Below, one piece after another: positions 1-64,000 of a stretch of DNA of 64,000 nt. How positions within the stretch are numbered: position 1 is the stretch's first letter; each line of letters opens with the position of its first letter. This DNA comes from Jatrophihabitans cynanchi (GTDB taxonomy: Bacteria; Actinomycetota; Actinomycetes; Mycobacteriales; Jatrophihabitantaceae). The position numbers were made by a program, and so were the translations under genes. A model generated the notes under the pieces. The model was given only the letters and a program-made list of their open reading frames with translations. It was not told where the DNA came from and did no database searches. Location of the stretch: contig NZ_CP097463.1 of assembly GCF_027247405.1 (NCBI RefSeq), forward strand, positions 3,472,001 through 3,536,000. The letters run 5' to 3'.

Positions 1-1339
1 GCTGCAGTCGATCGCGACTGCGTGCCGGACGTACCTCGGCCCGGACGACGTCGCGATCGACCTTCGGCTGGATCCACGCGCGCGCCAGATCGCGGCGGGC
101 TTCGAGTCGGCGGCGCACACCGACAACGCCGACCGATCCATGCTGCGCCACCTGGTCATCGACGGGCTTACCCTCGATGACGTCGACCGGCCACGCGTCC
201 GCGTCGTCTCCTTGCCTGAACGTGACGATTCCGAAGCGCTGCGCCTCGCCGACGATGCGGCTCTCGAGCTTGCCGCTGGACAGGTCGCAGTGATCGTGGG
301 TCCGGCAAGCGCCCTCTGCGACCGGCTCGCCGGCGACCTCTACGACGGCCGACGGAAGACCATCGAGATGGGGGCGCAGGGGGGCTGCGCGCTGATCGCA
401 GCGTTCAAGTTGCCGCGCGGCCTCTGGCGGGAGGCGCACCGTCAGAACCTGGGGCTGTGGGTGCTTCGAGGCGACGTCGCCGCAACGGGGGTCCTGGTCG
501 CCGATCTCTCCGGGCGCGCGGTCGACAACGCCGAGCTTGCCGACGATGTCCTCGGGGCGCTGGAGCAGACGGGAGCCCGCTCCTACCGGTACGGACGCGT
601 CGTCTCGTACAACGAGACGTGGACCAGAGACACGGTCGTCGTGCCGGGCATCGGCGCGGCATCGCCGATCTCGCCCAAGGCCAGGTCACCGCTCGACCGC
701 GTGGTCGAGGCGACCCTGGTGACGCGCGAACCGGTCAACGTGCTGGATCTTCCCGTCTCCGGGCGCAGGATGACCACGCGCCCGGCACCCCGTTCGCTCG
801 GCGAGCTCGTGGATGCCCGGTCCATCAAGATCCAGAACGGATCGCGCGTTGCGGATGAACACTGTGACGCGACGGGCTCGGTGCGGATTCTGTCTGCCGA
901 CCCGAGCGCGCCTGCGCGATCGATCGACCCGCTCGTAGCCGTCGACCGCTACTCCCATGCCAACCGAACTGAGCCCGGCGACGTGGTCTTCTTGGCGTCG
1001 CCGCCGCGAGCAGTGGTCGACGAGGAGGGTGGCTCACTGGTGGCATCGCCGAGTCGGATCTTGCGAGTCGACGCGCTGCGTGCCGGCATCGGCCCACGCG
1101 CACTCGCCGCGGCGATCAACGAGATGACCAGCTCCGAGTGGAGGACATGGCTGATCCCCGAACTCCCGCGCGCAGACATCCAGCCACTGGAGGATGCCCT
1201 GGGTGAGATCCGCGCACATCTCGCAGAGCTGCGTCGCCGCGAGGAAGCAGCAACCAACATCATCACCAACTTGATCCAGGGTGTCGCCGAAGGCTCGGTC
1301 GCGCTCGGTTCATCGACCACCGAGAGGAAGGCCGGCTGA
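1..1339 (+). CDS. C-terminal part of an N6-DNA-methylase/HsdS-like protein (5' partial)
   Basis: The reading frame is open from base 2, so the gene begins before the window. An ATG at 140 is internal rather than a convincing start. The first half, with phrases such as FKLPRG, LWVLRGD and VLVADLSG, resembles the region that follows the catalytic core of type I N6-adenine methylases. The second half (GELVDA, GDVVFLASP) looks like a single HsdS target-recognition domain and ends in a charged helix (LEDALGEIRAHLAELRRREE) like the HsdS conserved spacer. The stop lies one base before hsdM, so it is the first visible gene of the operon. I infer a methylase-specificity fusion accessory to the type I system; the catalytic NPPF region would be upstream and is not visible. 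Confidence 0.6.
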   Translation, partial: LQSIATACRTYLGPDDVAIDLRLDPRARQIAAGFESAAHTDNADRSMLRHLVIDGLTLDDVDRPRVRVVSLPERDDSEALRLADDAALELAAGQVAVIVGPASALCDRLAGDLYDGRRKTIEMGAQGGCALIAAFKLPRGLWREAHRQNLGLWVLRGDVAATGVLVADLSGRAVDNAELADDVLGALEQTGARSYRYGRVVSYNETWTRDTVVVPGIGAASPISPKARSPLDRVVEATLVTREPVNVLDLPVSGRRMTTRPAPRSLGELVDARSIKIQNGSRVADEHCDATGSVRILSADPSAPARSIDPLVAVDRYSHANRTEPGDVVFLASPPRAVVDEEGGSLVASPSRILRVDALRAGIGPRALAAAINEMTSSEWRTWLIPELPRADIQPLEDALGEIRAHLAELRRREEAATNIITNLIQGVAEGSVALGSSTTERKAG

Positions 1340-1340
1340 C

Positions 1341-2957
1341 ATGCCACCGCGCAAGAGGACCGATCCCACCGCACCGTCGACCATGAAGGAACTGAAGGAC
1401 ACGCTCTGGAAGGCCGCCGACAAGCTGCGCGGCTCCCTGTCGGCCCATCAGTACAAGGATGTGATCCTCGGGCTCGTCTTCCTGAAGTATGTCTCGGACG
1501 CCTACGACGAGCGTCGCGCGACGATCCGAGCGGACCTGTTGGGCGAGGGATACGACGAAGAGCAGATCGCCGACCTCATCGACGACCCCGAGGAGTACCA
1601 GGGCTACGGCGTCTTCGTCGTCCCGCCGGAGGCACGGTGGGCCTACCTGTCGGAGAACGCCAAAGGAAAGCCAGCCGCGGCGAGCCAGCCGCAGAAGAGC
1701 ATCGGATGGCTCATCGATGACGCGATGGACGCGGTGATGCGGAGCAATCCATCGTTGATCGGGACGCTGCCACGCATCTACAACCGCGACAACATCGACC
1801 AGCGCCGCCTCGGAGAACTGGTCGACCTGTTCAACAACGCACGGTTCAGCCGGCAGGGTGAACACCGCGCCCGCGACCTGATGGGCGAGGTGTACGAGTA
1901 CTTCCTCGGCGCGTTCGCCCGAGCGGAGGGTAAGCGGGGCGGAGAGTTCTTCACCCCGCCCTCGGTGGTGAATACGATCGTCGAGGTGCTGGAGCCGGAC
2001 CACGGCCGCGTCTACGACCCGTGCTGCGGTTCCGGGGGCATGTTCGTCCAGACCGAGAGATTCATTTACGACCACGACGGCGACCCGAAGGACATCGCCA
2101 TCTTCGGTCAAGAAGCCAACGAGGAGACCTGGCGCCTAGCGAAGATGAACCTCGCCATCCACGGCATCGAGAACAAGGGCCTGGGTGCACGCTGGGGCGA
2201 CACGTTCGCCCGCGACCAGCACGCCGATCTCCAGATGGATTTTGTGATGGCCAACCCGCCCTTCAACATCAAGGACTGGGCACGCAACGCTGAGGATCCC
2301 CGCTGGAAGTACGGCGTCCCGCCGGCCAACAACGCCAACTACGCCTGGATCCAGCACATCCTGTCCAAGCTCGCGCCCCGTGGAAAGGCCGGCGTGGTCA
2401 TGGCGAACGGCTCGATGTCGTCGAACTCCAACGGCGAAGGCGACATTCGCGCCCAGATCGTGGAGGCCGACCTCATCTCGTGCATGGTGGCACTTCCGAC
2501 CCAGCTCTTCCGCAGCACCGGTATCCCGGTATGCCTTTGGTTCTTCGCCAAGGACAAGGCCAAGGGCAAGCAGGGCTCGATCGACCGCTCGGGCCAAGTG
2601 CTCTTCATCGACGGCCGCAACCTGGGCTACATGGTCGATCGCGCCGAGCGAGACCTGGCGGCCGAGGACATCAAGCGAATCGGCGACACCTACCGCACCT
2701 GGCGCGGGACGAAGTCGGCCAAGGGCAAGACGTACGCGGACGTCCCAGGCTTCTGCAAGTCCGCCACGCTCGCCGAGATCAAGGGTGCGAACTACGTGCT
2801 CACCCCCGGCCGCTACGTGGGTGCTGCAGAGTCCGAAGGTGACGGTGAAGACATATACGTCAAGATCAAGCGGCTGAGCCGAGAGTTGCTTGTTGCGTTC
2901 GACGAGTCCGAGCGAGCGGCGGCGGTTGTCCGCAAACAGTTGGAGTGGCGGTCGTGA
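1341..2957 (+). CDS. hsdM: Type I restriction-modification methyltransferase subunit HsdM
   Basis: N6-adenine DNA methyltransferase subunit of a type I system. It transfers methyl from S-adenosylmethionine to adenine and forms the M2S core with HsdS. The 538-residue protein has an HsdM_N helical domain at about 15-180, then GEFFTPP (201-207), the SAM-binding motif DPCCGSGG (226-233) and the catalytic NPPF (305-308). I place the start at the ATG at 1341 because it has a GAGAGGAAGG ribosome-binding site and encodes the usual N-terminus; an upstream in-frame start at 1281 would overlap the previous gene. Its stop overlaps the hsdS GTG. Full length, no missing motif. Confidence 0.96.
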   Translation: MPPRKRTDPTAPSTMKELKDTLWKAADKLRGSLSAHQYKDVILGLVFLKYVSDAYDERRATIRADLLGEGYDEEQIADLIDDPEEYQGYGVFVVPPEARWAYLSENAKGKPAAASQPQKSIGWLIDDAMDAVMRSNPSLIGTLPRIYNRDNIDQRRLGELVDLFNNARFSRQGEHRARDLMGEVYEYFLGAFARAEGKRGGEFFTPPSVVNTIVEVLEPDHGRVYDPCCGSGGMFVQTERFIYDHDGDPKDIAIFGQEANEETWRLAKMNLAIHGIENKGLGARWGDTFARDQHADLQMDFVMANPPFNIKDWARNAEDPRWKYGVPPANNANYAWIQHILSKLAPRGKAGVVMANGSMSSNSNGEGDIRAQIVEADLISCMVALPTQLFRSTGIPVCLWFFAKDKAKGKQGSIDRSGQVLFIDGRNLGYMVDRAERDLAAEDIKRIGDTYRTWRGTKSAKGKTYADVPGFCKSATLAEIKGANYVLTPGRYVGAAESEGDGEDIYVKIKRLSRELLVAFDESERAAAVVRKQLEWRS

Positions 2958-4126
2958 CCGCGACGTACACGACGCTCAGTGAACTGGCAGAGGTTTTGGT
3001 GGGCTACCCCTTCGCGAGCAAGCGGTACGCGGCGACTGGACGCGGCCACCGCTTGCTGCGGGGCGACAACATCGGCCAGGGGGTAGTCCGGTGGGAGAAC
3101 GCTGTCTGGTGGGATCACGATGCTGATGCACGCTACGAGTTGCAGGTTGGCGACCTCGTACTCGCGATGGATCGGCCTTGGATCGGTGCTGGGCTCAAGT
3201 TCGCGAGCCTGCGTGAGGAAGATACGCCCGCGCTTCTGGTCCAGCGAGTCGCGCGGCTCCGAGCGAGGGAAGGAGTGGACCAGAGGTATCTCCACTACCT
3301 GATCGGGAGCAAAGAGTTCACTGACTATGTGCTGGCAGTGCAGACGGGCACCGCTGTGCCGCACATCAGTGGCGCACAGATCCAAGGGTTTCGCGCGCCG
3401 AAACACTCACCACTTGAGCAGAAGGCGATTGGCGAGGTACTGGGGGCGCTCGACGACAAGATCGCAACGAACGAGCGGGTCGTTCGTCTTTCGGATGAGC
3501 TGAGCAGCGCACACTTTCACGCAGCCGCCGCCGGCGGCGACGAGGTGCCGCTATCGTCGCTGGCCCGGTTCGTCAACGGGCGGGCGTACACGAAGGACGC
3601 TACGGGGACAGGCCGCGTCGTGGTGCGTATCGCCGAGCTGAACTCGGGGATTGGCGGCTCGACCGTCTGGAATGACATTGACGTTCCAGACGACAACACT
3701 GCTCGTCCTGGTGACCTGCTGTTCGCTTGGTCCGGTTCGTTGACCGCTGCGCGCTGGTACAGGCCGGAGGCGATCGTGAACCAGCACATCTTCAAGGTCA
3801 TCCCCAACGCGGGGACGCCGATGTGGCTGGTGAACCAGGCCGTCCACGAGAAGCTCGCCGAGTTCAAGGCAATCGCTGCCGACAAGGCCACCACGATGGG
3901 GCATATCCAGCGTCACCACCTAGATGAACCGGTGCGCATCCCCCCGCCGTCTGAGGTGAAGCGGTTGGACGATCTGATGACGAGTCTCTGGCAGACCGCC
4001 TTGACCGCAGAGGTCGAAAACCTGAAGCTCGCCGAGGCTCGTGACGAGCTGCTGCCCCTGCTGATGTCGGGGAAGGTCCGCTTCAAGGATGCGGAGAAGA
4101 TCGTGGAGGGGGAGCTGCGATGGTGA
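2954..4126 (+). CDS. hsdS: Type I restriction-modification specificity subunit HsdS
   Basis: DNA target recognition subunit. The 390-residue protein shows the usual two-lobed layout: target-recognition domain 1 from about residue 5, a central conserved helix (LEQKAIGEVLGALDDKI), target-recognition domain 2 starting near VPLSSLARFVNG, and a distal conserved helix near the C-terminus (LAEARDELLPLLMSGKV). I chose the GTG at 2954, which overlaps the hsdM stop as GTGA; a GTG three codons upstream is also possible. The end overlaps hsdR by 7 bases. The recognition sequence cannot be predicted from the protein alone. Confidence 0.93.
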   Translation: MTATYTTLSELAEVLVGYPFASKRYAATGRGHRLLRGDNIGQGVVRWENAVWWDHDADARYELQVGDLVLAMDRPWIGAGLKFASLREEDTPALLVQRVARLRAREGVDQRYLHYLIGSKEFTDYVLAVQTGTAVPHISGAQIQGFRAPKHSPLEQKAIGEVLGALDDKIATNERVVRLSDELSSAHFHAAAAGGDEVPLSSLARFVNGRAYTKDATGTGRVVVRIAELNSGIGGSTVWNDIDVPDDNTARPGDLLFAWSGSLTAARWYRPEAIVNQHIFKVIPNAGTPMWLVNQAVHEKLAEFKAIAADKATTMGHIQRHHLDEPVRIPPPSEVKRLDDLMTSLWQTALTAEVENLKLAEARDELLPLLMSGKVRFKDAEKIVEGELRW

Positions 4127-7100
4127 GCGAGGCCGAGTGGGAGCGGCACGCGCTCGAAGCGCTCTACGAGCAGGGGTGGGTCCCGACGTCCGGCAAAGAC
4201 CTTGTCCCAGGGGCGGAGGACGGCCGGGAATCGTGGGATGACATCGTCCTTCCCGAGCGGACGCTGACGGCGCTGCGCAAGCTCAACCCGGCCGTGCCCG
4301 GCGAGTACCTCATTCAGGCGCTGGCCGAGGTGCGCGCGCCGAAGTCTCAGGATCCGCTTGCCGAGAACTTCCGGCTTCACCAGATTCTGGTGGACGGCTA
4401 TCGAGGCATCACCTACGTCGATTCCGACGGGGTCGAGCAGAGCCCGACGATTCGGTTCGTCAGCCACAACGTCGACGAGAACGAATTCCTCGCGGTCAAC
4501 CAGGTCATCATCCGGTCCGCCGAAGTCGAGCGCCGCTTCGATGTCGTGCTCTACCTGAACGGCCTGCCAGTGGTGATCGTCGAGCTGAAGCGTGCGGGGT
4601 CGGAGTCCGCAGACATAGCGTCCGCTCACGCGCAGTTGGAGACGTACCTGCGCGAGTTCCCGATGGCCTTCCGGTTCGTCGTGCTCTCGATCATCTCCGA
4701 CGGAATTATCGCTCGCTACGGCACGCCATTCACCCCGCTCAATCACTACGCGCCGTGGAACCTCGACGACGACGGTCGTCCTTTCACGAAATTGACCTGG
4801 GAGAACATGGTCGAGGCCGCGGAGAAGGAGGTCAATCCAGACGACGTCTGGGTCCCCGTGCGGATCGAAATGCTCGACCTGATCCCCGGGGTTCTGAACC
4901 AGGAGCGGTTCCTGCAGCTTCAGCGCGACTTCGTTGCTTTCGACGAGGGCGCAGACGGGTACGCGAAGCGGATCGCCAAGCCGCACCAGTACTTCGCCGT
5001 CACTAAGGCCGTTGGATCGACTGTCCAGGCTGTCGAGTCCAACGGCAAGGCCGGCGTGGTGTGGCACACCCAGGGCTCTGGCAAGTCGATGGAGATGGAG
5101 CTGTACGCCCACGCTGTCGCTCGCCAGCCGAAGCTGAAGAACCCGACACTCGTGGTGGTCACCGATCGCACCGAATTGGACAGCCAGCTCTTCGAGGCGT
5201 TCAACCGGTCGCAACTGTTGGCCGAAACCCCCGTCAATGTGACCACGCGCAAGCAACTGCGCGAGGAACTCACCAACCGTGTGACCGGCGGCATCTACTT
5301 CACGACGCTGCAGAAGTTCGGTCTGACCGACAGCGAGCGCGGGGCCGGGCTCGACCACCCGCTCCTCACCGACCGCCGCAACATCATCGTGATCGTCGAC
5401 GAGGCGCACCGCAGCCACTACGACGACCTCGACGGCTTCGCTCGCCACATCCGTGACGCTCTGCCGAACGCCGCGTTCATCGCTTTTACCGGTACTCCGA
5501 TCTCGACTGCCGAGCGGGATACCCGGGCTGTGTTCGGCGCGGTGATCGATACCTACGACCTCACCCGGGCAGTTGCGGACGGCGCTACCGTGCCGGTCTA
5601 TTTCGAGCCGCGCCTGGTTGCCGTCAAGCTCGCCGACGACATCACCGACGAAGACCTCGACGCTGCCGCCGATGAAGCCGTTACCGGGCTGGACGAAGTC
5701 GAGCGTGAGCGCATCGAGAAGTCGGTCGCGGTCATCAACGCGATGTACGGGGCTCCGGCACGTTTGGAGGCATTGGCCCGGGACATCCTCGACCACTGGG
5801 AGAAGCGGTCGGCCGCGATGCTTCCGTTCATCGAGTCGCCGGGCAAGGCGTTCATCGTCGGAGCCACCCGGGAGATCTGCGCCAACCTCTACGAGGAGAT
5901 CATCAAGCTCCGTCCCGACTGGCATGACGACGGTGTCGACAAGGGCGTCATCAAGGTCGTCTACTCCGGATCCGCTTCGGACAAGGGCGTGGTCGCCAAA
6001 CACGTCCGCCGCGAGGCACAGAACAAGACCATCCAGAAGCGGCTCAAGGACGCTGAAGATCCACTCCAGATCGTGATCGTCAAGGACATGATGCTCACCG
6101 GCTTCGACGCGCCGCCACTGCACACTCTCTATCTCGACCGTCCGATGAAGGGCGCCCTGCTCATGCAGACGCTTGCCCGCGTCAACCGGACGTTCCGCGG
6201 CAAGCCCGACGGTCTGATGGTCGCCTACGCGCCCCTCGTCGAGAACCTCAGCAAGGCTCTCGCCGAGTACACCGAGACCGACCAGGCCAAGAGGCCGGTG
6301 GGACGCGACATCGACGAGGCCGCCGTGCTCGCCCGCCAACTCATCAGCACCCTCGACGGGCTGTGTGCCGGATACGCCTGGCGCCAGCGGCTCCAAGGTG
6401 ACACCCGGAGCTGGATCAAGGCCGCCGTCGGTCTCACCAACTACCTGCGTTCACCCGCGACGCCGGGCAACCAGGTGAGCGGTGGCGACGTGGCGCTCGG
6501 CGACCGGTTCCGTAAGCTCGCGAACCAGCTTGCCCGGGCCTGGGCGCTCGCCGCCGGTTCGCAGACCCTCGACGACCTTCGCCCCACGGCGAAGTTCTAC
6601 GAGGAGGTTCGCGTGTGGATGGGCAAGTTCGACGCCCAAGAGCGTCAGGCACAAGGCCGCCCGGTTCCCGAGGAGATCCAGCGACTCCTGTCGAGTCTTG
6701 TCGCGACGGCGACAGTGACGGGGGAGGTGGTCGACATCTATGCGGCGGCGGGCATGCCGAAGCCTTCACTTTCGGATCTGGGGCCTGAGTTCGTCACGAA
6801 GACCTTGCAGGCCGAGAACCCCCACCTCGCCATTGAGGCTCTGCGCGACCTGCTCACTCAGGAGACGACGAAGGCCACGCGACACAACCTGGTGCGGCAC
6901 CGGGCGTTCTCCGAGAAGCTTCGCGAGCTGATGAACAAGTACACCAACCAGCAACTGACCTCAGCCGAAGTCATCGCCGAGTTGATCGAGTTCGCCAAGG
7001 AGGTCGCGGCCGAGGGTAACCGAGGTTCGCACTTCACGCCGCCGCTCAGTCACGACGAGCTGGCGTTCTACGACGCCGTCGCCGCGAACGAATCCGCGGT

Positions 7101-7389
7101 CGAGCTACAGGGCGAGGACATCCTGGCTGAGATCGCTCGCCAGCTCGTAGGGGTGATGCGGCAAGACATCAAGACCGACTGGACTGTTCGCGACGATGTG
7201 CGCGCCAAGCTGCGTTCATCCATCAAGCGGCTGCTGGTGAAGTACAAGTACCCGCCGGACAAGCAGCCCGAGGCCATTCGCCTCGTCATCGAACAGATGG
7301 AGAGCATGGCGCCGCGCTTTGTGGCGTCAACCGCCAGTAACCGTAACGGGGACTACGGCGACGAGGTCAGGAAGGTTCTCGAGGTGTGA
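4120..7389 (+). CDS. hsdR: Type I restriction endonuclease/translocase subunit HsdR
   Basis: Motor and nuclease subunit, 1089 residues, a normal length for the family. The N-terminal nuclease domain has RFD (139-141) and the VELKRAG core (154-160), equivalent to the D...ExK catalytic site. A superfamily 2 helicase follows, with Walker A QGSGKS near 318, VDEAH near 427 and FTGTP near 456, then the second RecA lobe with the TGFDAP and LARVNRT motifs. The C-terminal third is the helical region that contacts HsdM. The ATG at 4120 overlaps the end of hsdS, and the GTG of the next gene overlaps this stop, so translational coupling is likely through the kinase gene. Confidence 0.96.
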   Translation: MVSEAEWERHALEALYEQGWVPTSGKDLVPGAEDGRESWDDIVLPERTLTALRKLNPAVPGEYLIQALAEVRAPKSQDPLAENFRLHQILVDGYRGITYVDSDGVEQSPTIRFVSHNVDENEFLAVNQVIIRSAEVERRFDVVLYLNGLPVVIVELKRAGSESADIASAHAQLETYLREFPMAFRFVVLSIISDGIIARYGTPFTPLNHYAPWNLDDDGRPFTKLTWENMVEAAEKEVNPDDVWVPVRIEMLDLIPGVLNQERFLQLQRDFVAFDEGADGYAKRIAKPHQYFAVTKAVGSTVQAVESNGKAGVVWHTQGSGKSMEMELYAHAVARQPKLKNPTLVVVTDRTELDSQLFEAFNRSQLLAETPVNVTTRKQLREELTNRVTGGIYFTTLQKFGLTDSERGAGLDHPLLTDRRNIIVIVDEAHRSHYDDLDGFARHIRDALPNAAFIAFTGTPISTAERDTRAVFGAVIDTYDLTRAVADGATVPVYFEPRLVAVKLADDITDEDLDAAADEAVTGLDEVERERIEKSVAVINAMYGAPARLEALARDILDHWEKRSAAMLPFIESPGKAFIVGATREICANLYEEIIKLRPDWHDDGVDKGVIKVVYSGSASDKGVVAKHVRREAQNKTIQKRLKDAEDPLQIVIVKDMMLTGFDAPPLHTLYLDRPMKGALLMQTLARVNRTFRGKPDGLMVAYAPLVENLSKALAEYTETDQAKRPVGRDIDEAAVLARQLISTLDGLCAGYAWRQRLQGDTRSWIKAAVGLTNYLRSPATPGNQVSGGDVALGDRFRKLANQLARAWALAAGSQTLDDLRPTAKFYEEVRVWMGKFDAQERQAQGRPVPEEIQRLLSSLVATATVTGEVVDIYAAAGMPKPSLSDLGPEFVTKTLQAENPHLAIEALRDLLTQETTKATRHNLVRHRAFSEKLRELMNKYTNQQLTSAEVIAELIEFAKEVAAEGNRGSHFTPPLSHDELAFYDAVAANESAVELQGEDILAEIARQLVGVMRQDIKTDWTVRDDVRAKLRSSIKRLLVKYKYPPDKQPEAIRLVIEQMESMAPRFVASTASNRNGDYGDEVRKVLEV

Positions 7390-8300
7390 GGCCCGCCGAC
7401 GACATCTGGGAGCCTGTCGAGGTCACGGACTGGGACGCCGAGCTCGAGTCCGATCCGATCTCGGACGAGCCGTTGGGGACCAAGGAGAAGTTTTGGGTTA
7501 CCGATCCCGGCGGGAAGCGTTGGCTGTTCAAGTTCACTCGTGTGGTCCATGGTGCCGTTCGTGGAGAGGACTGGGCGGAGTGCCTTGTCGCTGAACTGGC
7601 TCGGCTCGTCGGCGTGCCCACCGCCGCGGTTCGTCTCGCAACCTGCGGCGGGCGGCGCGGCGTGCTGTCCCGCTCGGTCGTCGGCGAGGGTGAGCGTTTG
7701 GAACACGGCAACGAGTTGCTCGCCAGCCTCGATCCCGGCTACGACCGCGAGGCCCCACGCGAGAATCCTGGATACACCATCGAGGCGATCAAGGCTGCGT
7801 TGAACGGGATTGCGGCTCCGCGGGACATCCACGAGTTCGCCGACCTGACGGCGTTCGACACGTTCGCCGGCTACCTGATGCTCGACGCCTGGGTCGCCGG
7901 CAGAGACAGGCACCACGAGAACTGGGCCGCGATCCGTTCCGAGACCGGCAGGTGGCTCGCGCCGTCGTTCGATCACGGCAACGCCCTCGGCTTCCAGGAG
8001 AGCGATGAGAACCGTCGACGGAAGCTGGACGCTCCCGACGGTGTCCGACTCTGGGCGGAGCGTGGCCGCAGCCAGCATTTCGCCGGCCGGCCCCCGCTCG
8101 TCCGGCTGGCCGGTGACGGGCTGGCACTTGCAGCGCCCCGCGCCGCCGCCTTCTGGCGTGCGCGGTTGGAGGCAGTCACGGTGGCTGACGTCGAGAATGC
8201 GGTGAACTTCGTACCGCAGGAATTATTGTCGGTGGTGGGACGTAGCTTCTGTACGAGGTTGCTGCTCGTGAACCGCGAAAGGTTGCTCCATGTCATCTAG
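7386..8300 (+). CDS. HipA-C-type protein kinase-like protein
   Basis: A 304-residue protein resembling the C-terminal kinase part of HipA/CtkA-type Ser/Thr kinases. FWVTDPGGKRWLFKF near the N-terminus supplies a candidate ATP-binding lysine. The catalytic segment is DAWVAGRDRHHENW (about 159-172), followed by the metal-binding-loop-like PSFDHGNALGF. The HipA N-terminal subdomain is absent here and appears to lie in the next gene. The GTG start overlaps the hsdR stop as GTGA and the end overlaps the next gene by 11 bases, so it belongs to the restriction operon. No HipB-like helix-turn-helix antitoxin gene is visible nearby. Whether it acts as a toxin, a phage-triggered effector or a regulator is unknown. 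Confidence 0.8.
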   Translation: MRPADDIWEPVEVTDWDAELESDPISDEPLGTKEKFWVTDPGGKRWLFKFTRVVHGAVRGEDWAECLVAELARLVGVPTAAVRLATCGGRRGVLSRSVVGEGERLEHGNELLASLDPGYDREAPRENPGYTIEAIKAALNGIAAPRDIHEFADLTAFDTFAGYLMLDAWVAGRDRHHENWAAIRSETGRWLAPSFDHGNALGFQESDENRRRKLDAPDGVRLWAERGRSQHFAGRPPLVRLAGDGLALAAPRAAAFWRARLEAVTVADVENAVNFVPQELLSVVGRSFCTRLLLVNRERLLHVI

Positions 8301-9021
8301 CGCTGTCGCCGAGGCCGTCGCCGTCCCACGGGACGCGGCGCGGCGGCTGCTGCTCATCTGGCAGGACCCGGAATCGCGACGCTTCGTGAAGGTGGGGCAG
8401 CTGCACGCATCACCGGGTGGCCGCTTTGAGTTCAGCTACCTTCCCGCCGCCAAAGCGGAGCCGGGCTTCGTCCCGCTTGCCCAGTTCCCACGGCTGGGTG
8501 AGGTCTACGAATCGGATGTCTTGCCGGCGTTCTTCGCGAACCGGGTCATGTCGCGCCAGCGCGAGACCTATCCGGAGTACGCGCACCAGTTGGGCTTGAA
8601 TGACGCGACCGCGACCCCGGTCGAGATCTTGGTCCGCAGCGGCGGCAGTCGCGCCACCGACACCTTCCACATCGTCGACGACCTTCGCTACCACCCCCAG
8701 GGCGCCGTAGTCAGCCGATTCCTCGCTTCCGGCGTCCGCCACCTCAGGGGGGCGACCGATCGCATCGCCTCGCTTCGGGCGGAGCAGGAGTTGGTCTTGC
8801 GCGACGAGCCGGACAATCCCGTGAACGCGCGAGCGATCCTGATCGACGAGCGTGCGGGAGAGCCAGTGGGTTACGTCCCGGACTGGCTGGCCGACGACGT
8901 CCACGAGCTGCGCAGCGCATCGAACGAGGTCCGGATCTTCGTCGAGCAGGCGAACCCCGACGCGCGGCCACACCTTCAGCTGCTGTGCAGGCTGGAAGCG
9001 CACGGAGTCCGCACCGACTGA
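8290..9021 (+). CDS. HipA N-terminal-like plus HIRAN domain protein
   Basis: A 243-residue protein with two parts. Residues about 17-102 (FSYLPAAK, LPAFFANRVMSRQRETY) resemble the N-terminal subdomain that caps HipA kinases. Residues about 150-235, with LVLRDEPDNPVNARAILI and GEPVGYVPDWLADDV, match a HIRAN domain, a fold that binds DNA ends in HLTF/Rad5-type proteins. Together with the preceding kinase it looks like a split HipA in which the N-lobe partner carries a DNA-sensing domain. It is translationally coupled to the kinase gene and ends the operon. A partner or inhibitor role is inference by analogy with HipS/HipT. Confidence 0.72.
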   Translation: MSSSAVAEAVAVPRDAARRLLLIWQDPESRRFVKVGQLHASPGGRFEFSYLPAAKAEPGFVPLAQFPRLGEVYESDVLPAFFANRVMSRQRETYPEYAHQLGLNDATATPVEILVRSGGSRATDTFHIVDDLRYHPQGAVVSRFLASGVRHLRGATDRIASLRAEQELVLRDEPDNPVNARAILIDERAGEPVGYVPDWLADDVHELRSASNEVRIFVEQANPDARPHLQLLCRLEAHGVRTD

Positions 9022-9045
9022 GTAGCAGGGCGCACTCCGGTCGGA

Positions 9046-9312
9046 TCACGGCGCAGTGAGGTGTTTGCTTGCCGCCACCATCGTCGCCAAATCGTCGAAG
9101 TAGTTGGCGTGAGTGACCCTCACCGTCTCGAGCGAGTCCGAGCCGATTAGGACGATCTCTATCGTGGGGCTGCCCAAGTTCTCCCGCTCAAGCCTGTCGT
9201 ACTCGGCGAGGGCGGTGTCGATGTCGGTGCCGAACTCTTGGACCTGGACGAGGCGAGTCAGCTCGCGGTCGAAGACAAGGAGGTATTGCCGGATCCTGCT
9301 CACCCGGATCAT
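9046..9312 (-). CDS. Small hypothetical protein downstream of the integrase
   Basis: An 88-residue protein on the same strand as the integrase and 77 bases after it. The ATG at 9312 is preceded by GGTGGTGGAAG; an ATG 21 codons upstream is less likely. The sequence is mixed alpha/beta and acidic, with no transmembrane segment or motif I recognise. It contains an internal hydrophobic strand IEIVLIGSDSLETV. Its position between the restriction operon and the integrase, facing the former, suggests an island cargo or integration accessory gene. Function unknown. Confidence 0.6.
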   Translation of the reverse strand: MIRVSRIRQYLLVFDRELTRLVQVQEFGTDIDTALAEYDRLERENLGSPTIEIVLIGSDSLETVRVTHANYFDDLATMVAASKHLTAP

Positions 9313-9389
9313 GCTTCCACCACCGCGGTGCTGAGACGCGAGATACAAAGCGCATCCGCAGCCGCTCGCGTCCATCGCGACCACGCGGT

Positions 9390-10733
9390 TCACACTGCGC
9401 CGAGGCCCTGGATCCGCTCCAGCGCGGCCAGTGCCGTCTCGTCGGCGGTCGGCAGGGTGTGCAGGTACTTGCCGGTCGTGGCGATGCTGGCGTGGCCGAG
9501 CCGCTCCTTGACGACCTGCAGGTCGGCGCCGCCGGCGAGTAGCCACGATGCGTGCGAGTGCCGCAGGTCGTGCAGCCGGGGACGCGGTTCGAGGTTCGCG
9601 GCCGCGCACGCCGGCGTCCACACCCGCTGCCGGAACCATTGGCCGGGGACGTGGCCGTCGCTGTCACGTACTCGCGGTTGCCGCGGGGAGTCGAGGCCGG
9701 CAGCGCGGCGGGTGGACCGGTACTCGGCGAAGGCGGCGCGGCAGTGCTCGCAGCGGCAGCGGCCGGCGGTGTACGCCGAGAGCGTGCCGTGCACGTAGCG
9801 GCGCCCCGCCGGGTTCGGTTCGGTCAGCCCGAGCTGGTCGACCGACATCAGCAGGCGTCGCGGCGCGGGGGCAAGGAAGTGCGCCAGGTTGAAGAGCAGC
9901 TCATCGTCGTGAATGTCGTACTCGTCGATGTGCCGGACCAGCTCCGCGACGAGCGTGGGGGACAGCTTGAACCTGCGCGGTCGCTTGTTCTTCGGGTACG
10001 GCTTGACGAGGAAGCGGCCGCCGTCGGGGTGGTGCGCGGGGTTCAGTTCGACGACGGAGCGGCGCACGGTGAGGATGCCGGACGGCCGGTCGAGGTCCAT
10101 CGGTCGCAACTCGGTGAGCTCGCCCCAGCGCAGCCCGGACCCGATCGCGGTCTGGATGAGCAGCCGGGCGACGCCCGACGGCAGCGCCTCCTGCAGCGCT
10201 CGCATCTCCGCGGGTGTCAGGATCCGGTACTCCTTCACGGGCACCGTGGGTGTCTTGACGCCCTTGCACGGGTGCAGCGCCACGACAAAGTCGTTGAGGG
10301 CGGTCGTGAACACCGCCGACAGGATGATCTTCAGGTGACGGATCTGCGCCGGACTCACGCCGGCGTCGCTCAACTCGGTCACCCACTGGCGCACGTGCAT
10401 CGGCAGGATCTCGCGGATCTTCATCGTCCCGAACCAGGGCAGGATGCGCCGGTCGAGGCAGTAGCGGTAGCTCTCCCGCGTACTCGGCTCGAGCACGTGG
10501 TTCGGGAACCAGCGGCCGTTCACGTACTCGGCGAACCGCAAGCTCCGGTCGGCCGCGTCGCCGCCACGCCCAGACCGCTCCAGCGCCTCGGCCGCCTGGA
10601 TCGCGAGCGTGGCCGCGCGCTTGGTCGCGAACGTGCCTGCCGACCGCTGGTGCCCGCGTGCGTCGCGGTACTGCGCGGTCCAGCGCACTCCGCTGGCGAG
10701 CACCCGCTTCTTCGGCGTGGCCACCGCGCTCAC
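9390..10733 (-). CDS. Tyrosine recombinase (phage/ICE-type integrase)
   Basis: Site-specific recombinase of about 447 residues that would integrate and excise the island. An N-terminal arm-binding region ([18 protein letters not shown]) is followed by a SAM-like core-binding domain and a catalytic domain. The catalytic domain has the first Arg in GSGLRWGEL, the HxLR box in [13 protein letters not shown] and the terminal His/Tyr in [14 protein letters not shown]. Between the first Arg and the HxLR box is an insert, [17 protein letters not shown], with a Cys/His pattern found in some actinophage proteins. I prefer the GTG at 10733, since an ATG at 10778 would put the phased repeats inside the gene. 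It lies about 140 bases from the tRNA fragment, the usual int-att arrangement. Confidence 0.93.
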
Positions 10734-10760
10734 CCCTGTCCACGATCTGTCCACAAAACA

Positions 10761-10798
10761 GCCGACACGAGCCAACATCAGCCGACACGCGCCGACAC
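10761..10798. repeat. Four direct repeats in 10-base phase upstream of the integrase
   Basis: GCCGACAC occurs at 10761, 10781 and 10791, with a variant GCCAACAT at 10771, so four copies are spaced exactly 10 bases apart on one face of the helix. The position, between int and the tRNA fragment, fits arm-type integrase or excisionase binding sites that could also regulate int. Function is inferred. Confidence 0.6.
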
Positions 10799-10813
10799 TG
10801 GTGCGGCTCAGAA

Positions 10814-10832
10814 ACCCTTATCGGATAAGGGT
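10814..10832. promoter_or_regulatory. Perfect palindrome between integrase and att site
   Basis: ACCCTTATCGGATAAGGGT has two perfect 9-base arms around one central G. It is too short-looped for a typical terminator and has no T-run, so a dimeric repressor operator or recombination accessory site is more likely. It lies between the phased repeats and the tRNA fragment. Confidence 0.5.
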
Positions 10833-10844
10833 ATTCGGGAAATG

Positions 10845-10868
10845 GATGAGCGGCAAGATGAGCGGAAG
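10845..10868. repeat. Imperfect 12-base tandem repeat next to the att site
   Basis: GATGAGCGGCAA at 10845 is followed directly by GATGAGCGGAAG at 10857, identical at 10 of 12 positions, six bases before the tRNA fragment begins. It may be a further protein-binding site of the attachment region. Confidence 0.4.
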
Positions 10869-10874
10869 ATCGCG

Positions 10875-10916
10875 CTCATAACCCAGAGGTCGCAGGTTCA
10901 AATCCTGCCCCCGCTA
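10875..10916 (+). other. Attachment site: 3' fragment of tRNA-Met (CAT anticodon)
   Basis: The sequence begins with the anticodon loop CTCATAA and continues with the 3' anticodon strand CCCAG and a perfect T-arm (GCAGG 10892-10896, loop TTCAAAT, CCTGC 10904-10908). It ends with acceptor strand CCCCGCT and discriminator A at 10916. No 5' half is present: the bases before the loop (TCGCG) do not pair with CCCAG. A tRNA truncated exactly at the anticodon loop beside a tyrosine integrase is the signature of an att site. The 3' end points right, so the element extends left. Confidence 0.85.
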
Positions 10917-10921
10917 CAACG

Positions 10922-10950
10922 ACGAAGGCCCCGGATTCCGGGGCCTTCGT
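10922..10950 (+). terminator. Intrinsic terminator of the disrupted tRNA
   Basis: A perfect 13-base-pair stem (ACGAAGGCCCCGG with CCGGGGCCTTCGT) with an ATT loop is followed by TCATTTC. It sits six bases past the tRNA 3' end, so it is probably the original tRNA terminator retained on the chromosome side of the insertion. Confidence 0.85.
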
Positions 10951-11421
10951 TCATTTCTAAGATCGTCGCAGTTGATCTTGGAATTCCCGATGACCGTCAA
11001 ACGACCGTCAGCCTTGCGCCAGTTCCGGCCCACCGCGGCCGGTCGACACGCGTCCAGCCGCTCCGCGGGGAAGCGGCAGCAGGCGCACCGACGCCGCCCT
11101 TGCGGACCAGCTGTCAAGCAGGGACCCGAGTGACCGGGCGGGTCGCCGATCGGCCCCAAGATCCGTCGATCTGCGCGGGCCGGCACGAGTGATACGCGGC
11201 GCGCAGATGAGGTCATATAGGCGGCCCTGACCTGGAACGGCCGTGCACTTCGTCGTCGGAATCCGGTACGAAGTCCTTGGGCGCGGGCCACCAGCGCCGA
11301 GCTGAAACAGCCGTCGTTATCGCCTCACCCTCTCCGCGCGGCCGAGCACGCACGAGGCGATCGGTCCAATGACGCTAGCCTGCGGCCAGTGCCGACGCAG
11401 GCGCAGGAGCCGAGGGGCAAT
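10951..11421. other. Intergenic region without a recognisable gene
   Basis: About 470 bases of chromosome side after the attachment site. No convincing coding sequence was seen on either strand. An 8-base repeat GACCGTCA occurs at 10992 and 11003, and AAGATC/GATCTT form a small inverted repeat at 10959-10979. Neither has an obvious role. Confidence 0.5.
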
Positions 11422-11967
11422 GTGAAGGACGTACTACTACTGATTGTTGGTGCCGTGCTCGGGGTGGCGGCAACCGAGTTCTGGGCAACGTCGCGCCGGA
11501 TATCAGACGGGGTGCGGCGTCGGCGCGCAGCTGAGAACCGTCAAGAGCGTGAGGCTCAGCAAAGTCAAGCCATCGTTCAGAGATTCGCGGATGCTGGGGT
11601 CGGCCTCTATAGGACCGCGACATTCTCTCGAGCGATCACGATCCCGTTCTTGCATGACGCAAGCCTTCCGATAAGGGGGCCCCTGCCGCCGGATGCAGAT
11701 CGCTTCCTCACCGTGACGGACCCAAAGCGGACCGATTTTCGTGTCGATCAAAAGACGATCCGCCGTCAACTGCTTGCGGGCGCGAATCTCTGGGACGGGA
11801 ACGTTCTCTACATGCGCCGACCACCGGACCGAGCGCAGCAGTACCCCCTTCTGGAAGCAGGAGTCTGCAACTACTTCTCGTACGTGACCGAGAAGGACCG
11901 GGCGATGCGGCGAACCGGCAACTGCCTAGGGCAGTGCGCGCCAGAATCGCCGGACACGACCCGGTGA
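11422..11967 (+). CDS. Membrane-anchored hypothetical protein
   Basis: I start at the GTG at 11422, preceded by GAGGGG; a GTG eleven codons upstream is in frame. The product of about 181 residues opens with one hydrophobic segment (VKDVLLLIVGAVLGVAATEFW) followed by a basic, charged stretch rich in Arg/Gln/Glu. This suggests an N-terminal anchor with a cytoplasmic domain. The remainder matches no family I recognise. The C-terminal tail (CLGQCAPESPDTTR) is low in structure and runs up to the truncated AbiEii gene on the other strand, so the end may have been altered by the same rearrangement. Confidence 0.55.
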   Translation: MKDVLLLIVGAVLGVAATEFWATSRRISDGVRRRRAAENRQEREAQQSQAIVQRFADAGVGLYRTATFSRAITIPFLHDASLPIRGPLPPDADRFLTVTDPKRTDFRVDQKTIRRQLLAGANLWDGNVLYMRRPPDRAQQYPLLEAGVCNYFSYVTEKDRAMRRTGNCLGQCAPESPDTTR

Positions 11968-12007
11968 TTTGGGTGGCTGCCCGCCACCGTAGTGAAACGG
12001 ATCGCCG

Positions 12008-12523
12008 TCATCGCCGACCCCGAACACCGCCATGTTTGACGGCAACGGCCCGCCCGTGAGCAGTGGCCGCGGGTCGACACCGTGTTCCATGGCGCGATCG
12101 CGACGGTGGTGGTGGTGTTCGAGTGAACCAGTGGGGAACCAGGTACCCGCGTCGCCAGTAACTGCCTTGCTTGCCGCCACTCTTCACGTCGCTGGGTTCG
12201 CCCAGCGATGCTGTGGCGGCGCTGTTCAGCATCGCCTTCAACGCGTTCTTGGTGGCGTTGTCGGAGGGATGCCCACCGACGACCAGGAGGTCGAGGTCCT
12301 CGGAGAAGCGCCTTATGATGCGCAGCTTCTCCAGGCTCGTCCCTCCTTTGAAGATCACCTCGCCTGGATGCGACAGGGTGATGGCGCGGAGCGCTTCGCA
12401 GACCCAGTAGTCCTTCTCGACAGCGAGAGGCAGGACGCCGAGCTGCTCGGCGGCGGCGAGGATCGCCGCAGCGAACTGTTCAGGCGCGGCGTCCCGCCAC
12501 CGTCTCGCTTCAGGATTCGTCAC
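12008..12523 (-). pseudogene. abiEii: AbiEii/MenT-type nucleotidyltransferase toxin, C-terminally truncated
   Basis: The first 100 or so residues carry the AbiEii hallmarks: LAVEKDYWVCEALRAI, then FKGGTSLEKLRIIRRFSEDLDLL, the nucleotidyltransferase core with the catalytic SEDLDL acidic pair. After GSYWRRGYLVPHWF the translation becomes Pro/Arg-rich and unlike the family, and the product (171 residues) is much shorter than usual for AbiEii. I read this as a frameshift or deletion that removed the C-terminal half. The GTG start overlaps the antitoxin stop as GTGA, as expected for an AbiE operon. It may no longer be toxic. Confidence 0.7.
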
Positions 12524-13227
12524 GAGACATCCCGAAGCGCTCGAATCGCCTCAGCGGTCGTGCGCTCGTCCGGTTCGGGCACCTTCTCGGCGAGGTCCGG
12601 CCGGTCGGCGAATCGAAGCAGCCGGCGCAGCCGCGCACGAACCTGGCCCGGCTCGGTCTGCGAGGCACGCGCCACCCGATCCGCCCGAGCCTGCCCGGAG
12701 ACCAAAAGGTCACGCAGCCGCGTCCACGCTTCGGCGGGGGGAACTTCGACAGCCCGCTCCCAGGATTCGAGAATCTCGAGCAGCGCCACCTCGGTGGGGT
12801 TGAGCCCCGCCTTCACGCGGCCCGTCCGGGCCGGCCGTGCAGCGAACTTGACGCTGCCGACGCCCTCTGGGGCCCGGGTCGGGACCGCAATCTCGGCTCG
12901 ACGCGGCACCTGCGTCGACAGGTGCAGCAGGTTCGCTGCGTATAGGCCGGCCGGCCCGACCCCGGGGCCCGGCGCCAGCTCGCGAACGAGCGCATCGGTC
13001 GGGGGCGGGCTCATACCCAGCGGTGACTTGGTGCCGCGCCAGTACAGGCCGCGCCGGACACGGCGCAAGTCGCCCTCGGCGACGAGGTCGGCCAGGAGAT
13101 GCTTCTTCGTCGACGCTGCGCCGGCGATCTCCTCAGGACGCCAGAACCGGTTGCGGGAACGCACGATGCGCTGACGCTCACGCAGCGGCGTGGTCCTGTC
13201 GCGCAAGCCCGCGGCCGAGCTGGCCAT
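12520..13227 (-). CDS. abiEi: AbiEi-type antitoxin/transcriptional repressor
   Basis: A 235-residue protein with an N-terminal winged-helix region (EEIAGAASTKKHLLADLVAEGDLRRVRRGLYW) of the AbiEi/DUF6088 type, and a C-terminal domain that in the family neutralises the nucleotidyltransferase. ATG at 13227 with GGGAGGA eight bases upstream. It is the first gene of the pair, and the promoter region carries a 17-base direct repeat that is a good candidate autoregulatory operator. The protein appears complete although its toxin partner is short. Confidence 0.8.
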   Translation of the reverse strand: MASSAAGLRDRTTPLRERQRIVRSRNRFWRPEEIAGAASTKKHLLADLVAEGDLRRVRRGLYWRGTKSPLGMSPPPTDALVRELAPGPGVGPAGLYAANLLHLSTQVPRRAEIAVPTRAPEGVGSVKFAARPARTGRVKAGLNPTEVALLEILESWERAVEVPPAEAWTRLRDLLVSGQARADRVARASQTEPGQVRARLRRLLRFADRPDLAEKVPEPDERTTAEAIRALRDVS

Positions 13228-13252
13228 GGCATCCTCCCTTCCTGCAAGACGA

Positions 13253-13302
13253 TACGTGAAAGTTCCCTATCTGCCAACAAGGCAGTACGTGAAAGTTCCC
13301 TA
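13253..13302. promoter_or_regulatory. Direct-repeat operator upstream of abiEi
   Basis: TACGTGAAAGTTCCCTA occurs twice without mismatch, at 13253-13269 and 13286-13302, 33 bases apart (about three helical turns) and 26 bases before the abiEi start. AbiEi proteins repress their own operon by binding repeats in the promoter, so this is the likely operator. Confidence 0.7.
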
Positions 13303-13380
13303 ATTGCATCGTGGCCCCCGGAGCGCGGCCTTGTGTCTCGCGCGGAGAAGGTCGGTCATCGCCCCGTGTGCTTCACTCGG

Positions 13381-13743
13381 TCAGTGCCGTCCGATGATCC
13401 CGCAGAGCTGATCAACCGGCTTGTATCCGGTATGTCTTTGCCGGAGCAGCGCGAACTGATGACGACGTTGCTGGACCAGCGGAGCGCCGGCTGGCTGAGC
13501 GACCTGCGTGAGCAACGAGTAGTACTGCGGACGTGCCTTCATGGAATGGATGATCATCTCGTTACCGCTGTCAAAGAGGGGGACCGTGAGTTCCAGCAGG
13601 CGGCTGCGGGTGTCGAAGCCGAGACGGAACTCCGCGATGGGTGGTTCTTCTGTCTCGGGCTCGCGAACAAGGGCGTGCTCGGCGGCGTAGATCGAATCCT
13701 CGGGGTCTATACCGTGCTTGAGCGCCGAGTCGTGGACATGCAC
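13381..13743 (-). CDS. Toxin of an RHH-antitoxin-linked toxin-antitoxin pair
   Basis: A 120-residue protein starting HDSALKHGIDPEDSIYAAEHAL and continuing with RLGFDTRSRLLELTV, GNEMIIHSMKARPQYYSLL. This matches the small actinobacterial toxin family usually found next to CopG-type antitoxins. The family normally ends soon after the ARPQY motif; here about 45 extra residues follow, suggesting loss of the original stop. The GTG start overlaps the antitoxin stop by one base. Biochemical activity is not known from sequence; an RNase-like role is only an analogy with BrnT/RelE-type toxins. Confidence 0.65.
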   Translation of the reverse strand: MHVHDSALKHGIDPEDSIYAAEHALVREPETEEPPIAEFRLGFDTRSRLLELTVPLFDSGNEMIIHSMKARPQYYSLLTQVAQPAGAPLVQQRRHQFALLRQRHTGYKPVDQLCGIIGRH

Positions 13744-14024
13744 TAGGCCACGTGGATCCAGGCGCGAACCGCCTCGCGGATCGCTTCCGACCGGCTGATG
13801 CCGCCCTGCCGTGCCTTCTCACCGAGCGCCTCGAGCAACTCGTCGTCCATGCGAACTGGAATCACTGTGCTCTCCCCTTCGGCGTCGGGGTTGAGTTTGG
13901 GCCGGCCGCGCTTACGAAGCTGTTCAACGTCGTAACCACGTTCGGCACGCTCGACCGCCTTCGCGATCAGCTCCTCGGTAACGGGCGTGCCGCCGATGGT
14001 CCCGCCTTCGTACTTCTTCGCCAT
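13743..14024 (-). CDS. CopG/RHH-family antitoxin
   Basis: A 93-residue protein whose C-terminal third (STVIPVRMDDELLEALGEKA and SRSEAIREAVRAWI) is a ribbon-helix-helix DNA-binding domain. A basic linker RKRGRPKL precedes it, and the N-terminus (MAKKYEGGTIGGTPVTEELI) is typical of actinobacterial antitoxins of this kind. It probably binds the toxin encoded next and represses the operon through the palindrome lying seven bases before its ATG. No Shine-Dalgarno sequence is visible, so translation may be leaderless. Confidence 0.8.
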   Translation of the reverse strand: MAKKYEGGTIGGTPVTEELIAKAVERAERGYDVEQLRKRGRPKLNPDAEGESTVIPVRMDDELLEALGEKARQGGISRSEAIREAVRAWIHVA

Positions 14025-14030
14025 GAGATT

Positions 14031-14043
14031 ACTGTAATACAGT
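14031..14043. promoter_or_regulatory. Palindromic operator/-10 region of the RHH toxin-antitoxin operon
   Basis: ACTGTAATACAGT is a perfect 6-base inverted repeat around one A, seven bases upstream of the antitoxin ATG on the minus strand. Its AT content and position fit an overlapping -10 element and RHH-protein operator. Confidence 0.6.
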
Positions 14044-14584
14044 TCCTAGTCGCAAACAAGGAACCTCTGGTCGGAGCGGAGTCTGCCAGCCTCCTCGCAT
14101 GAACAGCGATTACGGGTGGTTTCCGACCGCCAATCCGATCTCGGACACCCCGGCGCGAGAGCTGCCGCACGATATCGCCTCGGTCGCCCGATTGTGGGTC
14201 AGCACCGTGTACGACGACCTGCGCTGCGCCGGACCGGATCGCGCCACGCGCTCGCTGAAAACCGCGGCCGCCGACAGCAGCGGTGCACGCTTCGTCACCC
14301 GCACTTCAGAGACACCGTCGGCTCGCTGATGCCGTGCTCGGCGATTGCGAGCGGTCGCATGTGGAAGCTGACGATCCGACCTGCGCCGGAGTGGATGCGC
14401 ACGCCTGGCGTCACTCCGGCAGAGCCGGCGAGCAGGAATTGCCCGCCACTAGCGCAAACGGCCACACTTCTATTGTGCAACTCGCCACGCTCCCGTTGAG
14501 CAACTCGCCACTCCGGTGACTGTGGGTCCTGCCAAGGCGCGTCGGCGCATCCGCAAGACTCCACGGTGTCGCCGTCTTGCGCGG
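14044..14584. other. Region without a convincing gene
   Basis: About 540 bases. Short open frames exist on both strands (for example 14099-14329 plus, 76 codons), but none has a family signature or a clear ribosome-binding site. A 12-base direct repeat GCAACTCGCCAC lies at 14477 and 14500. The region may be debris of past insertions between the toxin-antitoxin genes and the ordinary chromosome. Confidence 0.45.
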
Positions 14585-16015
14585 TCATCGCGTGACCTCA
14601 GGCAGGAGGACGGCAGCAAGCACCGCGGCGGCGAGGCAGATCGCGGCGTCGATGCCGGTCGCTGCCCGGAGCCCGATCAGTACGCCATGGTCGTGGGCGA
14701 CGCCGGTTGCTACGGCGGACATGATCGGAGTGCCGAGGGTGATGCCGAGCTGTTGGCTCATGGTCGCAAGTCCGGTCGCCAGTCCCTGTTCGTCGTCGGG
14801 CCGGCCGCTGGTCGCGGTGACCATGAACCCGACGATGGCCACGAGGTTTGCGATGCCGCCCAGGAACGTCGCGGCGAGCACGAGGGCCAGCCAGGCGTCG
14901 GCCCGGCCGATGGCGATCATGGGCCCGGTGGCGACCGCCTGCACCGTCAATGCGATGGCCATCGCGGCCTGGTTCCCCGCACGCCCGATCAGGCGTGGGC
15001 CGAGCATTCCGCCGAGGACGGTGCCGATTCCGAGGACTGCGAACGACAGGCCGGCCTGCAGCGGGCTGAACCCGAGAACGTGCTGCAGATAAAGGGTTAG
15101 CAAGAACACCAGTGACGTCTCGGTGGCGAAGGCCAGGACCCCCACGACGTTGCCGGTGGCCACGCTGCGATGCCGCAGGACCCGGAGAGGAACGAGAGGG
15201 TCCCGCACACGCTGCTCGATGAGCGTGAACGCGACCAGCAGCAGTGCGGCGGCCAGGAGGGGGAGCCATGCGTGCCGATCGCCCCAGCCATGTTCCCCAG
15301 CCTGTGTGAGTCCGTACGTCAGGGCAGTGAGCGCGGCGGTGACCGTTGCGGCACCGAGTACATCGAGTGGACGCCGCGCCGTGGACGGCGTTTCGTCCAG
15401 CACACGCGGCCCGAGCGCGAGCACCCCCACAGCGATGATGACGTTCAGGAAGAACGCCCACCGCCAGCTGATCAGGTCCGTGAGCAGCCCGCCGGCAACT
15501 GCTCCGGAGGTGAACCCGGCCGCCATCAGAGCCCCGTTCAGACCGAGGGCACGGTCGCGGCGAGGCCCTTCAGGGAAGATCGTCGTCAGCAGTGACAGCG
15601 CCGCCGGAACGACAGCCGCGGTGGCCAGGCCTTGGGCGAGGCGGGCGACGATCAGCAGGGACGGTGACTGTGCGAGACCACCGGTGAGTGACGCAAGGCC
15701 CAGCAGCCCGATGCCTGCCAGGAACTGGCGACGCCGCCCGAACAGATCGGCGCACCGGCCGAACAGGAGCGTGAATCCGGCCGCACAGATCGCGAAGGCG
15801 GTCGAGATCCACTGCAGGCCGGCGAGGCTGAATCCGACGTCGGCCCCGATGCGCGGCAAGGCGACATTGAGGATCGAGAAATCGACGGCGAGAACGAAAC
15901 TCGCCGTGAGCAGCACTGCCAGGGCGGCCCTGGCCCGCCGGTCGCCGAGATCCGTGGGCGTCTGCGAGAGCGATCGCAGGCGGCTGGCGACAGAGGCTTC
16001 GGTGTGCGTGGTCAT
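14585..16015 (-). CDS. MFS drug-efflux transporter (DHA2/EmrB-QacA type)
   Basis: A 476-residue major facilitator predicted to have 14 transmembrane helices, a proton-coupled multidrug exporter of the inner membrane. Visible landmarks are VDFSILNVALPRIG in helix 1, the motif-A loop GRCADLFGRRR after helix 2, and a motif-C-like ALMAAGFTSGAVAGGLL. I start at the ATG at 16015 (MTTHTE) instead of a far-upstream in-frame codon that would run through the divergent regulator. It is transcribed away from the XRE/MmyB regulator, its probable controller. The substrate is unknown. Confidence 0.88.
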   Translation of the reverse strand: MTTHTEASVASRLRSLSQTPTDLGDRRARAALAVLLTASFVLAVDFSILNVALPRIGADVGFSLAGLQWISTAFAICAAGFTLLFGRCADLFGRRRQFLAGIGLLGLASLTGGLAQSPSLLIVARLAQGLATAAVVPAALSLLTTIFPEGPRRDRALGLNGALMAAGFTSGAVAGGLLTDLISWRWAFFLNVIIAVGVLALGPRVLDETPSTARRPLDVLGAATVTAALTALTYGLTQAGEHGWGDRHAWLPLLAAALLLVAFTLIEQRVRDPLVPLRVLRHRSVATGNVVGVLAFATETSLVFLLTLYLQHVLGFSPLQAGLSFAVLGIGTVLGGMLGPRLIGRAGNQAAMAIALTVQAVATGPMIAIGRADAWLALVLAATFLGGIANLVAIVGFMVTATSGRPDDEQGLATGLATMSQQLGITLGTPIMSAVATGVAHDHGVLIGLRAATGIDAAICLAAAVLAAVLLPEVTR

Positions 16016-16117
16016 GGTCACGACGATCGGTGCGCACCGGCAGTGCCCGCCACGCCCGGTCGGGGGTACCTCTGGCAGGGGCAGGCGGCCCGGGTCGCGG
16101 CGCGGGACACTGTACGG

Positions 16118-16993
16118 ATGCCAGAGATCGCTTATGGCCGGCTGGCGGCCGCGGTGGGCGGATCGCCGGTCAATCATCTCGGTGAGTTCCTGCGGAGCCG
16201 CCGGGCAGCTGTCACGCCGGAAGCGGCCGGGCTCGTGACGTGGGGCAGCCGGCGCGTCCCTGGGCTCCGGCGTGAAGAGCTGGCGCAACTCGCCGGCGTC
16301 TCGATCAACTACTACACCCGGCTCGAGCAGGGACAGTCGGCTAACGCATCGGACGCCGTGATCGACGCGATCGCCTCCGCGCTACAGCTTGACGAAGCCG
16401 AACGCGCCCACCTGCGGGCACTGGCCCGCCCCGCGCCCCGGCGGCCCGCGCGGCCGCCACGAGCCGAGACACCGAGCCCGGGCGCGCTACGGCTGCTCGC
16501 TGCGATGTCTGATGTGCCGGCCATGCTGCTCGGGCGACGGGCGGACATTCTCGGCTGGAACACCCTCGGCCACGCCCTGCTCGCCGGCCACCTCGACCCC
16601 GCCGCGCCACAGTCTGCCGCGACCCGCCCCAACCAGCTACGGCTGCTGTTCCTCGACCCGCACACCCGCGAGCTCTACCGGGACTGGGCAGAGGAAGCCG
16701 CTATGGCAGTCGCCTCGCTGCGCTTCCAGGCCACCGGTCAGCAGGACGAGCGGCGCTTGGCAGAACTGATCGGCGAACTCAGCCTGCGCAGCGCCGAGTT
16801 CGCCAGGCTCTGGACCAGACAGGACGTGCGGCTGTGCTCGAGCGGCACCCGCAGACTCCACCACCCGGTCGTCGGCGACCTCGAACTGCGCTTCGAGGCG
16901 CTGCACCTGCCTGACACCGCCGGCCAACGGCTGCTGACACACACCGCCGAACCCGGCAGCAGCTCGGCCGCCGCCCTGGCCCTGTTGGCCTGA
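16118..16993 (+). CDS. XRE-family regulator with MmyB-like ligand-binding domain
   Basis: A 291-residue regulator. Residues about 15-85 form a Cro/CI-type helix-turn-helix with the characteristic LGEFLRSRRAAVTPE opening and VPGLRREELAQLAGVSINYYTRLEQG. The remainder is the MmyB-like domain (DVPAMLLGRRADILGWN, HPVVGDLELRFEALHLP), which in this family binds a small ligand. It is divergent from the MFS gene with 102 bases between starts, the usual arrangement for this regulator class and its transport or reductase target. The ATG at 16118 lacks a strong Shine-Dalgarno sequence. Confidence 0.88.
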   Translation: MPEIAYGRLAAAVGGSPVNHLGEFLRSRRAAVTPEAAGLVTWGSRRVPGLRREELAQLAGVSINYYTRLEQGQSANASDAVIDAIASALQLDEAERAHLRALARPAPRRPARPPRAETPSPGALRLLAAMSDVPAMLLGRRADILGWNTLGHALLAGHLDPAAPQSAATRPNQLRLLFLDPHTRELYRDWAEEAAMAVASLRFQATGQQDERRLAELIGELSLRSAEFARLWTRQDVRLCSSGTRRLHHPVVGDLELRFEALHLPDTAGQRLLTHTAEPGSSSAAALALLA

Positions 16994-17008
16994 CCAGCAC
17001 GAAGTCCC

Positions 17009-17971
17009 TCACACCTCGTTGCTGTTCGCTGCGGGGCAGGGTGCGTTACGCCCGCCTCGCCAGGTGTAGTCGAAGCGGCGCGCAAATTCGGTGTAGCCGG
17101 CTCGGGTGAACGCGGCGCGCATGGGATGGTTGCCCAGGTCTGTGTCGGCGCGGATCTGGGGAGCGCCGGAGCGGGCGAGCAGCCCAGTTGCATGGGCCAG
17201 CAATGCGTCGCTGTAGTGGTGACCTCGGTGGTCGGCTGCGACTCCCAGTTCGGCGATGATCGGACGGTCGCCGTTGACGAGGGCGGGAACGACGTAGCCG
17301 ACCAGGGCGCCTTCACGATCGACCCCGATCGTGAACCAGTCGGGTCGACCGTCACTGTCGAACGCGGCCTGTAGTCGCAGCTCCGCCTCGGGGCGAACAC
17401 CCGATCGTTCGCGTTCGGCGATCATGTTGTGATCGAGGGACTGATCGGCGACGGCTGCGAACAGCTCGATCAGGTCCGCTCTGCGCACTGTGGTCGCGGC
17501 TCGCATCGCCGGTTCGCGCGGCGCGACCGGTAGCGGCGAGGTCGGGGTCCACTCGACACGAACGCGCTTGACCTCGAGGGTGAATCCGGCCGACCGGAGC
17601 GCCTCGGCCAGCACCGGCCTGGTGTCCGTGAGGTCGGCGATCTGACCGTTGATCTGCACGCTGCACAGGGCGAACTCGGCGCCGATCGCCAGGCGGCTGT
17701 GCTCCAAGAGCTCTGCGACGGAAGCGGCGTCCGTCTCACCCAGTACGTCCACCATCTCCGGCGCAGCGTCTGGACCGGCCGACCACCACACCGCTGCCGC
17801 CACCAGCTTCTCGCCGTCGTGAGCCCGCCACAGCCAGTCCGGACGAGTCGTCCGCTCCCGAAGGCCATGCACGATCATCGCTGCCCAACGATCGGGCGCC
17901 GCGGCCAGTCCAGCCAGCAGCGCTACCTCGTCGGAGGACGGCGAGTTCATGGCCGAGAACGTCGTAGGCAC
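17009..17971 (-). CDS. GNAT-family N-acetyltransferase
   Basis: A 320-residue protein with a C-terminal GNAT domain: IIAELGVAADHRGHHYSDALLAHA contains the acetyl-CoA-binding loop, and AAFTRAGYTEFARRFDY is the final strand. The N-terminal half may be a second, degenerate GNAT fold, as in two-domain acetyltransferases. The GTG at 17971 has AAAGGGG nine bases upstream; an ATG seven codons later lacks one. It converges on the XRE regulator gene. The substrate cannot be told from sequence. Confidence 0.8.
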   Translation of the reverse strand: MPTTFSAMNSPSSDEVALLAGLAAAPDRWAAMIVHGLRERTTRPDWLWRAHDGEKLVAAAVWWSAGPDAAPEMVDVLGETDAASVAELLEHSRLAIGAEFALCSVQINGQIADLTDTRPVLAEALRSAGFTLEVKRVRVEWTPTSPLPVAPREPAMRAATTVRRADLIELFAAVADQSLDHNMIAERERSGVRPEAELRLQAAFDSDGRPDWFTIGVDREGALVGYVVPALVNGDRPIIAELGVAADHRGHHYSDALLAHATGLLARSGAPQIRADTDLGNHPMRAAFTRAGYTEFARRFDYTWRGGRNAPCPAANSNEV

Positions 17972-18170
17972 TGACCGACCACCCCTTTCTCCAGACGATG
18001 AATCACGTCGAGTTTCGTTGATCGTTCGGTGCCGGCGCCGCGTCCTCGAGCCCTGAGGACATGCAGTTTCATCCGGGGCGAACTGCGCTGCGGCGTCGAT
18101 GCTAGCGCGCGGGTGATCAAGGTTGTCGGTGGATTGCGTGCGTGGTCATCGGTAACGCGCAGGTGACTAC

Positions 18171-18186
18171 GGCACGAATTTGTGCC
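18171..18186. promoter_or_regulatory. Inverted repeat upstream of the LysE-type exporter
   Basis: GGCACGAATTTGTGCC has GGCAC/GTGCC arms around an AATT-containing centre, 62 bases upstream of the exporter GTG. It may be an operator; no regulator gene lies directly beside it. Confidence 0.35.
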
Positions 18187-18248
18187 TTCTTACCGTCTGG
18201 TTGGCGACCCTGCAGGATTGGTCGCAGATTCGCGTTGGGGAGAAGAAC

Positions 18249-18896
18249 GTGTGGGTGAGTGAGGGCGCGCTGGCGGGGATGGCGCTGACCGCGTTCGGAA
18301 TGGCGCTGACGCCGGGACCGAACATGATGTACCTGGTTTCGCGCAGTATCAGCCAGGGCAGGCGGGCCGGCGTGATCTCGCTGCTCGGGACCGGAGCGGG
18401 ATTCCTCGTCTACATGACGATGGCCAACTTCGGGTTGGCGGCCGTGTTCGTCGTCGTGCCGTGGGTGTATGTCGGGTTCAAGGCCGCCGGAACCGCCTAC
18501 CTCGGCTACCTGGCCTGGACAGCATTGCGGCCCGGCGGCGCCGGGGTGTTCGAGACCCGCGAACTGCGCTGCGACTCGAACTGGCGGCTGATCCGCATGG
18601 GCTTGCTGACCAACCTGCTCAACCCCAAAGCGGCCATCTTGTATCTCGCGCTGATACCGCAGTTCGTCAACCCACACGCCGGGCACGCCGCGCTGCAGGG
18701 CTTCGTGCTCGGCAGCGTCCAGATCTCGATCAGCCTGAGCGTCAACGCGCTGTTCATTCTCACCGCCGGCGCCATCGCGCGGCTCATGGCGTCCCGGCCC
18801 GGCTGGGCCAAATTGCAGCGGCGCATCACCGGCACCCTCCTGGCGACGGTCACCGCCCTGCTCCTGAAAGAAGTTCCGGCCCGAGCGCGGCTGTGA
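18249..18896 (+). CDS. LysE/RhtB-family amino-acid exporter
   Basis: A 215-residue membrane protein of the LysE/RhtB family, which exports amino acids or their derivatives. It shows LTPGPNMMYLVSRSISQGRRAG in the first loop, the family's conserved TPGP motif, and LLTNLLNPKAAILYLALIPQF in the central part. About six transmembrane segments are apparent. I start at the GTG at 18249, which has GGGGAGAAG eight bases upstream and gives the usual family length; the upstream ATG at 18180 would add an untypical hydrophilic stretch. A small cupin gene follows on the same strand. Confidence 0.87.
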   Translation: MWVSEGALAGMALTAFGMALTPGPNMMYLVSRSISQGRRAGVISLLGTGAGFLVYMTMANFGLAAVFVVVPWVYVGFKAAGTAYLGYLAWTALRPGGAGVFETRELRCDSNWRLIRMGLLTNLLNPKAAILYLALIPQFVNPHAGHAALQGFVLGSVQISISLSVNALFILTAGAIARLMASRPGWAKLQRRITGTLLATVTALLLKEVPARARL

Positions 18897-18932
18897 GACC
18901 GATCGCACGAACAGGCACGGGAGGCCGGCGGT

Positions 18933-19268
18933 ATGCACCCTGAGATCCTTACGCAGCGCGACTATGTCGCTGTTCCGCTCGGCGACGCTCCGGTCCGTGA
19001 GGTCTTTCCCGGTATCCGGCTGCGTCCGCTGTGGAAGGGCCCGACCGGCGCGCACGCGAATGTGCTGGAGATGGACCCCGGAGCGTCATGGCCACGTCCT
19101 GACGTCCATGAACCCGGGCCGGAAGAGGTGTATGTACTGGCCGGGACGTTCAATGACGGCGCTCGTGACTATCCGGCCGGGACGTTTCTGCATGCACCGG
19201 CAGGGTCGTGGCACATCCCAGCGACGACGACCGGTTGCACGCTCTTCCTCTTCTACCCGGAAGGCTAG
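18933..19268 (+). CDS. Cupin-domain protein
   Basis: A 111-residue single-cupin protein. Conserved elements are GAHANVLEMDPGASWPRPDVHEPGPEEVYVLAG (cupin motif 1 region) and PAGTFLHAPAGSWHIP (motif 2), with His and Glu that could bind a metal. The fold resembles the cupin half of ChrR-type anti-sigma factors, but no sigma factor is nearby. It starts at an ATG with GGGAGG upstream, 36 bases after the exporter, and its last four bases overlap the end of the opposing LysR gene. Confidence 0.75.
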   Translation: MHPEILTQRDYVAVPLGDAPVREVFPGIRLRPLWKGPTGAHANVLEMDPGASWPRPDVHEPGPEEVYVLAGTFNDGARDYPAGTFLHAPAGSWHIPATTTGCTLFLFYPEG

Positions 19269-20155
19269 GCGGCAGGCCGCGCCTGGTAGGCGGCACCTAC
19301 CGAGGCAACGAGCAGACTCTCCAACGTGTTCAGGGCCAGGTCGCCTTCAACACCGGGACGCCGCGACACAGCGATGTCGACTTCCGGCAGGTCCGGGAGC
19401 AACGTAGCGGCGGCATCGGCGCTGCACCCTGCAGGCACGCTTCCTGGCAGGAGGGCCGCCGCGCCGAGACCGGTCACGACGGCAGCCTGGACCGCGGCCA
19501 TGCTGTTGCTCTGGAACGCGACGCGCCAGCGCCGGCCGGCGCGCTCGACTGCGTCCAGCACCGGACGCCGCCACCGGCAGGGTGGACTGAACATGACCAG
19601 TGGCAGCTCCGCGCCGGTCAGGTCGAGCCCAGGTGAGGACGCCCAGGCCAGCGGCGCTTGATGGCGCCAACGGATGCACGCCTCCGGCATCACCGTAGGG
19701 TCGCCGAACGCCAGGTCGAGCTGCCCGCGCACCGCGAGCCGCTTCAGCTCGGCCGCAGCGCCGGTCCGCACGCGCAGCTGCACCTGCGGGTGCAGCACCG
19801 CGAAATCGGCGAGCACCACCGGCAACGCCGTGACAACCAGGTCCTCCAGCAGGCCGATGGTGCGCCGCCCGGGTGCGGCGGCGGCCGGGCCAGCGGCGAC
19901 ACCGTGGCGTGCCTCCTGCTGCATCGCGAGGATGCGTTCGGCATATCCCAGCAGTCGTTCGCCGGCTGCGGTCGGTCGGACGCCCTGCTTGCCTCGCACG
20001 AGCAGCCGGTCGCCGATGGCCCGCTCGAGCCGCTGGAGCCGCTGGCTCACCGTTGGCTGGCTGACGGCGAGGATGGTCGCCGCCTGGCTGATGCTCCCGG
20101 CACGGACGCTGGCGACGAACGCGCGCAGGTCGGGGATGTTGAGGTCGCCGTCCAC
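19265..20155 (-). CDS. LysR-family transcriptional regulator
   Basis: A 296-residue LysR-type regulator. The N-terminal winged helix-turn-helix is at about 8-66 (LRAFVASVRAGSISQAATIL, SQPTVSQRLQRLE), followed by a periplasmic-binding-like effector domain. The GTG start at 20155 faces the PhzF gene with 107 bases between, so it most likely controls the PhzF-cyclodeaminase-amidohydrolase operon in response to a substrate or intermediate. Confidence 0.88.
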   Translation of the reverse strand: MDGDLNIPDLRAFVASVRAGSISQAATILAVSQPTVSQRLQRLERAIGDRLLVRGKQGVRPTAAGERLLGYAERILAMQQEARHGVAAGPAAAAPGRRTIGLLEDLVVTALPVVLADFAVLHPQVQLRVRTGAAAELKRLAVRGQLDLAFGDPTVMPEACIRWRHQAPLAWASSPGLDLTGAELPLVMFSPPCRWRRPVLDAVERAGRRWRVAFQSNSMAAVQAAVVTGLGAAALLPGSVPAGCSADAAATLLPDLPEVDIAVSRRPGVEGDLALNTLESLLVASVGAAYQARPAA

Positions 20156-20189
20156 CCTGCGAGGCTAGTCCGGACGGGCGGCGCATGTA

Positions 20190-20216
20190 TTGGCATTGTC
20201 GATATCTGTCATCCAA
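20190..20216. promoter_or_regulatory. Candidate LysR operator in the divergent promoter
   Basis: TTGG at 20190 and CCAA at 20213 form interrupted inverted arms around a central GATATC, within an AT-richer stretch between the LysR and PhzF starts. LysR proteins bind such imperfect palindromes with a T-N11-A core. Confidence 0.45.
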
Positions 20217-20262
20217 ACATTGCGGTTCCGGAGCGGCGACATCTGCCCCTACGGTCGAGCGC

Positions 20263-21162
20263 ATGCTCGAGTATCACCACGTCGATGTCTTCACCGGCCG
20301 GCCGTACGCCGGGAACTCCCTTGCGGTGTTCCTCGATCAGCAGAGCCTGACCGTGGCGCAGATGCTCGCCGTCACGCAGGAGTTGCGGCACTTCGAAAGC
20401 ATCTTCCTCACCCGTGCCGCGGACGGTGTGGTGGATGCGCGCATCTTCGACCTGATCGAAGAACTCCCGTTCGCCGGGCATCCCACGATCGGGGCGGCAG
20501 CGGTCCTTCATCAGGTGGCCGATGCGAGTTCGGCGGGTCCGCGCGGGTGGCGGCTGCGGCTGGCAGCACGGACCGTCACCGTCACCACCTGCCGCGTGGA
20601 CGAGCGGACGGTGAGCGCCGAGCTGGCCCAGGGCGCCCCGGAGGAGCTGCCCGAATCGCCGCGACCGGACGCGCGGGAACTGGCCGCGGCCGTCGGGCTC
20701 GAGAGCGCCGATCTGAGGCGGGACCTGCCGTGCGAAGTCGTCTCCACCGGGTTGAGGTACCTGATCGTTCCGGTCGTCGCCGGGGCGCTGGCGCGTGCGC
20801 ACTACACCAGGGCGGACATGGACGCGTTCCTGGCCCGCCATGGCGCGCAGTTCTGCTACCTGCTCGACGTCGACGGCCTGGAGGGCCGGCACTGGAACAA
20901 CGACGGGCTCATCGAAGACGTCGCGACCGGCAGCGCGGCCGGGTGTGTCGCGGCGTACCTGCTGCGCCATGGCCGCGCCGCGAGCGGGCAGCCGCTCCTG
21001 CTGCATCAAGGCCGGTACGTCGGGCGGCCGAGCCGGATGCGCATCGCCGCACACGGCAGCGCGGAGCACGTCCAGGACGTCACCGTGTCCGGCGAGGTCA
21101 GCTTCCTCGGCACCGGTCGCCTCGACGTCCTTCCCGCCACCGACACAGGCAGCCGGTCATGA
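20263..21162 (+). CDS. PhzF-family isomerase/epimerase-like protein
   Basis: A 299-residue PhzF-fold protein, related to diaminopimelate epimerase and proline racemase. Family marks are YHHVDVFTGRPYAGNSLAVF at the N-terminus, the catalytic-Glu region ELRHFESIFLT, ELPFAGHPTIGAA, and DVATGSAAGCVAAYLL in the second half. Start at the ATG at 20263 (MLEYHHVDVF). The stop overlaps the next start as ATGA, so it is the first gene of a three-gene operon divergent from LysR. The reaction is unknown; isomerisation of an amino-acid-like substrate is plausible. Confidence 0.87.
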   Translation: MLEYHHVDVFTGRPYAGNSLAVFLDQQSLTVAQMLAVTQELRHFESIFLTRAADGVVDARIFDLIEELPFAGHPTIGAAAVLHQVADASSAGPRGWRLRLAARTVTVTTCRVDERTVSAELAQGAPEELPESPRPDARELAAAVGLESADLRRDLPCEVVSTGLRYLIVPVVAGALARAHYTRADMDAFLARHGAQFCYLLDVDGLEGRHWNNDGLIEDVATGSAAGCVAAYLLRHGRAASGQPLLLHQGRYVGRPSRMRIAAHGSAEHVQDVTVSGEVSFLGTGRLDVLPATDTGSRS

Positions 21163-22181
21163 GCCGGGCAGCTGTCACCTACGGTGCGGACGAGATCCGC
21201 CGGGCGGTCTGTCTCGAGGACCTGATCGAGCCGATGCGCGAGGCGTTCCGCATCGAGGCCGCCGGGGTGGGGGAGTCGACCATTTCGGTGCTCAGCCCCC
21301 GCGGCGAGGACGGGGACGTGCACGTCAAGACGGCCTGGGTTCCGGGGCACCCGTGGTTCGCCGTCAAGGTCGCTACCGGCTTCACCGTGGACGGCGGCAA
21401 CGATCGGCGCGTCCAGCCAGGGGGCTACGTGGCGCTGCACGACGCCTACGACGGAACGCTGCACGCGCTGCTCGTGGACGAGCATCACTTGACCGATCTG
21501 CGTACCGCCGCCGCGTCGGCTGCAGCCACTGACGCACTGTCGCCGGCGTCGGCGAACACCCTCGCGGTTCTGGGTACCGGCACGCAGGCGCTGTGGCAGG
21601 TGCTGGCGACCGCACGTGTGCGACCGATCACCAGCGTCACGGTGTGGGGACGGCGCAGCGACGCGGCGCATCGTCTCGCCGCAACCATCACAGCGAAGAA
21701 CCCACGTCTGCACACCGTCGTCGCCGAAACAACAAGGGACGCCGTCGACGCGGCCGACATCGTCCTGACCACGACGAGCAGCCACGCACCGGTGTTGCAC
21801 GGCGAATGGCTCCGTCCCGGGCAGCACGTGACGGCCACCGGTGCCGATGACCCGAGCAAGACCGAGCTGGACGTTGACTGCTTCGCGCACGCCGACATCG
21901 TCGCCATCGACTCGCCCAAGCACACCCCGCAGATCGGCGGAGACCTACGCAGGGCCATCGCCGCCGGCGCCCTCGACGCACCTGCAGGACGGCTCGCGTC
22001 CCTCGGCGACATCATCGGCCGCGTGCACCCCGGCCGCAGCGATGCCGCCCAGGTCTCCATCGCCAAGCTCGTCGGCATCGCCGGTCAGGATCTGCTGGCA
22101 GCCGAGGTCGCGCTGCGCCGGCTGGCGGGCGAACCGCCGGAAGGTGTCCCAGACGCCGCGACCGGACCGGGACCCACGTGA
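21159..22181 (+). CDS. Ornithine cyclodeaminase/mu-crystallin family protein
   Basis: A 340-residue NAD(P)-dependent enzyme of the ornithine cyclodeaminase family. That family includes cyclodeaminases, alanine dehydrogenases and ketimine or pyrroline-2-carboxylate reductases. Evidence: the substrate loop HVKTAWVPGHPWFAVKVATGF, the dinucleotide motif LAVLGTGTQALWQVLA, and TATGADDPSKTELD. It is coupled by ATGA to the PhzF gene. With an epimerase-like protein before and an amidohydrolase after, an imino or amino acid catabolic role is likely; the exact activity cannot be assigned. Confidence 0.87.
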   Translation: MSRAAVTYGADEIRRAVCLEDLIEPMREAFRIEAAGVGESTISVLSPRGEDGDVHVKTAWVPGHPWFAVKVATGFTVDGGNDRRVQPGGYVALHDAYDGTLHALLVDEHHLTDLRTAAASAAATDALSPASANTLAVLGTGTQALWQVLATARVRPITSVTVWGRRSDAAHRLAATITAKNPRLHTVVAETTRDAVDAADIVLTTTSSHAPVLHGEWLRPGQHVTATGADDPSKTELDVDCFAHADIVAIDSPKHTPQIGGDLRRAIAAGALDAPAGRLASLGDIIGRVHPGRSDAAQVSIAKLVGIAGQDLLAAEVALRRLAGEPPEGVPDAATGPGPT

Positions 22182-22191
22182 GCGGCGAGCC

Positions 22192-23352
22192 GTGACGTCG
22201 TCCGTGATCGCGATCGTCGGTGGCCGCCTGCTACCGATGCACGGCGCACCCATCGAGGCGGGGACCGTTGTGGTCCGCGACGGCCGCATCGCCGCGGTCG
22301 GGCCGTCCGCGAACGTCCCGCTGCCTGCCGAGGCCGAGATCGTTCGTGCCGAGGGGTGCTGGGTGCTGCCCGGACTGATCGACGCGCACACCCACGCCGG
22401 CATCGAGGAGCAGTCCGTCGGCGAACCCGGTGACGACCTGAACGAGGCTTCCCGACCCGACGACGCCGAGCTACGCGTGATCGACGGCATCAACCCCGCC
22501 GACCAAGCCTTCGAGGATGCCTTGGCTGCCGGCGTGACCACGGTAGCTGTGCTGCCCGGTTCGGCCAGCCCGATCGGTGGCCAGACGGCGCTGGTCAAAT
22601 GCCAGGGCCGGACCGTGGACGAGATGATCGTGCGAAGCCCGGCCGGCGTCAAGAGCGCGCTGGGGGAGAACCCGAAACGGGTCTGGGCAACCCGCCATGC
22701 CGGCGCCGCGACCCGGCCCGGAATCGCCGCACTCATCAGACGCGCCTTCACCGCCGCGCAGCAAGCTGCATCCGATCCCCCCCAGGAGAGCAGCGGGACG
22801 CCGGCCGCCGCCCTCTGGCGCGTGCTCGACGGTGAACTGCCATGGCACCAGCACGCGCACCGCGCGGACGACATCGCCACCGCGCTGCGGCTCGCGGACG
22901 AGTTCGGGTACCGCCTCGTCATCCATCACGGCACCGAGGCGCACCTTCTCGCCGACATCCTCGCAGCACGGGACATCCCGGTGGTCTGCGGGCCGCTGAT
23001 CGGCACTCGCGGCAAGGTGGAACTGGCCGGGCGCACCTGGCGCACACCGGCCGTGCTGCACGCAGCCGGCGTGCGGGTCGCGATCACCACGGACCATCCC
23101 GGCGTACCCATCCAATTGTTGGTCCTGCAGGCAGCGCTCGCCGTCAAAGCCGGTATGGACAGGGCCGCTGCGCTGCGGGCCATCACGTCGGTTCCCGCCG
23201 AGATCTACGGTGTCGCCGATCGGATCGGCTCGCTGACCGTCGGCACGGATGCCGACGTCGTGCTCTGGTCCGGCGACCCGCTGGACGTGATGAGCCGGCC
23301 GCTGCTGGTCTACGTCGAGGGCCGTGTCGCGTATCGCGACGCCGACTGGTGA
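22192..23352 (+). CDS. Amidohydrolase-family protein (imidazolonepropionase/dihydroorotase-like)
   Basis: A 386-residue metal-dependent hydrolase. It has the N-terminal beta-sandwich strand AIVGGRLLPMHGAPIEAGTVVVRDGRI, the metal-binding motif PGLIDAHTHAG, then LPWHQHAHRADDI, LVIHHGTEAHLLADIL and the catalytic-Asp region ITTDHPGVP. The C-terminus returns to the small domain (GSLTVGTDADVVLWSGDPLD). The GTG at 22192 lies 11 bases past the previous stop. It completes the LysR-linked operon and probably opens a cyclic amide or removes an N-acyl group in that pathway. Confidence 0.87.
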   Translation: MTSSVIAIVGGRLLPMHGAPIEAGTVVVRDGRIAAVGPSANVPLPAEAEIVRAEGCWVLPGLIDAHTHAGIEEQSVGEPGDDLNEASRPDDAELRVIDGINPADQAFEDALAAGVTTVAVLPGSASPIGGQTALVKCQGRTVDEMIVRSPAGVKSALGENPKRVWATRHAGAATRPGIAALIRRAFTAAQQAASDPPQESSGTPAAALWRVLDGELPWHQHAHRADDIATALRLADEFGYRLVIHHGTEAHLLADILAARDIPVVCGPLIGTRGKVELAGRTWRTPAVLHAAGVRVAITTDHPGVPIQLLVLQAALAVKAGMDRAAALRAITSVPAEIYGVADRIGSLTVGTDADVVLWSGDPLDVMSRPLLVYVEGRVAYRDADW

Positions 23353-23356
23353 GAAC

Positions 23357-24130
23357 TCAGTCCGCGAACTCGCGAGCCTCGGCGTCCTGCACGATCCAGT
23401 CCGGATCCGTCGGTGCCCGGATCTGGTCGGCAAATCGTGCGGCGCCCGGGAACCGGTGACCGGACAACTCCCGGGCGGCGGAGTCGATGTCGTACTCGGT
23501 GCGCTGCGGATGCAGTCCGTCTGCGTCCGCCAGCGTCCAGTAGGCCGCCGGACCGTCGTGCGTGTACGGCAGCCCGACGCTCCCACAGCCCTGGACGACG
23601 CGATCAGCCACACGCCGGCCGTACTGCAGGTGCGTATGGCCATGAACGATGGTCTGTTCCGGCACGCCTTCGCAGGCCGCCGCAACTCGAGTGTGCGGCG
23701 TCGCGGGCGTCAACAGCTCGACGTCTGAGCGCGGGCTTCCATGGCACAGGCGGATCGGACCGAGCGAAGGCACGGTCAGTGTCAATGCCGTGGGCTGCTC
23801 TCGCAGCCGGTCGACGTCATCGCCGTGCGCTCGCACGATCCACTCGTGAGTTTCACGCTCGATCGGCCGCTGACCGACGGCCATTTCGATCACCGCCCGT
23901 TCGCCGTTTCCGGCCAGCCGATAGACGGGTACCGGCAACTCGTCGAGCAGGACCATCACCCGGCGGGGTTCGGGACCCCAGGTGAGGCAACCGAGCGAGC
24001 ACAGCGCCGTGACGCCGTGCTCGGCCAGCGTCGCGATCACCGCGCGCAACGCCCAGGCATTGCCGTGCACGTCCGAGATCAGCGCGACGCGCTCGTGCGA
24101 TCCGACCGACACCGCCGGTAACGCGGTCAT
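23357..24130 (-). CDS. Calcineurin-like metallophosphoesterase, degenerate active site
   Basis: A 257-residue member of the calcineurin-like phosphoesterase superfamily (YfcE/MPPED-like). It retains ISDVHGN near the N-terminus, LCHGSP and VHGHTHLQYG, which supply several metal ligands. Two key positions are altered: the usual GDxxGxGP motif reads GCLTWGPEP, with the bridging Asp replaced by Cys, and the usual GNHE motif reads GNGE, losing the catalytic His. The protein may have reduced or changed activity. I start at the ATG at 24130; a TTG five codons earlier is possible. It converges on the amidohydrolase gene with four bases between. Confidence 0.8.
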   Translation of the reverse strand: MTALPAVSVGSHERVALISDVHGNAWALRAVIATLAEHGVTALCSLGCLTWGPEPRRVMVLLDELPVPVYRLAGNGERAVIEMAVGQRPIERETHEWIVRAHGDDVDRLREQPTALTLTVPSLGPIRLCHGSPRSDVELLTPATPHTRVAAACEGVPEQTIVHGHTHLQYGRRVADRVVQGCGSVGLPYTHDGPAAYWTLADADGLHPQRTEYDIDSAARELSGHRFPGAARFADQIRAPTDPDWIVQDAEAREFAD

Positions 24131-24178
24131 GGCCGCGGCTCGCAACCGACGGCGGACCCGTGCGCTGGTCCGATGCTC

Positions 24179-24709
24179 TCATGCACTGGGCGCCGCCTTG
24201 TCGAGCCGCTTCTCCAGCACCTGACCGGGCCAGTCCCGCACCGTGAACGTCTCAGTGCGCGTGAATCCGCAGCTTTCGTAGAAGCGCACCAGCGCCCCGC
24301 CGTTGCCGGCGAAGCAGTCCACTCGCAGCAGACCCAGGCGCCTCGCGGAGGCCTCCTGCTCGGCCACCTGCAACAGGAACCGACCCGCTCCACGGGCGAA
24401 CGGTTCACGCGAGCCGATCAGCACCATCACATAGAGTTCCGGCTCACGCGCCACATGCACGTACCGATGCGCGTCCCCCAGAACGATCGCCGCGGCGGGC
24501 CTACCGTCCCTCTCGGCCACCCTCAGCCCACCACCGGCCGCCCACGTCCTGATCGAGCTCACGCGCTGCGGGATCTCGGAGAACGGGGTCGAGCCCCACT
24601 GCTCGGTCGCGCCGCGCTGCACCATCCAGCGGATCGCACCGTCGAACAGGTCGAGCAATACCTGGGTGTCCGCGGCGTCGCCACGGCGGACGGTGAAGTG
24701 TGTCTGCAC
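24179..24709 (-). CDS. GNAT-family N-acetyltransferase
   Basis: A 176-residue single-domain GNAT enzyme: VRRGDAADTQVLLDLFDGAI opens the fold, LYVMVLIGSREPFARGAGRFLLQVAEQEA carries the acetyl-CoA-binding helix, and LLRVDCFAGNGGALVRFYESCGFTRT is the C-terminal signature. The GTG at 24709 is preceded by AAAGGAGA. It lies 18 bases after the MFS gene on the same strand and may be the last gene of the TetR-MFS-acetyltransferase operon, which would fit a resistance or detoxification unit. The substrate is unknown. Confidence 0.85.
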   Translation of the reverse strand: MQTHFTVRRGDAADTQVLLDLFDGAIRWMVQRGATEQWGSTPFSEIPQRVSSIRTWAAGGGLRVAERDGRPAAAIVLGDAHRYVHVAREPELYVMVLIGSREPFARGAGRFLLQVAEQEASARRLGLLRVDCFAGNGGALVRFYESCGFTRTETFTVRDWPGQVLEKRLDKAAPSA

Positions 24710-24727
24710 GGATCTCCTTTCTGACTG

Positions 24728-26164
24728 TCACCGCGCGGCGGCCTGGTCAGCATGGGTCGTACGGCCGCGGCCGGGTCGCCCGGGGTGCTGGGCTCGCGAG
24801 TGGCGCGCCGCGATGAACAGCAGCGCCGCCGCTGTCGTAGCTGCTCCGATCCAGGCCGCGGTGCCGTACCCAGAAGCGCGGGGATAGACGCCGGTCGTGT
24901 AGCCGGCGAGGACCAGGCCGCCGATAGCACTGCCGATGGAGAAGCCGACCGCGCGCACGACTTGATTGACGCTCATGGCGCTGGCGGTCTCGTTCTTCGG
25001 CGTCACGGCCAAGATGACGGCGGGCATGGCCGCCGAGAAGGCTCCTACGCCGAGGCCCAGCAGGCTCATCGCGAGAATCGGTTCGGCGAGGTGTCCGCGG
25101 ACAAGAGCGAAAAGCACGGTCGCCGCCAGCACCAGCACGACGCTGCAGGAGAGCAGGGCGCGGGCACTGTAGCGCGCTCGCAGCGGGGCTGAGGTCTTCC
25201 CTGCGATGAACCCCAGAGCGGAGAACGGCACGAGGACGAGCCCGGCCTGGAAGGTGTCGAGTCCGAAGCCGTAACCCGCGCCGATCGGTGTCTGGACGTA
25301 GCGGGTGATCAGGCTCAGCAGCAGGTACATGCCGATACCGGCGGTCAGCATCGCGAGGTTGGCGGCGGCGACGGCAGGATCCCGCAGCAGCCGGATGTCC
25401 ACGAGCGGATGCTCCACCCGCAGCTCGACCACGATCCACGCCCCCAGCAGCAGCAGCGAGCCGGCGAGGATCACGCCTGCGAGAGCAGGATGTTGACGCC
25501 AGAGATCGGTCTGGCTGATGACGATCAACAATGCCAGCAGCCCGCTGCTGAGCAGCGCGGCGCCGGGCAGGTCGACGCCCGCGGGCGCGCGAGACGGCGC
25601 GGGCGGCAGCACCATCAGGGCAATGACGAGGACGACGGCCGTGACGAGCAACCCGAGGGCGTAGGCGGCGCGGATACCGGCCACGTCGGTGAGCAGCCCG
25701 GACAGCGGGTAGCCGATCCCGATGCCCGCGGTGGAGGCAACCGCGAGCAACGCGATCGTGCTCGCCGAGCGCGCCTCGCAAAGGTGGTCGCGCGCAGTCG
25801 CCATCATCAGGGCGGTCAACCCCAAGCCGACGCCCTGCCCGGCGCGGCCGAGCAGCAGCAGCGCGAACGGCAGCGGGACAACAGTCAGCGCGCTGCCGGC
25901 GACGACCACGCTCAGCGTGGTCAGGATGACGGCACGGCGCCGCGGCCCGGAGCCCAGGCGTCCGAGCAGCGGCGTGGCGACCGCGCCTGAAAGCAACGCG
26001 ATCGTCAGCGTCCATTGCGCGGCTGCCAGCGACACGTGGTAGTACTGCGCGACAGCGGTGATCAACGGTGCACCGAGGGTGCCCACCACGGCGACCACCA
26101 GGCCGATGGACACCACGGTCACGACGAGAAACCTGGCCTCCGTGCGTTCCTGGACGGCGCTCAA
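24728..26164 (-). CDS. MFS transporter (DHA2-like, 14 TM)
   Basis: A 478-residue major facilitator with VAVVGTLGAPLITAVAQYYHV in helix 1, the loop GRLGSGPRRRAVIL, and around 14 hydrophobic segments. It is probably a drug or metabolite exporter in the cytoplasmic membrane. The likely start is the TTG at 26164, overlapping the TetR stop as TTGA; a start at 26233 would overlap TetR by over 70 bases. Its position directly after TetR suggests regulation by that repressor. Confidence 0.87.
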   Translation of the reverse strand: MSAVQERTEARFLVVTVVSIGLVVAVVGTLGAPLITAVAQYYHVSLAAAQWTLTIALLSGAVATPLLGRLGSGPRRRAVILTTLSVVVAGSALTVVPLPFALLLLGRAGQGVGLGLTALMMATARDHLCEARSASTIALLAVASTAGIGIGYPLSGLLTDVAGIRAAYALGLLVTAVVLVIALMVLPPAPSRAPAGVDLPGAALLSSGLLALLIVISQTDLWRQHPALAGVILAGSLLLLGAWIVVELRVEHPLVDIRLLRDPAVAAANLAMLTAGIGMYLLLSLITRYVQTPIGAGYGFGLDTFQAGLVLVPFSALGFIAGKTSAPLRARYSARALLSCSVVLVLAATVLFALVRGHLAEPILAMSLLGLGVGAFSAAMPAVILAVTPKNETASAMSVNQVVRAVGFSIGSAIGGLVLAGYTTGVYPRASGYGTAAWIGAATTAAALLFIAARHSRAQHPGRPGRGRTTHADQAAAR

Positions 26165-26742
26165 CGGTTCGTCTCGCGCGTGACGTGCTCGAACAGTCCC
26201 GGCTTGATGCGGGTCCGGGCCTGCCGTGCCCACCGTTCGTCCACGTCGGCCAAGCCGAGGGCAGCGCTGGTGTTCAGCAGCATGCCGAACGCCAGGAACG
26301 TCTTGATCGTCACCGGATCGAGCCCGGCTGTGTCCGACACGGCCTGCCAGAGTCTGCCGAAACTGGCACGCACTGCGTCACGGATTTCGGGTTCGCCGGC
26401 CGCCGCAGCCGCCATCCCTTGAAGCTGCAGCAGCAGCGTGGTGCGGTCCGCGAGCATCGCGTTGTACTCACGGCCCATCGCCGCCAGAGCATCGACACCG
26501 GTCGCGTCTGCCGCTGCCGCCCGCAACGCCAGCGTCAGCCGCTCGAATGCCGCATCGACACAGGCCAGGAACAGCTCCCGTTTGGTGCTGAACAACCGGA
26601 ACACGTACGTCTGGGTGATTCCGGCGCGGTGAGCGATCGTCTCGGTGGATGCCCCGTGCAAGCCGCGCGTGGCGAACTCGAGCTCGGCCACGCGCAGTAC
26701 CTGTTCACGGCGCTGCTGCGCGGTCATCCGGGTAAGTGGCAT
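26161..26742 (-). CDS. TetR-family transcriptional regulator
   Basis: A 193-residue TetR regulator. The N-terminal helix-turn-helix (TRGLHGASTETIAHRAGITQTYVFRLFSTKRELFLACVDAAF) is at about 25-67, with a helical ligand-binding domain behind it. The ATG at 26742 lies 17 bases from a small perfect inverted repeat that is a good operator candidate. The stop overlaps the MFS start, so it represses its own efflux operon. Confidence 0.9.
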   Translation of the reverse strand: MPLTRMTAQQRREQVLRVAELEFATRGLHGASTETIAHRAGITQTYVFRLFSTKRELFLACVDAAFERLTLALRAAAADATGVDALAAMGREYNAMLADRTTLLLQLQGMAAAAAGEPEIRDAVRASFGRLWQAVSDTAGLDPVTIKTFLAFGMLLNTSAALGLADVDERWARQARTRIKPGLFEHVTRETNR

Positions 26743-26759
26743 GCGTAGGAAATTAGTAG

Positions 26760-26770
26760 GTAGTAACTAC
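26760..26770. promoter_or_regulatory. Candidate TetR operator
   Basis: GTAGTAACTAC is a perfect 5-base inverted repeat around a central A, embedded in the AT-rich stretch between the TetR start and the end of the next gene. An overlapping TAGTAGGTAGTA direct motif adds partial symmetry. Confidence 0.5.
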
Positions 26771-26796
26771 TCATCACCACGGTTGTGTCTGCTTTC

Positions 26797-28110
26797 TCAT
26801 ATCGACAGCGACTGCCGCATCCGGATCGGGGACATCGTGACCGGTACGAACGCGACGGCAAGGATGGCTGCGCCCACCCACAAGGCGGCGCGCGCACCGG
26901 CAAGCTCACCGATCACCCCGGAGGCAGCGGATCCGATGGCCAGTGCCCCGGTGAGTACGAAGCGGAACGTCGCGGTCATCCGACCCAACAGCCGCGCCGG
27001 CGTGGCCTGCTGGCGCAGGCTAACTCCGAGCACGTTGTCCACTCCGATCTTGAACATCGCGAGCAGCCACCCGCCGGCCGCCAGCCACAGCCACGGTCCG
27101 CGCTCGAGATGCGCGACGCCCAGCGCGCACGGCGCCAAGCACGGACCGAGTCGCGTCAGTACCCGGCCGAGGCCGAGCGCGTCGGCGAGCCGCCGGGCGC
27201 AGCGCGCCCCCAACAGGACACCTGCCGCGCCGGCCGCCCAGAACGCACCCAGCACCCCGCCGGGCAACGCGAGCTCACGCATGAACACCACCGGCAGCAT
27301 CGTGTTGACGATCTGCATACCGAAATTGCTGATCGCCGCGGTCAACGCCAGCGCGCGCAGTTCCGCATCACCGAAGACGTGCCGCAAGCCCGCCGCGATC
27401 TGCGGCCACATCCGCACGCGGGCAGGGGCGTGGCCCGCCGCACCACGGCTGAGCGCGCGAAGCCGCAGCGCGGACCCCATGTAGTTCGCCGCAGCGACAC
27501 CAAGAGCGACAGGCGCGCCGAGCAACTGGACGAAAGCGCCGCCAGCCCCTCTGCCGGCGACGTTGCACGCAGCGATCAGACCGGCCACTGCGCCGTTGGC
27601 CCGCAGCAGCGCGCCGTGCGCCACGAACCGCGGAATCGCGCTCTGCGAGCCGACGTCGAAGAACACCGTGGCGCACCCGGCCAGCAAGACAACGGCATAC
27701 AGCTGCCAGAACGTGAGCACACCGAACAGCTGCGCGACCGGCACCGAGGCGAACAGCACGGCTCGTGCGAAGTCGGCAGCTGCCAGCACGCTCCCGGCCT
27801 GCAGACGGTCCACCCAGGACCCGGCCGGCAAGCCGATCAGTAGGAATGCCGCGGTGCTCAACGTTGCGAGCGCACCAACCTGCCCGGCACCGGCATGCAG
27901 GGCGATCACCGCGAACAACGGAACCGCGACGTACCCGATGCTCGTCGCCACCTGGCTGGCGACCGAAGCCGCGAACAGCGTGCGAAAGTCCGGCACCTGC
28001 CACGGTGACTCCTCGATGGCGCTGGTCGAGCTCTCGGCATCGGACCGAGCCGGTGCGCGTTCGCTGGGCGACCCAGTCAAGGCACCGCTCGCGCGGAACA
28101 CGAGTCGCAC
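26797..28110 (-). CDS. MFS transporter (EntS-like, MFS_3)
   Basis: A 437-residue major facilitator with 12 apparent helices, of the group that includes the enterobactin exporter EntS and macrolide-efflux-like proteins. Landmarks are VPDFRTLFAASVASQVATSIG at the first helix, IGLPAGSWVDRLQAG and FFDVGSQSAIPRFV. The GTG at 28110 overlaps the EamA gene by 34 bases; a TTG at 28080 overlapping its stop as TTGA is an equally good start. It forms an operon with EamA. The substrate is unknown. Confidence 0.83.
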   Translation of the reverse strand: MRLVFRASGALTGSPSERAPARSDAESSTSAIEESPWQVPDFRTLFAASVASQVATSIGYVAVPLFAVIALHAGAGQVGALATLSTAAFLLIGLPAGSWVDRLQAGSVLAAADFARAVLFASVPVAQLFGVLTFWQLYAVVLLAGCATVFFDVGSQSAIPRFVAHGALLRANGAVAGLIAACNVAGRGAGGAFVQLLGAPVALGVAAANYMGSALRLRALSRGAAGHAPARVRMWPQIAAGLRHVFGDAELRALALTAAISNFGMQIVNTMLPVVFMRELALPGGVLGAFWAAGAAGVLLGARCARRLADALGLGRVLTRLGPCLAPCALGVAHLERGPWLWLAAGGWLLAMFKIGVDNVLGVSLRQQATPARLLGRMTATFRFVLTGALAIGSAASGVIGELAGARAALWVGAAILAVAFVPVTMSPIRMRQSLSI

Positions 28111-29036
28111 CCCTGCACGCCGCCCGAAGGCGCCGCTGGCCCGTGCACCGGCGGTGTGGCAGTCGGCAGCGCGCGCGATCGGCGACGGCTGATGGCCACA
28201 CCGGCAACGCAGAGCGCCCCACCTGCCAGCCCCAGTGCCGTCGGCACCTCATCCAGCGCGGCCCACGACATCAGAACCGCGATCGCCGGCAGGCACAAGG
28301 TGGTCGCTGCCAACCGTCCAGCGTCGGACCGGGCAAGCGCGTACGCCCACGTCGTGAACGCAATCGCGGACGGGCCGACTCCGAGATACACCAGGCCGAG
28401 AACCGCACTCGCCGGCGCGCCGGACAGTTCACCGACCGCCTGCCCGGCGAACGGCATCGACGCGGCCAATCCGGCCACACATGCCACCCACGTCGCCGTC
28501 ACCGCGTCGACGGTCCGCAGAGCGACCTTCTGCAGCAAGACGGCAGCGGCGTACAACACCGCCGCCAGCAACGCCAGCAGCACTCCGAGCGAGTCCACGC
28601 CAGCATGAGAATCGCTACCGGCCGCGATGAGCACCACGCCACCGAACGCGACCAGCATGCCCGCAACCACCGGCCGAGGGAACCCATCGCCGAACGCCAC
28701 GCCCGCGACCACCGCAACCAGGATCGGCGCAATGTTCACCAGCATTGCCGCGGTCCCGGCGTCCAGATGCTGCTCGGCCCAGTTGAGAGTGAACCCGTAG
28801 CCCGCGAACCAGAGCACGCCGTAACCGAGGACTAGCCGCAACGCCCGCCCCCGCGGCAACGGCCGCCGATATCGCAGCGCAACCAACCCCAGGACGATCG
28901 CGCCGACCAACAACCGGACGAACACCATCGCGCCGGGCGCGAGCACCGCACCGACCGATCGGATCTCGACGAACGCGCTCGCCCACAACAGCAAGGTCGT
29001 CACGACAGCGACTGCCGCGGTCCGGTTGCTCGACAC
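28077..29036 (-). CDS. EamA/DMT-family transporter
   Basis: A 319-residue drug/metabolite transporter with ten hydrophobic helices in two EamA repeats (LLLWASAFVEIRSVG and LLALLAAVLYAAAVLLQKV open the halves). The family exports amino acids and other metabolites. I prefer the GTG at 29036; an ATG at 29063 is also in frame. It is transcribed divergently from the LysR gene at 29119, the typical LysR-exporter pair. Confidence 0.85.
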   Translation of the reverse strand: MSSNRTAAVAVVTTLLLWASAFVEIRSVGAVLAPGAMVFVRLLVGAIVLGLVALRYRRPLPRGRALRLVLGYGVLWFAGYGFTLNWAEQHLDAGTAAMLVNIAPILVAVVAGVAFGDGFPRPVVAGMLVAFGGVVLIAAGSDSHAGVDSLGVLLALLAAVLYAAAVLLQKVALRTVDAVTATWVACVAGLAASMPFAGQAVGELSGAPASAVLGLVYLGVGPSAIAFTTWAYALARSDAGRLAATTLCLPAIAVLMSWAALDEVPTALGLAGGALCVAGVAISRRRSRALPTATPPVHGPAAPSGGVQGCDSCSARAVP

Positions 29037-29118
29037 AGCCTGACACTGACATCGGCAATGCATAAGCACAATCGACAAATACTGCCGCAATCATTAGCCG
29101 CGCTGTAATGTCTGTGCC

Positions 29119-30048
29119 GTGGATGTGCACCGGCTCCGCGTGCTTCGCGCCGTCATCGCGGCCGGCTCCATCCACGGCGCCGCTGCCAGCCTCGGCTACA
29201 CACCCTCGGCCATCAGTCAACACATCGCGATCCTGCAGAAGGAGACCGGGCTGACCCTTCTCCGGCGCTCCGGCCGTGGCATCGAACCGACGATGGCGGC
29301 CCGCGCGATCGCAGCCGAGTCCGCCCGGATCTTCGAAGATCTTTCCGGCCTCGACTCCCTGGTCACCGACTTGAGGGCAGGTCGCGAGGGCACCCTGTCG
29401 GTCGACTACTTCGCCTCGGCCGGCGCCACCTGGATGCCGCCCGCCGTCGCTATGCTCGCTCGCGAATTTCCCGGTTTGCGCCTCGATCTGCGCCTCATCG
29501 ATCTGCGCGAGCCCGACGCACGACCGCCTGATGTCGAGATCGCTGTTGACGGCACCGAACCTGCGAACCGTCCTGGGTACCACGTGCGCCCGCTGCTCAC
29601 CGAGCCGTACCTTGCGGTTGTCCCGATCACGTCCAGATTGGCCGCCTGCAGCCACATCGACCTGATCGAGTTGCGCGAGCAGAGCTGGGTCGACAACGAC
29701 TCCGGGCACGGCGTCTGCCGGCAGATCGTGCTCGACGCCTGCACTGCGGCCGGTTTTTCTCCCGCGTTCCACATTGAGACCCAGGACTATCCCACCGCGA
29801 TCAGGTTCGTCGCGGAGGGCATCGGCATCACCGTCGTCCCGCGCATGGCGGTGGATTCGCTACCCGCCTCGACGGTGGCAGTCCCGATCACCAACCCCAC
29901 ACCGCACCGCAGCATCTCCGCCCGAGTGCGTGACGGTGCCGCCGACCATCCCGCCGTCGTGAGATTGCTGGCACTCCTGACCGAGCACAGCGCGGGCCAC
30001 ACCCCGTCAGATCGCGGGCGTGGGCGGAAAAGGTCTGTCCGCGGCTAG
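29119..30048 (+). CDS. LysR-family transcriptional regulator
   Basis: A 309-residue LysR-type regulator with the N-terminal helix-turn-helix at about 5-62 (LRVLRAVIAAGSIHGAAASL, TPSAISQHIAILQ) and an effector-binding domain. Start at the GTG at 29119. The 82-base gap to the EamA gene contains AT-rich stretches suited to LysR binding. It probably controls the EamA-MFS operon, and is convergent with the SLOG-AhpD gene. Confidence 0.88.
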   Translation: MDVHRLRVLRAVIAAGSIHGAAASLGYTPSAISQHIAILQKETGLTLLRRSGRGIEPTMAARAIAAESARIFEDLSGLDSLVTDLRAGREGTLSVDYFASAGATWMPPAVAMLAREFPGLRLDLRLIDLREPDARPPDVEIAVDGTEPANRPGYHVRPLLTEPYLAVVPITSRLAACSHIDLIELREQSWVDNDSGHGVCRQIVLDACTAAGFSPAFHIETQDYPTAIRFVAEGIGITVVPRMAVDSLPASTVAVPITNPTPHRSISARVRDGAADHPAVVRLLALLTEHSAGHTPSDRGRGRKRSVRG

Positions 30049-30082
30049 CAGCTTCTCGAGGCCGCCGAGCGAGTGGGCCGAG

Positions 30083-31120
30083 CTAAGGTCTTGGCTGCGG
30101 CGGGTAGCCCGAGACCGGGCCCACCTCGGCACGTTGTGGCAGCCGCTGATGGGTGCTGACCGCGAGGCGGTTCCACACATTGATGGTGGCGATCGCCATG
30201 AGCAGGTGGACGACGCCGGCCTGATCGAAGTGCTCGGCGACATCGTCCCAGGTGGTGGCGGGAACGCCGGCGTCCCCGATTCGGGTCACTGCCTCGGTGA
30301 GTTCCAGTGTGGCGCGTTCCTGATCGGTGAACACCTCGGGGGCCTCCCGCCAGGCGGCGAGCACGTCGAGACGCCGCTGGTCCTCGCCCGCCGCGCGCGC
30401 ATCGCGCAGGTGCATGTCCAGACAGAACGCGCAGCCGTTGAGCTGTGACGCGCGGATCTTGACGAGCTCGTAGAGCCGCGGATCCAGGCCGCTCTCGCGT
30501 ACGTAGCGCTCCAGCGCGAAGACCGCCTGATGCGCCTTTGGGTCGACGCTGTGGATGTCCAGCCGCTGGGTCATCGCATCACGCACGGTTGTGTCCTCTC
30601 GGGTCGTCCTCTTTCGCGGATCGCTGCCGTTCTCGCCACTGCCGTCCGATAACGCGGCTACGACGATGGGGCGTCGGCTGGCCCGGGCGTAGCGCAACGT
30701 CTCCCAGGTACCTGAGCTGTCATGTGTCGGTGTGAGCGGGAATCCGACGACGACGTCTGCCCGGTCGACCAGCCAACGATTGCGCGCGGTGTAAGCGGCC
30801 GGGCCCAGCCCTTCCGGATGATTGAGTTCGACGAGATCGTCGAGACGACCGGCCTGCTCCGCCGCTTTGATCGCTGCTGCGGCAGCAGCGGGCTGGGCCG
30901 CCACGGTGACCGGTACGGCCACGACGATCCGGCCGCGGTCAGATCGGTCGGCGAGCCACGCGAGCGCGAGGGTGTCAATGCCGGCCGCGCCGCCGAGCAG
31001 CCAGGTCGTTTCTTGCGCGCAGAACGGCCCGAGGTGGTCGGCCAGCGAAGCTTGAACAGTATTCGGTGCGGCGTCAGGCACGGCGCGGGTTCCGGTCACG
31101 GCGATGGAAAGCGGCGACAT
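30083..31120 (-). CDS. SLOG/DprA-like domain fused to AhpD-like carboxymuconolactone decarboxylase domain
   Basis: One uninterrupted frame of about 345 residues joins two normally separate proteins. Residues about 3-165 have a Rossmann SLOG/DprA-like fold (SIAVTGTRAVPD, WLLGGAAGIDTLALAWLA, TARNRWLVDRADVVVGFP) that could bind a nucleotide. Residues about 185-345 are an AhpD/CMD peroxidase-like domain, starting with the standard MTQRLDIHSVDPKA and holding the redox motif CAFCLDMH. An ATG at 30574, or a GTG at 30586 with GAGAGGAC upstream, could start the second domain alone. I read it as either a true fusion or two genes whose separating stop was lost. Confidence 0.7.
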   Translation of the reverse strand: MSPLSIAVTGTRAVPDAAPNTVQASLADHLGPFCAQETTWLLGGAAGIDTLALAWLADRSDRGRIVVAVPVTVAAQPAAAAAAIKAAEQAGRLDDLVELNHPEGLGPAAYTARNRWLVDRADVVVGFPLTPTHDSSGTWETLRYARASRRPIVVAALSDGSGENGSDPRKRTTREDTTVRDAMTQRLDIHSVDPKAHQAVFALERYVRESGLDPRLYELVKIRASQLNGCAFCLDMHLRDARAAGEDQRRLDVLAAWREAPEVFTDQERATLELTEAVTRIGDAGVPATTWDDVAEHFDQAGVVHLLMAIATINVWNRLAVSTHQRLPQRAEVGPVSGYPPQPRP

Positions 31121-31295
31121 CGTTTCAGACCGCCATCGAAAGAGCGGCACGTGCGGTCGTGCGCCACCCGCCCCGTTCCGTCACGACACTTCTGCCCACC
31201 GGATCCGGCTGCGACGTCACGCGGTCGGCCGTCATGCGAACACTCTCTCCTCAGGTTGGGAACCGTGTGCGTGCACCGGCCAGGCGCCCGGCGGC

Positions 31296-31730
31296 TCACG
31301 AAGGCAGATCGGGCGCAAGGTCACGGTAGAGAGTGCCGGCCGCGTGCAACGAGTCGAGGTACTCGCGCACCTCGACGATGAGTTCGTCGCGGATGATGAA
31401 GACACCGCAGTACTCGTTGTCGTAGTGGCGCCCGGTCGCGGCGGCGACGCCTTGCACCCGCCACTCGAGAACGGCGCGCTCACCCTCAGCGGTGATCGCG
31501 CCGAAGGTGAACTTCTGGCTGCCCGGGCGGAACAACTCGCCGGCGCTCAGCAGGAACGCCATGATCTGCTCGCGACCTCGTCGCACTCCGGACAGCGGCA
31601 GGTCGCCGTGTAGTGACCAGGTTGCGTCGGTGGCAAAACTTGCCGAGATGGCGTCGATGTCTCCGGCAACGAGAGCATCGAGGTACCGCTGCAGCACGCT
31701 GCGGCTGTTCTCGGTGGTGGTTCGGTTCAC
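31296..31730 (-). CDS. SnoaL-like/NTF2-fold protein
   Basis: A 144-residue NTF2-like cone-shaped domain: SVLQRYLDALVAGDIDAISASFA, WSLHGDLPLSGVRRGREQIMAFL and YDNEYCGVFIIRDELIVEVREYLDSLHA. It is typical of SnoaL-type proteins that bind or isomerise small hydrophobic molecules. The GTG start overlaps the oxidoreductase stop as GTGA, so the two are co-translated. Probably a small-molecule processing or binding partner in an HxlR-regulated stress unit. Confidence 0.82.
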   Translation of the reverse strand: MNRTTTENSRSVLQRYLDALVAGDIDAISASFATDATWSLHGDLPLSGVRRGREQIMAFLLSAGELFRPGSQKFTFGAITAEGERAVLEWRVQGVAAATGRHYDNEYCGVFIIRDELIVEVREYLDSLHAAGTLYRDLAPDLPS

Positions 31731-32632
31731 GTCGTGACCTCCAGGACGGCGTTGCCGCGGATTTGTCGGGCGAGCAGGGCAGCCAGCGCGTGCTGGGTCC
31801 TGCTCCAAGGGGCGCGTAGGCCGATCTCGGGGTGAAGGCGCCCGTCGAGGACCATGCGGACCAGAGTGGCCAGGTCCTCGGCGTCGCTTCCCTCGTTGTC
31901 GGAGTACAGGAACTTGCGCACGGTGGCGCTCCGCCCGCCGGTCCAGTCGAAGAAGTCGAACACCGGTGCGCGACGGCTGGCCTGTCCCATCCAGACGAAC
32001 AGGCCCCGTGGCTGCAGGCGCTGCCAGGCGGCTTGAAATACCTCGCCACCTACCGACTCGATGACGACGTCGAACGGGCCGGGTGCCTGGTCCAGGTGCG
32101 TGACGATTCGCTCTGCCCCGAGCGCGTGCAGCCGCTCGCCGCGCTGAGCACAGGACGTGAGCGCAGTGACCCGAGCACCGGCGGCCGCGGCCAGTTCGAC
32201 GAAATAGTGCCCGACACCTCCGGACGCCCCCGTCAGTAGAATCTTGCGGCCGGGCAGCGAGCCGATCAGGCGCACCAGACGGAGCGCGGTCAGGCCCGCT
32301 AGTGGCAACGCCGCCGCGGTACACAGGTCCACCTCGTCCGAAAGGACGGCGAGCTGACCGACCGGGACGACGACGCGTTCGGCCCAGCCCGACTGCTCGG
32401 GGTGCGCGACCACGCGGTCGCCGGCACGTACCGGCCCGTGACCGGTCAGGACGGTGCCGGCGACGTCCTTTCCTGGCCGCCAGCCCGGGGCGGGCTGATG
32501 GAGCAGGAACGTCTCGCCGCGATTGATCGAGAAGGCGCCGACTTGCACGAGCACCTCGCCGGCGCCGGGCACCGGTTCGGGTACGTCGGCGACGGTGACC
32601 GAGCCGGTGCCGTCGGGAACCATTGCGCGCAT
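31727..32632 (-). CDS. Zinc-independent quinone oxidoreductase (MDR family)
   Basis: A 301-residue medium-chain dehydrogenase/reductase of the NADPH:quinone oxidoreductase type. The catalytic-domain N-terminus (VADVPEPVPGAGEVLVQVGAF) and GKDVAGTV are followed by the NADPH motif ILLTGASGGVGHYFVELAAAAGA. The structural and catalytic zinc cysteines of alcohol dehydrogenases are absent. The ATG at 32632 has AAAGGAGGAG upstream. It is divergent from the HxlR regulator, which commonly controls quinone or electrophile-detoxifying reductases. Confidence 0.9.
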   Translation of the reverse strand: MRAMVPDGTGSVTVADVPEPVPGAGEVLVQVGAFSINRGETFLLHQPAPGWRPGKDVAGTVLTGHGPVRAGDRVVAHPEQSGWAERVVVPVGQLAVLSDEVDLCTAAALPLAGLTALRLVRLIGSLPGRKILLTGASGGVGHYFVELAAAAGARVTALTSCAQRGERLHALGAERIVTHLDQAPGPFDVVIESVGGEVFQAAWQRLQPRGLFVWMGQASRRAPVFDFFDWTGGRSATVRKFLYSDNEGSDAEDLATLVRMVLDGRLHPEIGLRAPWSRTQHALAALLARQIRGNAVLEVTT

Positions 32633-32687
32633 TCGACTCCTCCTTTGCTGCGCTCTCGACGAAACCACGCTTGGCCGCTGCCGGGAA

Positions 32688-32714
32688 GTAGGCACTAGTT
32701 TGTGCGGTAGGCAC
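32688..32714. promoter_or_regulatory. Direct-repeat operator between oxidoreductase and HxlR gene
   Basis: GTAGGCAC occurs at 32688 and 32707, 19 bases apart, and GCAC/GTGC form an interrupted inverted repeat inside the same stretch. It lies between the divergent starts, so it is a candidate HxlR binding site controlling both. Confidence 0.5.
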
Positions 32715-32739
32715 CCGAAAGTGAGTGAAAGGTGTAGGC

Positions 32740-33126
32740 ATGGACCGCAGTCATACGGTCTCGCGCGACGGACGCTTCGATGTGCTCGCCGAGGCCTGTC
32801 CGACACGCCAAGTCGTCAATCGGATCGGCGACCGGTGGAGCCTGCTCGTGCTCTACGCGCTGGAACACGGAACCCTGCGTTTTCAGCAGCTGCGTAGATC
32901 GGTGGACGGGGTGAGCCAGAAGATGCTCACCCAGACGCTGCGCAACCTGGAGCGCGACGGCCTGGTGCGACGCGAAGTGTTCGCCAGCGTGCCACCGCGC
33001 GTCGAGTACAGCCTGACCGAGCTCGGCAAGGGCCTGGCGCGCCGGGTCCGCGGCATCCGCGAGTGGGCATACGAGCACATGGACGAAATTGAAGGCGCGC
33101 GGGTCAGTTACGACGCGCGAGCGTAG
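32740..33126 (+). CDS. HxlR-family transcriptional regulator
   Basis: A 128-residue winged-helix regulator of the HxlR family (MarR-like). It shows CPTRQVVNRIGDRWSLLVLYAL at helix 1 and 2, LRFQQLRRSVDGVSQKMLTQTLRNLERDGLVRR over the recognition helix, and VEYSLTELGKGL in the wing. A Cys near residue 20, equivalent to the redox or electrophile sensor of YodB/HypR, is present. Start at the ATG at 32740 with GAAAGGTG upstream. Likely represses the divergent quinone oxidoreductase. Confidence 0.9.
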   Translation: MDRSHTVSRDGRFDVLAEACPTRQVVNRIGDRWSLLVLYALEHGTLRFQQLRRSVDGVSQKMLTQTLRNLERDGLVRREVFASVPPRVEYSLTELGKGLARRVRGIREWAYEHMDEIEGARVSYDARA

Positions 33127-33172
33127 GGCTCAGGATTCGACGCCGTGCTCGGAGCCGTAGCACCGGGGATCC

Positions 33173-33670
33173 TCACCCGTTCGCAACGGCATCTTGGTAG
33201 GCGCGAAGAGCCTCGGGGCTGTCGATACTGCCGTGGTGGTGGAGCTGCACCCAGCGTCCGATGGCCTCGCTGTAGGCGAAGAACCGGCTGGTCCGGATCA
33301 AGAGCGGTTCCGGCGCTCGACCGGCGACGGTATAGCTGCCGGTCTCGCGGCCGGCGAAGACGGCACTGGTGGGCTGTAGGTAGACGACGGCGTCACCGAA
33401 GGTGACCTGCACGCGCGTTCCGCTGTCAAAGATCCGCTGATAGAGGGCGACCGCTTGCGTGCCGCCGCGCAGGATGCCGCCGACCGGGTTGTTGAGCTGA
33501 GCCAGCTCGTGAGGTGACCAGACCGCAGCCATGGCGTCGATGTCGCGATGGTTCAGCGCGTAGTAGAACGTCTCCAACGCCGCGACTGCCCCGGCGGGCG
33601 AGGGGTCCGCCGCGGCGGCGAGCCGGTTGCGCGACTGCGGGCCGAAGCCATAGTCGGTGACCGTGATCAT
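33173..33670 (-). CDS. SnoaL-like (NTF2-fold) protein
   Basis: A 165-residue NTF2-like protein: AVAALETFYYALNHRDIDAMAAVW, the substrate pocket strands QVTFGDAVVYLQP and FAGRETGSYTV, and VQLHHHGSIDSPEAL near the end. The ATG at 33670 has AAGGAG upstream. It lies 23 bases after the TetR gene on the same strand, so TetR probably regulates it. Function undefined. Confidence 0.8.
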   Translation of the reverse strand: MITVTDYGFGPQSRNRLAAAADPSPAGAVAALETFYYALNHRDIDAMAAVWSPHELAQLNNPVGGILRGGTQAVALYQRIFDSGTRVQVTFGDAVVYLQPTSAVFAGRETGSYTVAGRAPEPLLIRTSRFFAYSEAIGRWVQLHHHGSIDSPEALRAYQDAVANG

Positions 33671-33693
33671 GGTGTGCTCCTTGGCAGATCTGT

Positions 33694-34281
33694 TCACTGG
33701 CTGCGCGGTCGTGGCGCGTGCGACGTCACAGCGCGCGGCAGGAGTGCTTGCAGGCCGCGAGTCGTATCGGTCATCGCCCGCGGGTCGCCAGTCAACGCCG
33801 CCAGGACGAATCCGCCCTGTACACCGGCAACGATGACGGTCGCCACGGCCGTGGTGTCTGTGCTGTCCACCAGTTCGCCTGCCGTCACAGCCTGATCGAG
33901 TAGTTGCGCCAGGGTGCGCTGCAACCCGGTGAAGTACGCGGCGATCGGTGCCGCGACGCCATCGTCGCGGCCGGGGTCGAATGCTAGCCGGCCCAATCGA
34001 CAGCCGCGCAGCGCATCCCGATCCGCATCCAGATAGGCGCACACCTTGGCAAGTGGGCTCGCTTCGGCGCCGCCGAGCATCCGATCGGTCTCGGCTTGCA
34101 GGTCGGCGGCCAGTGACGCGGCAGCTGCGGCAGCCAACGCGGGCTTGCCGCTGAAGTGGTGGTACATGCTTCCTTGCCCGACCCCGCTCGCATTCAGGAT
34201 CGCACCAGGCGAGGTGGCGTTGACGCCGCGCTCCCAGATCAGCCGCTTGGTCGCCTCGATCAACAGGTCGCGCGCGGGCAT
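33694..34281 (-). CDS. TetR-family transcriptional regulator
   Basis: A 195-residue TetR protein with an N-terminal helix-turn-helix (LLIEATKRLIWERGVNATSPGAILNASGVGQGSMYHHFSGK) at about 5-50 and a TetR_C-type ligand domain. Start at the ATG at 34281; an earlier in-frame codon exists but lacks support. A TACTAGTA palindrome lies about 110 bases upstream. It forms an operon with the SnoaL-like gene. Confidence 0.86.
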   Translation of the reverse strand: MPARDLLIEATKRLIWERGVNATSPGAILNASGVGQGSMYHHFSGKPALAAAAAASLAADLQAETDRMLGGAEASPLAKVCAYLDADRDALRGCRLGRLAFDPGRDDGVAAPIAAYFTGLQRTLAQLLDQAVTAGELVDSTDTTAVATVIVAGVQGGFVLAALTGDPRAMTDTTRGLQALLPRAVTSHAPRPRSQ

Positions 34282-34391
34282 CGCATCGGAGCCGGTCACG
34301 GCGTGCTCAGCTCTCGCTCGGCACCCTGCCCGCAAGCGTGGGACAGCCGAGGCCTCGCACTGGGCGGCACTGCGAATGGCATGGCATACAT

Positions 34392-34399
34392 ACTAGTAC
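34392..34399. promoter_or_regulatory. Candidate promoter/operator palindrome upstream of TetR
   Basis: TACTAGTA, within ATACATACTAGTACGG, is a perfect palindrome in the only AT-rich patch between the TetR gene and the flavin reductase gene. It may be a TetR operator or a -10 element. Confidence 0.35.
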
Positions 34400-34678
34400 G
34401 GATGTTGTCCTGACGCCAGGCGCATGCGTCGCGTGATTCCTTCCAATCGGGAGCCATCCCGGGTGACCGAATGAGGGGCGGATAACCATCAGTGACTCTC
34501 CGGTTGTCCGCGAGATGGTCATAGCAGGTGCGGGTGGAAGCCAGGGTGCGTCGGAGCCGGCAACCGCGCCAGTGTTGCGAGCGCTGGTACGCCGCCGGCG
34601 GCACTGCAGTCCATTGCCACCTGACCCATCGCCGTCGGTTCGGCCGGCGCCGAACTGCCATGACCTTACGGTCGGGCG

Positions 34679-35323
34679 ATGCATCCACTGTCCGTGCCCG
34701 CGGGTTCGACCGTTGCCAGCGAGCACATCCCGATCGAGCCCAGCATTCTGTACGTGGGCACGCCGGTTGCGCTGCTGTCGACGGAGAACGTCGACGGCTC
34801 GTTCAACCTTGCCCCCATGTCCTCTGTGTGGGCGCTCGGCGACACAGTCGTTCTCGGTCTGAGCAAGGCCGGCCAGACCGGACTGAATCTCGCCGAGCGA
34901 CCCGATGTCGTCGTCAACTTTCCGGATCCCGTGCAATGGGAGGCGGTGGAGCGTTTGGCTCCGCTGACGGGACGAGATCCGGTGCCGGAGTCGAAGCGCG
35001 ATCGTTGCCGTTTCGAACCAGACAAGTTCGCTGCCGCCGGTCTGACCCCGCAGGCCTCGGAATTGGTCCGGCCGCCACGCGTCCTCGAATGCCCTCTGCA
35101 GTTCGAGGCACGGTCGACGGTCGTCCGCTCCGATGCGGCGGATGAGTTCCTGATCATCGAGGCCGCGGTGTTGCGCGTCCACGCCCGACGCGAGCTGGTT
35201 GTGCCCGGCACCGACCATGTCGATCCCGACTGCTGGAGCCCGTTGATCTACAACTTCCGGCACTACCACGGCCTGGCGCCGCGTGTTGGATTCAGTTTCC
35301 GGTCAGAAACTGCCCGCCGGTAG
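34679..35323 (+). CDS. Flavin-reductase-like FMN-binding protein
   Basis: A 214-residue protein of the flavin reductase-like/DIM6-NTAB family, split-barrel FMN binders. Features are ILYVGTPVALLSTENVDGSFNLAPMSSVWALGD at the N-terminal barrel strand, LNLAERPDVVVNFP and the C-terminal LIYNFRHYHGL. It probably uses FMN with NAD(P)H in reduction of a small molecule or supplies reduced flavin. The ATG at 34679 lacks a clear Shine-Dalgarno sequence. The 283 bases upstream hold no gene I can support. Confidence 0.8.
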   Translation: MHPLSVPAGSTVASEHIPIEPSILYVGTPVALLSTENVDGSFNLAPMSSVWALGDTVVLGLSKAGQTGLNLAERPDVVVNFPDPVQWEAVERLAPLTGRDPVPESKRDRCRFEPDKFAAAGLTPQASELVRPPRVLECPLQFEARSTVVRSDAADEFLIIEAAVLRVHARRELVVPGTDHVDPDCWSPLIYNFRHYHGLAPRVGFSFRSETARR

Positions 35324-35511
35324 GCCCCCGCTATGAATCTGGCCGGGAACCCAACGGATCGCGGCCAGAAAGTTGTCGGGGATTTGATCAGGTCATCATT
35401 CACTCATCGGTTACGAGCCGTCAGGACGTGACACGAGGGTCGAGGCCAGCCGAGGGAGCTTGACGGCCCGGTCTCGTGCTGACCGCGGGGAGGCGCCACC
35501 ATGGCGGCCGA

Positions 35512-35546
35512 CGGTGGTGCGGCCCACTGGTCGGGCCGCACCACCG
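35512..35546 (-). terminator. Strong hairpin downstream of the secreted protein gene
   Basis: CGGTGGTGCGGCCC at 35512-35525 pairs perfectly with GGGCCGCACCACCG at 35533-35546 around a 7-base loop. The hairpin begins 8 bases past the stop codon of the minus-strand gene. The T-run is weak, as is common in actinobacteria. Confidence 0.7.
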
Positions 35547-35554
35547 GGTTCGGG

Positions 35555-36085
35555 TCAGCCGCGGTTCACGACCACCTTGCGCATGCTGTAGTCGAACGCG
35601 AAGCCTTGCGACAGGTCGTCCTCGCCGACCGCCGTGCTGTCGAACACGCAGAACTGCACGAACGCCTGGCCGCTGCCCAGTGCCGGGGCATCTGCGGCGT
35701 TCCAGAACCACGGGTCCGGCTTCACCACGAACGACGCGTTGTGACTGACGCCGTCGCAGTTCAGGCTCAGGCCGGGACCGTCCGCGTTCCAGTTCGTGCT
35801 GTAGAAGGTGCGCGCGTACTGGCTGCTGGTGTGGTCGGTCGCATTGACCTCCGGCCCCTGCTTGACGCCGATGTACAGGTGGGTGCCCTCGTTGCCGCCG
35901 TAGCAGCGGTACTTGGCGTGGACGACCGCGGTGCCGCTGTCGGCGTTCGCGTGCACGACGGGCGCTACCCACTCGACGACGGGCGGCGCATAGGCGGCCG
36001 CGGGCTTGGCCACGGCCGGCGCGGTCGCCGCGGCGACCGCCCCCGCGGCGAACAGTGTTACGGCGGCTGCCTTGGCGATGCGCAT
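35555..36085 (-). CDS. Secreted protein of unknown function
   Basis: A 176-residue protein with a clear Sec signal peptide (basic MRIAKAAA, then LFAAGAVAAATAPAVA with an AVAKPA-like cleavage site near residue 27). The mature part has an immunoglobulin-like beta pattern (SGTAVVHAKYRCYGGNEGTH, FVVKPDPWFWNAAD) and three Cys, of which two could form a disulfide. No family I recognise. The ATG at 36085 is preceded by GAAGGGGAA; a TTG two codons earlier is also in frame. Probably exported to the envelope or medium. Confidence 0.75.
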   Translation of the reverse strand: MRIAKAAAVTLFAAGAVAAATAPAVAKPAAAYAPPVVEWVAPVVHANADSGTAVVHAKYRCYGGNEGTHLYIGVKQGPEVNATDHTSSQYARTFYSTNWNADGPGLSLNCDGVSHNASFVVKPDPWFWNAADAPALGSGQAFVQFCVFDSTAVGEDDLSQGFAFDYSMRKVVVNRG

Positions 36086-36366
36086 CCTCAATTCCCCTTC
36101 CCCGGCGGGGCCCTCCCGGCCGGAAGCGGCCAGCCTGCCAAATCAGCTGTGCGTGAGCCAGTACTCAGCTGTGTAGTGGCACAAGATGACCGGACGTTCG
36201 GCACGCACGCGGAGAAACCGGCCCGCCTCGCGACGACGTGACGGCATGACAGCACCAGTTTGCTGATCAGGGTTGACGCGAGGACCGCGGACGCGGGATC
36301 CGGTCGCGGCACGCGCAAGCAGCTGCGCGTGCCGCCGGAACGCGTGGCTGCCGGCTCCGGTGCGAG

Positions 36367-37563
36367 TTACGGCCCGACGTGGACTCGCATGACGCCACCG
36401 TTGACGCCCGGGGCGGCGGAGCCGACGGTGACGTACATGGCACCGTCCGGTCCCTGCGCGATGCCGCCGGGAACCGGCAACTGTCCGAATCCGAAGTGAT
36501 CCTGAGTGCCGGGGTGCGCGAACGGTATCCGCACGACGTCGCCCGGCGGGGTGGCGTCCACTCCACCGGCGAACATCTCGGTCGCCCAGAAGTTGCCCTG
36601 GCGGTCGAACGTGCAGGCGGTGATCGTGGTCAGGCCGCTGGCCCAGACCGTCGGAGCGGTCGGATAGTCGGCGTTCGGGTCCACGCGCCACACGTTCGAC
36701 AGGCCGCCTGTTCCCGGCGGGACGAACAGGTTCGACACGAAGTCGAGCGCGCCCACGTAGAGGTAGCCGTCCGGCCCCTGCGCGATACAGGTCGGCGTGG
36801 AATCACGGAACGCGCCGAAGTCCTCGTTCGGAATGTAGGACACCACCCGCGCGGTGCCGTCGGGCATGATCTCGCTGATCGTGTTCGCCCCGGCGTCCGC
36901 GACGAAGGTGCGGATCCCCTCTGTCCGCGCGTCCTTGGTGACCAGCACGCCGTACGGGTTCGAGTCCGGGAAATCGTCCGGGAACAGGCTCTGGTGCTCG
37001 CCCGTCCACTGGTACATCTGTGAGCCGACGTCGGACTTGGACATCGCCGCGCCGGTGGCGCCGTCGAGGCGGTACAGGTGGCCGGCCTGCGGGTCGTTCA
37101 CCGCATTGCCGGTCGCGGCCAGAACGCCGGGGGTGGACTCACCGGTGATCATCAGCACCTGACAGCCGTTGCGGACTCCGTGGCTGTTCTTCATGCAGCC
37201 GTTGCCGATCGCGCTCAGCCCTGCCGGGCCGAGCACGTCCGGTGGCGCGGTCGGATCCTCCGAGACGTACAGCGAGTTGAAGCCGGTGCTCCACGTCGGT
37301 GTGGTCCGCCCCCAGGCGAACTTGTCCACCTTGCCGGTGTGCGTGAGCCCTGCGGGTCCGGCGCCCGCAACGCCGGACTCGGCGACGTACATGCTGCCCT
37401 TGCCGTCGAACGCGATCCCGCGCGGTGCCGCGAGCCCGCCCAGGACCGGCGTGATCGACGCGCTGGAACCTGCTGCTGCCGCCGGCGTGGCGGCGACCAG
37501 CCCGGCCAGCAGCGCCGTGATCGAGAGTGCTGACGCGACGGCACGGTTGCGGTGAGTATTCAT
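36367..37563 (-). CDS. Secreted ScyD/ScyE-family beta-propeller protein
   Basis: A protein of about 398 residues with an N-terminal signal peptide (VASALSITALLAGLVAATPAAA). It resembles the ScyD/ScyE family, in which a six-bladed beta-propeller is built from NHL-like repeats. Repeat phrases include PRGIAFDGKGSMYVAESG, YGVLVTKDARTEGIRTFVADAGANTI, IAQGPDGYLYVGALDF and IAQGPDGAMYVTVGS. ATG at 37563; a second ATG two codons earlier is closer to the GGGGG ribosome-binding stretch. The family's biochemical role is poorly known. The gene is divergent from the efeU iron uptake gene. Confidence 0.85.
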   Translation of the reverse strand: MNTHRNRAVASALSITALLAGLVAATPAAAAGSSASITPVLGGLAAPRGIAFDGKGSMYVAESGVAGAGPAGLTHTGKVDKFAWGRTTPTWSTGFNSLYVSEDPTAPPDVLGPAGLSAIGNGCMKNSHGVRNGCQVLMITGESTPGVLAATGNAVNDPQAGHLYRLDGATGAAMSKSDVGSQMYQWTGEHQSLFPDDFPDSNPYGVLVTKDARTEGIRTFVADAGANTISEIMPDGTARVVSYIPNEDFGAFRDSTPTCIAQGPDGYLYVGALDFVSNLFVPPGTGGLSNVWRVDPNADYPTAPTVWASGLTTITACTFDRQGNFWATEMFAGGVDATPPGDVVRIPFAHPGTQDHFGFGQLPVPGGIAQGPDGAMYVTVGSAAPGVNGGVMRVHVGP

Positions 37564-37784
37564 GGCCATCCCCCGGATGTGTGACCTCGGACGTGCTTGG
37601 CGATGTGCCTACGCCCGACGGCGCTTCGTGACAAGGGAACGGCTGCCGCCCCGGCGCGCGATGGCCGGTTCGAGCTCGAGTCGCCGCGCGGAGCCGACCA
37701 TCGCGGCACGTCGGGATCCGGGGTGTCCGACGCGGCTACCGGACTCGGTGGCGACAGTCCGTCGAACGTCCGCTACCCTTCGGC

Positions 37785-37803
37785 TTAGGTTAGGCAACCC
37801 TAA
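37785..37803. promoter_or_regulatory. IdeR/DtxR iron box upstream of efeU
   Basis: TTAGGTTAGGCAACCCTAA matches the 19-base DtxR/IdeR consensus closely, with palindromic TTAGG/CCTAA ends. It ends 14 bases before the efeU ATG, where bound Fe-IdeR would block transcription when iron is sufficient. Confidence 0.92.
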
Positions 37804-37817
37804 GCATTGGAGCGAGG

Positions 37818-38669
37818 ATGTTCGCGAACTACCTCATCGGCCTGCGCGAGGGGCTCGAGGCCGCTCTGGTCGTCAGCATCCTCATCGCCTACCTGGTGAA
37901 GACCGGCAACAAGCACCGCCAGCGCCCGCTGTGGGCGGGAGTCGTCATCGCCGTCCTGGTGAGCGCCGGATTCGGCGCGCTGCTCACCTACACCAGCAGC
38001 AACCTCAGCTTCGAGGCGCAGGAAGCCTTCGGCGGGTCGCTGTCCATCGTCGCGGTCGGCTTCGTCACCTGGATGGTGTTCTGGATGCGTCGCACGGCGC
38101 GCACGTTGTCGAGCGAGTTGCGCGGCCGGCTCGACGCGGCACTCGCGATGGGCAGTCTCGCGCTGTTGTTCACCGCCCTGCTCGCGGTCGGGCGCGAGGG
38201 GCTGGAGACCTCGCTGTTCGTCTGGTCGGCCGTGCAGGCAACGGGTGACTCGACCTCGCCGCTGGTCGGCGCGATTCTCGGCCTGCTCAGTTCGGTCGTG
38301 CTCGGCTACCTGTTCTACCGCGGCGCGGTACGCATCGATCTGGGCAAGTTCTTCACCTGGACGGGCGCGGGCCTGATCCTGGTGGCCGCCGGCGTTCTCG
38401 CGTACGGCGTGCACGACCTGCAGGAGGCCGGCTGGCTTCCCGGCCTGAACTCACTCGCATTCGACGTCAGCGGCACCGTCGCGCCCGACTCGTGGTACGG
38501 CACGATCCTCAAGGGGACGGTCAACTTCACCCCCGCGACCACCTGGTTGCAGGCGATCCTCTGGCTGGCCTACCTCGCCCCGGTGACGGTGCTGTTCTTC
38601 CGTCCCGCGAAGGCGGTGGCCACGAGTTCACCCCCGCAGCCGGCGGCCGCCAATGCCGCCGCCGGCTGA
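37818..38669 (+). CDS. efeU: FTR1-family iron permease EfeU
   Basis: A 283-residue polytopic membrane protein of the FTR1/EfeU family, which moves iron across the cytoplasmic membrane. It carries two REGLE motifs, LREGLEAAL at residues 9-17 and GREGLETSL near 130, each on a transmembrane helix and providing the carboxylates of the iron pathway. Seven hydrophobic segments are apparent. The ATG at 37818 lies just downstream of the iron box, so it is expected to be induced under iron limitation. efeO follows in the same direction. Confidence 0.95.
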   Translation: MFANYLIGLREGLEAALVVSILIAYLVKTGNKHRQRPLWAGVVIAVLVSAGFGALLTYTSSNLSFEAQEAFGGSLSIVAVGFVTWMVFWMRRTARTLSSELRGRLDAALAMGSLALLFTALLAVGREGLETSLFVWSAVQATGDSTSPLVGAILGLLSSVVLGYLFYRGAVRIDLGKFFTWTGAGLILVAAGVLAYGVHDLQEAGWLPGLNSLAFDVSGTVAPDSWYGTILKGTVNFTPATTWLQAILWLAYLAPVTVLFFRPAKAVATSSPPQPAAANAAAG

Positions 38670-38708
38670 CCCGCCCGCCGATCACTGTTCCTGCCCCGGA
38701 GGTTGTCC

Positions 38709-39410
38709 GTGTCCCGTTCCGCTGCCCTCACCGGCCTGTCTGCTGTCACCTTTTCCGTGCTGCTCGGTGCATGTGGCTCCGACTCATCGAGCGAGAGCTC
38801 GGCTGTCGCGGTCAAGGCGACGAACGACAAGTGCGAGGTCGAACAGACCCGCTTCGATACGGGGAAGATCACGTTCAAGGTCAAGAACGCCGGCTCCAAG
38901 GTGACCGAGGTCTACGTCTACGGCGCGAACGGAGACGAGTTCGACAAAGTCATCAGCGAGGTCGAGAACATCGGCCCGGGGACCTCGCGCGACCTGACCG
39001 TGACACTCGCTCCCGGCAACTACGAACTCGCCTGCAAGCCCGGACAGACAGGACCCGGCATCCGCCGGGCGATAACCGTCGGTGGTGACGCCGCCGGAGC
39101 GCCCGGAGCGAGCAGGTCGGACGACGCGATGTACGACCGCGAGATCGAACTCAAGACCGACGGCTCATCCGTCACCGGACTCAGCGGGGGCGCGAAGCAG
39201 GGCGAGAAGATCGAGTTCAAGCTCGAGAACGAGACGGACGGGCCGCGCACGCTCGAGATCAAGAGACCCTCTGGCGGCGTCGCGGGCGAGGTCGACGTCC
39301 AGCAGCGCAGCGAAGGCGAATTGATCATCAAACTCGACCAGCCGGGCACCTGGAAGATCATCGTCGAAGGCGGATCCGGCGACCTCACCGTCGACCTCGT
39401 CGTCTCGTAG
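38709..39410 (+). CDS. efeO: EfeO-like cupredoxin lipoprotein lacking the M75 domain
   Basis: A 233-residue lipoprotein. The signal peptide ends in the lipobox LLGAC (Cys near residue 23). Residues about 34-126 are an EfeO-type cupredoxin domain (NDKCEVEQTRFDTG, NIGPGTSRDLTV, YELACKPGQTGPGI) that would bind copper or iron outside the membrane. A second cupredoxin-like domain occupies about 140-233. The C-terminal M75 peptidase-like domain of E. coli EfeO is missing, and no EfeB peroxidase gene follows. I start at the GTG at 38709, with GGAGG seven bases upstream. A small GC hairpin after the stop (39425-39439) may terminate the operon. Confidence 0.85.
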   Translation: MSRSAALTGLSAVTFSVLLGACGSDSSSESSAVAVKATNDKCEVEQTRFDTGKITFKVKNAGSKVTEVYVYGANGDEFDKVISEVENIGPGTSRDLTVTLAPGNYELACKPGQTGPGIRRAITVGGDAAGAPGASRSDDAMYDREIELKTDGSSVTGLSGGAKQGEKIEFKLENETDGPRTLEIKRPSGGVAGEVDVQQRSEGELIIKLDQPGTWKIIVEGGSGDLTVDLVVS

Positions 39411-39508
39411 CCTGGCGTGAACGGCGCCCGCTTCGGGCGGGCCGTGGACGGCGGGAACTGCGAAGCCCGCGCCCACTGCCAGCTGCGTGAAGCCGAGCCC
39501 GTCGTCGA

Positions 39509-42139
39509 TCACTCCAGGCGCAGGATCTCGGCGGGGTTGGCCCGTTCGGCCAGCAGGTGCGTCGCGTAGGAGCCGATGACGATCACCGCGACGGTCACCG
39601 CGGCGGTCGCCAGCAGGGTCGGCACCGGGAGTACGAACGCGGTTGGCGGTGGTAGCGCGGGGTACAGGTCCAGGCCCTTGTAGATGAACGCATATGCGCC
39701 GGCGCCGGCTCCGGAGCCGGCCAGCCAGCCGAGGCCGACCGCGATGGTCAGTTCGACCAGTAGTGACCAGACGTGGGTGACCTGCCGTAGCCCCATCCGC
39801 CTGGAAAGCACATAGGACACGGTGCGGCGGCGAGTGCGCGCAGCCAGGGAGAAGACCAGTCCGGCGATGGCGACGGCACCGATCAAGATGGCGAGCGCGC
39901 GCAGGTAGCCGAAGATCCAGGTGACGGGCAGCAGGCCGGTGGTGCCGACGACAACATCGGAGGTGACTTGGGTGAGCACGCTGTAGGGCTTGGTGTTGAA
40001 TGCCGCGACGGCGGCGGAGAGTCGGGCCTGTGACGTCCATACCTGGTTGAGCAGCTCCTCCTCGGTGTGCACGTGGACCAGGGTGGAGCGCTCGACAACG
40101 AGCATCGGACGGGCGCCGTTGCGCAGCCCGGGGAACACGGCGCTGGTGGCGACCACGTCCAGGGCCAGGCGTGTCTGCCCGATCGTGACGCTGCTGGCGT
40201 CGGTGTGCTTCGGGGCGTTGACCAGGATCGCCGGCGCCGGCTGACCAGAAGGAACGTCGTGCAGCGCGGACAGATCGCGACGCTGGCTGCCGCTGAGGAA
40301 CGCGAACTGCGCGAAGCTGCCCGGGTCGACGCCGAGCACGTAGGCAGGCAGCCCGCCGGGCAGTTTCGGTCCGGTCTGGTAGATCGAAACGACGGTGCCG
40401 CTGCCGTGCGTGTCCGGGTTCGTGTCGCGGACGCCGTAGACGAACAGCACGTGCGGAGCGCCGAGGTTGGTCTGGTACTTGTTCGTGACCGCGGCGTTGA
40501 CGCTCTGCGTGACGGTGCTGCCGTAGGTGAGCAGGCAGCACGGCAGAGCGGTGCCCACGACCAGCCCGGTGACGATCACACCGGAGCCGGCGAGGCGGCG
40601 CAGCGCGAGGTAGCCGCCGGGCCCGAGCCGGCGCGCGGCCCGACCAACGACGGGCAGCAGCCAGTAGACGATCCGGCCGAACAGGACCAGCGCCGCGGTC
40701 GCGCCGACGATCGGGAAGACGAACGCCAGCGGGCTGATGTCGACGATCGTGCGGTGCACCGAGACCACGGACTCCGAGCGGATCCGCAGCCCGAGGCACA
40801 CCGCCACCGCGACGCCGGCGAGCTCCCACGGAAGGTGCGAGGACAGGCCCGCGGCCCGGCCGGTCCGGCGCTCCCGCCCTGCGGCGACGCCGATCGCCGC
40901 GATCAGTGCGGTACCCGCACCGACCGCGCCCGCAGCCACGCCCAGCGCCCGCAGCGGCGTGCCTGGCGTGAGCAGGCCGGCCGGCCCGACGAGACGCACC
41001 AGCCCGAGGGTCGCCAGGTAGCCCAGCACGAGCCCGGCGATCAGTGCGGGCAGCGCCTCCAGCAGCGCCTTCGCCCCGAGCAGCGGCGGACTGACGCCAC
41101 GGGCCACCAGCAGCCGGATCTCCCGCGCGCGGTGCGTCGCCCAGAACACGCCGGCGCCCGCGACCAGCAACCCGGCCACCACGACGCCGGCGATGTCGAT
41201 CGGCACCACCGAGCCGGCCACACCGTCCTGCGACTCGTGCGCGATCGCCAGCTTCTTGGCCAGGTTGGAGTCGACCTCGGCGCGCATCCCGGTGCTGCGG
41301 GTGATGGCCGTGGCCGCAGCGGCCGCGCGTCGCTGCGCCCGATCGAAGCCGGGCAGCGACACCGTGTCGTGCGAGACCGGCGCCGTCCACGTGATGACGA
41401 GCGGGACGTCGCTGACGGCCGCGACGGTCGCCGGGTCGGTGATCAGGAACGGGCCGTGCCGGTAGTTGGTCGGCGTCGCCGCGATCACCTGGTCTGAGGC
41501 GGCGGTCGGCTCGATCTGGTTCTGCCAGGCGCAGAAGAAGCGCGGCACGTGCGCAAGTGCGAACGGGCTCGGCGCCATGTCTTGATAGATCCCGGCCACC
41601 GGGATCGGCGCGCCGGCGCCCGTGCGTACCACGTCCCCGGGGCGTGCGCCGATCTTGGCTGCAAACACGTCCGGGAACCACGCGCCCGGCCGGCCGGTGT
41701 CGGGCGTCAACTTGTGCACGTGCGACAACGCGCCCGGCTTGGCGAACAGGTGCACCGTCGATTCCTGCACCCGCGCCGACCCGACGTCGGCGACGAGCGG
41801 TGACGGCAGGCGCTGCGCGCGGAAGGCTCGGTTGCCGGCCTGGGTGGCCGCCGCCGCCCGCGCAAGTGGCACCGCGGCGGCGGTGACCGTCGGCAGGGTG
41901 TACTCCGGGCACGCCGATGCGGCTTGCGCCTGCAGGCTGGCCGTACCCAGCGTGGAGACGAACAGCGGGCCGGACGCTGCCGCGATCGACAAGATCGCCG
42001 AGGCGCCCAGGATGGCGAGAAACACCGCCGGCAGGCGCAGCAGCAACAGCGGCGCCCGTGTCCACGGTGCCGAGCCCAGAGCCGCCAGGTGATCGGCCCG
42101 GCCCGCGAAACGGCGGCGCGAGTTCGCTGCGGTCCTCAT
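39509..42139 (-). CDS. FtsX-like ABC transporter permease
   Basis: An 876-residue membrane protein with the MacB/FtsX permease layout. After the first helix (LPAVFLAILGASAILSIAAAS) comes a large extracytoplasmic domain, then a block of helices (VVVAGLLVAGAGVFWATHRAREIRLL), a second large domain, and a final three-helix block ending LLAERANPAEILRLE. Such permeases work with cytoplasmic ATPases of the LolD/MacB type to move lipids, peptides or lipoproteins. I start at the ATG at 42139, with GGAG nine bases upstream; an ATG two codons earlier is possible. Its expected ATPase genes upstream are both disrupted, so it may be inactive or served by another ATPase. Confidence 0.85.
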   Translation of the reverse strand: MRTAANSRRRFAGRADHLAALGSAPWTRAPLLLLRLPAVFLAILGASAILSIAAASGPLFVSTLGTASLQAQAASACPEYTLPTVTAAAVPLARAAAATQAGNRAFRAQRLPSPLVADVGSARVQESTVHLFAKPGALSHVHKLTPDTGRPGAWFPDVFAAKIGARPGDVVRTGAGAPIPVAGIYQDMAPSPFALAHVPRFFCAWQNQIEPTAASDQVIAATPTNYRHGPFLITDPATVAAVSDVPLVITWTAPVSHDTVSLPGFDRAQRRAAAAATAITRSTGMRAEVDSNLAKKLAIAHESQDGVAGSVVPIDIAGVVVAGLLVAGAGVFWATHRAREIRLLVARGVSPPLLGAKALLEALPALIAGLVLGYLATLGLVRLVGPAGLLTPGTPLRALGVAAGAVGAGTALIAAIGVAAGRERRTGRAAGLSSHLPWELAGVAVAVCLGLRIRSESVVSVHRTIVDISPLAFVFPIVGATAALVLFGRIVYWLLPVVGRAARRLGPGGYLALRRLAGSGVIVTGLVVGTALPCCLLTYGSTVTQSVNAAVTNKYQTNLGAPHVLFVYGVRDTNPDTHGSGTVVSIYQTGPKLPGGLPAYVLGVDPGSFAQFAFLSGSQRRDLSALHDVPSGQPAPAILVNAPKHTDASSVTIGQTRLALDVVATSAVFPGLRNGARPMLVVERSTLVHVHTEEELLNQVWTSQARLSAAVAAFNTKPYSVLTQVTSDVVVGTTGLLPVTWIFGYLRALAILIGAVAIAGLVFSLAARTRRRTVSYVLSRRMGLRQVTHVWSLLVELTIAVGLGWLAGSGAGAGAYAFIYKGLDLYPALPPPTAFVLPVPTLLATAAVTVAVIVIGSYATHLLAERANPAEILRLE

Positions 42140-42153
42140 GCGCATCACTCCGA

Positions 42154-42306
42154 TCACAGGATCTCGGCGCGCCGGGCACGCTCGGCCAGCGGGTCCGCGC
42201 CAACGGACGCGACGAGCATGACCGCGCCGGTCACCGCCGCTGCCGCGACATGCGGCAATGCAGGGCGTGCGAACAGTATCGGCGGCGGCAGGAGTGTGCG
42301 TGTCAC
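42154..42306 (-). pseudogene. Remnant of a second FtsX-like permease
   Basis: A 50-residue open frame beginning at a GTG that overlaps the preceding ATPase end as GTGA. It contains one hydrophobic helix (VAAAAVTGAVMLVASVGA) and finishes DPLAERARRAEIL, which matches the C-terminal tail of FtsX-like permeases (compare LLAERANPAEIL in the intact neighbour). I infer that nearly the whole gene was lost by internal deletion, leaving the two ends. Confidence 0.65.
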
Positions 42307-42729
42307 TGCAGCACACCGTCGGCCATCGACAGGCGGCGATCGGCATGGTCGAGGGCGTGACTGTGATGACTGACGAGCACGCACGAGCCGCCGTCCGTGG
42401 CGTGATCGCGCAGGCACCCGAGCACGACCTCGGCCCACCCGTGGTCCTGGTGCGCGGTCGGCTCGTCGGCGAGCAACAGGCAGGTCGGCCGCGATCCCAC
42501 CGGCGTGCTCGAGCTCGCCGGCGTCAGGGTCCTCCCAGCCGCAGAGCACCGCCAGCAGGTTGGACTTGCCCGAACCCGACGCGCCCGAGATGCCGAGGAT
42601 CTCGCCGCTGTCGATGGTGATGTCCACGCCGCGCAGCGCGTTGACGATCTCCGCGTCGCCGCGGAAGGACGTGGTCAGGGCCGCGCCGCGCACGACCTGG
42701 CCGCCGCGTTCCGCGACTGCGATCACCAT
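42303..42729 (-). pseudogene. ABC transporter ATPase with internal deletion (LolD/MacB type)
   Basis: The first part, from the ATG at 42729, encodes a normal N-terminus with Walker A GASGSGKSNLLAVLCG and WEDPDAGE. The frame that follows carries the Walker B end of the same family (CLLLADEPTAHQD) and the H-loop SHHSHALDHADRRL. The Q-loop and the LSGGE signature between them are absent, and the two parts are in different frames. A deletion of roughly 90 codons joining about GELEH to VGSRP explains both. The product cannot be a working ATPase. Confidence 0.8.
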
Positions 42730-43416
42730 GACTCGACGGTCCTTCCGTGGTCCAGGCCGAGCACGTGGTCGGCCCGGGCGATAACGCGCGGGTCGTGGGA
42801 CGCGATCGCGATCGCCGCGCCGGTGTCACTGAGCACCCCGAACCCGTCGAGGACCTGTTCGACCGCGACGGAGTCGAGCTCGGCCGTCGGCTCGTCGGCT
42901 ACGACGAACGGTGGGCTGCCGACCATCGCGCAGGCCATGGCCACGCGCTGCTGCTCGCCGCCGGACAGGCGGTGCGGCGTGTGGTCCAGGCGGTCCCTGC
43001 AGGCCGAGGCGGCCGAGCATCTCGGCGACCTCGTCGTCGTTCACCCGCTGACCCCGCAGCCGGGCCGAGAGGCGGAGCTGATCGGCCGCGCTCAGATACT
43101 CGACCAGGTTCTCGATCGGGTCGGCGAAGATGTAGGCGATCGAGAAGCGCCGCAGCCGGCGCCGCTCCCGGGCACTGGCGTTCGCGACCGACGCGCCGGC
43201 GATCTCCAGCGAACCGGTATCGGGCCGGTCGACACAGGCCAGGATGCGCAACAGCGACGACTTGCCCGAACCGGACGGGCCGGCGATCACGGTGAGAGAA
43301 CCGCGCGGGAACTGCTTGTTCACGCTCTCGAGCGCCTGGATCCGCTCCCGATCGATGCGGTACTGCTTGTCGATGTTGTGGCAGGAGGCACCCAGTTGCA
43401 GTGTCCGCGTCGACAT
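42723..43416 (-). pseudogene. ABC transporter ATPase with a single frameshift (LolD/MacB type)
   Basis: From the ATG at 43416 the frame has Walker A AGPSGSGKSSLLRILACV and the Q-loop region, then loses sense after MLGRLGLQG. The continuation (LSGGEQQRVAMACAMV, FVVADEPTAELDSVAVEQVL, the H-loop ASHDPRV) is intact in another frame. Removing one C from the CCC at 42995-42997 restores a complete ATPase. It may be a true frameshift mutation or a sequencing indel. It is the first gene of the decayed ABC operon and overlaps the next ATPase by seven bases. Confidence 0.82.
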
Positions 43417-43442
43417 GATCAACACTCCGGAAGCGCGCGCGC

Positions 43443-44309
43443 TCAACGCGACATCGGGACGGCCAGACGCGCGGACAAGAACGCGACGATCTCGTCCCGC
43501 GCCCGCGCGGTCGGTTCCCCATCCTGGTCGATGAGATGCGCGGTCACGACGCTGTGCGCGCAGCCGACGACGTCACGGAAGAAGGGCGGCGGCTCCGAAT
43601 AGGCTGCCTCGTCGGGTAGGACCCGCCCGTCGAAGGCGGGGCCCAACAGCGCGCGGTACGCGGCGAAGCGCTGCCCGGTGCACCAGCGGTCACCCGCGAA
43701 CCGGTACGCGAGGACGGTCAGCCCGTCGCGGCGGACGCGCTCGGCCACCGCGGACGCATCGCTGTCGCTCAACTCAAGGCCGGCCGGATCGTCCAGCGGG
43801 AGCGACGGGTGGTTGACGACCGGCGCGATCACCGCGGGCTCCAGAGCCATCGTCAGAGCGAAGTTGCCGGTGAAGCACAGCCCGACCGCGCCGACGCCAG
43901 GGCCACCACACTCGGCGTGCGCGAGACGGGCCAACCCGCGCAGCCAGGCCGTGACCGGACTGGTGCCGCCGCCGGCGAACGCGCGGAATTCCTTGCTCAC
44001 ACATGCGCGGCGGACGACCTCCCGTCCCTCGGCAACGGTCGGCCATGCGCCGTCGACCCCGAACAGGGACGGCACGTACACGCTCAGGCCCGCGTCACGG
44101 ATCCATCTGGCGAACCGCGCTACGTCCGGGCTGATGCCGGGCATCTCCGGCATCAACACGACCGCGGGACCGGACCCGGTCACATAGACGGTCTTGGCGA
44201 CGCCGTCGATATCGACAATCCGCCGCGTGAAATCGGTCAACGGGTCCTCGCGCTGCGCGCGTGTCGCTGTCACGAACTGACCCTGGCAACGGGCGTCGCG
44301 GATGACCAT
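43443..44309 (-). CDS. Dienelactone-hydrolase-family protein
   Basis: A 288-residue alpha/beta hydrolase of the dienelactone hydrolase family. The nucleophile elbow is GAVGLCFTGNFAL, with Cys in the position of the DLH nucleophile. PAVVLMPEMPGISPDVARFARWI marks the first strand and oxyanion region, and VVGCAHSVVTAHLIDQDGEPTARA lies near the C-terminus. I use the ATG at 44309, although a GTG at 44273 is possible. It is divergent from a GlxA-type regulator, 53 bases apart, and may be its target. The substrate is unknown. Confidence 0.8.
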   Translation of the reverse strand: MVIRDARCQGQFVTATRAQREDPLTDFTRRIVDIDGVAKTVYVTGSGPAVVLMPEMPGISPDVARFARWIRDAGLSVYVPSLFGVDGAWPTVAEGREVVRRACVSKEFRAFAGGGTSPVTAWLRGLARLAHAECGGPGVGAVGLCFTGNFALTMALEPAVIAPVVNHPSLPLDDPAGLELSDSDASAVAERVRRDGLTVLAYRFAGDRWCTGQRFAAYRALLGPAFDGRVLPDEAAYSEPPPFFRDVVGCAHSVVTAHLIDQDGEPTARARDEIVAFLSARLAVPMSR

Positions 44310-44362
44310 AGGCGAGATCGCCAATCTTCGAGGTAATATCGCCACGCGTCGAGGAGGTTCGC

Positions 44363-45406
44363 ATGAGCCCGCTGCGGGTCGGAGTACTGGCCTATCCGGG
44401 CTGTTTCGCCTCTGAGGTGTTCGGCGTGCCTGATCTGCTGGCGATGGCGAGCCACGTCGCTGCCGCGCGCGGATCCGCCGAGCCGTCCTACGCGGTGTCG
44501 GTCGTCTCGCCGCGCAGAACCGTGCGCGCCGCGGGCAGAGCGCGAATCGAGGTTGCCCGGCCGGGCCCGGTGGATGTGCTGCTCGTCCCCGGCTTCGAAC
44601 TTGCGCCCCGGATCGACCTCGACGCGATGCTGGCCGACCTCGCCCCTGAGCTCGAGTGCATTCGGGAGCAGGCCGAGTCCGGCATCGCGGTCGTCTCGAT
44701 CTGTGTCGGCGCGTTCCTGCTCGCCGAGGCCGGCCTGCTGAACGGACGCTCGGCGACCACATCCTGGCTGTTCGCCGACAGGTTCGCGCGGCGCTACCCC
44801 TCGATCCGGCTGCGACCCGACCGGCTTGTCGTCACCGACCGCGGCGTGACCACAACCGCAGCGTTCAGCGCGATGTACGACTTCGCGGTGCAACTGGTCC
44901 GCGGCCACGACGGCCCTGCAGTTGCCCGCAGCACGGCGCGCATCGCGCTCGTCGATGACGCCCGCTCGAGCCAAACGCCCTACGTCGACGCCTCACTGCT
45001 GCCGAGCGGCGGGCAGGAGTTCTCCGACGAGGTCCGCCGCTGGCTCGACCAGCATCTGCGCACCCGCTACGACCTGCCGGCGCTCGCGAGCCGCTTCCAC
45101 GTCAGCACCCGGACGATGCTGCGTCGTTTCGGGGAGCAGACCGGGCAGAGCCCGCTCGCCTACCTGCAGTCGGCGCGGGTGCGCCGCGCCGCCCACCTGC
45201 TGGAGACGACCGACCGGACCGTCGCCAGCATCGCGGCCGCGATCGGGTACCGGGATCCCGGAACGTTCAGCGCGATGTTCGCCCGCCACACCGGCAGGCG
45301 GCCGAGCGACTACCGCGCCACCTTCCAGCCGTCCCGGCATCCTGCTGGCCGCTGGCCCAAGGATCGGGGCAGCAGGCTCGGCACCTCGACGCTTCGGACG
45401 AGGTGA
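44363..45406 (+). CDS. GlxA-type AraC-family regulator (DJ-1/PfpI plus AraC HTH)
   Basis: A 347-residue regulator. Residues about 4-195 form a DJ-1/PfpI-like glutamine amidotransferase fold, with VSICVGAFLLAEAGLL holding the Cys of the nucleophile-elbow position. The C-terminal 100 residues are a double AraC helix-turn-helix (LPALASRFHVSTRTMLRRFGEQTGQSPLAYLQ and VASIAAAIGYRDPGTFSAMFARHTGRRPSDYR). The ATG has GAGGAGG upstream. Probably regulates the divergent dienelactone hydrolase gene. Its stop codon lies inside a 17-base tandem repeat. Confidence 0.9.
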   Translation: MSPLRVGVLAYPGCFASEVFGVPDLLAMASHVAAARGSAEPSYAVSVVSPRRTVRAAGRARIEVARPGPVDVLLVPGFELAPRIDLDAMLADLAPELECIREQAESGIAVVSICVGAFLLAEAGLLNGRSATTSWLFADRFARRYPSIRLRPDRLVVTDRGVTTTAAFSAMYDFAVQLVRGHDGPAVARSTARIALVDDARSSQTPYVDASLLPSGGQEFSDEVRRWLDQHLRTRYDLPALASRFHVSTRTMLRRFGEQTGQSPLAYLQSARVRRAAHLLETTDRTVASIAAAIGYRDPGTFSAMFARHTGRRPSDYRATFQPSRHPAGRWPKDRGSRLGTSTLRTR

Positions 45407-45438
45407 CGCTTCGGACGAGGCGACGCTTCGGACGAGGT
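45388..45438. repeat. Three tandem copies of a 17-base unit
   Basis: GACGCTTCGGACGAGGT at 45388, GACGCTTCGGACGAGGC at 45405 and GACGCTTCGGACGAGGT at 45422 follow each other without gaps. The first copy covers the last codons and part of the stop of the GlxA-type gene. The unit length is not a multiple of three, so changes in copy number would alter the C-terminal end of the protein. Confidence 0.9.
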
Positions 45439-45654
45439 CACCACCTGCCGCCGCACAACCGTATTCGACGCGTCACAGCGGCCCGATCCAGGCAGGCCCC
45501 AGCCTGCCTACTGCACGTCGAGGCCGTGTCGTCCGGCCGCGGCCGCGCTGAACTCCGGCCACCTTCAGGTTATGGCACGGTGGGGGGCTTGCGGCAAGGC
45601 CCCGGTGGTGCGCCAGACTCGCACGTCCCAACACAGCGAACGATAGGAGTGCGG

Positions 45655-46077
45655 GTGACGCGCCCACTCGACGCCGGACCGTTTTTCCACGGCACCATCG
45701 CGGATCTGCGCATCGGTGACCTCCTCACCGCGGGCCGCAGATCGAACTACCGTCCCGAGATCGTCATGAACCACGTGTACTTCACCGCCCGCGTCGAGGG
45801 GGCCGGACTCGCCGCGGAGATCGCGGCAGAACTTGCCGGGGGAACTCCGGCGCCGCGCGTCTACCACGTCGAGCCGACCGGAAATTTTGAGGACGACCCG
45901 AACGTGACCGACAAGAGGTTCCCTGGCAACCCCACCCGCTCCTACCGGAGCAGCGCGCCGTTACGAGTCATCAGCGAGATCACCGAGTGGACGCGATTGA
46001 CGCCCGAAGAACTGCAGACCTGGCGCGAACGCCTCGCCGACCTTCTGGTCAGTGAGCGAGGAGTGATCATCAACTGA
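45655..46077 (+). CDS. arr: Rifampin ADP-ribosyltransferase Arr
   Basis: A 140-residue enzyme matching the Arr family along its full length. Arr transfers ADP-ribose from NAD to the C23 hydroxyl of rifamycins and inactivates them. Visible marks are FFHGTIADLRIGDLL with the catalytic-site His, NHVYFTA with the conserved Tyr, and VEPTGNFEDDPNVTDKRFPG followed by NPTRSYRS. The GTG at 45655 has AGGAG five bases upstream. It stands alone between a regulator and a hydrolase gene, and is probably an intrinsic chromosomal gene, as in many actinobacteria. Confidence 0.94.
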   Translation: MTRPLDAGPFFHGTIADLRIGDLLTAGRRSNYRPEIVMNHVYFTARVEGAGLAAEIAAELAGGTPAPRVYHVEPTGNFEDDPNVTDKRFPGNPTRSYRSSAPLRVISEITEWTRLTPEELQTWRERLADLLVSERGVIIN

Positions 46078-46231
46078 GCAGAGGACCGCACCGCGACAGA
46101 CGAAGGTCGAGACCATCGCCTGGGACGCGCAGGGCGTCAGCGGGCTCGAACACGTCGGGCGACCCGGATGCGCCCGTACGCCAGCGGCGAAATCGCTACG
46201 CAGCGCGGATCGACTGCGATAGGCAGGAACG

Positions 46232-47131
46232 ATGCAGACGGTCGCAGTGCCCGGTGGACGCGTGGCGTACGACAGCGCCGGACGTGGTCCGGCGGTCGTG
46301 TTCAGCCATGCGAGCCTGACGGATCGCCGCATGTGGCGCTACCAGTTCGACGCGCTGGCCACCGGCTACCGAGTGGTCGCCTTCGACCGGCTCGGCTACG
46401 GACAGTCCAGCCCGGCACCGCCCGCGGTGCGCCACGGCGCCGGAGTCCTCGAGGTGCTGGACGCGCTCGGGATCGAGCGGGCGGTATTGGTCGGCAGTTC
46501 GATGGGCGGCGGTTACAGCCTCGACGCCGCGCTGCTCGCACCGGATCGCGTACGGGCCCTCGCGCTGATCTGCCCGGGCGTGCCCGGCTACGAGTGGCCG
46601 GCCGAGATGCGCGCTGAGGTGCTGCCACTGCTGCATGCCGCGGTTCCCGCCGATCGGCTGGCGGCCTACGCCGCGCACGCCGCCGATGCCGTCCGCGACG
46701 ACGACGTGCGCGCGATGGCCACGATGCAGTTGCGCTATATGGCGGTGGGCGCACGAGGATCGGAGTCGATGTTCTCAGCCGAGGCATGGGCGCTGTTGCA
46801 GGACATGGCGCGCGGCGTCTTCGCGCGCGGATGGGGCGAACCGGAGACGACCGAAACCGCCCCCGAACCGCCCGTCCTCGGCCGGCTGAGGGACGTCCGC
46901 GTCCCGACGCTCGTGATGAACGGCGGGCACGACGTGCGCTTCATCCAGGACCTGGTCCGCCAGGTGGCGAACGGCATCCCGGGTGCGCAACTGCTGGAGC
47001 TCCCCGAGGCCGGCCACCTGCCGCCGGTCGAGTGCCCGGAGGCGGTCACGAGCGCGCTTGCGACGTTCCTCGACGGCCTGCTTCTCGACGACCCGCTTCT
47101 CGACGACCCGCTTCTCGACGACCCGGCCTGA
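46232..47131 (+). CDS. Alpha/beta-fold hydrolase
   Basis: A 299-residue alpha/beta hydrolase. GPAVVFSHASLTDRRMW is the oxyanion loop region, LVGSSMGGGYSLDAAL contains the nucleophile Ser, VPTLVMNGGHD carries the acid and LPEAGHLPPVECPEAV the catalytic His. The last 15 residues are LLDDP three times, encoded by a perfect 15-base tandem repeat. ATG at 46232 with GCAGGA upstream. The substrate, an ester or similar, cannot be told. Confidence 0.88.
   Translation: MQTVAVPGGRVAYDSAGRGPAVVFSHASLTDRRMWRYQFDALATGYRVVAFDRLGYGQSSPAPPAVRHGAGVLEVLDALGIERAVLVGSSMGGGYSLDAALLAPDRVRALALICPGVPGYEWPAEMRAEVLPLLHAAVPADRLAAYAAHAADAVRDDDVRAMATMQLRYMAVGARGSESMFSAEAWALLQDMARGVFARGWGEPETTETAPEPPVLGRLRDVRVPTLVMNGGHDVRFIQDLVRQVANGIPGAQLLELPEAGHLPPVECPEAVTSALATFLDGLLLDDPLLDDPLLDDPA
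47081..47125. repeat. Three tandem copies of a 15-base unit inside a coding region
   Basis: CTTCTCGACGACCCG occurs three times without a break at 47081, 47096 and 47111. It is in frame and encodes LLDDP three times at the C-terminus of the hydrolase. Copy number could vary without shifting the frame. Confidence 0.95.
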
Positions 47132-47261
47132 TCGGTCGGCTCGACGGCCCGGCAGGGACGGCGCCCGCCCCGACTCGCCGTTGATCAAGGCACGGTGGGG
47201 GGCGCGTACCAGCGATCCGCACGGGGCTTGCCCACGCCGCGACGCTGTGCCTCGTCGCAGT

Positions 47262-48179
47262 TCAGTCGATGACCCGGCTACGGCGTTCGATGAGGACGAC
47301 GTCGCGCCAGCGGCCATGATGTTTGCCGAGGCGCTCTCGGCGTCCGACCTCGCGGAATCCGGCCGCGCGGTGCAGTGCGGCGCTCGCGGCGTTCTCGGCG
47401 AAGATGCCGGACTGGATCGTCCAGATGCCCGCGGATTCGGTGGAGGTGATCAGCGCGTCGAGCAGGGCACATCCCACCCCGCGGCCGCGAGCCGAGGGGT
47501 GGACGTACACCGAGTGTTCGACGACGCCGGCGTAAACGCACCGGTCCGAGACAGCGACCGCAGCGACCCAGCCCAGCACCCTGCGCTCGTGATCGACAGC
47601 GACGAAACGGTGCTCGGGTAGATGGGTGGCGTCGAAGCGTGGCCACTCGGGCGCGGTGATCTCGAAAGTGGCGTTGCCTTCGTCGATGCCCGCCTGGTAG
47701 ATCGCGAGTACCGCCTCGGCGTGCTCGGCCAGCATCGGCTCGACGTCGAACCCCGGCTGCTCGGTGCCCGGCGGCGCGGCCGGCGCAACGTCGTCCACCA
47801 GTCCTTGGACCCGCTCGCGGATCTCGTCCCGGATCCGGCGGACTACGTCGATGCTCTGCCCGGCCGGGTCGGCGAGGTCCCAATCCTCGTAGCGCTTACC
47901 GGGGAAGACCGGGCAGGTGTCGCCGCAGCCCATCGTGACGACGACGTCCGAGTCGCGGACGGTGTCGACGGTGAGCAGTGTGGGTGTCTCGGTGGTGATG
48001 TCGATGCCGACCTCGCGCATCGCCTCGACCGCTACCGGGTTGAGCCGGTCGGCGGGCTCGGATCCGGCCGAGCAGACCTCGATCGCGTTTCCGGCGAGGT
48101 GACGCAGCCAGCCCTGAGCCATCTGGGAGCGGCCGGCGTTGTGGACGCAGACGAAAAGAACGCTGGGTCTGTCGGCCAT
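47262..48179 (-). CDS. arsC: Arsenate reductase ArsC fused to a GNAT acetyltransferase
   Basis: A 305-residue two-domain protein. Residues about 4-138 are a thioredoxin-coupled, low-molecular-weight-phosphatase-type ArsC, with the P-loop CVHNAGRS (nucleophile Cys11) and MGCGDTCPVFPG holding the two shuttle cysteines. Residues about 145-300 are a GNAT domain like phosphinothricin acetyltransferase/ArsN1 (AEHAEAVLAIYQAGIDEGNATFE, HPSARGRGVGCALLDAL, FREVGRRERLGKHHGRWRDV). It would reduce arsenate to arsenite and may acetylate an amino-group arsenical such as arsinothricin. ATG at 48179 with GAAGGGA upstream; 19 bases after acr3, in the ars operon. Confidence 0.9.
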   Translation of the reverse strand: MADRPSVLFVCVHNAGRSQMAQGWLRHLAGNAIEVCSAGSEPADRLNPVAVEAMREVGIDITTETPTLLTVDTVRDSDVVVTMGCGDTCPVFPGKRYEDWDLADPAGQSIDVVRRIRDEIRERVQGLVDDVAPAAPPGTEQPGFDVEPMLAEHAEAVLAIYQAGIDEGNATFEITAPEWPRFDATHLPEHRFVAVDHERRVLGWVAAVAVSDRCVYAGVVEHSVYVHPSARGRGVGCALLDALITSTESAGIWTIQSGIFAENAASAALHRAAGFREVGRRERLGKHHGRWRDVVLIERRSRVID

Positions 48180-48198
48180 GGGGGATCCCTTCGCTCGG

Positions 48199-49296
48199 TC
48201 AGGAGGCTGCGACACTGTCGCGGTAATAACGGCAGCGGGCCCAGAGTGCGACGTAGACCAGGGCGACCAGTACCGGCACTTCGATGAGCGGGCCGACCAC
48301 GCCTGCCAACGCCTGTCCCGACGTCACGCCGAACACCCCGATGGCGACCGCGATCGCCAACTCGAAGTTGTTGCCTGCCGCGGTGAACGCCAGCGTCGTG
48401 GTCTTCGGGTACCCCAGCCCAAGCCGGTGGCCGAGGGCGAACGAGCCGCCGAACATGATCGCGAAGTACCCGATCAGTGGCAGTGCGATGCGGGCCACGT
48501 CGCCCGGGTGCGCGGTGATGGTGTGCCCCTGCAGGGCGAACAGCACCACGATCGTGAAGAGCAGCCCGTACAGTGCGACCGGCCCGATCCGCGGCAGGAA
48601 CCGCGTCTCGTACCAGTCGCGTCCGCGGCGTGCCTCCCCGAAGGTGCGGGTAACGAACCCGGCTGCCAGCGGGATACCGAGGAACACCAGCACCGAGACG
48701 ACGATGGTGCCCGGTGAGAAGTGCGCCTCCGTCCGGGACAGCCCGAGCCAGCCCGGCAGGGCGTGCAGGTAGAACCAGCCGAGGCCGGCGAAGGCGAGCA
48801 TCTGGAACACCGAGTTCAGCGCGACGAGAACCGCGGCCGCGTCCCGGTCGCCGCAGGCCAGTTCGTTCCAGATGAGCACCATCGCGATGCAGCGAGCCAG
48901 CCCCACGATGATCAGCCCGGTGCGGTAGGCGGGCAGGTCGGGCAGCAAGACCCAGGCGAGCGTGAACATCAGCGCCGGCCCGATCACCCAGTTCAGCAGC
49001 AACGAACTGACCAGCAGCCTGCGGTCGCCCATGACGTGATCGAGCTTGGTGTAGCGGACCTTGGCCAGCACCGGATACATCATCAGCAGCAGTCCGAGCG
49101 CGATCGGCAGGCTCACCGAACCGATCTTGACGGTGTCCAGGTCGTCGGCCAGCGAGGGGATCAGCCGGCCCAGCCCCAGCCCGGTAGCCATCGCGGCGAG
49201 AATCCACACCGGCAGGAACCGGTCCGACGTGGACAGCCTGGCGATGACGGGCTCGTCCGTCCCGGACCCGGTGTGGTCCGTGACCAGGTCGCTCAT
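48199..49296 (-). CDS. acr3: Arsenite efflux permease Acr3
   Basis: A 365-residue ACR3-family arsenite transporter with ten apparent helices. Family marks are WVIGPALMFTLAW, GLARCIAMVLIWNELACGD with the conserved Cys of the transport path, and FTAAGNNFELAIAVAIGVFG with the conserved Asn/Glu. It exports the arsenite produced by ArsC using the proton motive force. It sits between arsR and the arsC fusion on the same strand and is expected to be induced by arsenite. Confidence 0.95.
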   Translation of the reverse strand: MSDLVTDHTGSGTDEPVIARLSTSDRFLPVWILAAMATGLGLGRLIPSLADDLDTVKIGSVSLPIALGLLLMMYPVLAKVRYTKLDHVMGDRRLLVSSLLLNWVIGPALMFTLAWVLLPDLPAYRTGLIIVGLARCIAMVLIWNELACGDRDAAAVLVALNSVFQMLAFAGLGWFYLHALPGWLGLSRTEAHFSPGTIVVSVLVFLGIPLAAGFVTRTFGEARRGRDWYETRFLPRIGPVALYGLLFTIVVLFALQGHTITAHPGDVARIALPLIGYFAIMFGGSFALGHRLGLGYPKTTTLAFTAAGNNFELAIAVAIGVFGVTSGQALAGVVGPLIEVPVLVALVYVALWARCRYYRDSVAAS

Positions 49297-49348
49297 CCTC
49301 GGCTCGCTTGGTTCCGGATCACGGTCGGCAGGGGCGGCGCGCTGCCGC

Positions 49349-49717
49349 TCACGCGGGGACGGCGGCGGGGGAGCCGATCAGCGTGGCCAGGTTCGCCAAC
49401 TCCTCGGTGCGGGCCCGGTAGTACACCCAGACACCACGCTTGTCCCGGTCGAGCAGCCCGCTTTCGTGCAGCACCTTCAGGTGGTGGCTGATCGTGGGCT
49501 GCGACAGGGTGAACGCGTCGGTCAAGTCGCACACGCACGCCTCGCCACCCTCGTGCGACGCGACCAGAGACATCAACCGCAGCCGCACCGGGTCTGCCAG
49601 CGCCTTTAGCAGCGGTGCGATCTGTTCGGCCTGGGGCTGGGACAGGGGTTCGCGCGACAGGGGCGAGCAGCAGGCCACCGTCTCCGACGGTGACGGCACC
49701 CGATGTGACTTCGACAT
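49349..49717 (-). CDS. arsR: ArsR-family metalloregulator
   Basis: A 122-residue ArsR/SmtB winged helix-turn-helix repressor. The DNA-binding part is LMSLVASHEGGEACVCDLTDAFTLSQPTISHHLKVLHESGLL, in which the CVC of helix alpha3 is the classic arsenite-binding motif. Further cysteines (VACCSP) near residue 16 could complete a three-Cys site. First gene of the minus-strand ars operon and divergent from arsI; a 14-base palindrome lies in the shared promoter. Confidence 0.93.
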   Translation of the reverse strand: MSKSHRVPSPSETVACCSPLSREPLSQPQAEQIAPLLKALADPVRLRLMSLVASHEGGEACVCDLTDAFTLSQPTISHHLKVLHESGLLDRDKRGVWVYYRARTEELANLATLIGSPAAVPA

Positions 49718-49773
49718 GCATCTATCTTGACGGACGTCGATGTCTCATGGCAACCTGGCTCGTGCACAACACA

Positions 49774-49787
49774 TAGACGCGCGTCTA
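49774..49787. promoter_or_regulatory. ArsR operator in the divergent ars promoter
   Basis: TAGACGCGCGTCTA is a perfect 14-base palindrome, 18 bases before the arsI start and 57 bases from the arsR start. Its position suits repression of arsI, and of arsR-acr3-arsC if a second site exists. Confidence 0.7.
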
Positions 49788-49804
49788 ACTCTTGGAGGTA
49801 GCAA

Positions 49805-50263
49805 ATGTCCCGCGTCCAACTCGCCCTCAACGTCGACGATCTCGACCAGTCGATCGCCTTCTACGCCAAGCTCTTCGACACCGAGCCGGCCAAGGTGCGT
49901 CCCGGCTACGCCAACTTCGCGGTAGCCGAACCACCCTTGAAGCTGGTGCTCATCGAGAACCCGGGGCGCGGCGGCAGCCTGAACCACCTCGGTGTCGAGG
50001 TGCTGGACGTCGACACGGTTGACGCCGAGCAGGCCCGCCTTGCGGCAGCCGGGTTCGCCGCCGTCGAGGAGCGTGACAGCACCTGCTGCTACGCCAAGCA
50101 GGACAAGTTCTGGGTCGAGGGCGCCCCGAACGGTGAGCGCTGGGAGATCTACACCGTCCTCGCCGATAGCCCCACCTTCGCCGCCCCCGCCGAGGGCGGC
50201 TCCACCTGCTGCGGCACGGACGTCAGCGCCACCGACCGGCCCACCGCCGGCGCCTGCTGCTGA
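49805..50263 (+). CDS. arsI: ArsI/CadI-family VOC protein (C-As lyase-like)
   Basis: A 152-residue vicinal-oxygen-chelate protein. RVQLALNVDDLDQSIAFYAKLF and LNHLGVEVLDVD are the two half-site strands; the vicinal cysteines in STCCYAKQDKFWVEGAPNG are the trivalent-arsenical site of ArsI. A Cys-rich tail (TCCG, final CC) adds metal-binding capacity. ArsI cleaves the carbon-arsenic bond of trivalent methyl or aromatic arsenicals; CadI proteins are cadmium-induced relatives. The ATG has GGAGGT upstream. Divergent from arsR. Confidence 0.9.
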   Translation: MSRVQLALNVDDLDQSIAFYAKLFDTEPAKVRPGYANFAVAEPPLKLVLIENPGRGGSLNHLGVEVLDVDTVDAEQARLAAAGFAAVEERDSTCCYAKQDKFWVEGAPNGERWEIYTVLADSPTFAAPAEGGSTCCGTDVSATDRPTAGACC

Positions 50264-50352
50264 GGGCGGGCCCGGAGGCGAGCTCTGTGTCCGAGCGCGG
50301 CGTGCCGCTGCCCATGGCTACGGTGTAGCCGCGCGGTCCGGCACGGCGGGTA

Positions 50353-51057
50353 TCAACGAGGTGGGCGCAGCGCGGCGAAGGGGTCGGTGACGGTGAGCTC
50401 ACGCTCGCAGAAGCGGTAGATCGTTGCGGGCCGCCCGCCGGACTGGCCGGAGGGCGCGGTCCGCTCGGTGGGTTCGATGACGCGGCGGCGGGTCAGCACC
50501 CGGTTCAGGTTCGTCGCGTCGATCTCGTACCCGAGCGCTGCGCTGTAGATGCGGCGCAGGGCACCGATCGTGAACTCGCGCGGCGCCAGCGCGAAACCGA
50601 GGTTCGTGTAGGACAGCTTCGCGCGCAACCGCTCGACCGCGGCCGCGATGAAGTGGCGGTGATCGAACGCCGTGGTCGGCAGTGCGTCGACCGGGTGCCA
50701 GCGCGTGTCGGCCGGCAGGTGCGGCTCGACGTCGTCCGGGACCAGTCCGAGGTACGCGGTTGCCAGCACCCGTCCGCGCGGATCGCGGCGCACTGCACTG
50801 TGCGTCGCGAGCTGCTCCAGGTGGGCCAGTTCGCGCACGTCGACCTTCGCGGCCAGATGCCGATGGATAGCCGCGCGCAGCCGCTCGGTGCGCGCGACGC
50901 CACCGCCGGGCAGTGCCCAGCGCCCTGCCTGCGGCGCCAGCCCGCGCCGCCACAGCAGCACGCCGAGCCGTCCCTCGCGCACCGACAGGACGACGGCGAG
51001 CACCTCGTGCGGATAGCTCGGGAACGGCACCGAGGTAGGTCTCACACCGGTGGCCAC
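50353..51057 (-). CDS. nrtR: NrtR-type Nudix-like regulator of NAD metabolism
   Basis: A 234-residue protein with a Nudix-fold domain ([35 protein letters not shown]) and a C-terminal winged helix ([36 protein letters not shown]), the NrtR arrangement. The Nudix box lacks the REXXEE acidic residues ([11 protein letters not shown] instead), as expected for a non-catalytic regulator that senses ADP-ribose or a related NAD metabolite. I choose the GTG at 51057. It is divergent from nadA, with a palindrome between, so it is the probable nadA repressor. Confidence 0.9.
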
Positions 51058-51089
51058 GAGGGCCGATGGTAGCCTGTCCGACGAGTTAG

Positions 51090-51102
51090 CGACTATAAGT
51101 CG
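51090..51102. promoter_or_regulatory. NrtR operator in the nadA promoter
   Basis: CGACTATAAGTCG is a 5-base perfect inverted repeat around ATA, 22 bases before the nadA ATG. It lies in the gap between nrtR and nadA and resembles NrtR boxes of related actinobacteria. Confidence 0.75.
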
Positions 51103-51124
51103 AAAACCGGAAAGGGGCGCCGTT

Positions 51125-52099
51125 ATGTCGACCACGCAGACCCGAACCTGGCAGGACGAGGTGCGGGCACTGGCCGCCGAACGGGACGCGGTCATCCTCG
51201 CGCACAACTACCAGGAGCCGGCGATCCAGGACGTCGCCGACCACGTGGGCGACTCGCTCGCCCTGTCCCGGCTCGCGGCCACGACGGACGCGAGCACGAT
51301 CGTCTTCTGCGGCGTGCACTTCATGGCCGAGACGGCGAAGCTGCTGAGCCCCGACAAGACCGTGCTCATCCCCACAGCGCGTGCCGGGTGCTCGCTGGCC
51401 GACACCATCGACGTCGAGCAACTGCGCGCCTGGAAGCGTGAGCACCCGGGCGCGGCGGTCGTCGCGTACGTCAACACCAGCGCGGCAGTGAAGGCCGAGT
51501 CCGACGTCTGCTGCACCTCCTCGAACGCCGTGGACGTGGTGAACTCGATCCCGGCGGACCGCCCGATCCTGTTCCTGCCCGACCAGTTCCTCGGCGACCA
51601 CGTCCGTCGCCAGACCGGCCGCGACAACATCGAGGTGTGGCTCGGCGAATGCCACGTGCACGCGGCGATCAGCCCGACCGACCTCATCGACACCGTGCGC
51701 GCGCACCCGGACGCCGAGCTGTTCATCCACCCGGAGTGCGGCTGCGCCTCGTCGGCGATCTGGCTGGCCGGCCAGGGCGAACTGCCCGAGGAACGCGTCA
51801 AGATCCTGTCTACCGGCGGGATGCTCGACGCCGCGCGCCGCACGAGTGCGAGTACCACCCTCGTCGCGACCGAGATCGGCATGCTGCACCAGCTCGGCAA
51901 GGCGAACACCCGCACGTCGTTCCTGCCGGTGAACCCCAAGGCGTCGTGCCGGTACATGAAGATGATCACGCCGGAGCTCTTGGTGCGTTGCCTGCGCGAG
52001 GGACGCGACGAGGTGAGCATCCCGCAGGACGTGGCGGCTGCCGCCCGGCGCGCCGTGCAGCGGATGATCACGCTCGGCAGCCCGGGCGGCGGCGAGTAG
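51125..52099 (+). CDS. nadA: Quinolinate synthase NadA
   Basis: A 324-residue quinolinate synthase, which condenses iminoaspartate with dihydroxyacetone phosphate in de novo NAD synthesis and holds a 4Fe-4S cluster. Family marks are [39 protein letters not shown], the Cys in [31 protein letters not shown] and [14 protein letters not shown], giving the three cluster cysteines. ATG at 51125 with GGGGCG-type leader. nadB and nadC do not follow, so the rest of the pathway must be elsewhere. Confidence 0.96.
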
Positions 52100-52190
52100 C
52101 CGGACGCGCCTGCGGGGATACTCGCGGCATGCTCGGGATGTCCAGCAGCCGCGCGATGGCCATGCTTCGCGCCCTGGGCCGGCTGTAACG

Positions 52191-52790
52191 ATGTTCGACC
52201 AGCTCACCCAGCTCGTCGCGGAGGCTTCGGCGTGGGCGTACGTGGTGGTGCTGCTGTTCGCCGTGGTCGACGCGGTGTTGCCGGTCGTGCCGAGCGAGAC
52301 CGCGGTGATCACCGCCGGCGTCGTCGCAGTGTCCGGCGACCTGTCGCTGCCCGTGGTGATCGCCGCGGCCGCCGTCGGCGCCTTCGCCGGCGACAACCTC
52401 GCGTACGGCATCGGCCGCCGGTACGGCACGCGGGTGACGGACCGGTTCTTCCGGGGCGAGAAGGCGAAGCGACGTCTGGATTGGGCCAGCACGAAGCTCG
52501 AGGAGCGCGGCGGCGAACTGATCGCCGTCGCGCGCTTCATCCCCGGTGGCCGGACCGCGGTGACGCTCACCGCGGGGCTGACCCGGTTCCCGTGGCGGCG
52601 GTTCGCCGTGTTCGACGCGATCGCCGCGCTCATCTGGGCCGGCTATGCCGCGCTGCTCGGCTACTTCGGCGGCCAGGCCTTCGAGCATCAGCCGTGGAAG
52701 GGACTGCTCGTCGCGCTGGGCATCGCGTTCGCGGTCACTTTGGGCACCGAACTGGTGCGCTGGCTGCTGCGCCGGCGCCGACGGACCTGA
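52191..52790 (+). CDS. DedA/SNARE-associated membrane protein
   Basis: A 199-residue DedA-family protein with about five hydrophobic segments. Family marks are LPVVPSETAVITAGVVA with the conserved Glu, GAFAGDNLAYGIGRRYG, and the amphipathic ARFIPGGRTAVTLTAGLTRFPWRRF with the essential Arg residues. DedA proteins act in membrane lipid recycling or scrambling and proton-motive-force balance. ATG at 52191. A possible 19-codon frame just upstream (52129) has no independent support. Confidence 0.9.
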   Translation: MFDQLTQLVAEASAWAYVVVLLFAVVDAVLPVVPSETAVITAGVVAVSGDLSLPVVIAAAAVGAFAGDNLAYGIGRRYGTRVTDRFFRGEKAKRRLDWASTKLEERGGELIAVARFIPGGRTAVTLTAGLTRFPWRRFAVFDAIAALIWAGYAALLGYFGGQAFEHQPWKGLLVALGIAFAVTLGTELVRWLLRRRRRT

Positions 52791-52849
52791 GGCGACCGCG
52801 ACCACGTCGGGACCGCGACCCTGTCGGCACCGACCGCGATACTCGGCTG

Positions 52850-53653
52850 ATGGTGAACCTTGGCGTGATCTTTCCGCCCGACCGTCCGCCGGAGGAGTTG
52901 CGCGAGGTGGCGCAGCAGGCGGAGCGGTCCGGCGTCGCCGAGCTGTGGCTGTGGGAGGACTGCTTCGCCGAGAGCGGCATCGCCACCGCCGCTGCCGTGC
53001 TGGCGTGGACGCAGCGGCTACGTGTCGGCATCGGCCTGTTGCCGGTGCCGCTGCGCAACGTCGCGCTGACCGCGATGGAGCTGGCCACCCTGGCTCGGCT
53101 GTTCCCCGGTCGGCTCAGTCCGGGCATCGGTCACGGGGTACTCGACTGGATGGGTCAGGTGGGTGCACGTGCGCAGTCGCCGCTGACACTGCTCGGTGAG
53201 TACGCCACGGCACTGCGTGAGTTGCTCCGGGGGGCGACGGTGAACGCGGCAGGCCGCTATGTGCGGCTCGAGGACGTCACGCTGGCCTGGCCGCCCGAAG
53301 CGGTGCCCCCGCTACTGGTCGGCGCGGTCGGGCCGCGCACGCTCGAGCTGGCCGGATCAACAGGTGATGGCGTGATTCTCACCGGCGAGACCAGCGTCGA
53401 GCAGTTGGCCGCGGCGCTGCCCCGCATCCGGGCCGGACGCGACGGGGCCGGCCGCACCGGCGAGGCGGAGGTGGTGGTGTTCCACGCCGTCGAAGGCGCG
53501 CCGCCCGCGGGCGAGGTCGCGGCAACCGTGGCCCGTTACGCCGCGGCCGGCGCAACCACGGTCGCCCTGCACTCGGTCGGCGAGAGTGCGCCGCCGCTTC
53601 GCGAGTTCGCCGGCTTCGTCGGCAGCGAGGTCAGCCCACTCGTGCGCGGCTGA
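52850..53653 (+). CDS. LLM-class (F420-dependent type) oxidoreductase
   Basis: A 267-residue protein of the luciferase-like monooxygenase fold. LGVIFPPDRPPEELREVAQQAERSGVAELWLWEDCF, LRVGIGLLPVPLRNVALTAMELATLARLFPGR and GIGHGVLDWMGQ are typical of F420-dependent actinobacterial members. VPPLLVGAVGPRTLELAG and DGVILTGETSVEQL complete the barrel. ATG at 52850. The substrate is unknown; cofactor F420 rather than FMN is inferred from the subfamily. Confidence 0.85.
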   Translation: MVNLGVIFPPDRPPEELREVAQQAERSGVAELWLWEDCFAESGIATAAAVLAWTQRLRVGIGLLPVPLRNVALTAMELATLARLFPGRLSPGIGHGVLDWMGQVGARAQSPLTLLGEYATALRELLRGATVNAAGRYVRLEDVTLAWPPEAVPPLLVGAVGPRTLELAGSTGDGVILTGETSVEQLAAALPRIRAGRDGAGRTGEAEVVVFHAVEGAPPAGEVAATVARYAAAGATTVALHSVGESAPPLREFAGFVGSEVSPLVRG

Positions 53654-53665
53654 CGGACGCGCGGC

Positions 53666-54964
53666 TCAGCCTCTGGCCGGCGTAGGCGAGTCGCAGAAGC
53701 GCACCTGGTCGCGGCCGCTGGCCTTGGCCGCGTACAGGGCCACGTCCGCAGTGGCGATCAGTTCATCGAGCGTTCGCGCGGCCTCGGAGGCGATGGCGAC
53801 ACCGATTGACGCGGTCAGCCGCATCCCGCCGCCGAAGGCCAGCCCGCGGATGCACGAGGTCAGGCGCAGCGCGATGCCCAGCGCGCCCGCCCGGTCGATG
53901 CCCGGCAGCAGCACGACGAACTCCTCGCCGCCGTACCGCCCGACGGCGTCGTGGCCGCGCAGATCGGTACGCAGGCACTCGGCGACCGCCCGCAACGCCT
54001 CGTCCCCGGCCAGGTGGCCGTGGGTGTCGTTCACCTGTTTGAAGTGGTCCAGGTCGATGAGCAGCAACGAGCTGGGCTCGCCGTTGTGCGAGCTGCGGGC
54101 CAGGTGCCTGTCGGCCAGCCGGCGCCACGCCCCGGCGGTGAGCAGCCCGGTCTTGTCGTCGGTCCCCGCCTCGACCTCGAGCACGCTGACCATCGCGCTG
54201 CGCTGCAGCACGCCGAGCAGGATGAGCAGAGCGGGTGTCAGCCAGGCGGTGTGCCGGATCACGTCGGCGGTGAGCGCGCCGACGATCAGCGAGGCGATCT
54301 CGAACGCGGCGACGTCCCGGTTGGGCAGCACGCTGCGCAGCGTCGGCGGCCGGACGACCAGCATGATGCCGGCCGTGAGCAGGCACAGGCTCAGCACCCC
54401 GGACGTGAGCACCGCCGCAACGGTAGCGGCAGCGCGAACCGGCTCATTGGCCGGAGCGAGGCCGCCGAGCGCGTGGTAGGTGGCGGACGCGGCGAGGATG
54501 CCGAGGGTAGCGGTGGTGGCGCTGAAGACTTCGCGGTACGGGCGCAGACCCTGGCCGCGACCGGTGCGGAGCACGACGTAGGCCGAGCCGAGCGCGGTGA
54601 GCAGGCCGGCGTACCCGGCGGGCACCAGCAGAGCGGCAGCCACGGTCCACACCGACAGGTAATCGGCGCGCACCCGGTCGCCGCCGAGCCAGTGCCGCAG
54701 CCGGGAGAAGTAGGCGACCGATTCGGTGAAAACTACGGCGAGCCCGGCCAGCGTCGCCAGCCGGGCAAGGTCGGTGCTGGTTGGGTCTGCAGCCGTCAGT
54801 GCGACGACCAGAATGATCACGGCCGCCAGCTCCACGGCCAGCATGAAGCGCCGGCCGGAAGCATCGAGCGACCACAAATCCCAGTCGCGCACGCGCAGGA
54901 TCGGGCGGCGTGTGGCGTCGTCGCCTGGTGCCACCGTTCCTCCCGATGCAGATGCCGTGGCCAT
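53666..54964 (-). CDS. Membrane diguanylate cyclase (GGDEF)
   Basis: A protein of about 432 residues. The first 250 hold seven or so transmembrane helices (VELAAVIILVVALTAAD onward), a MASE-like sensor. The C-terminal 170 form a GGDEF domain with LLIDLDHFKQVNDTHGHLAGDEAL and the active site RYGGEEFVVLLP. The motif RGHD, five residues before GGEEF, is a product-inhibition I-site. It would make cyclic-di-GMP from GTP at the membrane. I start at the ATG at 54964; an ATG 23 codons upstream is in frame. The divergent side carries the Trp-leader element. Confidence 0.93.
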   Translation of the reverse strand: MATASASGGTVAPGDDATRRPILRVRDWDLWSLDASGRRFMLAVELAAVIILVVALTAADPTSTDLARLATLAGLAVVFTESVAYFSRLRHWLGGDRVRADYLSVWTVAAALLVPAGYAGLLTALGSAYVVLRTGRGQGLRPYREVFSATTATLGILAASATYHALGGLAPANEPVRAAATVAAVLTSGVLSLCLLTAGIMLVVRPPTLRSVLPNRDVAAFEIASLIVGALTADVIRHTAWLTPALLILLGVLQRSAMVSVLEVEAGTDDKTGLLTAGAWRRLADRHLARSSHNGEPSSLLLIDLDHFKQVNDTHGHLAGDEALRAVAECLRTDLRGHDAVGRYGGEEFVVLLPGIDRAGALGIALRLTSCIRGLAFGGGMRLTASIGVAIASEAARTLDELIATADVALYAAKASGRDQVRFCDSPTPARG

Positions 54965-55126
54965 TTGTATGCATATGCCGTTTTCGAACAGCGACCCCGA
55001 GCGTGAGCACACGGCCGCTTTACTCGTGTTCATCGACCATAAAGAACCGGAGCTGAGTTCGGCGGCTGCTCCAGGATTCACGGCAGGAACCTGACCCGCC
55101 GCGTCCCGCTACGAGGAGGTGTCCTG

Positions 55127-55150
55127 ATGCAGCACTGGAACTGGGGCTGA
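55127..55150 (+). CDS. Putative Trp-codon leader peptide (MQHWNWG)
   Basis: ATG CAG CAC TGG AAC TGG GGC TGA: seven codons with two Trp and one His, preceded by AGGAGGT with a 6-base spacer, a near-ideal ribosome-binding site. It is followed at once by two strong hairpins whose arms can pair alternatively, the layout of a transcription attenuator sensing charged tRNA-Trp. Unlike known trp leaders, no tryptophan gene lies downstream on this strand. Too short for ordinary gene prediction. Confidence 0.65.
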   Translation: MQHWNWG

Positions 55151-55160
55151 GCCGCCGCCG

Positions 55161-55198
55161 CCCGCCGCTGTCCCGGCCGTATGCCGGGACGGCGGGGG
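55161..55198 (+). promoter_or_regulatory. First hairpin of a putative Trp attenuator
   Basis: GTCCCGGC at 55170-55177 pairs with GCCGGGAC at 55183-55190 around the loop CGTAT; CCGCC and GGCGG extend the stem with a bulge. The 3' arm GGACGGCGGGGGC can alternatively pair with GCGCCC..CCGTCC in the 5' arm of the following hairpin, as an antiterminator would. Confidence 0.6.
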
Positions 55199-55211
55199 CA
55201 CACCCGTCATG

Positions 55212-55246
55212 AGCCGCGCCCATCCGTCCATGGGACGGGCGCGGCT
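55212..55246 (+). terminator. Terminator hairpin of the putative Trp attenuator
   Basis: AGCCGCGCCC at 55212-55221 pairs perfectly with GGGCGCGGCT at 55237-55246, with a further GTCC/GGAC pairing inside, followed by TTTGC. The 10-base-pair GC stem starts 62 bases after the leader stop codon. Confidence 0.65.
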
Positions 55247-55263
55247 TTGCTGTGCCTGAAAGC

Positions 55264-56847
55264 TCAGCTGTGCTTGATCAGCTGCCACGGCGTCTGTCCG
55301 GGATCGGAGACGACCAGGCCGGGTACCTCGCCCTGGGTGAACCATTTGGCCTGGTAGCCGATCCCGTCGTACAGCACCCGCGCACCCGCGCGGTAGGTGG
55401 TCGTCGCCGACCACGCGGGATACGTACCGGCCGAGAGCGTCGGCGTCGGTTGCGGATGCTCGCCCGGCAGCACCGGCCCGATCAGCGTCCACGGCGTCTC
55501 GAAGGCGCTCGTGACCGGGGTGTCGGGCTGATCGCCCTGGGTCCACCACTTGGCCTGATACACGTTGTGCCGCCACACGATCTTGGTGCCCTGTGCGTAA
55601 GGCAGCGTCGGGTTCCAGATCGCGTAGGGCGAGGTCGCCGGGTCGTCCACGATCTGGGTGGCGACGGGCGCCGGAGCACCGGAGTCGACCGCGGTCGAGG
55701 GTGCGATCGCGGGCGTGACCTGCCCGGCGGTGAACGGCACGAAGATGCGGGTAAACGCGGCTGTCTTCTGGTCGATTCCGCTGCAGTTGACCGACACGAT
55801 CGAGACGTTGGCGTAGTTCGGGCCGCACGCCTGGTCGCGGTTCACCGACCACATCGACAGGCGCCGCAGGTGGTGCGTCTGCGCGAACACGAGCAGCGAC
55901 TTGGCATCCTCGAGCCCGAACCGCTCGGCGGCGACGTCGTTCTGCCCGATCATCGGCGTCGCGCCCACCCGCTGCCACGCCTGGGCGCTGCTCAGGTGTA
56001 CCCCGGCCACCCGGTAGGCGTCGACCAGCTGGCCGGCGACCGCGGTGAGCGCGGAACGGTTCGCGCCGGCCAGGCTCTGGCCGTCCAGTGAGTTGCCGTA
56101 GTCCATCGTCATCGCGTTCACGCCGGCGAGCTCGACCTTGGCCCGCAGCATCGCGGCGAGGACGGCCTGCCCGCTGGCGGTCAGTCCGGACGGCGTGACC
56201 GGCAGGGTGAGCCAGACGGCGAGGCGGTGGCCGGAGCGCTCACGAGCTAGCTGCAGCGAGCGGATCGCCTCGGCGCGGCGGGTGGACACGTCGCTGCTGG
56301 AGGCGTCGGTGCCCTCGATGTCCAGGTCGACGGCGTTGACGGAGTATCGGTCCACGACCGCTCGATAAGCGGCGGCGAGGTTGCCGGTGTCCGCGCAGCC
56401 GATCGCGAGTTCGGAGTTCGCGGCGCCGCCGAAGGAGACCATGACCTGTCCGCCGCGCTGTCGCAGCCGGGCGATGCGGCGGTCGAGGTCCATCGTGCTC
56501 GCGGCCTGGTCCAGCGAGTAGCTCGCGCCCCAGCTCGGCTCGCAGGCGTTCGCCTTCGAGCTCACCACGAAGCCCAGTACGAGGTTGGCCGATATCGCCT
56601 TGGACGCGTCCTCGAAGGCGTACTGCGGCGTCGCGGTCACGTCCACGTACGGCATGAACGAGGACACCGGCGCGGCGACCCGGGCGCTGTGCGAGGCAGT
56701 GCGGAAACCGACTACGGCTGCCGAGCCGGCGACCAGTAGCACGATGAAGCCGGCGATGCGCAGCCAGGACAGCCGGCGCACCGCATCAGGTTGTGCTGAG
56801 CCGCCTTCGCGGCGCGCGGCCGCGTAGGCGCGCTCCTCAGGTGTCAC
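55264..56847 (-). CDS. Membrane-anchored GH18 chitinase with two chitin-binding modules
   Basis: A 527-residue protein from the GTG at 56847. An N-terminal helix (IAGFIVLLVAGSAAVVGF) anchors or exports it. Residues about 65-370 are a GH18-type barrel: FMPYVDVTATPQY, VMVSFGG, the catalytic DLDIEGTD, MTMDYGNSLDGQ and LSMWSVNRDQACG. Two C-terminal type-3 chitin-binding modules (CBM5/12-like) follow: YAIWNPTLPYAQGTKIVWRH and YPAWSATTTYRAGARVLY, both with YQAKWWTQG/YQAKWFTQG cores. It would hydrolyse chitin or a related N-acetylglucosamine polymer outside the cell. Divergent from the GT2 gene, 123 bases apart. Confidence 0.9.
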   Translation of the reverse strand: MTPEERAYAAARREGGSAQPDAVRRLSWLRIAGFIVLLVAGSAAVVGFRTASHSARVAAPVSSFMPYVDVTATPQYAFEDASKAISANLVLGFVVSSKANACEPSWGASYSLDQAASTMDLDRRIARLRQRGGQVMVSFGGAANSELAIGCADTGNLAAAYRAVVDRYSVNAVDLDIEGTDASSSDVSTRRAEAIRSLQLARERSGHRLAVWLTLPVTPSGLTASGQAVLAAMLRAKVELAGVNAMTMDYGNSLDGQSLAGANRSALTAVAGQLVDAYRVAGVHLSSAQAWQRVGATPMIGQNDVAAERFGLEDAKSLLVFAQTHHLRRLSMWSVNRDQACGPNYANVSIVSVNCSGIDQKTAAFTRIFVPFTAGQVTPAIAPSTAVDSGAPAPVATQIVDDPATSPYAIWNPTLPYAQGTKIVWRHNVYQAKWWTQGDQPDTPVTSAFETPWTLIGPVLPGEHPQPTPTLSAGTYPAWSATTTYRAGARVLYDGIGYQAKWFTQGEVPGLVVSDPGQTPWQLIKHS

Positions 56848-56970
56848 GCCAGCACTGCTCTCGGGTTCGCCAGATCGATTCGCTGCACGACCTACGAATC
56901 GGCGGACGGCTGCCGAAGTTAAGGGTTCGAGACCGCCTGAGGCGGCCAGCACCCGTGGGGAGCGCACTAT

Positions 56971-59418
56971 ATGAATCTGCGCCGCAAGCCTGGCGTCCGC
57001 GTGAAGAAGCAGTGGGGCGCCGACAAGCGGACCCAGCCCGCGTCGCCGGTAGCGCCGGCGGCCAGCGATGCGCTGATGACGCTCGGCAGGCTCGGCATCG
57101 TCGTCACCCTGCTCGCCTGGCTGGCCTATTTCAGCGTGACGGTCCTGTCGCAGCTGGTCAACAAGGGCTTTCAGGGAATGCGGTACACCTCCGAGGCCAC
57201 GCTGTACGTGATAATCATGTCGTTCTTGACGCTGTCCTCTCTGCTGTACCTGGTGGCCCGCCAGGGCGCGCTCTACCGCACCCGGGCCCACCGCCGGATC
57301 CCGCGGGCCGTCATCGACGACGCGTTCGAGGAGACCCGGCCCACGATGACCGCGCTCGTCCCGTCCTATCGGGAAGAGGTCGCGGTCGTACGCAAGACGC
57401 TGTTGTCCGCCGCGTTGCAGGAATACCCGTTCCTGCGGGTCGTCCTGTTGCTCGACGATCCACCCAACCCGCAGCCCGGCCCGCACGCCGACTCGCTGGC
57501 CGCCGCGCGTGCCCTCGCGGGCGAGTTGACCGCCTGGCTCGCCGAACCGGCCACCCGCTTCGCCCGCGTGCTCGAGGGTTACGAGACCTCGGCGCCGGAC
57601 GGCCCGGCGAGTGTCGCGGACGTCCTCGACCTGGCTGCCGAGTTCGGTTGGGCCGCTGCCTGGCTGCACGCCCGCGCCGAGGAGGAGGTCATCGCCGACC
57701 ACGTCGACCGGTTCTTCGCCGACCAGGTCCTGGGCACGCTCGCGGCCGACTTCGACGCCGCCCAAACCGCGCTGCGCGCGGCGGCCGCCCAGGGCGGCCG
57801 GATCGAGCGCAAGCGGATGGTGCAGCTGTACCGCCGCCTGGCGTGGACGTTCCGCGCCGAGATCACCTGGTTCGAGCGCAAGCTCTACGCCTCCCTGTCG
57901 CACGAGGCGAACAAGGCGATGAACCTGAACAGCTACCTCGGCCTGATGGGGCGCAGCGTCGAGCCGCGCCAGACGCCGGAAGGGCTGATCCTCGCGCCCT
58001 CGACGGGCAGCCGGTCCATCGCCTTCCCGGACGCCGACTTCGTGCTCACGCTGGACGCCGACAGCATCCTGCTGCCCGAGTACTGCCTGCGCCTGGTGCA
58101 CCTGATGCACCAACCCGAGAACCACCGGCTGGCTGTGGCGCAGACCCCGTACTCGGCGTTTCCCGGCTCCCGCACCCGGATGGAGCGGCTGGCCGGCGCG
58201 ACGACGGATCTGCAGCACATCATCCATCAGGGGATGAGCTATCACGACGCGACGTTCTGGGTCGGCGCCAACGCGGTCATCCGCAAGCGCGCCCTCGAGG
58301 ACATCGTCGAGGTCGAGCACAGCGGCGGCCACGAGATCCGCCGCTACGTCCAGGACCGCACGGTCATCGAGGACACCGAGTCCTCGCTCGACCTGGCGAT
58401 CCACGGCTGGTGGTTGCTGAACTACCCGGAGCGGCTCAGCTACTCGGCGACGCCGCCGGATTTCGGTTCGCTGAGCATCCAGCGCCGCCGCTGGGCGAAC
58501 GGCGGTCTGCTGATCCTGCCGAAGCTCTGGCGCAACGGGCGCGAGCGCGCCAAGCGCGGCCAGCACGGTAGCACCTCGCAGACGCTACTGCGGGTGAACT
58601 ACATGGCCTCGACCTGCTGGAGCAGCCTCGGGCTGCTGTTCCTACTTGCCTACCCGTTCGACAGCAAGCTGCTGAGCCCGCTGATCGTCCTGGCCGCGCT
58701 GCCCTACTTCCTCGCGATGGCCAGCGACCTCAAGCGCTTGGGCTACAAGCGGACCGACGCGATGCGCATCTACGGCTTCAACCTAATCCTTCTGCCGGTG
58801 AACCTCGCCGGGGTGGCCAAGTCGCTGCAGCAGGCGATCAGCGGCAAGAAGATCCCGTTCGCGCGCACCCCGAAGGTCGCGAACCGGACCGCGACACCGC
58901 TGCTGTTCGCCCTGTCGCCGTTCCTCATCATCGCGTACTCGGTGTGGACGGTGGTGCGCGACGTCCACGAGCACAACTGGGGCAACGCCGCGTTCGCCGG
59001 GATCAACACCCTCGCCGCCGCCTACGCGATCGTCGCGTTCATGGGCGTGCGCAACGCGCTCGTCGACGTGCTGCTCGGCTTCGTCGAACACTTCTACGTG
59101 ACCGACCAGCGCCGCGACGTCCAGGTCGTGCGGCGCAACCGCGTGCTCGCTCCCGCGCCGACGCGGGAAGCGGATTGGCAGGAGATGCTGTATCGCGGCG
59201 CGGCCGGCACCCAGACCGGCGAGTACTCCTACGGCGACGGCGGGTTCCGCATCCTGGCCAGCCCGCCCGTTGCCCCGAAGCTGAACCGGCGGGCAACGGA
59301 CCGCCGCCGCGCCACCGACGTGCGGCACGATACCGCCGCCGGACCCGACACCGTGGCCGGACCCGACGCCGTGGCCGGACCGCAGCGCAGGGAGGCCGAT
59401 CGCGCGCCGTCGTCATAG
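56971..59418 (+). CDS. Membrane GT2-family glycosyltransferase (polysaccharide synthase-like)
   Basis: An 815-residue processive-type family 2 glycosyltransferase. Two N-terminal helices (LGIVVTLLAWLAYFSVTVL and ATLYVIIMSFLTLSSLLYLV) precede the catalytic domain: ALVPSYREE, VVLLLDDPP, the DXD motif LTLDADS, the acceptor-site IEDTESSLDLAIHGWW and the Q/RxxRW motif QRRRWANGG. Four or five C-terminal helices form the polymer channel. An insert between the first Asp and the DXD lengthens the domain. The last 40 residues repeat AGPDxV. RBS GGGGAG nine bases upstream. Probably makes an extracellular or cell-wall polysaccharide; the neighbouring chitinase and diguanylate cyclase suggest a regulated matrix polymer. 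Confidence 0.88.
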   Translation: MNLRRKPGVRVKKQWGADKRTQPASPVAPAASDALMTLGRLGIVVTLLAWLAYFSVTVLSQLVNKGFQGMRYTSEATLYVIIMSFLTLSSLLYLVARQGALYRTRAHRRIPRAVIDDAFEETRPTMTALVPSYREEVAVVRKTLLSAALQEYPFLRVVLLLDDPPNPQPGPHADSLAAARALAGELTAWLAEPATRFARVLEGYETSAPDGPASVADVLDLAAEFGWAAAWLHARAEEEVIADHVDRFFADQVLGTLAADFDAAQTALRAAAAQGGRIERKRMVQLYRRLAWTFRAEITWFERKLYASLSHEANKAMNLNSYLGLMGRSVEPRQTPEGLILAPSTGSRSIAFPDADFVLTLDADSILLPEYCLRLVHLMHQPENHRLAVAQTPYSAFPGSRTRMERLAGATTDLQHIIHQGMSYHDATFWVGANAVIRKRALEDIVEVEHSGGHEIRRYVQDRTVIEDTESSLDLAIHGWWLLNYPERLSYSATPPDFGSLSIQRRRWANGGLLILPKLWRNGRERAKRGQHGSTSQTLLRVNYMASTCWSSLGLLFLLAYPFDSKLLSPLIVLAALPYFLAMASDLKRLGYKRTDAMRIYGFNLILLPVNLAGVAKSLQQAISGKKIPFARTPKVANRTATPLLFALSPFLIIAYSVWTVVRDVHEHNWGNAAFAGINTLAAAYAIVAFMGVRNALVDVLLGFVEHFYVTDQRRDVQVVRRNRVLAPAPTREADWQEMLYRGAAGTQTGEYSYGDGGFRILASPPVAPKLNRRATDRRRATDVRHDTAAGPDTVAGPDAVAGPQRREADRAPSS

Positions 59419-59470
59419 CCTGGACGCAGCGTGGCCGGCAACGCCGCGCCCAGGTGAAGGAGATGGCCGA

Positions 59471-61162
59471 GTGAGTACGTCCGGCGAGTTGTTGCGCACC
59501 GCACGGGATCTGCTGCTTGCCGCCCGTACCGACTACGAACGCGCGCGCGCCGAGTTCGCCTGGCCGCGCCCGGAACAGTTCAACTTCGCACTGGACTGGT
59601 TCGACGGCGTGCTCGCGGTCGAGACGCCCGATGCGATCGCGCTGCGCCTGATCGAGAGCGACAGGTCCGAGGCGAGCTACACCTTCGCCGACCTGGCGCG
59701 CCGCTCGGACCGGCTCGCCGGCTGGCTGCGCGCGCAGGGCGTGGCGCGCGGGATGCGGGTGCTGGTGCTGCTCGGAAACCAGGTCGAGCTGTGGGAGACG
59801 ACGCTGGCCGCGATGAAGCTCGGGGCCGTGATCATCCCGGCGACCACGCTGCTGGCGCCCGCCGACCTGCGCGACCGGATCGGCCGCGGGAACGCCGGCG
59901 CGGTGATCGCCCGTTCGGACGTGACCGCGGGCTTCGCCGACGTCGCCGGCGACTACCTGCGGATCGCGGTCGGGGAGCGCGTGCCGGACTGGCTGGACTA
60001 CGCCGAATCGTCCGGCTTCGACGAGCCGTTCGAGCCCGACGGTGTGACGCGGGCGGACGACCCGCTGCTGCTCTACTTCACCTCGGGCACCACGGCGCTG
60101 CCCAAGCTGGTGGAGCACACCCACGCCAGCTACCCCATCGGGCACCTGTCCACGATGTACTGGATCGGCCTGCAACCCGGCGACGTGCACCTGAACGTGT
60201 CCAGCCCCGGCTGGGCGAAGCACGCCTGGTCGTGCGTGTTCGCGCCCTGGCTGGCCGGTGCGACGATCGTGCTGTTCAACTACGAGCGGTTCGACGCGCG
60301 CGCGATGCTGGACGTGCTGCGCGAGGCGAAGGTGAGCACGTTCTGCGCGCCGCCGACAGTGTGGCGCATGCTCATCCAGCAGGACCTCGGCCGGTGGCAG
60401 ACGTCGTTGCGCGAGCTGGTGGGCGCGGGCGAGCCGCTCAACCCGGAGGTGATCGAGACCGTGCAGCGCGCCTGGGGGCTGACCATCCGCGACGGCTTCG
60501 GGCAGACCGAGACGACGCTGCAGATCGGCAACCCTCCCGGCCAGCGGCTCAAGCTCGGCTCGATGGGGCGGCCGATGCCCGGCTTCGCGATCGACCTGGT
60601 CGACCCGGTCAGCGGCGAACTCGCCGACGAGGGCGAGATCTGCGTGCGCTGCGATCCGCGTCCGGTCGGGCTGATGGTCGGCTACCGCGACGACGCCGAG
60701 CGCAACGACGCCGCCTTCGCAGGCGGCCGCTACCACACCGGCGACGTCGCGAACCGCGATGCGGACGGCTACATCACCTACATCGGGCGCAGCGACGACG
60801 TGTTCAAGGCCAGCGACTACCGGATCAGCCCGTTCGAGCTCGAGTCGGTGCTGCTGGAGCACCCGGCGGTGGCCGAGGCCGCGGTCGTGCCCGCCCCGGA
60901 CGAACTGCGGCTGGCCGTGCCGAAGGCATACGTGGCGCTCGTCGCCGGGCACACGCCTGGCCGCGAGCTCGCAGGTGACATCCTGCGACACTGCCGCGAG
61001 AATCTGGCGCCGTACAAGCGGATTCGCAGGTTGCAGTTCGCTGACCTGCCGAAGACGATCAGCGGGAAGATCCGCCGTGTGGAGCTGCGGGTGGCCGAGG
61101 TCGAGCAGGCCGGGTCGCGTCCGGAGGGCGAATACCGGGAGGAGGACTTCGCCGCGCGCTGA
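59471..61162 (+). CDS. Acyl-CoA synthetase (AMP-forming, acetyl-CoA synthetase-like)
   Basis: A 563-residue ANL-superfamily adenylating enzyme that activates a carboxylic acid to its CoA thioester. It has the P-loop YFTSGTTALPKLVEHTH, the A5-like RDGFGQTETT, YHTGDVANRDADGYITYIGRSDDVFK with the adenylate-binding Asp, and the catalytic Lys in ISGKIRRVEL. The layout is closest to medium-chain or acetyl-CoA-synthetase-like members. The GTG has AAGGAGAT eight bases upstream. Its last 104 bases overlap the convergent MFS gene. The acid is unknown. Confidence 0.92.
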   Translation: MSTSGELLRTARDLLLAARTDYERARAEFAWPRPEQFNFALDWFDGVLAVETPDAIALRLIESDRSEASYTFADLARRSDRLAGWLRAQGVARGMRVLVLLGNQVELWETTLAAMKLGAVIIPATTLLAPADLRDRIGRGNAGAVIARSDVTAGFADVAGDYLRIAVGERVPDWLDYAESSGFDEPFEPDGVTRADDPLLLYFTSGTTALPKLVEHTHASYPIGHLSTMYWIGLQPGDVHLNVSSPGWAKHAWSCVFAPWLAGATIVLFNYERFDARAMLDVLREAKVSTFCAPPTVWRMLIQQDLGRWQTSLRELVGAGEPLNPEVIETVQRAWGLTIRDGFGQTETTLQIGNPPGQRLKLGSMGRPMPGFAIDLVDPVSGELADEGEICVRCDPRPVGLMVGYRDDAERNDAAFAGGRYHTGDVANRDADGYITYIGRSDDVFKASDYRISPFELESVLLEHPAVAEAAVVPAPDELRLAVPKAYVALVAGHTPGRELAGDILRHCRENLAPYKRIRRLQFADLPKTISGKIRRVELRVAEVEQAGSRPEGEYREEDFAAR

Positions 61163-62306
61163 CCGCATGCACGGCCCTGAGCGCGGGCAGCGCGAGCAGG
61201 GTCACCGCGGCGAGCGCGAGGAACGCAGGCAGCGGGTGGTGCACCGACGTCCCGATCGCACCGGTGATCACCAGCGCGCCGAGCTGCCCGGACAGCCAGA
61301 TCAGCCCGGCCGCCGTGCTCGCAGTCGCCACGGCGGCCCGTTCGGTGAGCTCCAGGACCATCGGCAGGCAGGGCAGCAGCACGAACCCGATCACGGGGAA
61401 CACGACAAGCGCGAGCGCGAAACCGGGGGCGAGCGCCAGCAGGGCGCATCCCGCCGCGGTCACCATGACCGCGGCGGCCATCACGTGCAGTTGCCGCCCG
61501 CGCCGCGCAGCCGCGACCGGCAGCAACGCCGAGCCGCCGACCCCGGCGACGATGTTGAGCAGCAACAGGACGCCTGCCTGCGTGCTGCTCACCCCGGCCG
61601 GGTCGAGTAGCGCCTCTGCCCAGGTCGTCAGTGCGGTGAAGGTCCCGAACGGCACGAACACGAGCAGCGCGAGCCGGCGCAGATACCTGTCGTTCCACGT
61701 CGCGCGGAATGCGCTGACGCCACCGGCGGACGGCGCGGCACCGTACGTGGGCGGGCGGCGTAGTGCCACCGCGAGGCCGGCGACGGCAGTGGCGGCGAGC
61801 AGCGCGTTCACCACCAGCAGCCCGCGCAGCGGCAGCGCGGTGCCCAAGGCGAACGCGACCACCATGCCGGCGAACGTGCTCGCGGTGCCGAGCGCGATGC
61901 CCTTCGCCCGGTCGTCATCAGCCAGGTACCGTGCCGCGACTCCGGTGATCGCGTTGAGCACGAGCGGCTGCCCGATCGCGACCAGCACCTGACCGGCGAG
62001 CGCCCAGCCGAAACTGTCGCCGGCCAGCCGCAGCCCGCCACCCGCGGCGGTCAGGAGCGCGCCCAGCAGCACGCCGCCGCGCAGCCAGCGGTCGAGCACC
62101 AGCCCGGCGGGGATCGCGAGCACCACGTAGCAGAGCGGGAACACGTTGGCGAGCCAGCCGATCGCCCCCTCGGACACGCGGTAGTGCTTCGCGGCGTCCG
62201 TCGTGATCGGCGCGAAGGTCAGCCACAGCAGCTGGGTGGTGGCAGCGGCGGCGGCGAACCCGGCGAGCGCGGCCCAGTTGCTGCGCGCAGGTGCGGGTCC
62301 GGACAC
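61059..62306 (-). CDS. MFS transporter
   Basis: A 415-residue major facilitator with 12 apparent helices: LLWLTFAPITTDAAKHYRVS in helix 1, YVVLAIPAGLVLDRWLRGG in the motif-A loop, and a second half after GVSAFRATWNDRYLRRLALLVF. The fold resembles nitrate/nitrite-type or general metabolite MFS carriers. The GTG at 62306 has AGGAAG six bases upstream. The Pro/Arg-rich C-terminal tail overlaps the acyl-CoA synthetase gene on the other strand. It may import the acid activated by the neighbouring synthetase. Confidence 0.85.
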   Translation of the reverse strand: MSGPAPARSNWAALAGFAAAAATTQLLWLTFAPITTDAAKHYRVSEGAIGWLANVFPLCYVVLAIPAGLVLDRWLRGGVLLGALLTAAGGGLRLAGDSFGWALAGQVLVAIGQPLVLNAITGVAARYLADDDRAKGIALGTASTFAGMVVAFALGTALPLRGLLVVNALLAATAVAGLAVALRRPPTYGAAPSAGGVSAFRATWNDRYLRRLALLVFVPFGTFTALTTWAEALLDPAGVSSTQAGVLLLLNIVAGVGGSALLPVAAARRGRQLHVMAAAVMVTAAGCALLALAPGFALALVVFPVIGFVLLPCLPMVLELTERAAVATASTAAGLIWLSGQLGALVITGAIGTSVHHPLPAFLALAAVTLLALPALRAVHAVSARRSPPPGIRPPDATRPARPRPPAAPHGGSSR

Positions 62307-62415
62307 GGCGGCTTCCTGATTCGGTACGAACGGCTGGGTTCGGTGAAGAACCGTTGACCGACGGATTGTGCCCGGTCCGGGCGGCCGTTCGCCCGGCACC
62401 CCGGCGACCGCACGC

Positions 62416-63297
62416 TCAGCCGGCCGGTGTCCGCCCGTGGGACCCGAGCAGCCGGGCCAGGTTGCCGCCGAGGATCGCGCGCAACTCGTCGGTGTTCAGG
62501 CCGCCGGCGCGCAGCGCCGCCGGCGTGTTGCTCGTGACGAACGTGTTCGGGTACGAGTAGATATCGCTGCCGAACAGCAGCCGACCGGCGCCGACGGCGC
62601 GCACGAACTGGCCGATCGCGCTCGCGTTGAACGCCATCGCCGAGTCGAACACGAGGTTCGGATGCCGTTCGGCGAGCGCGATGCACTCCAGCGTGTGATG
62701 GTAGGTCGACATGCCGTCCAGCACCACGATCGTGAGCTCCGGGTGCGCCCGCGCCAGATTGCCCACCAGCACCGGCGCCTCCAGTGTGGAGTCTGCGTAG
62801 CAGTGCACGAATGGGACGAGGCCCAGCGCGGGCATCAGCTCGAGGTGCCGGTGGATCCAGGCGTCGTCGGTCGCCACGCCCTGGAAGCGGGCGTGGTAGC
62901 TGACCCCGACCAGACCGAGTTCGGCGATGCGGCGCACCTCTGCCAGGCCCGCCGCACCGTAGAGCGGCTCCACCACGCCGGCACCGGCAGCGAACCGGGT
63001 CGGGTCGGCGGCGCAGTAGCGCGCGATCGCGTCGTTGACCGCACAGGTGTCGCGCAGCCCGTCGGGGCGCAGGTAGGAGTTGCCGGGGAGTACGAGGGTG
63101 CGGCCGATGCCCAGCCGGTCCATCGTCGAGACCCGGGCCGCGACCTCCGCCTGCAGCCACTGCGCGGCGTCCGTCGGCGCAGCCGCTCCGGCCACTGCCG
63201 AGTGTGCCACCGTGCCGTGATGCTGATGGACGTCGAACACGTCGAACCCGTCGAGGACGTCGAACCCGGCCATGCCCGCATCGCTCGCCGTCTGCAT
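62416..63297 (-). CDS. Amidohydrolase-2-family protein
   Basis: A 293-residue TIM-barrel metal-dependent hydrolase or decarboxylase of the amidohydrolase-2/ACMSD type. The N-terminal metal motif is FDVHQHHG, followed by LGLVGVSYHARFQGV, LVPFVHCYADSTLEAPVLVGNLARAHPELTIVVL and the final metal Asp in LLFGSDIYSYPNTFV. An ATG at 63297 or eight codons later starts it. It lies 109 bases upstream of the MFS gene on the same strand and divergent from the thiolase. Members often decarboxylate or hydrolyse aromatic-ring intermediates; the substrate here is unknown. Confidence 0.85.
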   Translation of the reverse strand: MQTASDAGMAGFDVLDGFDVFDVHQHHGTVAHSAVAGAAAPTDAAQWLQAEVAARVSTMDRLGIGRTLVLPGNSYLRPDGLRDTCAVNDAIARYCAADPTRFAAGAGVVEPLYGAAGLAEVRRIAELGLVGVSYHARFQGVATDDAWIHRHLELMPALGLVPFVHCYADSTLEAPVLVGNLARAHPELTIVVLDGMSTYHHTLECIALAERHPNLVFDSAMAFNASAIGQFVRAVGAGRLLFGSDIYSYPNTFVTSNTPAALRAGGLNTDELRAILGGNLARLLGSHGRTPAG

Positions 63298-63376
63298 CGG
63301 GCCAGGTTAGCAACCTAGTTGACGGTCCGTCAGATGTGCTGCAGAGTGCGAGGATCCCACCGAGAGAGGAGCACAC

Positions 63377-64000
63377 GTGCTCGTCGCCGACCAGTGTGCG
63401 ATCGTCGGAATCGGCAACACGGCCTACACGCGCGGCACCGCGCGGAGCACGGTCGAGCTGCACCTGGAGGCATCGCTACGGGCGCTGGCCGATGCCGGGC
63501 TCACTCCGGCGGACGTCGACGGCGTCATGCCGAGCGCGACCGCCGGCCGCTGCGCCGAGGACTTCATCGCGAATCTGGGGCTGCGCGATCTCGCGTTCAG
63601 CTCGACGGTGCACATGGGCGGCAGCAGTTTCATCGCCTCGGTCCAGAGCGCCTGCCTGGCCATCAGCGCCGGGGTCGCGTCGTGCGTGCTGATCCCGGCC
63701 GGTCGGCGCGGCTACTCCGGTGAGCGGATCTCGACCGGTCAGGGGCCGGTCGAGCCGCTGCTGAACGCGGTGCGCGAGTTCGAGGCCCCGTACGGCAACC
63801 TGGTCGCCGTGCAGTGGTTCGCCCAGGCGGCCCAGCGGCACATGCACCTGTACGGGACGACCAGTGAGCAACTCGGCCACGTGGCGGTGAGCGCCCGGGC
63901 GAACGCGAACCTGAACCCGCAGGCGCTGATGCACGGGCGGCCGATGACGCTGGCCGATCACCAGAACTCGCGGATGGTCTCCAGCCCGTTCCGGCTGTTC
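63377..64000 (+). CDS. Thiolase-family protein (SCP-x-like), 3' partial
   Basis: The first 208 codons of a thiolase-superfamily protein; the gene runs past the window edge. AIVGIGNTAYTRGTARSTVELHLEASLRALADAGLTPADVDGVM and HMGGSSFIASVQSACLAISAGVASCVLI match the non-decarboxylating SCP-x/lipid-transfer-type thiolases. In these, the nucleophile position lies in the loop before the long helix, and here reads GGSSF without the usual Cys. The GTG at 63377 has GAGGAG upstream. Together with the acyl-CoA synthetase and amidohydrolase, it points to breakdown of a CoA-activated acid. Confidence 0.82.
   Translation, partial: MLVADQCAIVGIGNTAYTRGTARSTVELHLEASLRALADAGLTPADVDGVMPSATAGRCAEDFIANLGLRDLAFSSTVHMGGSSFIASVQSACLAISAGVASCVLIPAGRRGYSGERISTGQGPVEPLLNAVREFEAPYGNLVAVQWFAQAAQRHMHLYGTTSEQLGHVAVSARANANLNPQALMHGRPMTLADHQNSRMVSSPFRLF

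Follow-up and report, generated by a model that had tools for sequence, protein, structure and literature searches.

A seven-codon reading frame with two Trp codons, followed by two GC-rich hairpins and by no gene on its own strand, lies in an intergenic region of Jatrophihabitans cynanchi (contig NZ_CP097463.1) and raises the question of what so small a gene could be for. The original prediction, made on the window, that is, the whole 64,000-nucleotide stretch of DNA analysed here, was a tryptophan attenuator that had either decayed or become an independent leader peptide. Its description of the parts was confirmed: a strong ribosome-binding site, the frame of MQHWNWG (ATG CAG CAC TGG AAC TGG GGC TGA), both hairpins and a chitinase-type downstream neighbour on the opposite strand are in place, and the T-run is present but weak, being just TTT (Table 1). 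Its function we read differently, and we give this reading about an even chance: MQHWNWG would be a stand-alone peptide gene within a family of miniature genes that lie divergent from a distinct membrane diguanylate cyclase, and its peptide would be sensed by that cyclase.

Table 1 Features around the MQHWNWG micro-ORF, in window coordinates.
Feature	Position	Strand	Remark
Membrane diguanylate cyclase, divergent partner	53666..54964	-	start codon picked by alignment
Divergent intergenic stretch	54965..55114	.	position only
Shine-Dalgarno core GGAGG (in GAGGAGGTG)	55115..55119	+	7 nt 5' of ATG
Micro-ORF MQHWNWG, single copy, cyclase-linked divergent family member (very probable)	55127..55150	+	exact frame
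Hairpin 1, GC-rich, no T-run	about 55160-55199	+	-39.0 kcal/mol, z -3.1
Hairpin 2 with short TTT	55211..55249 (hairpin about 55211-55247)	.	-29.2 kcal/mol, z -3.7
GH18-like protein with CBM5/12 (chitinase type), convergent neighbour	55264..56949	-	

Attenuators of trp genes, whose leader peptides include the trans-acting trpL of rhizobia, share with this locus a few-codon peptide with Trp codons, led by a Shine-Dalgarno (SD) sequence and followed by hairpins, but here neither a trp gene nor a related gene lies downstream on the same strand, a run of Trp codons is not conserved in the family and no workable switch was found. The inner arms of the hairpins can pair with each other, as had been claimed, yet this 2:3 pairing reaches -19.4 to -22.4 kcal/mol, depending on the stretch taken, and by folding energy (not kinetics) is weaker than the -29.2 kcal/mol terminator hairpin with which it would have to compete; the terminator also still formed when the 5' arm was blocked. 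Hairpin 1, which gave no sign of a switch in the pairing comparison, probably belongs to the 3' end of the micro-ORF transcript, and hairpin 2, which is able to fold on the opposite strand as well, is probably a terminator common to the micro-ORF and the convergent chitinase-type gene. On the other side, the divergent intergenic stretch is a putative promoter region that should serve both the cyclase and the micro-ORF. Elsewhere in the genome, no SD-led Trp-rich leader lies between trpE and the preceding biosynthetic gene, which on our own reading of the sequence we take to be hisI, and the 1.5-kb flanks of the class II DAHP synthase locus contain no SD-led ORF of ≤40 residues with two Trp. 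Neither the window nor the 10 further loci searched matched an Rfam family. A decayed trp leader is contradicted by the relatives, whose micro-ORFs of the same type, beside a diguanylate cyclase, have a single Trp or lack it altogether (as in MSDRDF, MNGRED and MRNRES). What survives of the proposed independent leader peptide is a micro-ORF that stands alone, equipped with signals for translation and without a gene to regulate; tryptophan attenuation does not.

Being a single copy, with no close DNA relative at ≤2 mismatches among 297 further genomes from the order, the ORF could be taken for a chance product of GC-rich intergenic sequence. Plasmid records gave 17 weak matches to the region, none covering 80%, and the four inspected showed a GC-rich likeness only and no micro-ORF. 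Under a strict rule (GGAGG or AGGAG, ATG or GTG, 6-8 residues), however, both strands of the window contain exactly one match, MQHWNWG, and random genome, 400 kb with both strands scanned (800 kb of strand), yields just six, none with Trp. The pattern SD-ATG-x-x-Trp-x-Trp occurs three times in the 4.5 Mb genome, once in the window and twice in a paralogous array, and its reversed-pattern control does not occur. The MQHWNWG ORF thus exceeds chance expectation; moreover, its place, strand, length and motif all fit its cyclase clade (see below). We regard a chance origin as next to negligible and MQHWNWG as very probably a genuine member of a micro-ORF gene family; the evidence of coding constraint comes from that family, and the single window copy is supported by motif and position.

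In many actinomycetes, the region divergently upstream of relatives of the window cyclase contains between 1 and 16 SD-led micro-ORFs, most of which have 6-8 codons. A first scan, which required Trp, found a micro-ORF at 24 of 26 cyclase loci (window included, L026 doubtful), and one of the two loci without a match, L030, offers only 110 nt upstream. A profile of the membrane domain alone detected relatives in 37 of the 150 genomes searched in the order and in 58 of the 296 searched in the class, with the own genome counted both times. Two larger sets were compared with controls. The 56-locus set came from a scan with two short conserved motifs, which favours close relatives, and includes Amycolatopsis, Kutzneria, Solihabitans, Haloechinothrix, Actinophytocola, Thermocrispum, Kibdelosporangium, Pseudonocardia and others; the 88-locus set came from the order profile search and comprises 88 of the 109 matches listed, the 21 left out being mostly orthologues in one genus. 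By the strict rule, the divergent upstream kilobase held a micro-ORF in 44/56 loci, compared with 0/56 control strands and 6/800 random 1-kb pieces. A looser rule (5-10 residues, weaker SD allowed) raised this to 54/56 and gave 62/88 in the second set, against 3/56 and 11/88 control strands and 94/800 random windows.

Rows of near-identical micro-ORFs occurred in 14/56 and 30/88 loci and on 0/56 and 1/88 control strands; by the looser-rule count, the sole control-strand row lies in L043. They were also present in 18 of the 29 loci of the class search and absent from both strands of 400 kb of random genome, and a detector blind to Trp found no row on the other strand in 53, 56 and 29 loci. Thirty GGDEF control loci were taken as the GGDEF domain plus 1.5 kb on either side, which cut off part of the upstream region of longer proteins; rows were present in two of their three membrane-type loci, the third being the window with its single copy, and one chance pair (MRAPPR/MRARPR) appeared in another locus. 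The rows seen comprise MNNWSW and variants (five), MNVWDW and variants (five), MTVVNWS (seven), MNSNSW (seven), MSNHGW (three) and MLDNWRWP and variants (two to three), and the Trp-blind detector added MRSRDW/MSRDW (16), MSSRDF (10), MxNRDN (12, Thermocrispum) and MRDTTWS (13, one of them MRDTTWR); MNGRED is an example of a single copy. Thermocrispum municipale and Haloechinothrix halophila have rows of 12 and 6 copies, respectively. Two more sets are found in the host genome, each next to a paralogous cyclase: MFAHVEWS with MQQHVEWS, and three copies of MSNWGWGK. As far as sequence comparison goes, the family spans several families of the class, its genes occurring in one copy or in near-identical rows with an SD for each.

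At 26 of the 88 cyclase loci of the order search, no micro-ORF was found by the looser rule; six of these bear MRGQNW with a more distant SD and two a repeat ORF. L102 and L106 have, instead of micro-ORFs, one longer ORF with six and eight PTDW cores, respectively, resembling a multi-copy pheromone precursor. In L052 and L208, which are probably one contig, a micro-ORF MQNQGWNQGW is followed by a second ORF of seven NQGW cores, and the cores RDNNWT and RDTNW each occur twice inside one ORF. Because cores thus repeat inside a single ORF, the product would be a peptide rather than an RNA.

The rows point in the same direction. Across 40 rows (208 units), the first, second and third codon positions showed 89, 61 and 245 differences over 1093 sites each, and 231 codon differences were synonymous versus 79 nonsynonymous, an excess that is inflated by the choice of rows at ≥60% peptide likeness. 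Starts interchange within rows (ATG 162, GTG 43, TTG 3), as do stops (TGA 170, TAA 20, TAG 18). Peptides are near-identical within a row and different between loci, and the footprints of single-copy orthologues retain SD and micro-ORF while the flanks vary. A device acting at the level of translation or RNA, in which ribosomes on the micro-ORFs would sense the supply of amino acids or formyl-Met and set transcription, would account for the SD, short ORF, hairpins and two Trp codons of the window and for the co-directional gene that follows the row at one own-genome locus. In an earlier, overlapping row set, though, the units were 92% identical in the ORF and 46% over the 24 nt past the stop (ungapped); with no gene downstream on the plus strand in the window, Trp far from universal in the family, and the weak 2:3 pairing and lack of Rfam matches noted above, we consider it very unlikely.

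As to the partner of the micro-ORF, sequence evidence points to the diguanylate cyclase on its divergent side. The chitinase was considered and rejected: behind four family orthologues of it (56-62% identity, one of them, L020, with in-frame stops and another, L023, with only 514 nt behind) there is no SD-led two-Trp ORF of ≤25 residues, such ORFs being found elsewhere, once each in L020 and L021. Further upstream in the window, the plus-strand gene at 51050-52099 is, judged from its sequence, presumably the quinolinate synthase NadA.

In a maximum-likelihood tree of 61 membrane domains, the window cyclase falls within a clade of seven (support 100/99), whose other members lie beside the peptides MQHLEWQ, MLHAEWP, MFAHVEWS/MQQHVEWS, MRLHTEWL, MNKAWES and MSRAWDW; an inner group of five, without the MQHLEWQ and MLHAEWP loci, has support 98/94. 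Five of the seven, the window included, have the peptide motif H-x-(E/N)-W-x, which MNKAWES and MSRAWDW lack. The Trp-Trp frame, whose conservation the attenuator reading had called for, is therefore not what the clade preserves: the first Trp of MQHWNWG occupies a variable position and only the second is constant among the H-x-(E/N)-W-x peptides. Micro-ORFs do recur in relatives, placed divergently from the cyclase. Over 100 loci, peptide identity correlated with membrane-domain identity (r 0.71, reached in 0/999 permutations). The input was 111 loci, from which L229 was dropped (stop codon) and 10 without a pickable peptide were left out; some loci entered twice, from both the 56- and the 88-locus sets, and the automatic pick of a single micro-ORF was sometimes wrong, L079 for instance being given MPLAPHG though MFDRDF is present. 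Ancestry is shared, and the correlation is no proof of contact.

The cyclase consists of an N-terminal membrane domain of about six long helices followed by a GGDEF domain (PF00990, 4.2e-35), which reads GGEEF in the alignment, so that its active-site motif is intact. Only GGDEF was significant in Pfam, where the protein had no sequence match to an S-component family. Structure models had a mean pLDDT of 87.8 for the full cyclase and 87.5 for the membrane domain modelled alone. The top 18 structural neighbours of this domain were all ECF S-component-type or related metal-uptake subunits, with Z 13.1 to 7.8; the next had Z 6.6, and from there down came mixed helical proteins that we took as chance matches. 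Foldseek gave E about 0.2 and a probability of up to 0.97 for the domain, its first three matches being unrelated proteins, and a structural search with the full cyclase returned GGDEF proteins only among the 50 matches listed. On the predicted model, the domain thus appears to adopt the six-helix S-component fold of ECF transporters (RibU, ThiT, BioY, NikM/CbiM), differing from these in its fusion to GGDEF and in the missing Pfam match. Likeness of fold shows no function, and helical bundles may reach Z 13 by chance. S-components bind small ligands within the membrane, and a sensor role for the cyclase is therefore plausible. In the numbering used here, W106, R144 and R90 of the cyclase are invariant and E222 is nearly so.

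Among the remaining neighbours, clustered from ORFs of ≥110 residues up to 3 kb on the micro-ORF side at the 56 loci, the largest group is an efflux-type MFS gene (MFS_1 6.1e-22; similarity to TIGR00900 and EntS below cut-off), present on the far side of the micro-ORFs in 37/56 loci, with L229 in the other orientation. By tblastn, counting similarity anywhere in the fetched flank with queries supplied by five of the 56 loci, it was found in 44/56 loci, 17/29 of the class search and 48/88 of the order search, while the 400 kb of background had none; the other 40/88 lack it in their fetched flanks, and so does the window. At L199, an ArsP_1-type permease stands instead of the MFS gene beside two copies of MNAHAWG, and at L203 (Kutzneria), whose micro-ORF is MSNRDS, the far-side gene reads by eye as what is presumably a tyrosine recombinase. 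An EAL gene was rejected as a general partner: it lies beside one own-genome row and otherwise only at L052 and L208 (28-29% identity), probably one place.

Linkage, orientation, coding constraint in rows and orthologues, multi-copy rows, co-divergence with the membrane domain and the frequent nearby MFS gene are thus established as features of sequence. Whether MQHWNWG serves its cyclase as an external ligand or signal is, in our estimate, evenly balanced. On this model, the single micro-ORF of the window would be expressed and its peptide made with formyl-Met first; the peptide would be exported, possibly by the MFS pump at many loci, and would bind the ECF-S-like membrane domain of the adjoining cyclase and alter its c-di-GMP output, each cyclase having its own private peptide signal. 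The window has no MFS gene, and export there would therefore use another pump, or none.

Two other readings are the main rivals. The peptides could remain intracellular and serve the cyclase (or the MFS or EAL protein) as a small ligand or a subunit, adjusting its activity by dose and conveying no message between cells. They have no signal sequence, their linkage to the cyclase is tighter than that to the MFS gene, and at the third own-genome paralogue (L273, 14613-16121) the three MSNWGWGK copies lie between the membrane cyclase and a co-directional GGDEF-EAL phosphodiesterase gene, all of which would suit this reading; an efflux-type gene so often nearby and a membrane domain of receptor-like fold better fit an external ligand, and we hold the intracellular role to be possible but improbable.

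Alternatively, the micro-ORFs could be minimal RiPP precursors whose modifying enzyme is encoded elsewhere. Their nearest counterpart in print that we found, with a different partner and motif, is the biarylitide pentapeptide precursor gene bytA, which is among the smallest known protein-coding genes (PMC13417212) and whose P450 partner makes biarylitides. Equally tiny size, the multiple copies that some strains carry (as many as six in Lysinibacillus; PMC13417212) and an MFS pump often close by speak for the comparison. Against it, no P450 adjoins any of the three own-genome loci (P450 matches in the genome number three, at 1.34, 2.11 and 4.35 Mb, the closest about 72 kb from a paralogous row), neighbour clusters other than MFS span ≤9 of the 56 loci each, some peptides lack an aromatic residue (MNGRED, MRNRES), and the motifs and lengths differ, with seven residues here and 6-8 usual in place of the five of biarylitide precursors. 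We judge a RiPP origin unlikely.

The external-ligand reading, by comparison, has its closest models in the peptide signalling cassettes of Gram-positive bacteria, which join exporter, peptide and receptor. Here too a peptide gene, under coding constraint in the family, adjoins a membrane protein with a predicted ligand-binding-type fold, often with a pump, and the peptide diverges with the receptor-like domain. The genes differ in having 6-8 codons, no leader and often rows, and the protein presumed to be the receptor is a diguanylate cyclase whose membrane domain is ECF-S-like, in place of a histidine kinase or RRNPP protein. Pheromone precursors of the yeast alpha-factor type contain repeated copies of a short core, and here likewise one short core is repeated, as micro-ORF rows or in one ORF; the present genes are bacterial and have no recognised secretion signal or processing sites. 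Trp attenuators, for their part, are set apart from the family by its rows of up to 16 copies and its linkage to a diguanylate cyclase.

Searches of open-access literature, including ones with the exact peptide strings, turned up no description of the micro-ORFs. The gene family is probably unannotated because genes of 6-8 codons escape gene finders. We see an even chance that it represents a new class of peptide signalling in Actinomycetes, with unprocessed peptides, mostly of 6-8 residues, encoded by genes of the smallest kind in rows of ≤16, each private to the cyclase that would read it through an ECF-S-like pocket, and with c-di-GMP reporting the signal. The input signals of diguanylate cyclases are mostly unknown, and in actinomycetes c-di-GMP controls development and antibiotic production. 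If the peptides are indeed ligands, they would be natural inputs for diguanylate cyclases, and one genome may run several such channels at once, three in the host genome.

The intergenic stretches themselves offer two minor observations. Sites resembling a BldD-type operator, with ≤2 mismatches to the motif, occurred in 29/56 stretches (L187-L242) versus 63/280 background pieces, composition not being controlled; that such operator-like sites seem commoner than in the background is suggestive only, the best site of the window has three mismatches, and true sites would close a c-di-GMP loop. At L098, L100, L101 and L105, micro-ORFs of the type MAGKEQ/MAGRDQ/MRGKEQ with a weaker SD were seen by eye beside the MFS gene and the cyclase, and in the aligned L098, L100 and L101 the sequence before the micro-ORF is strongly conserved.
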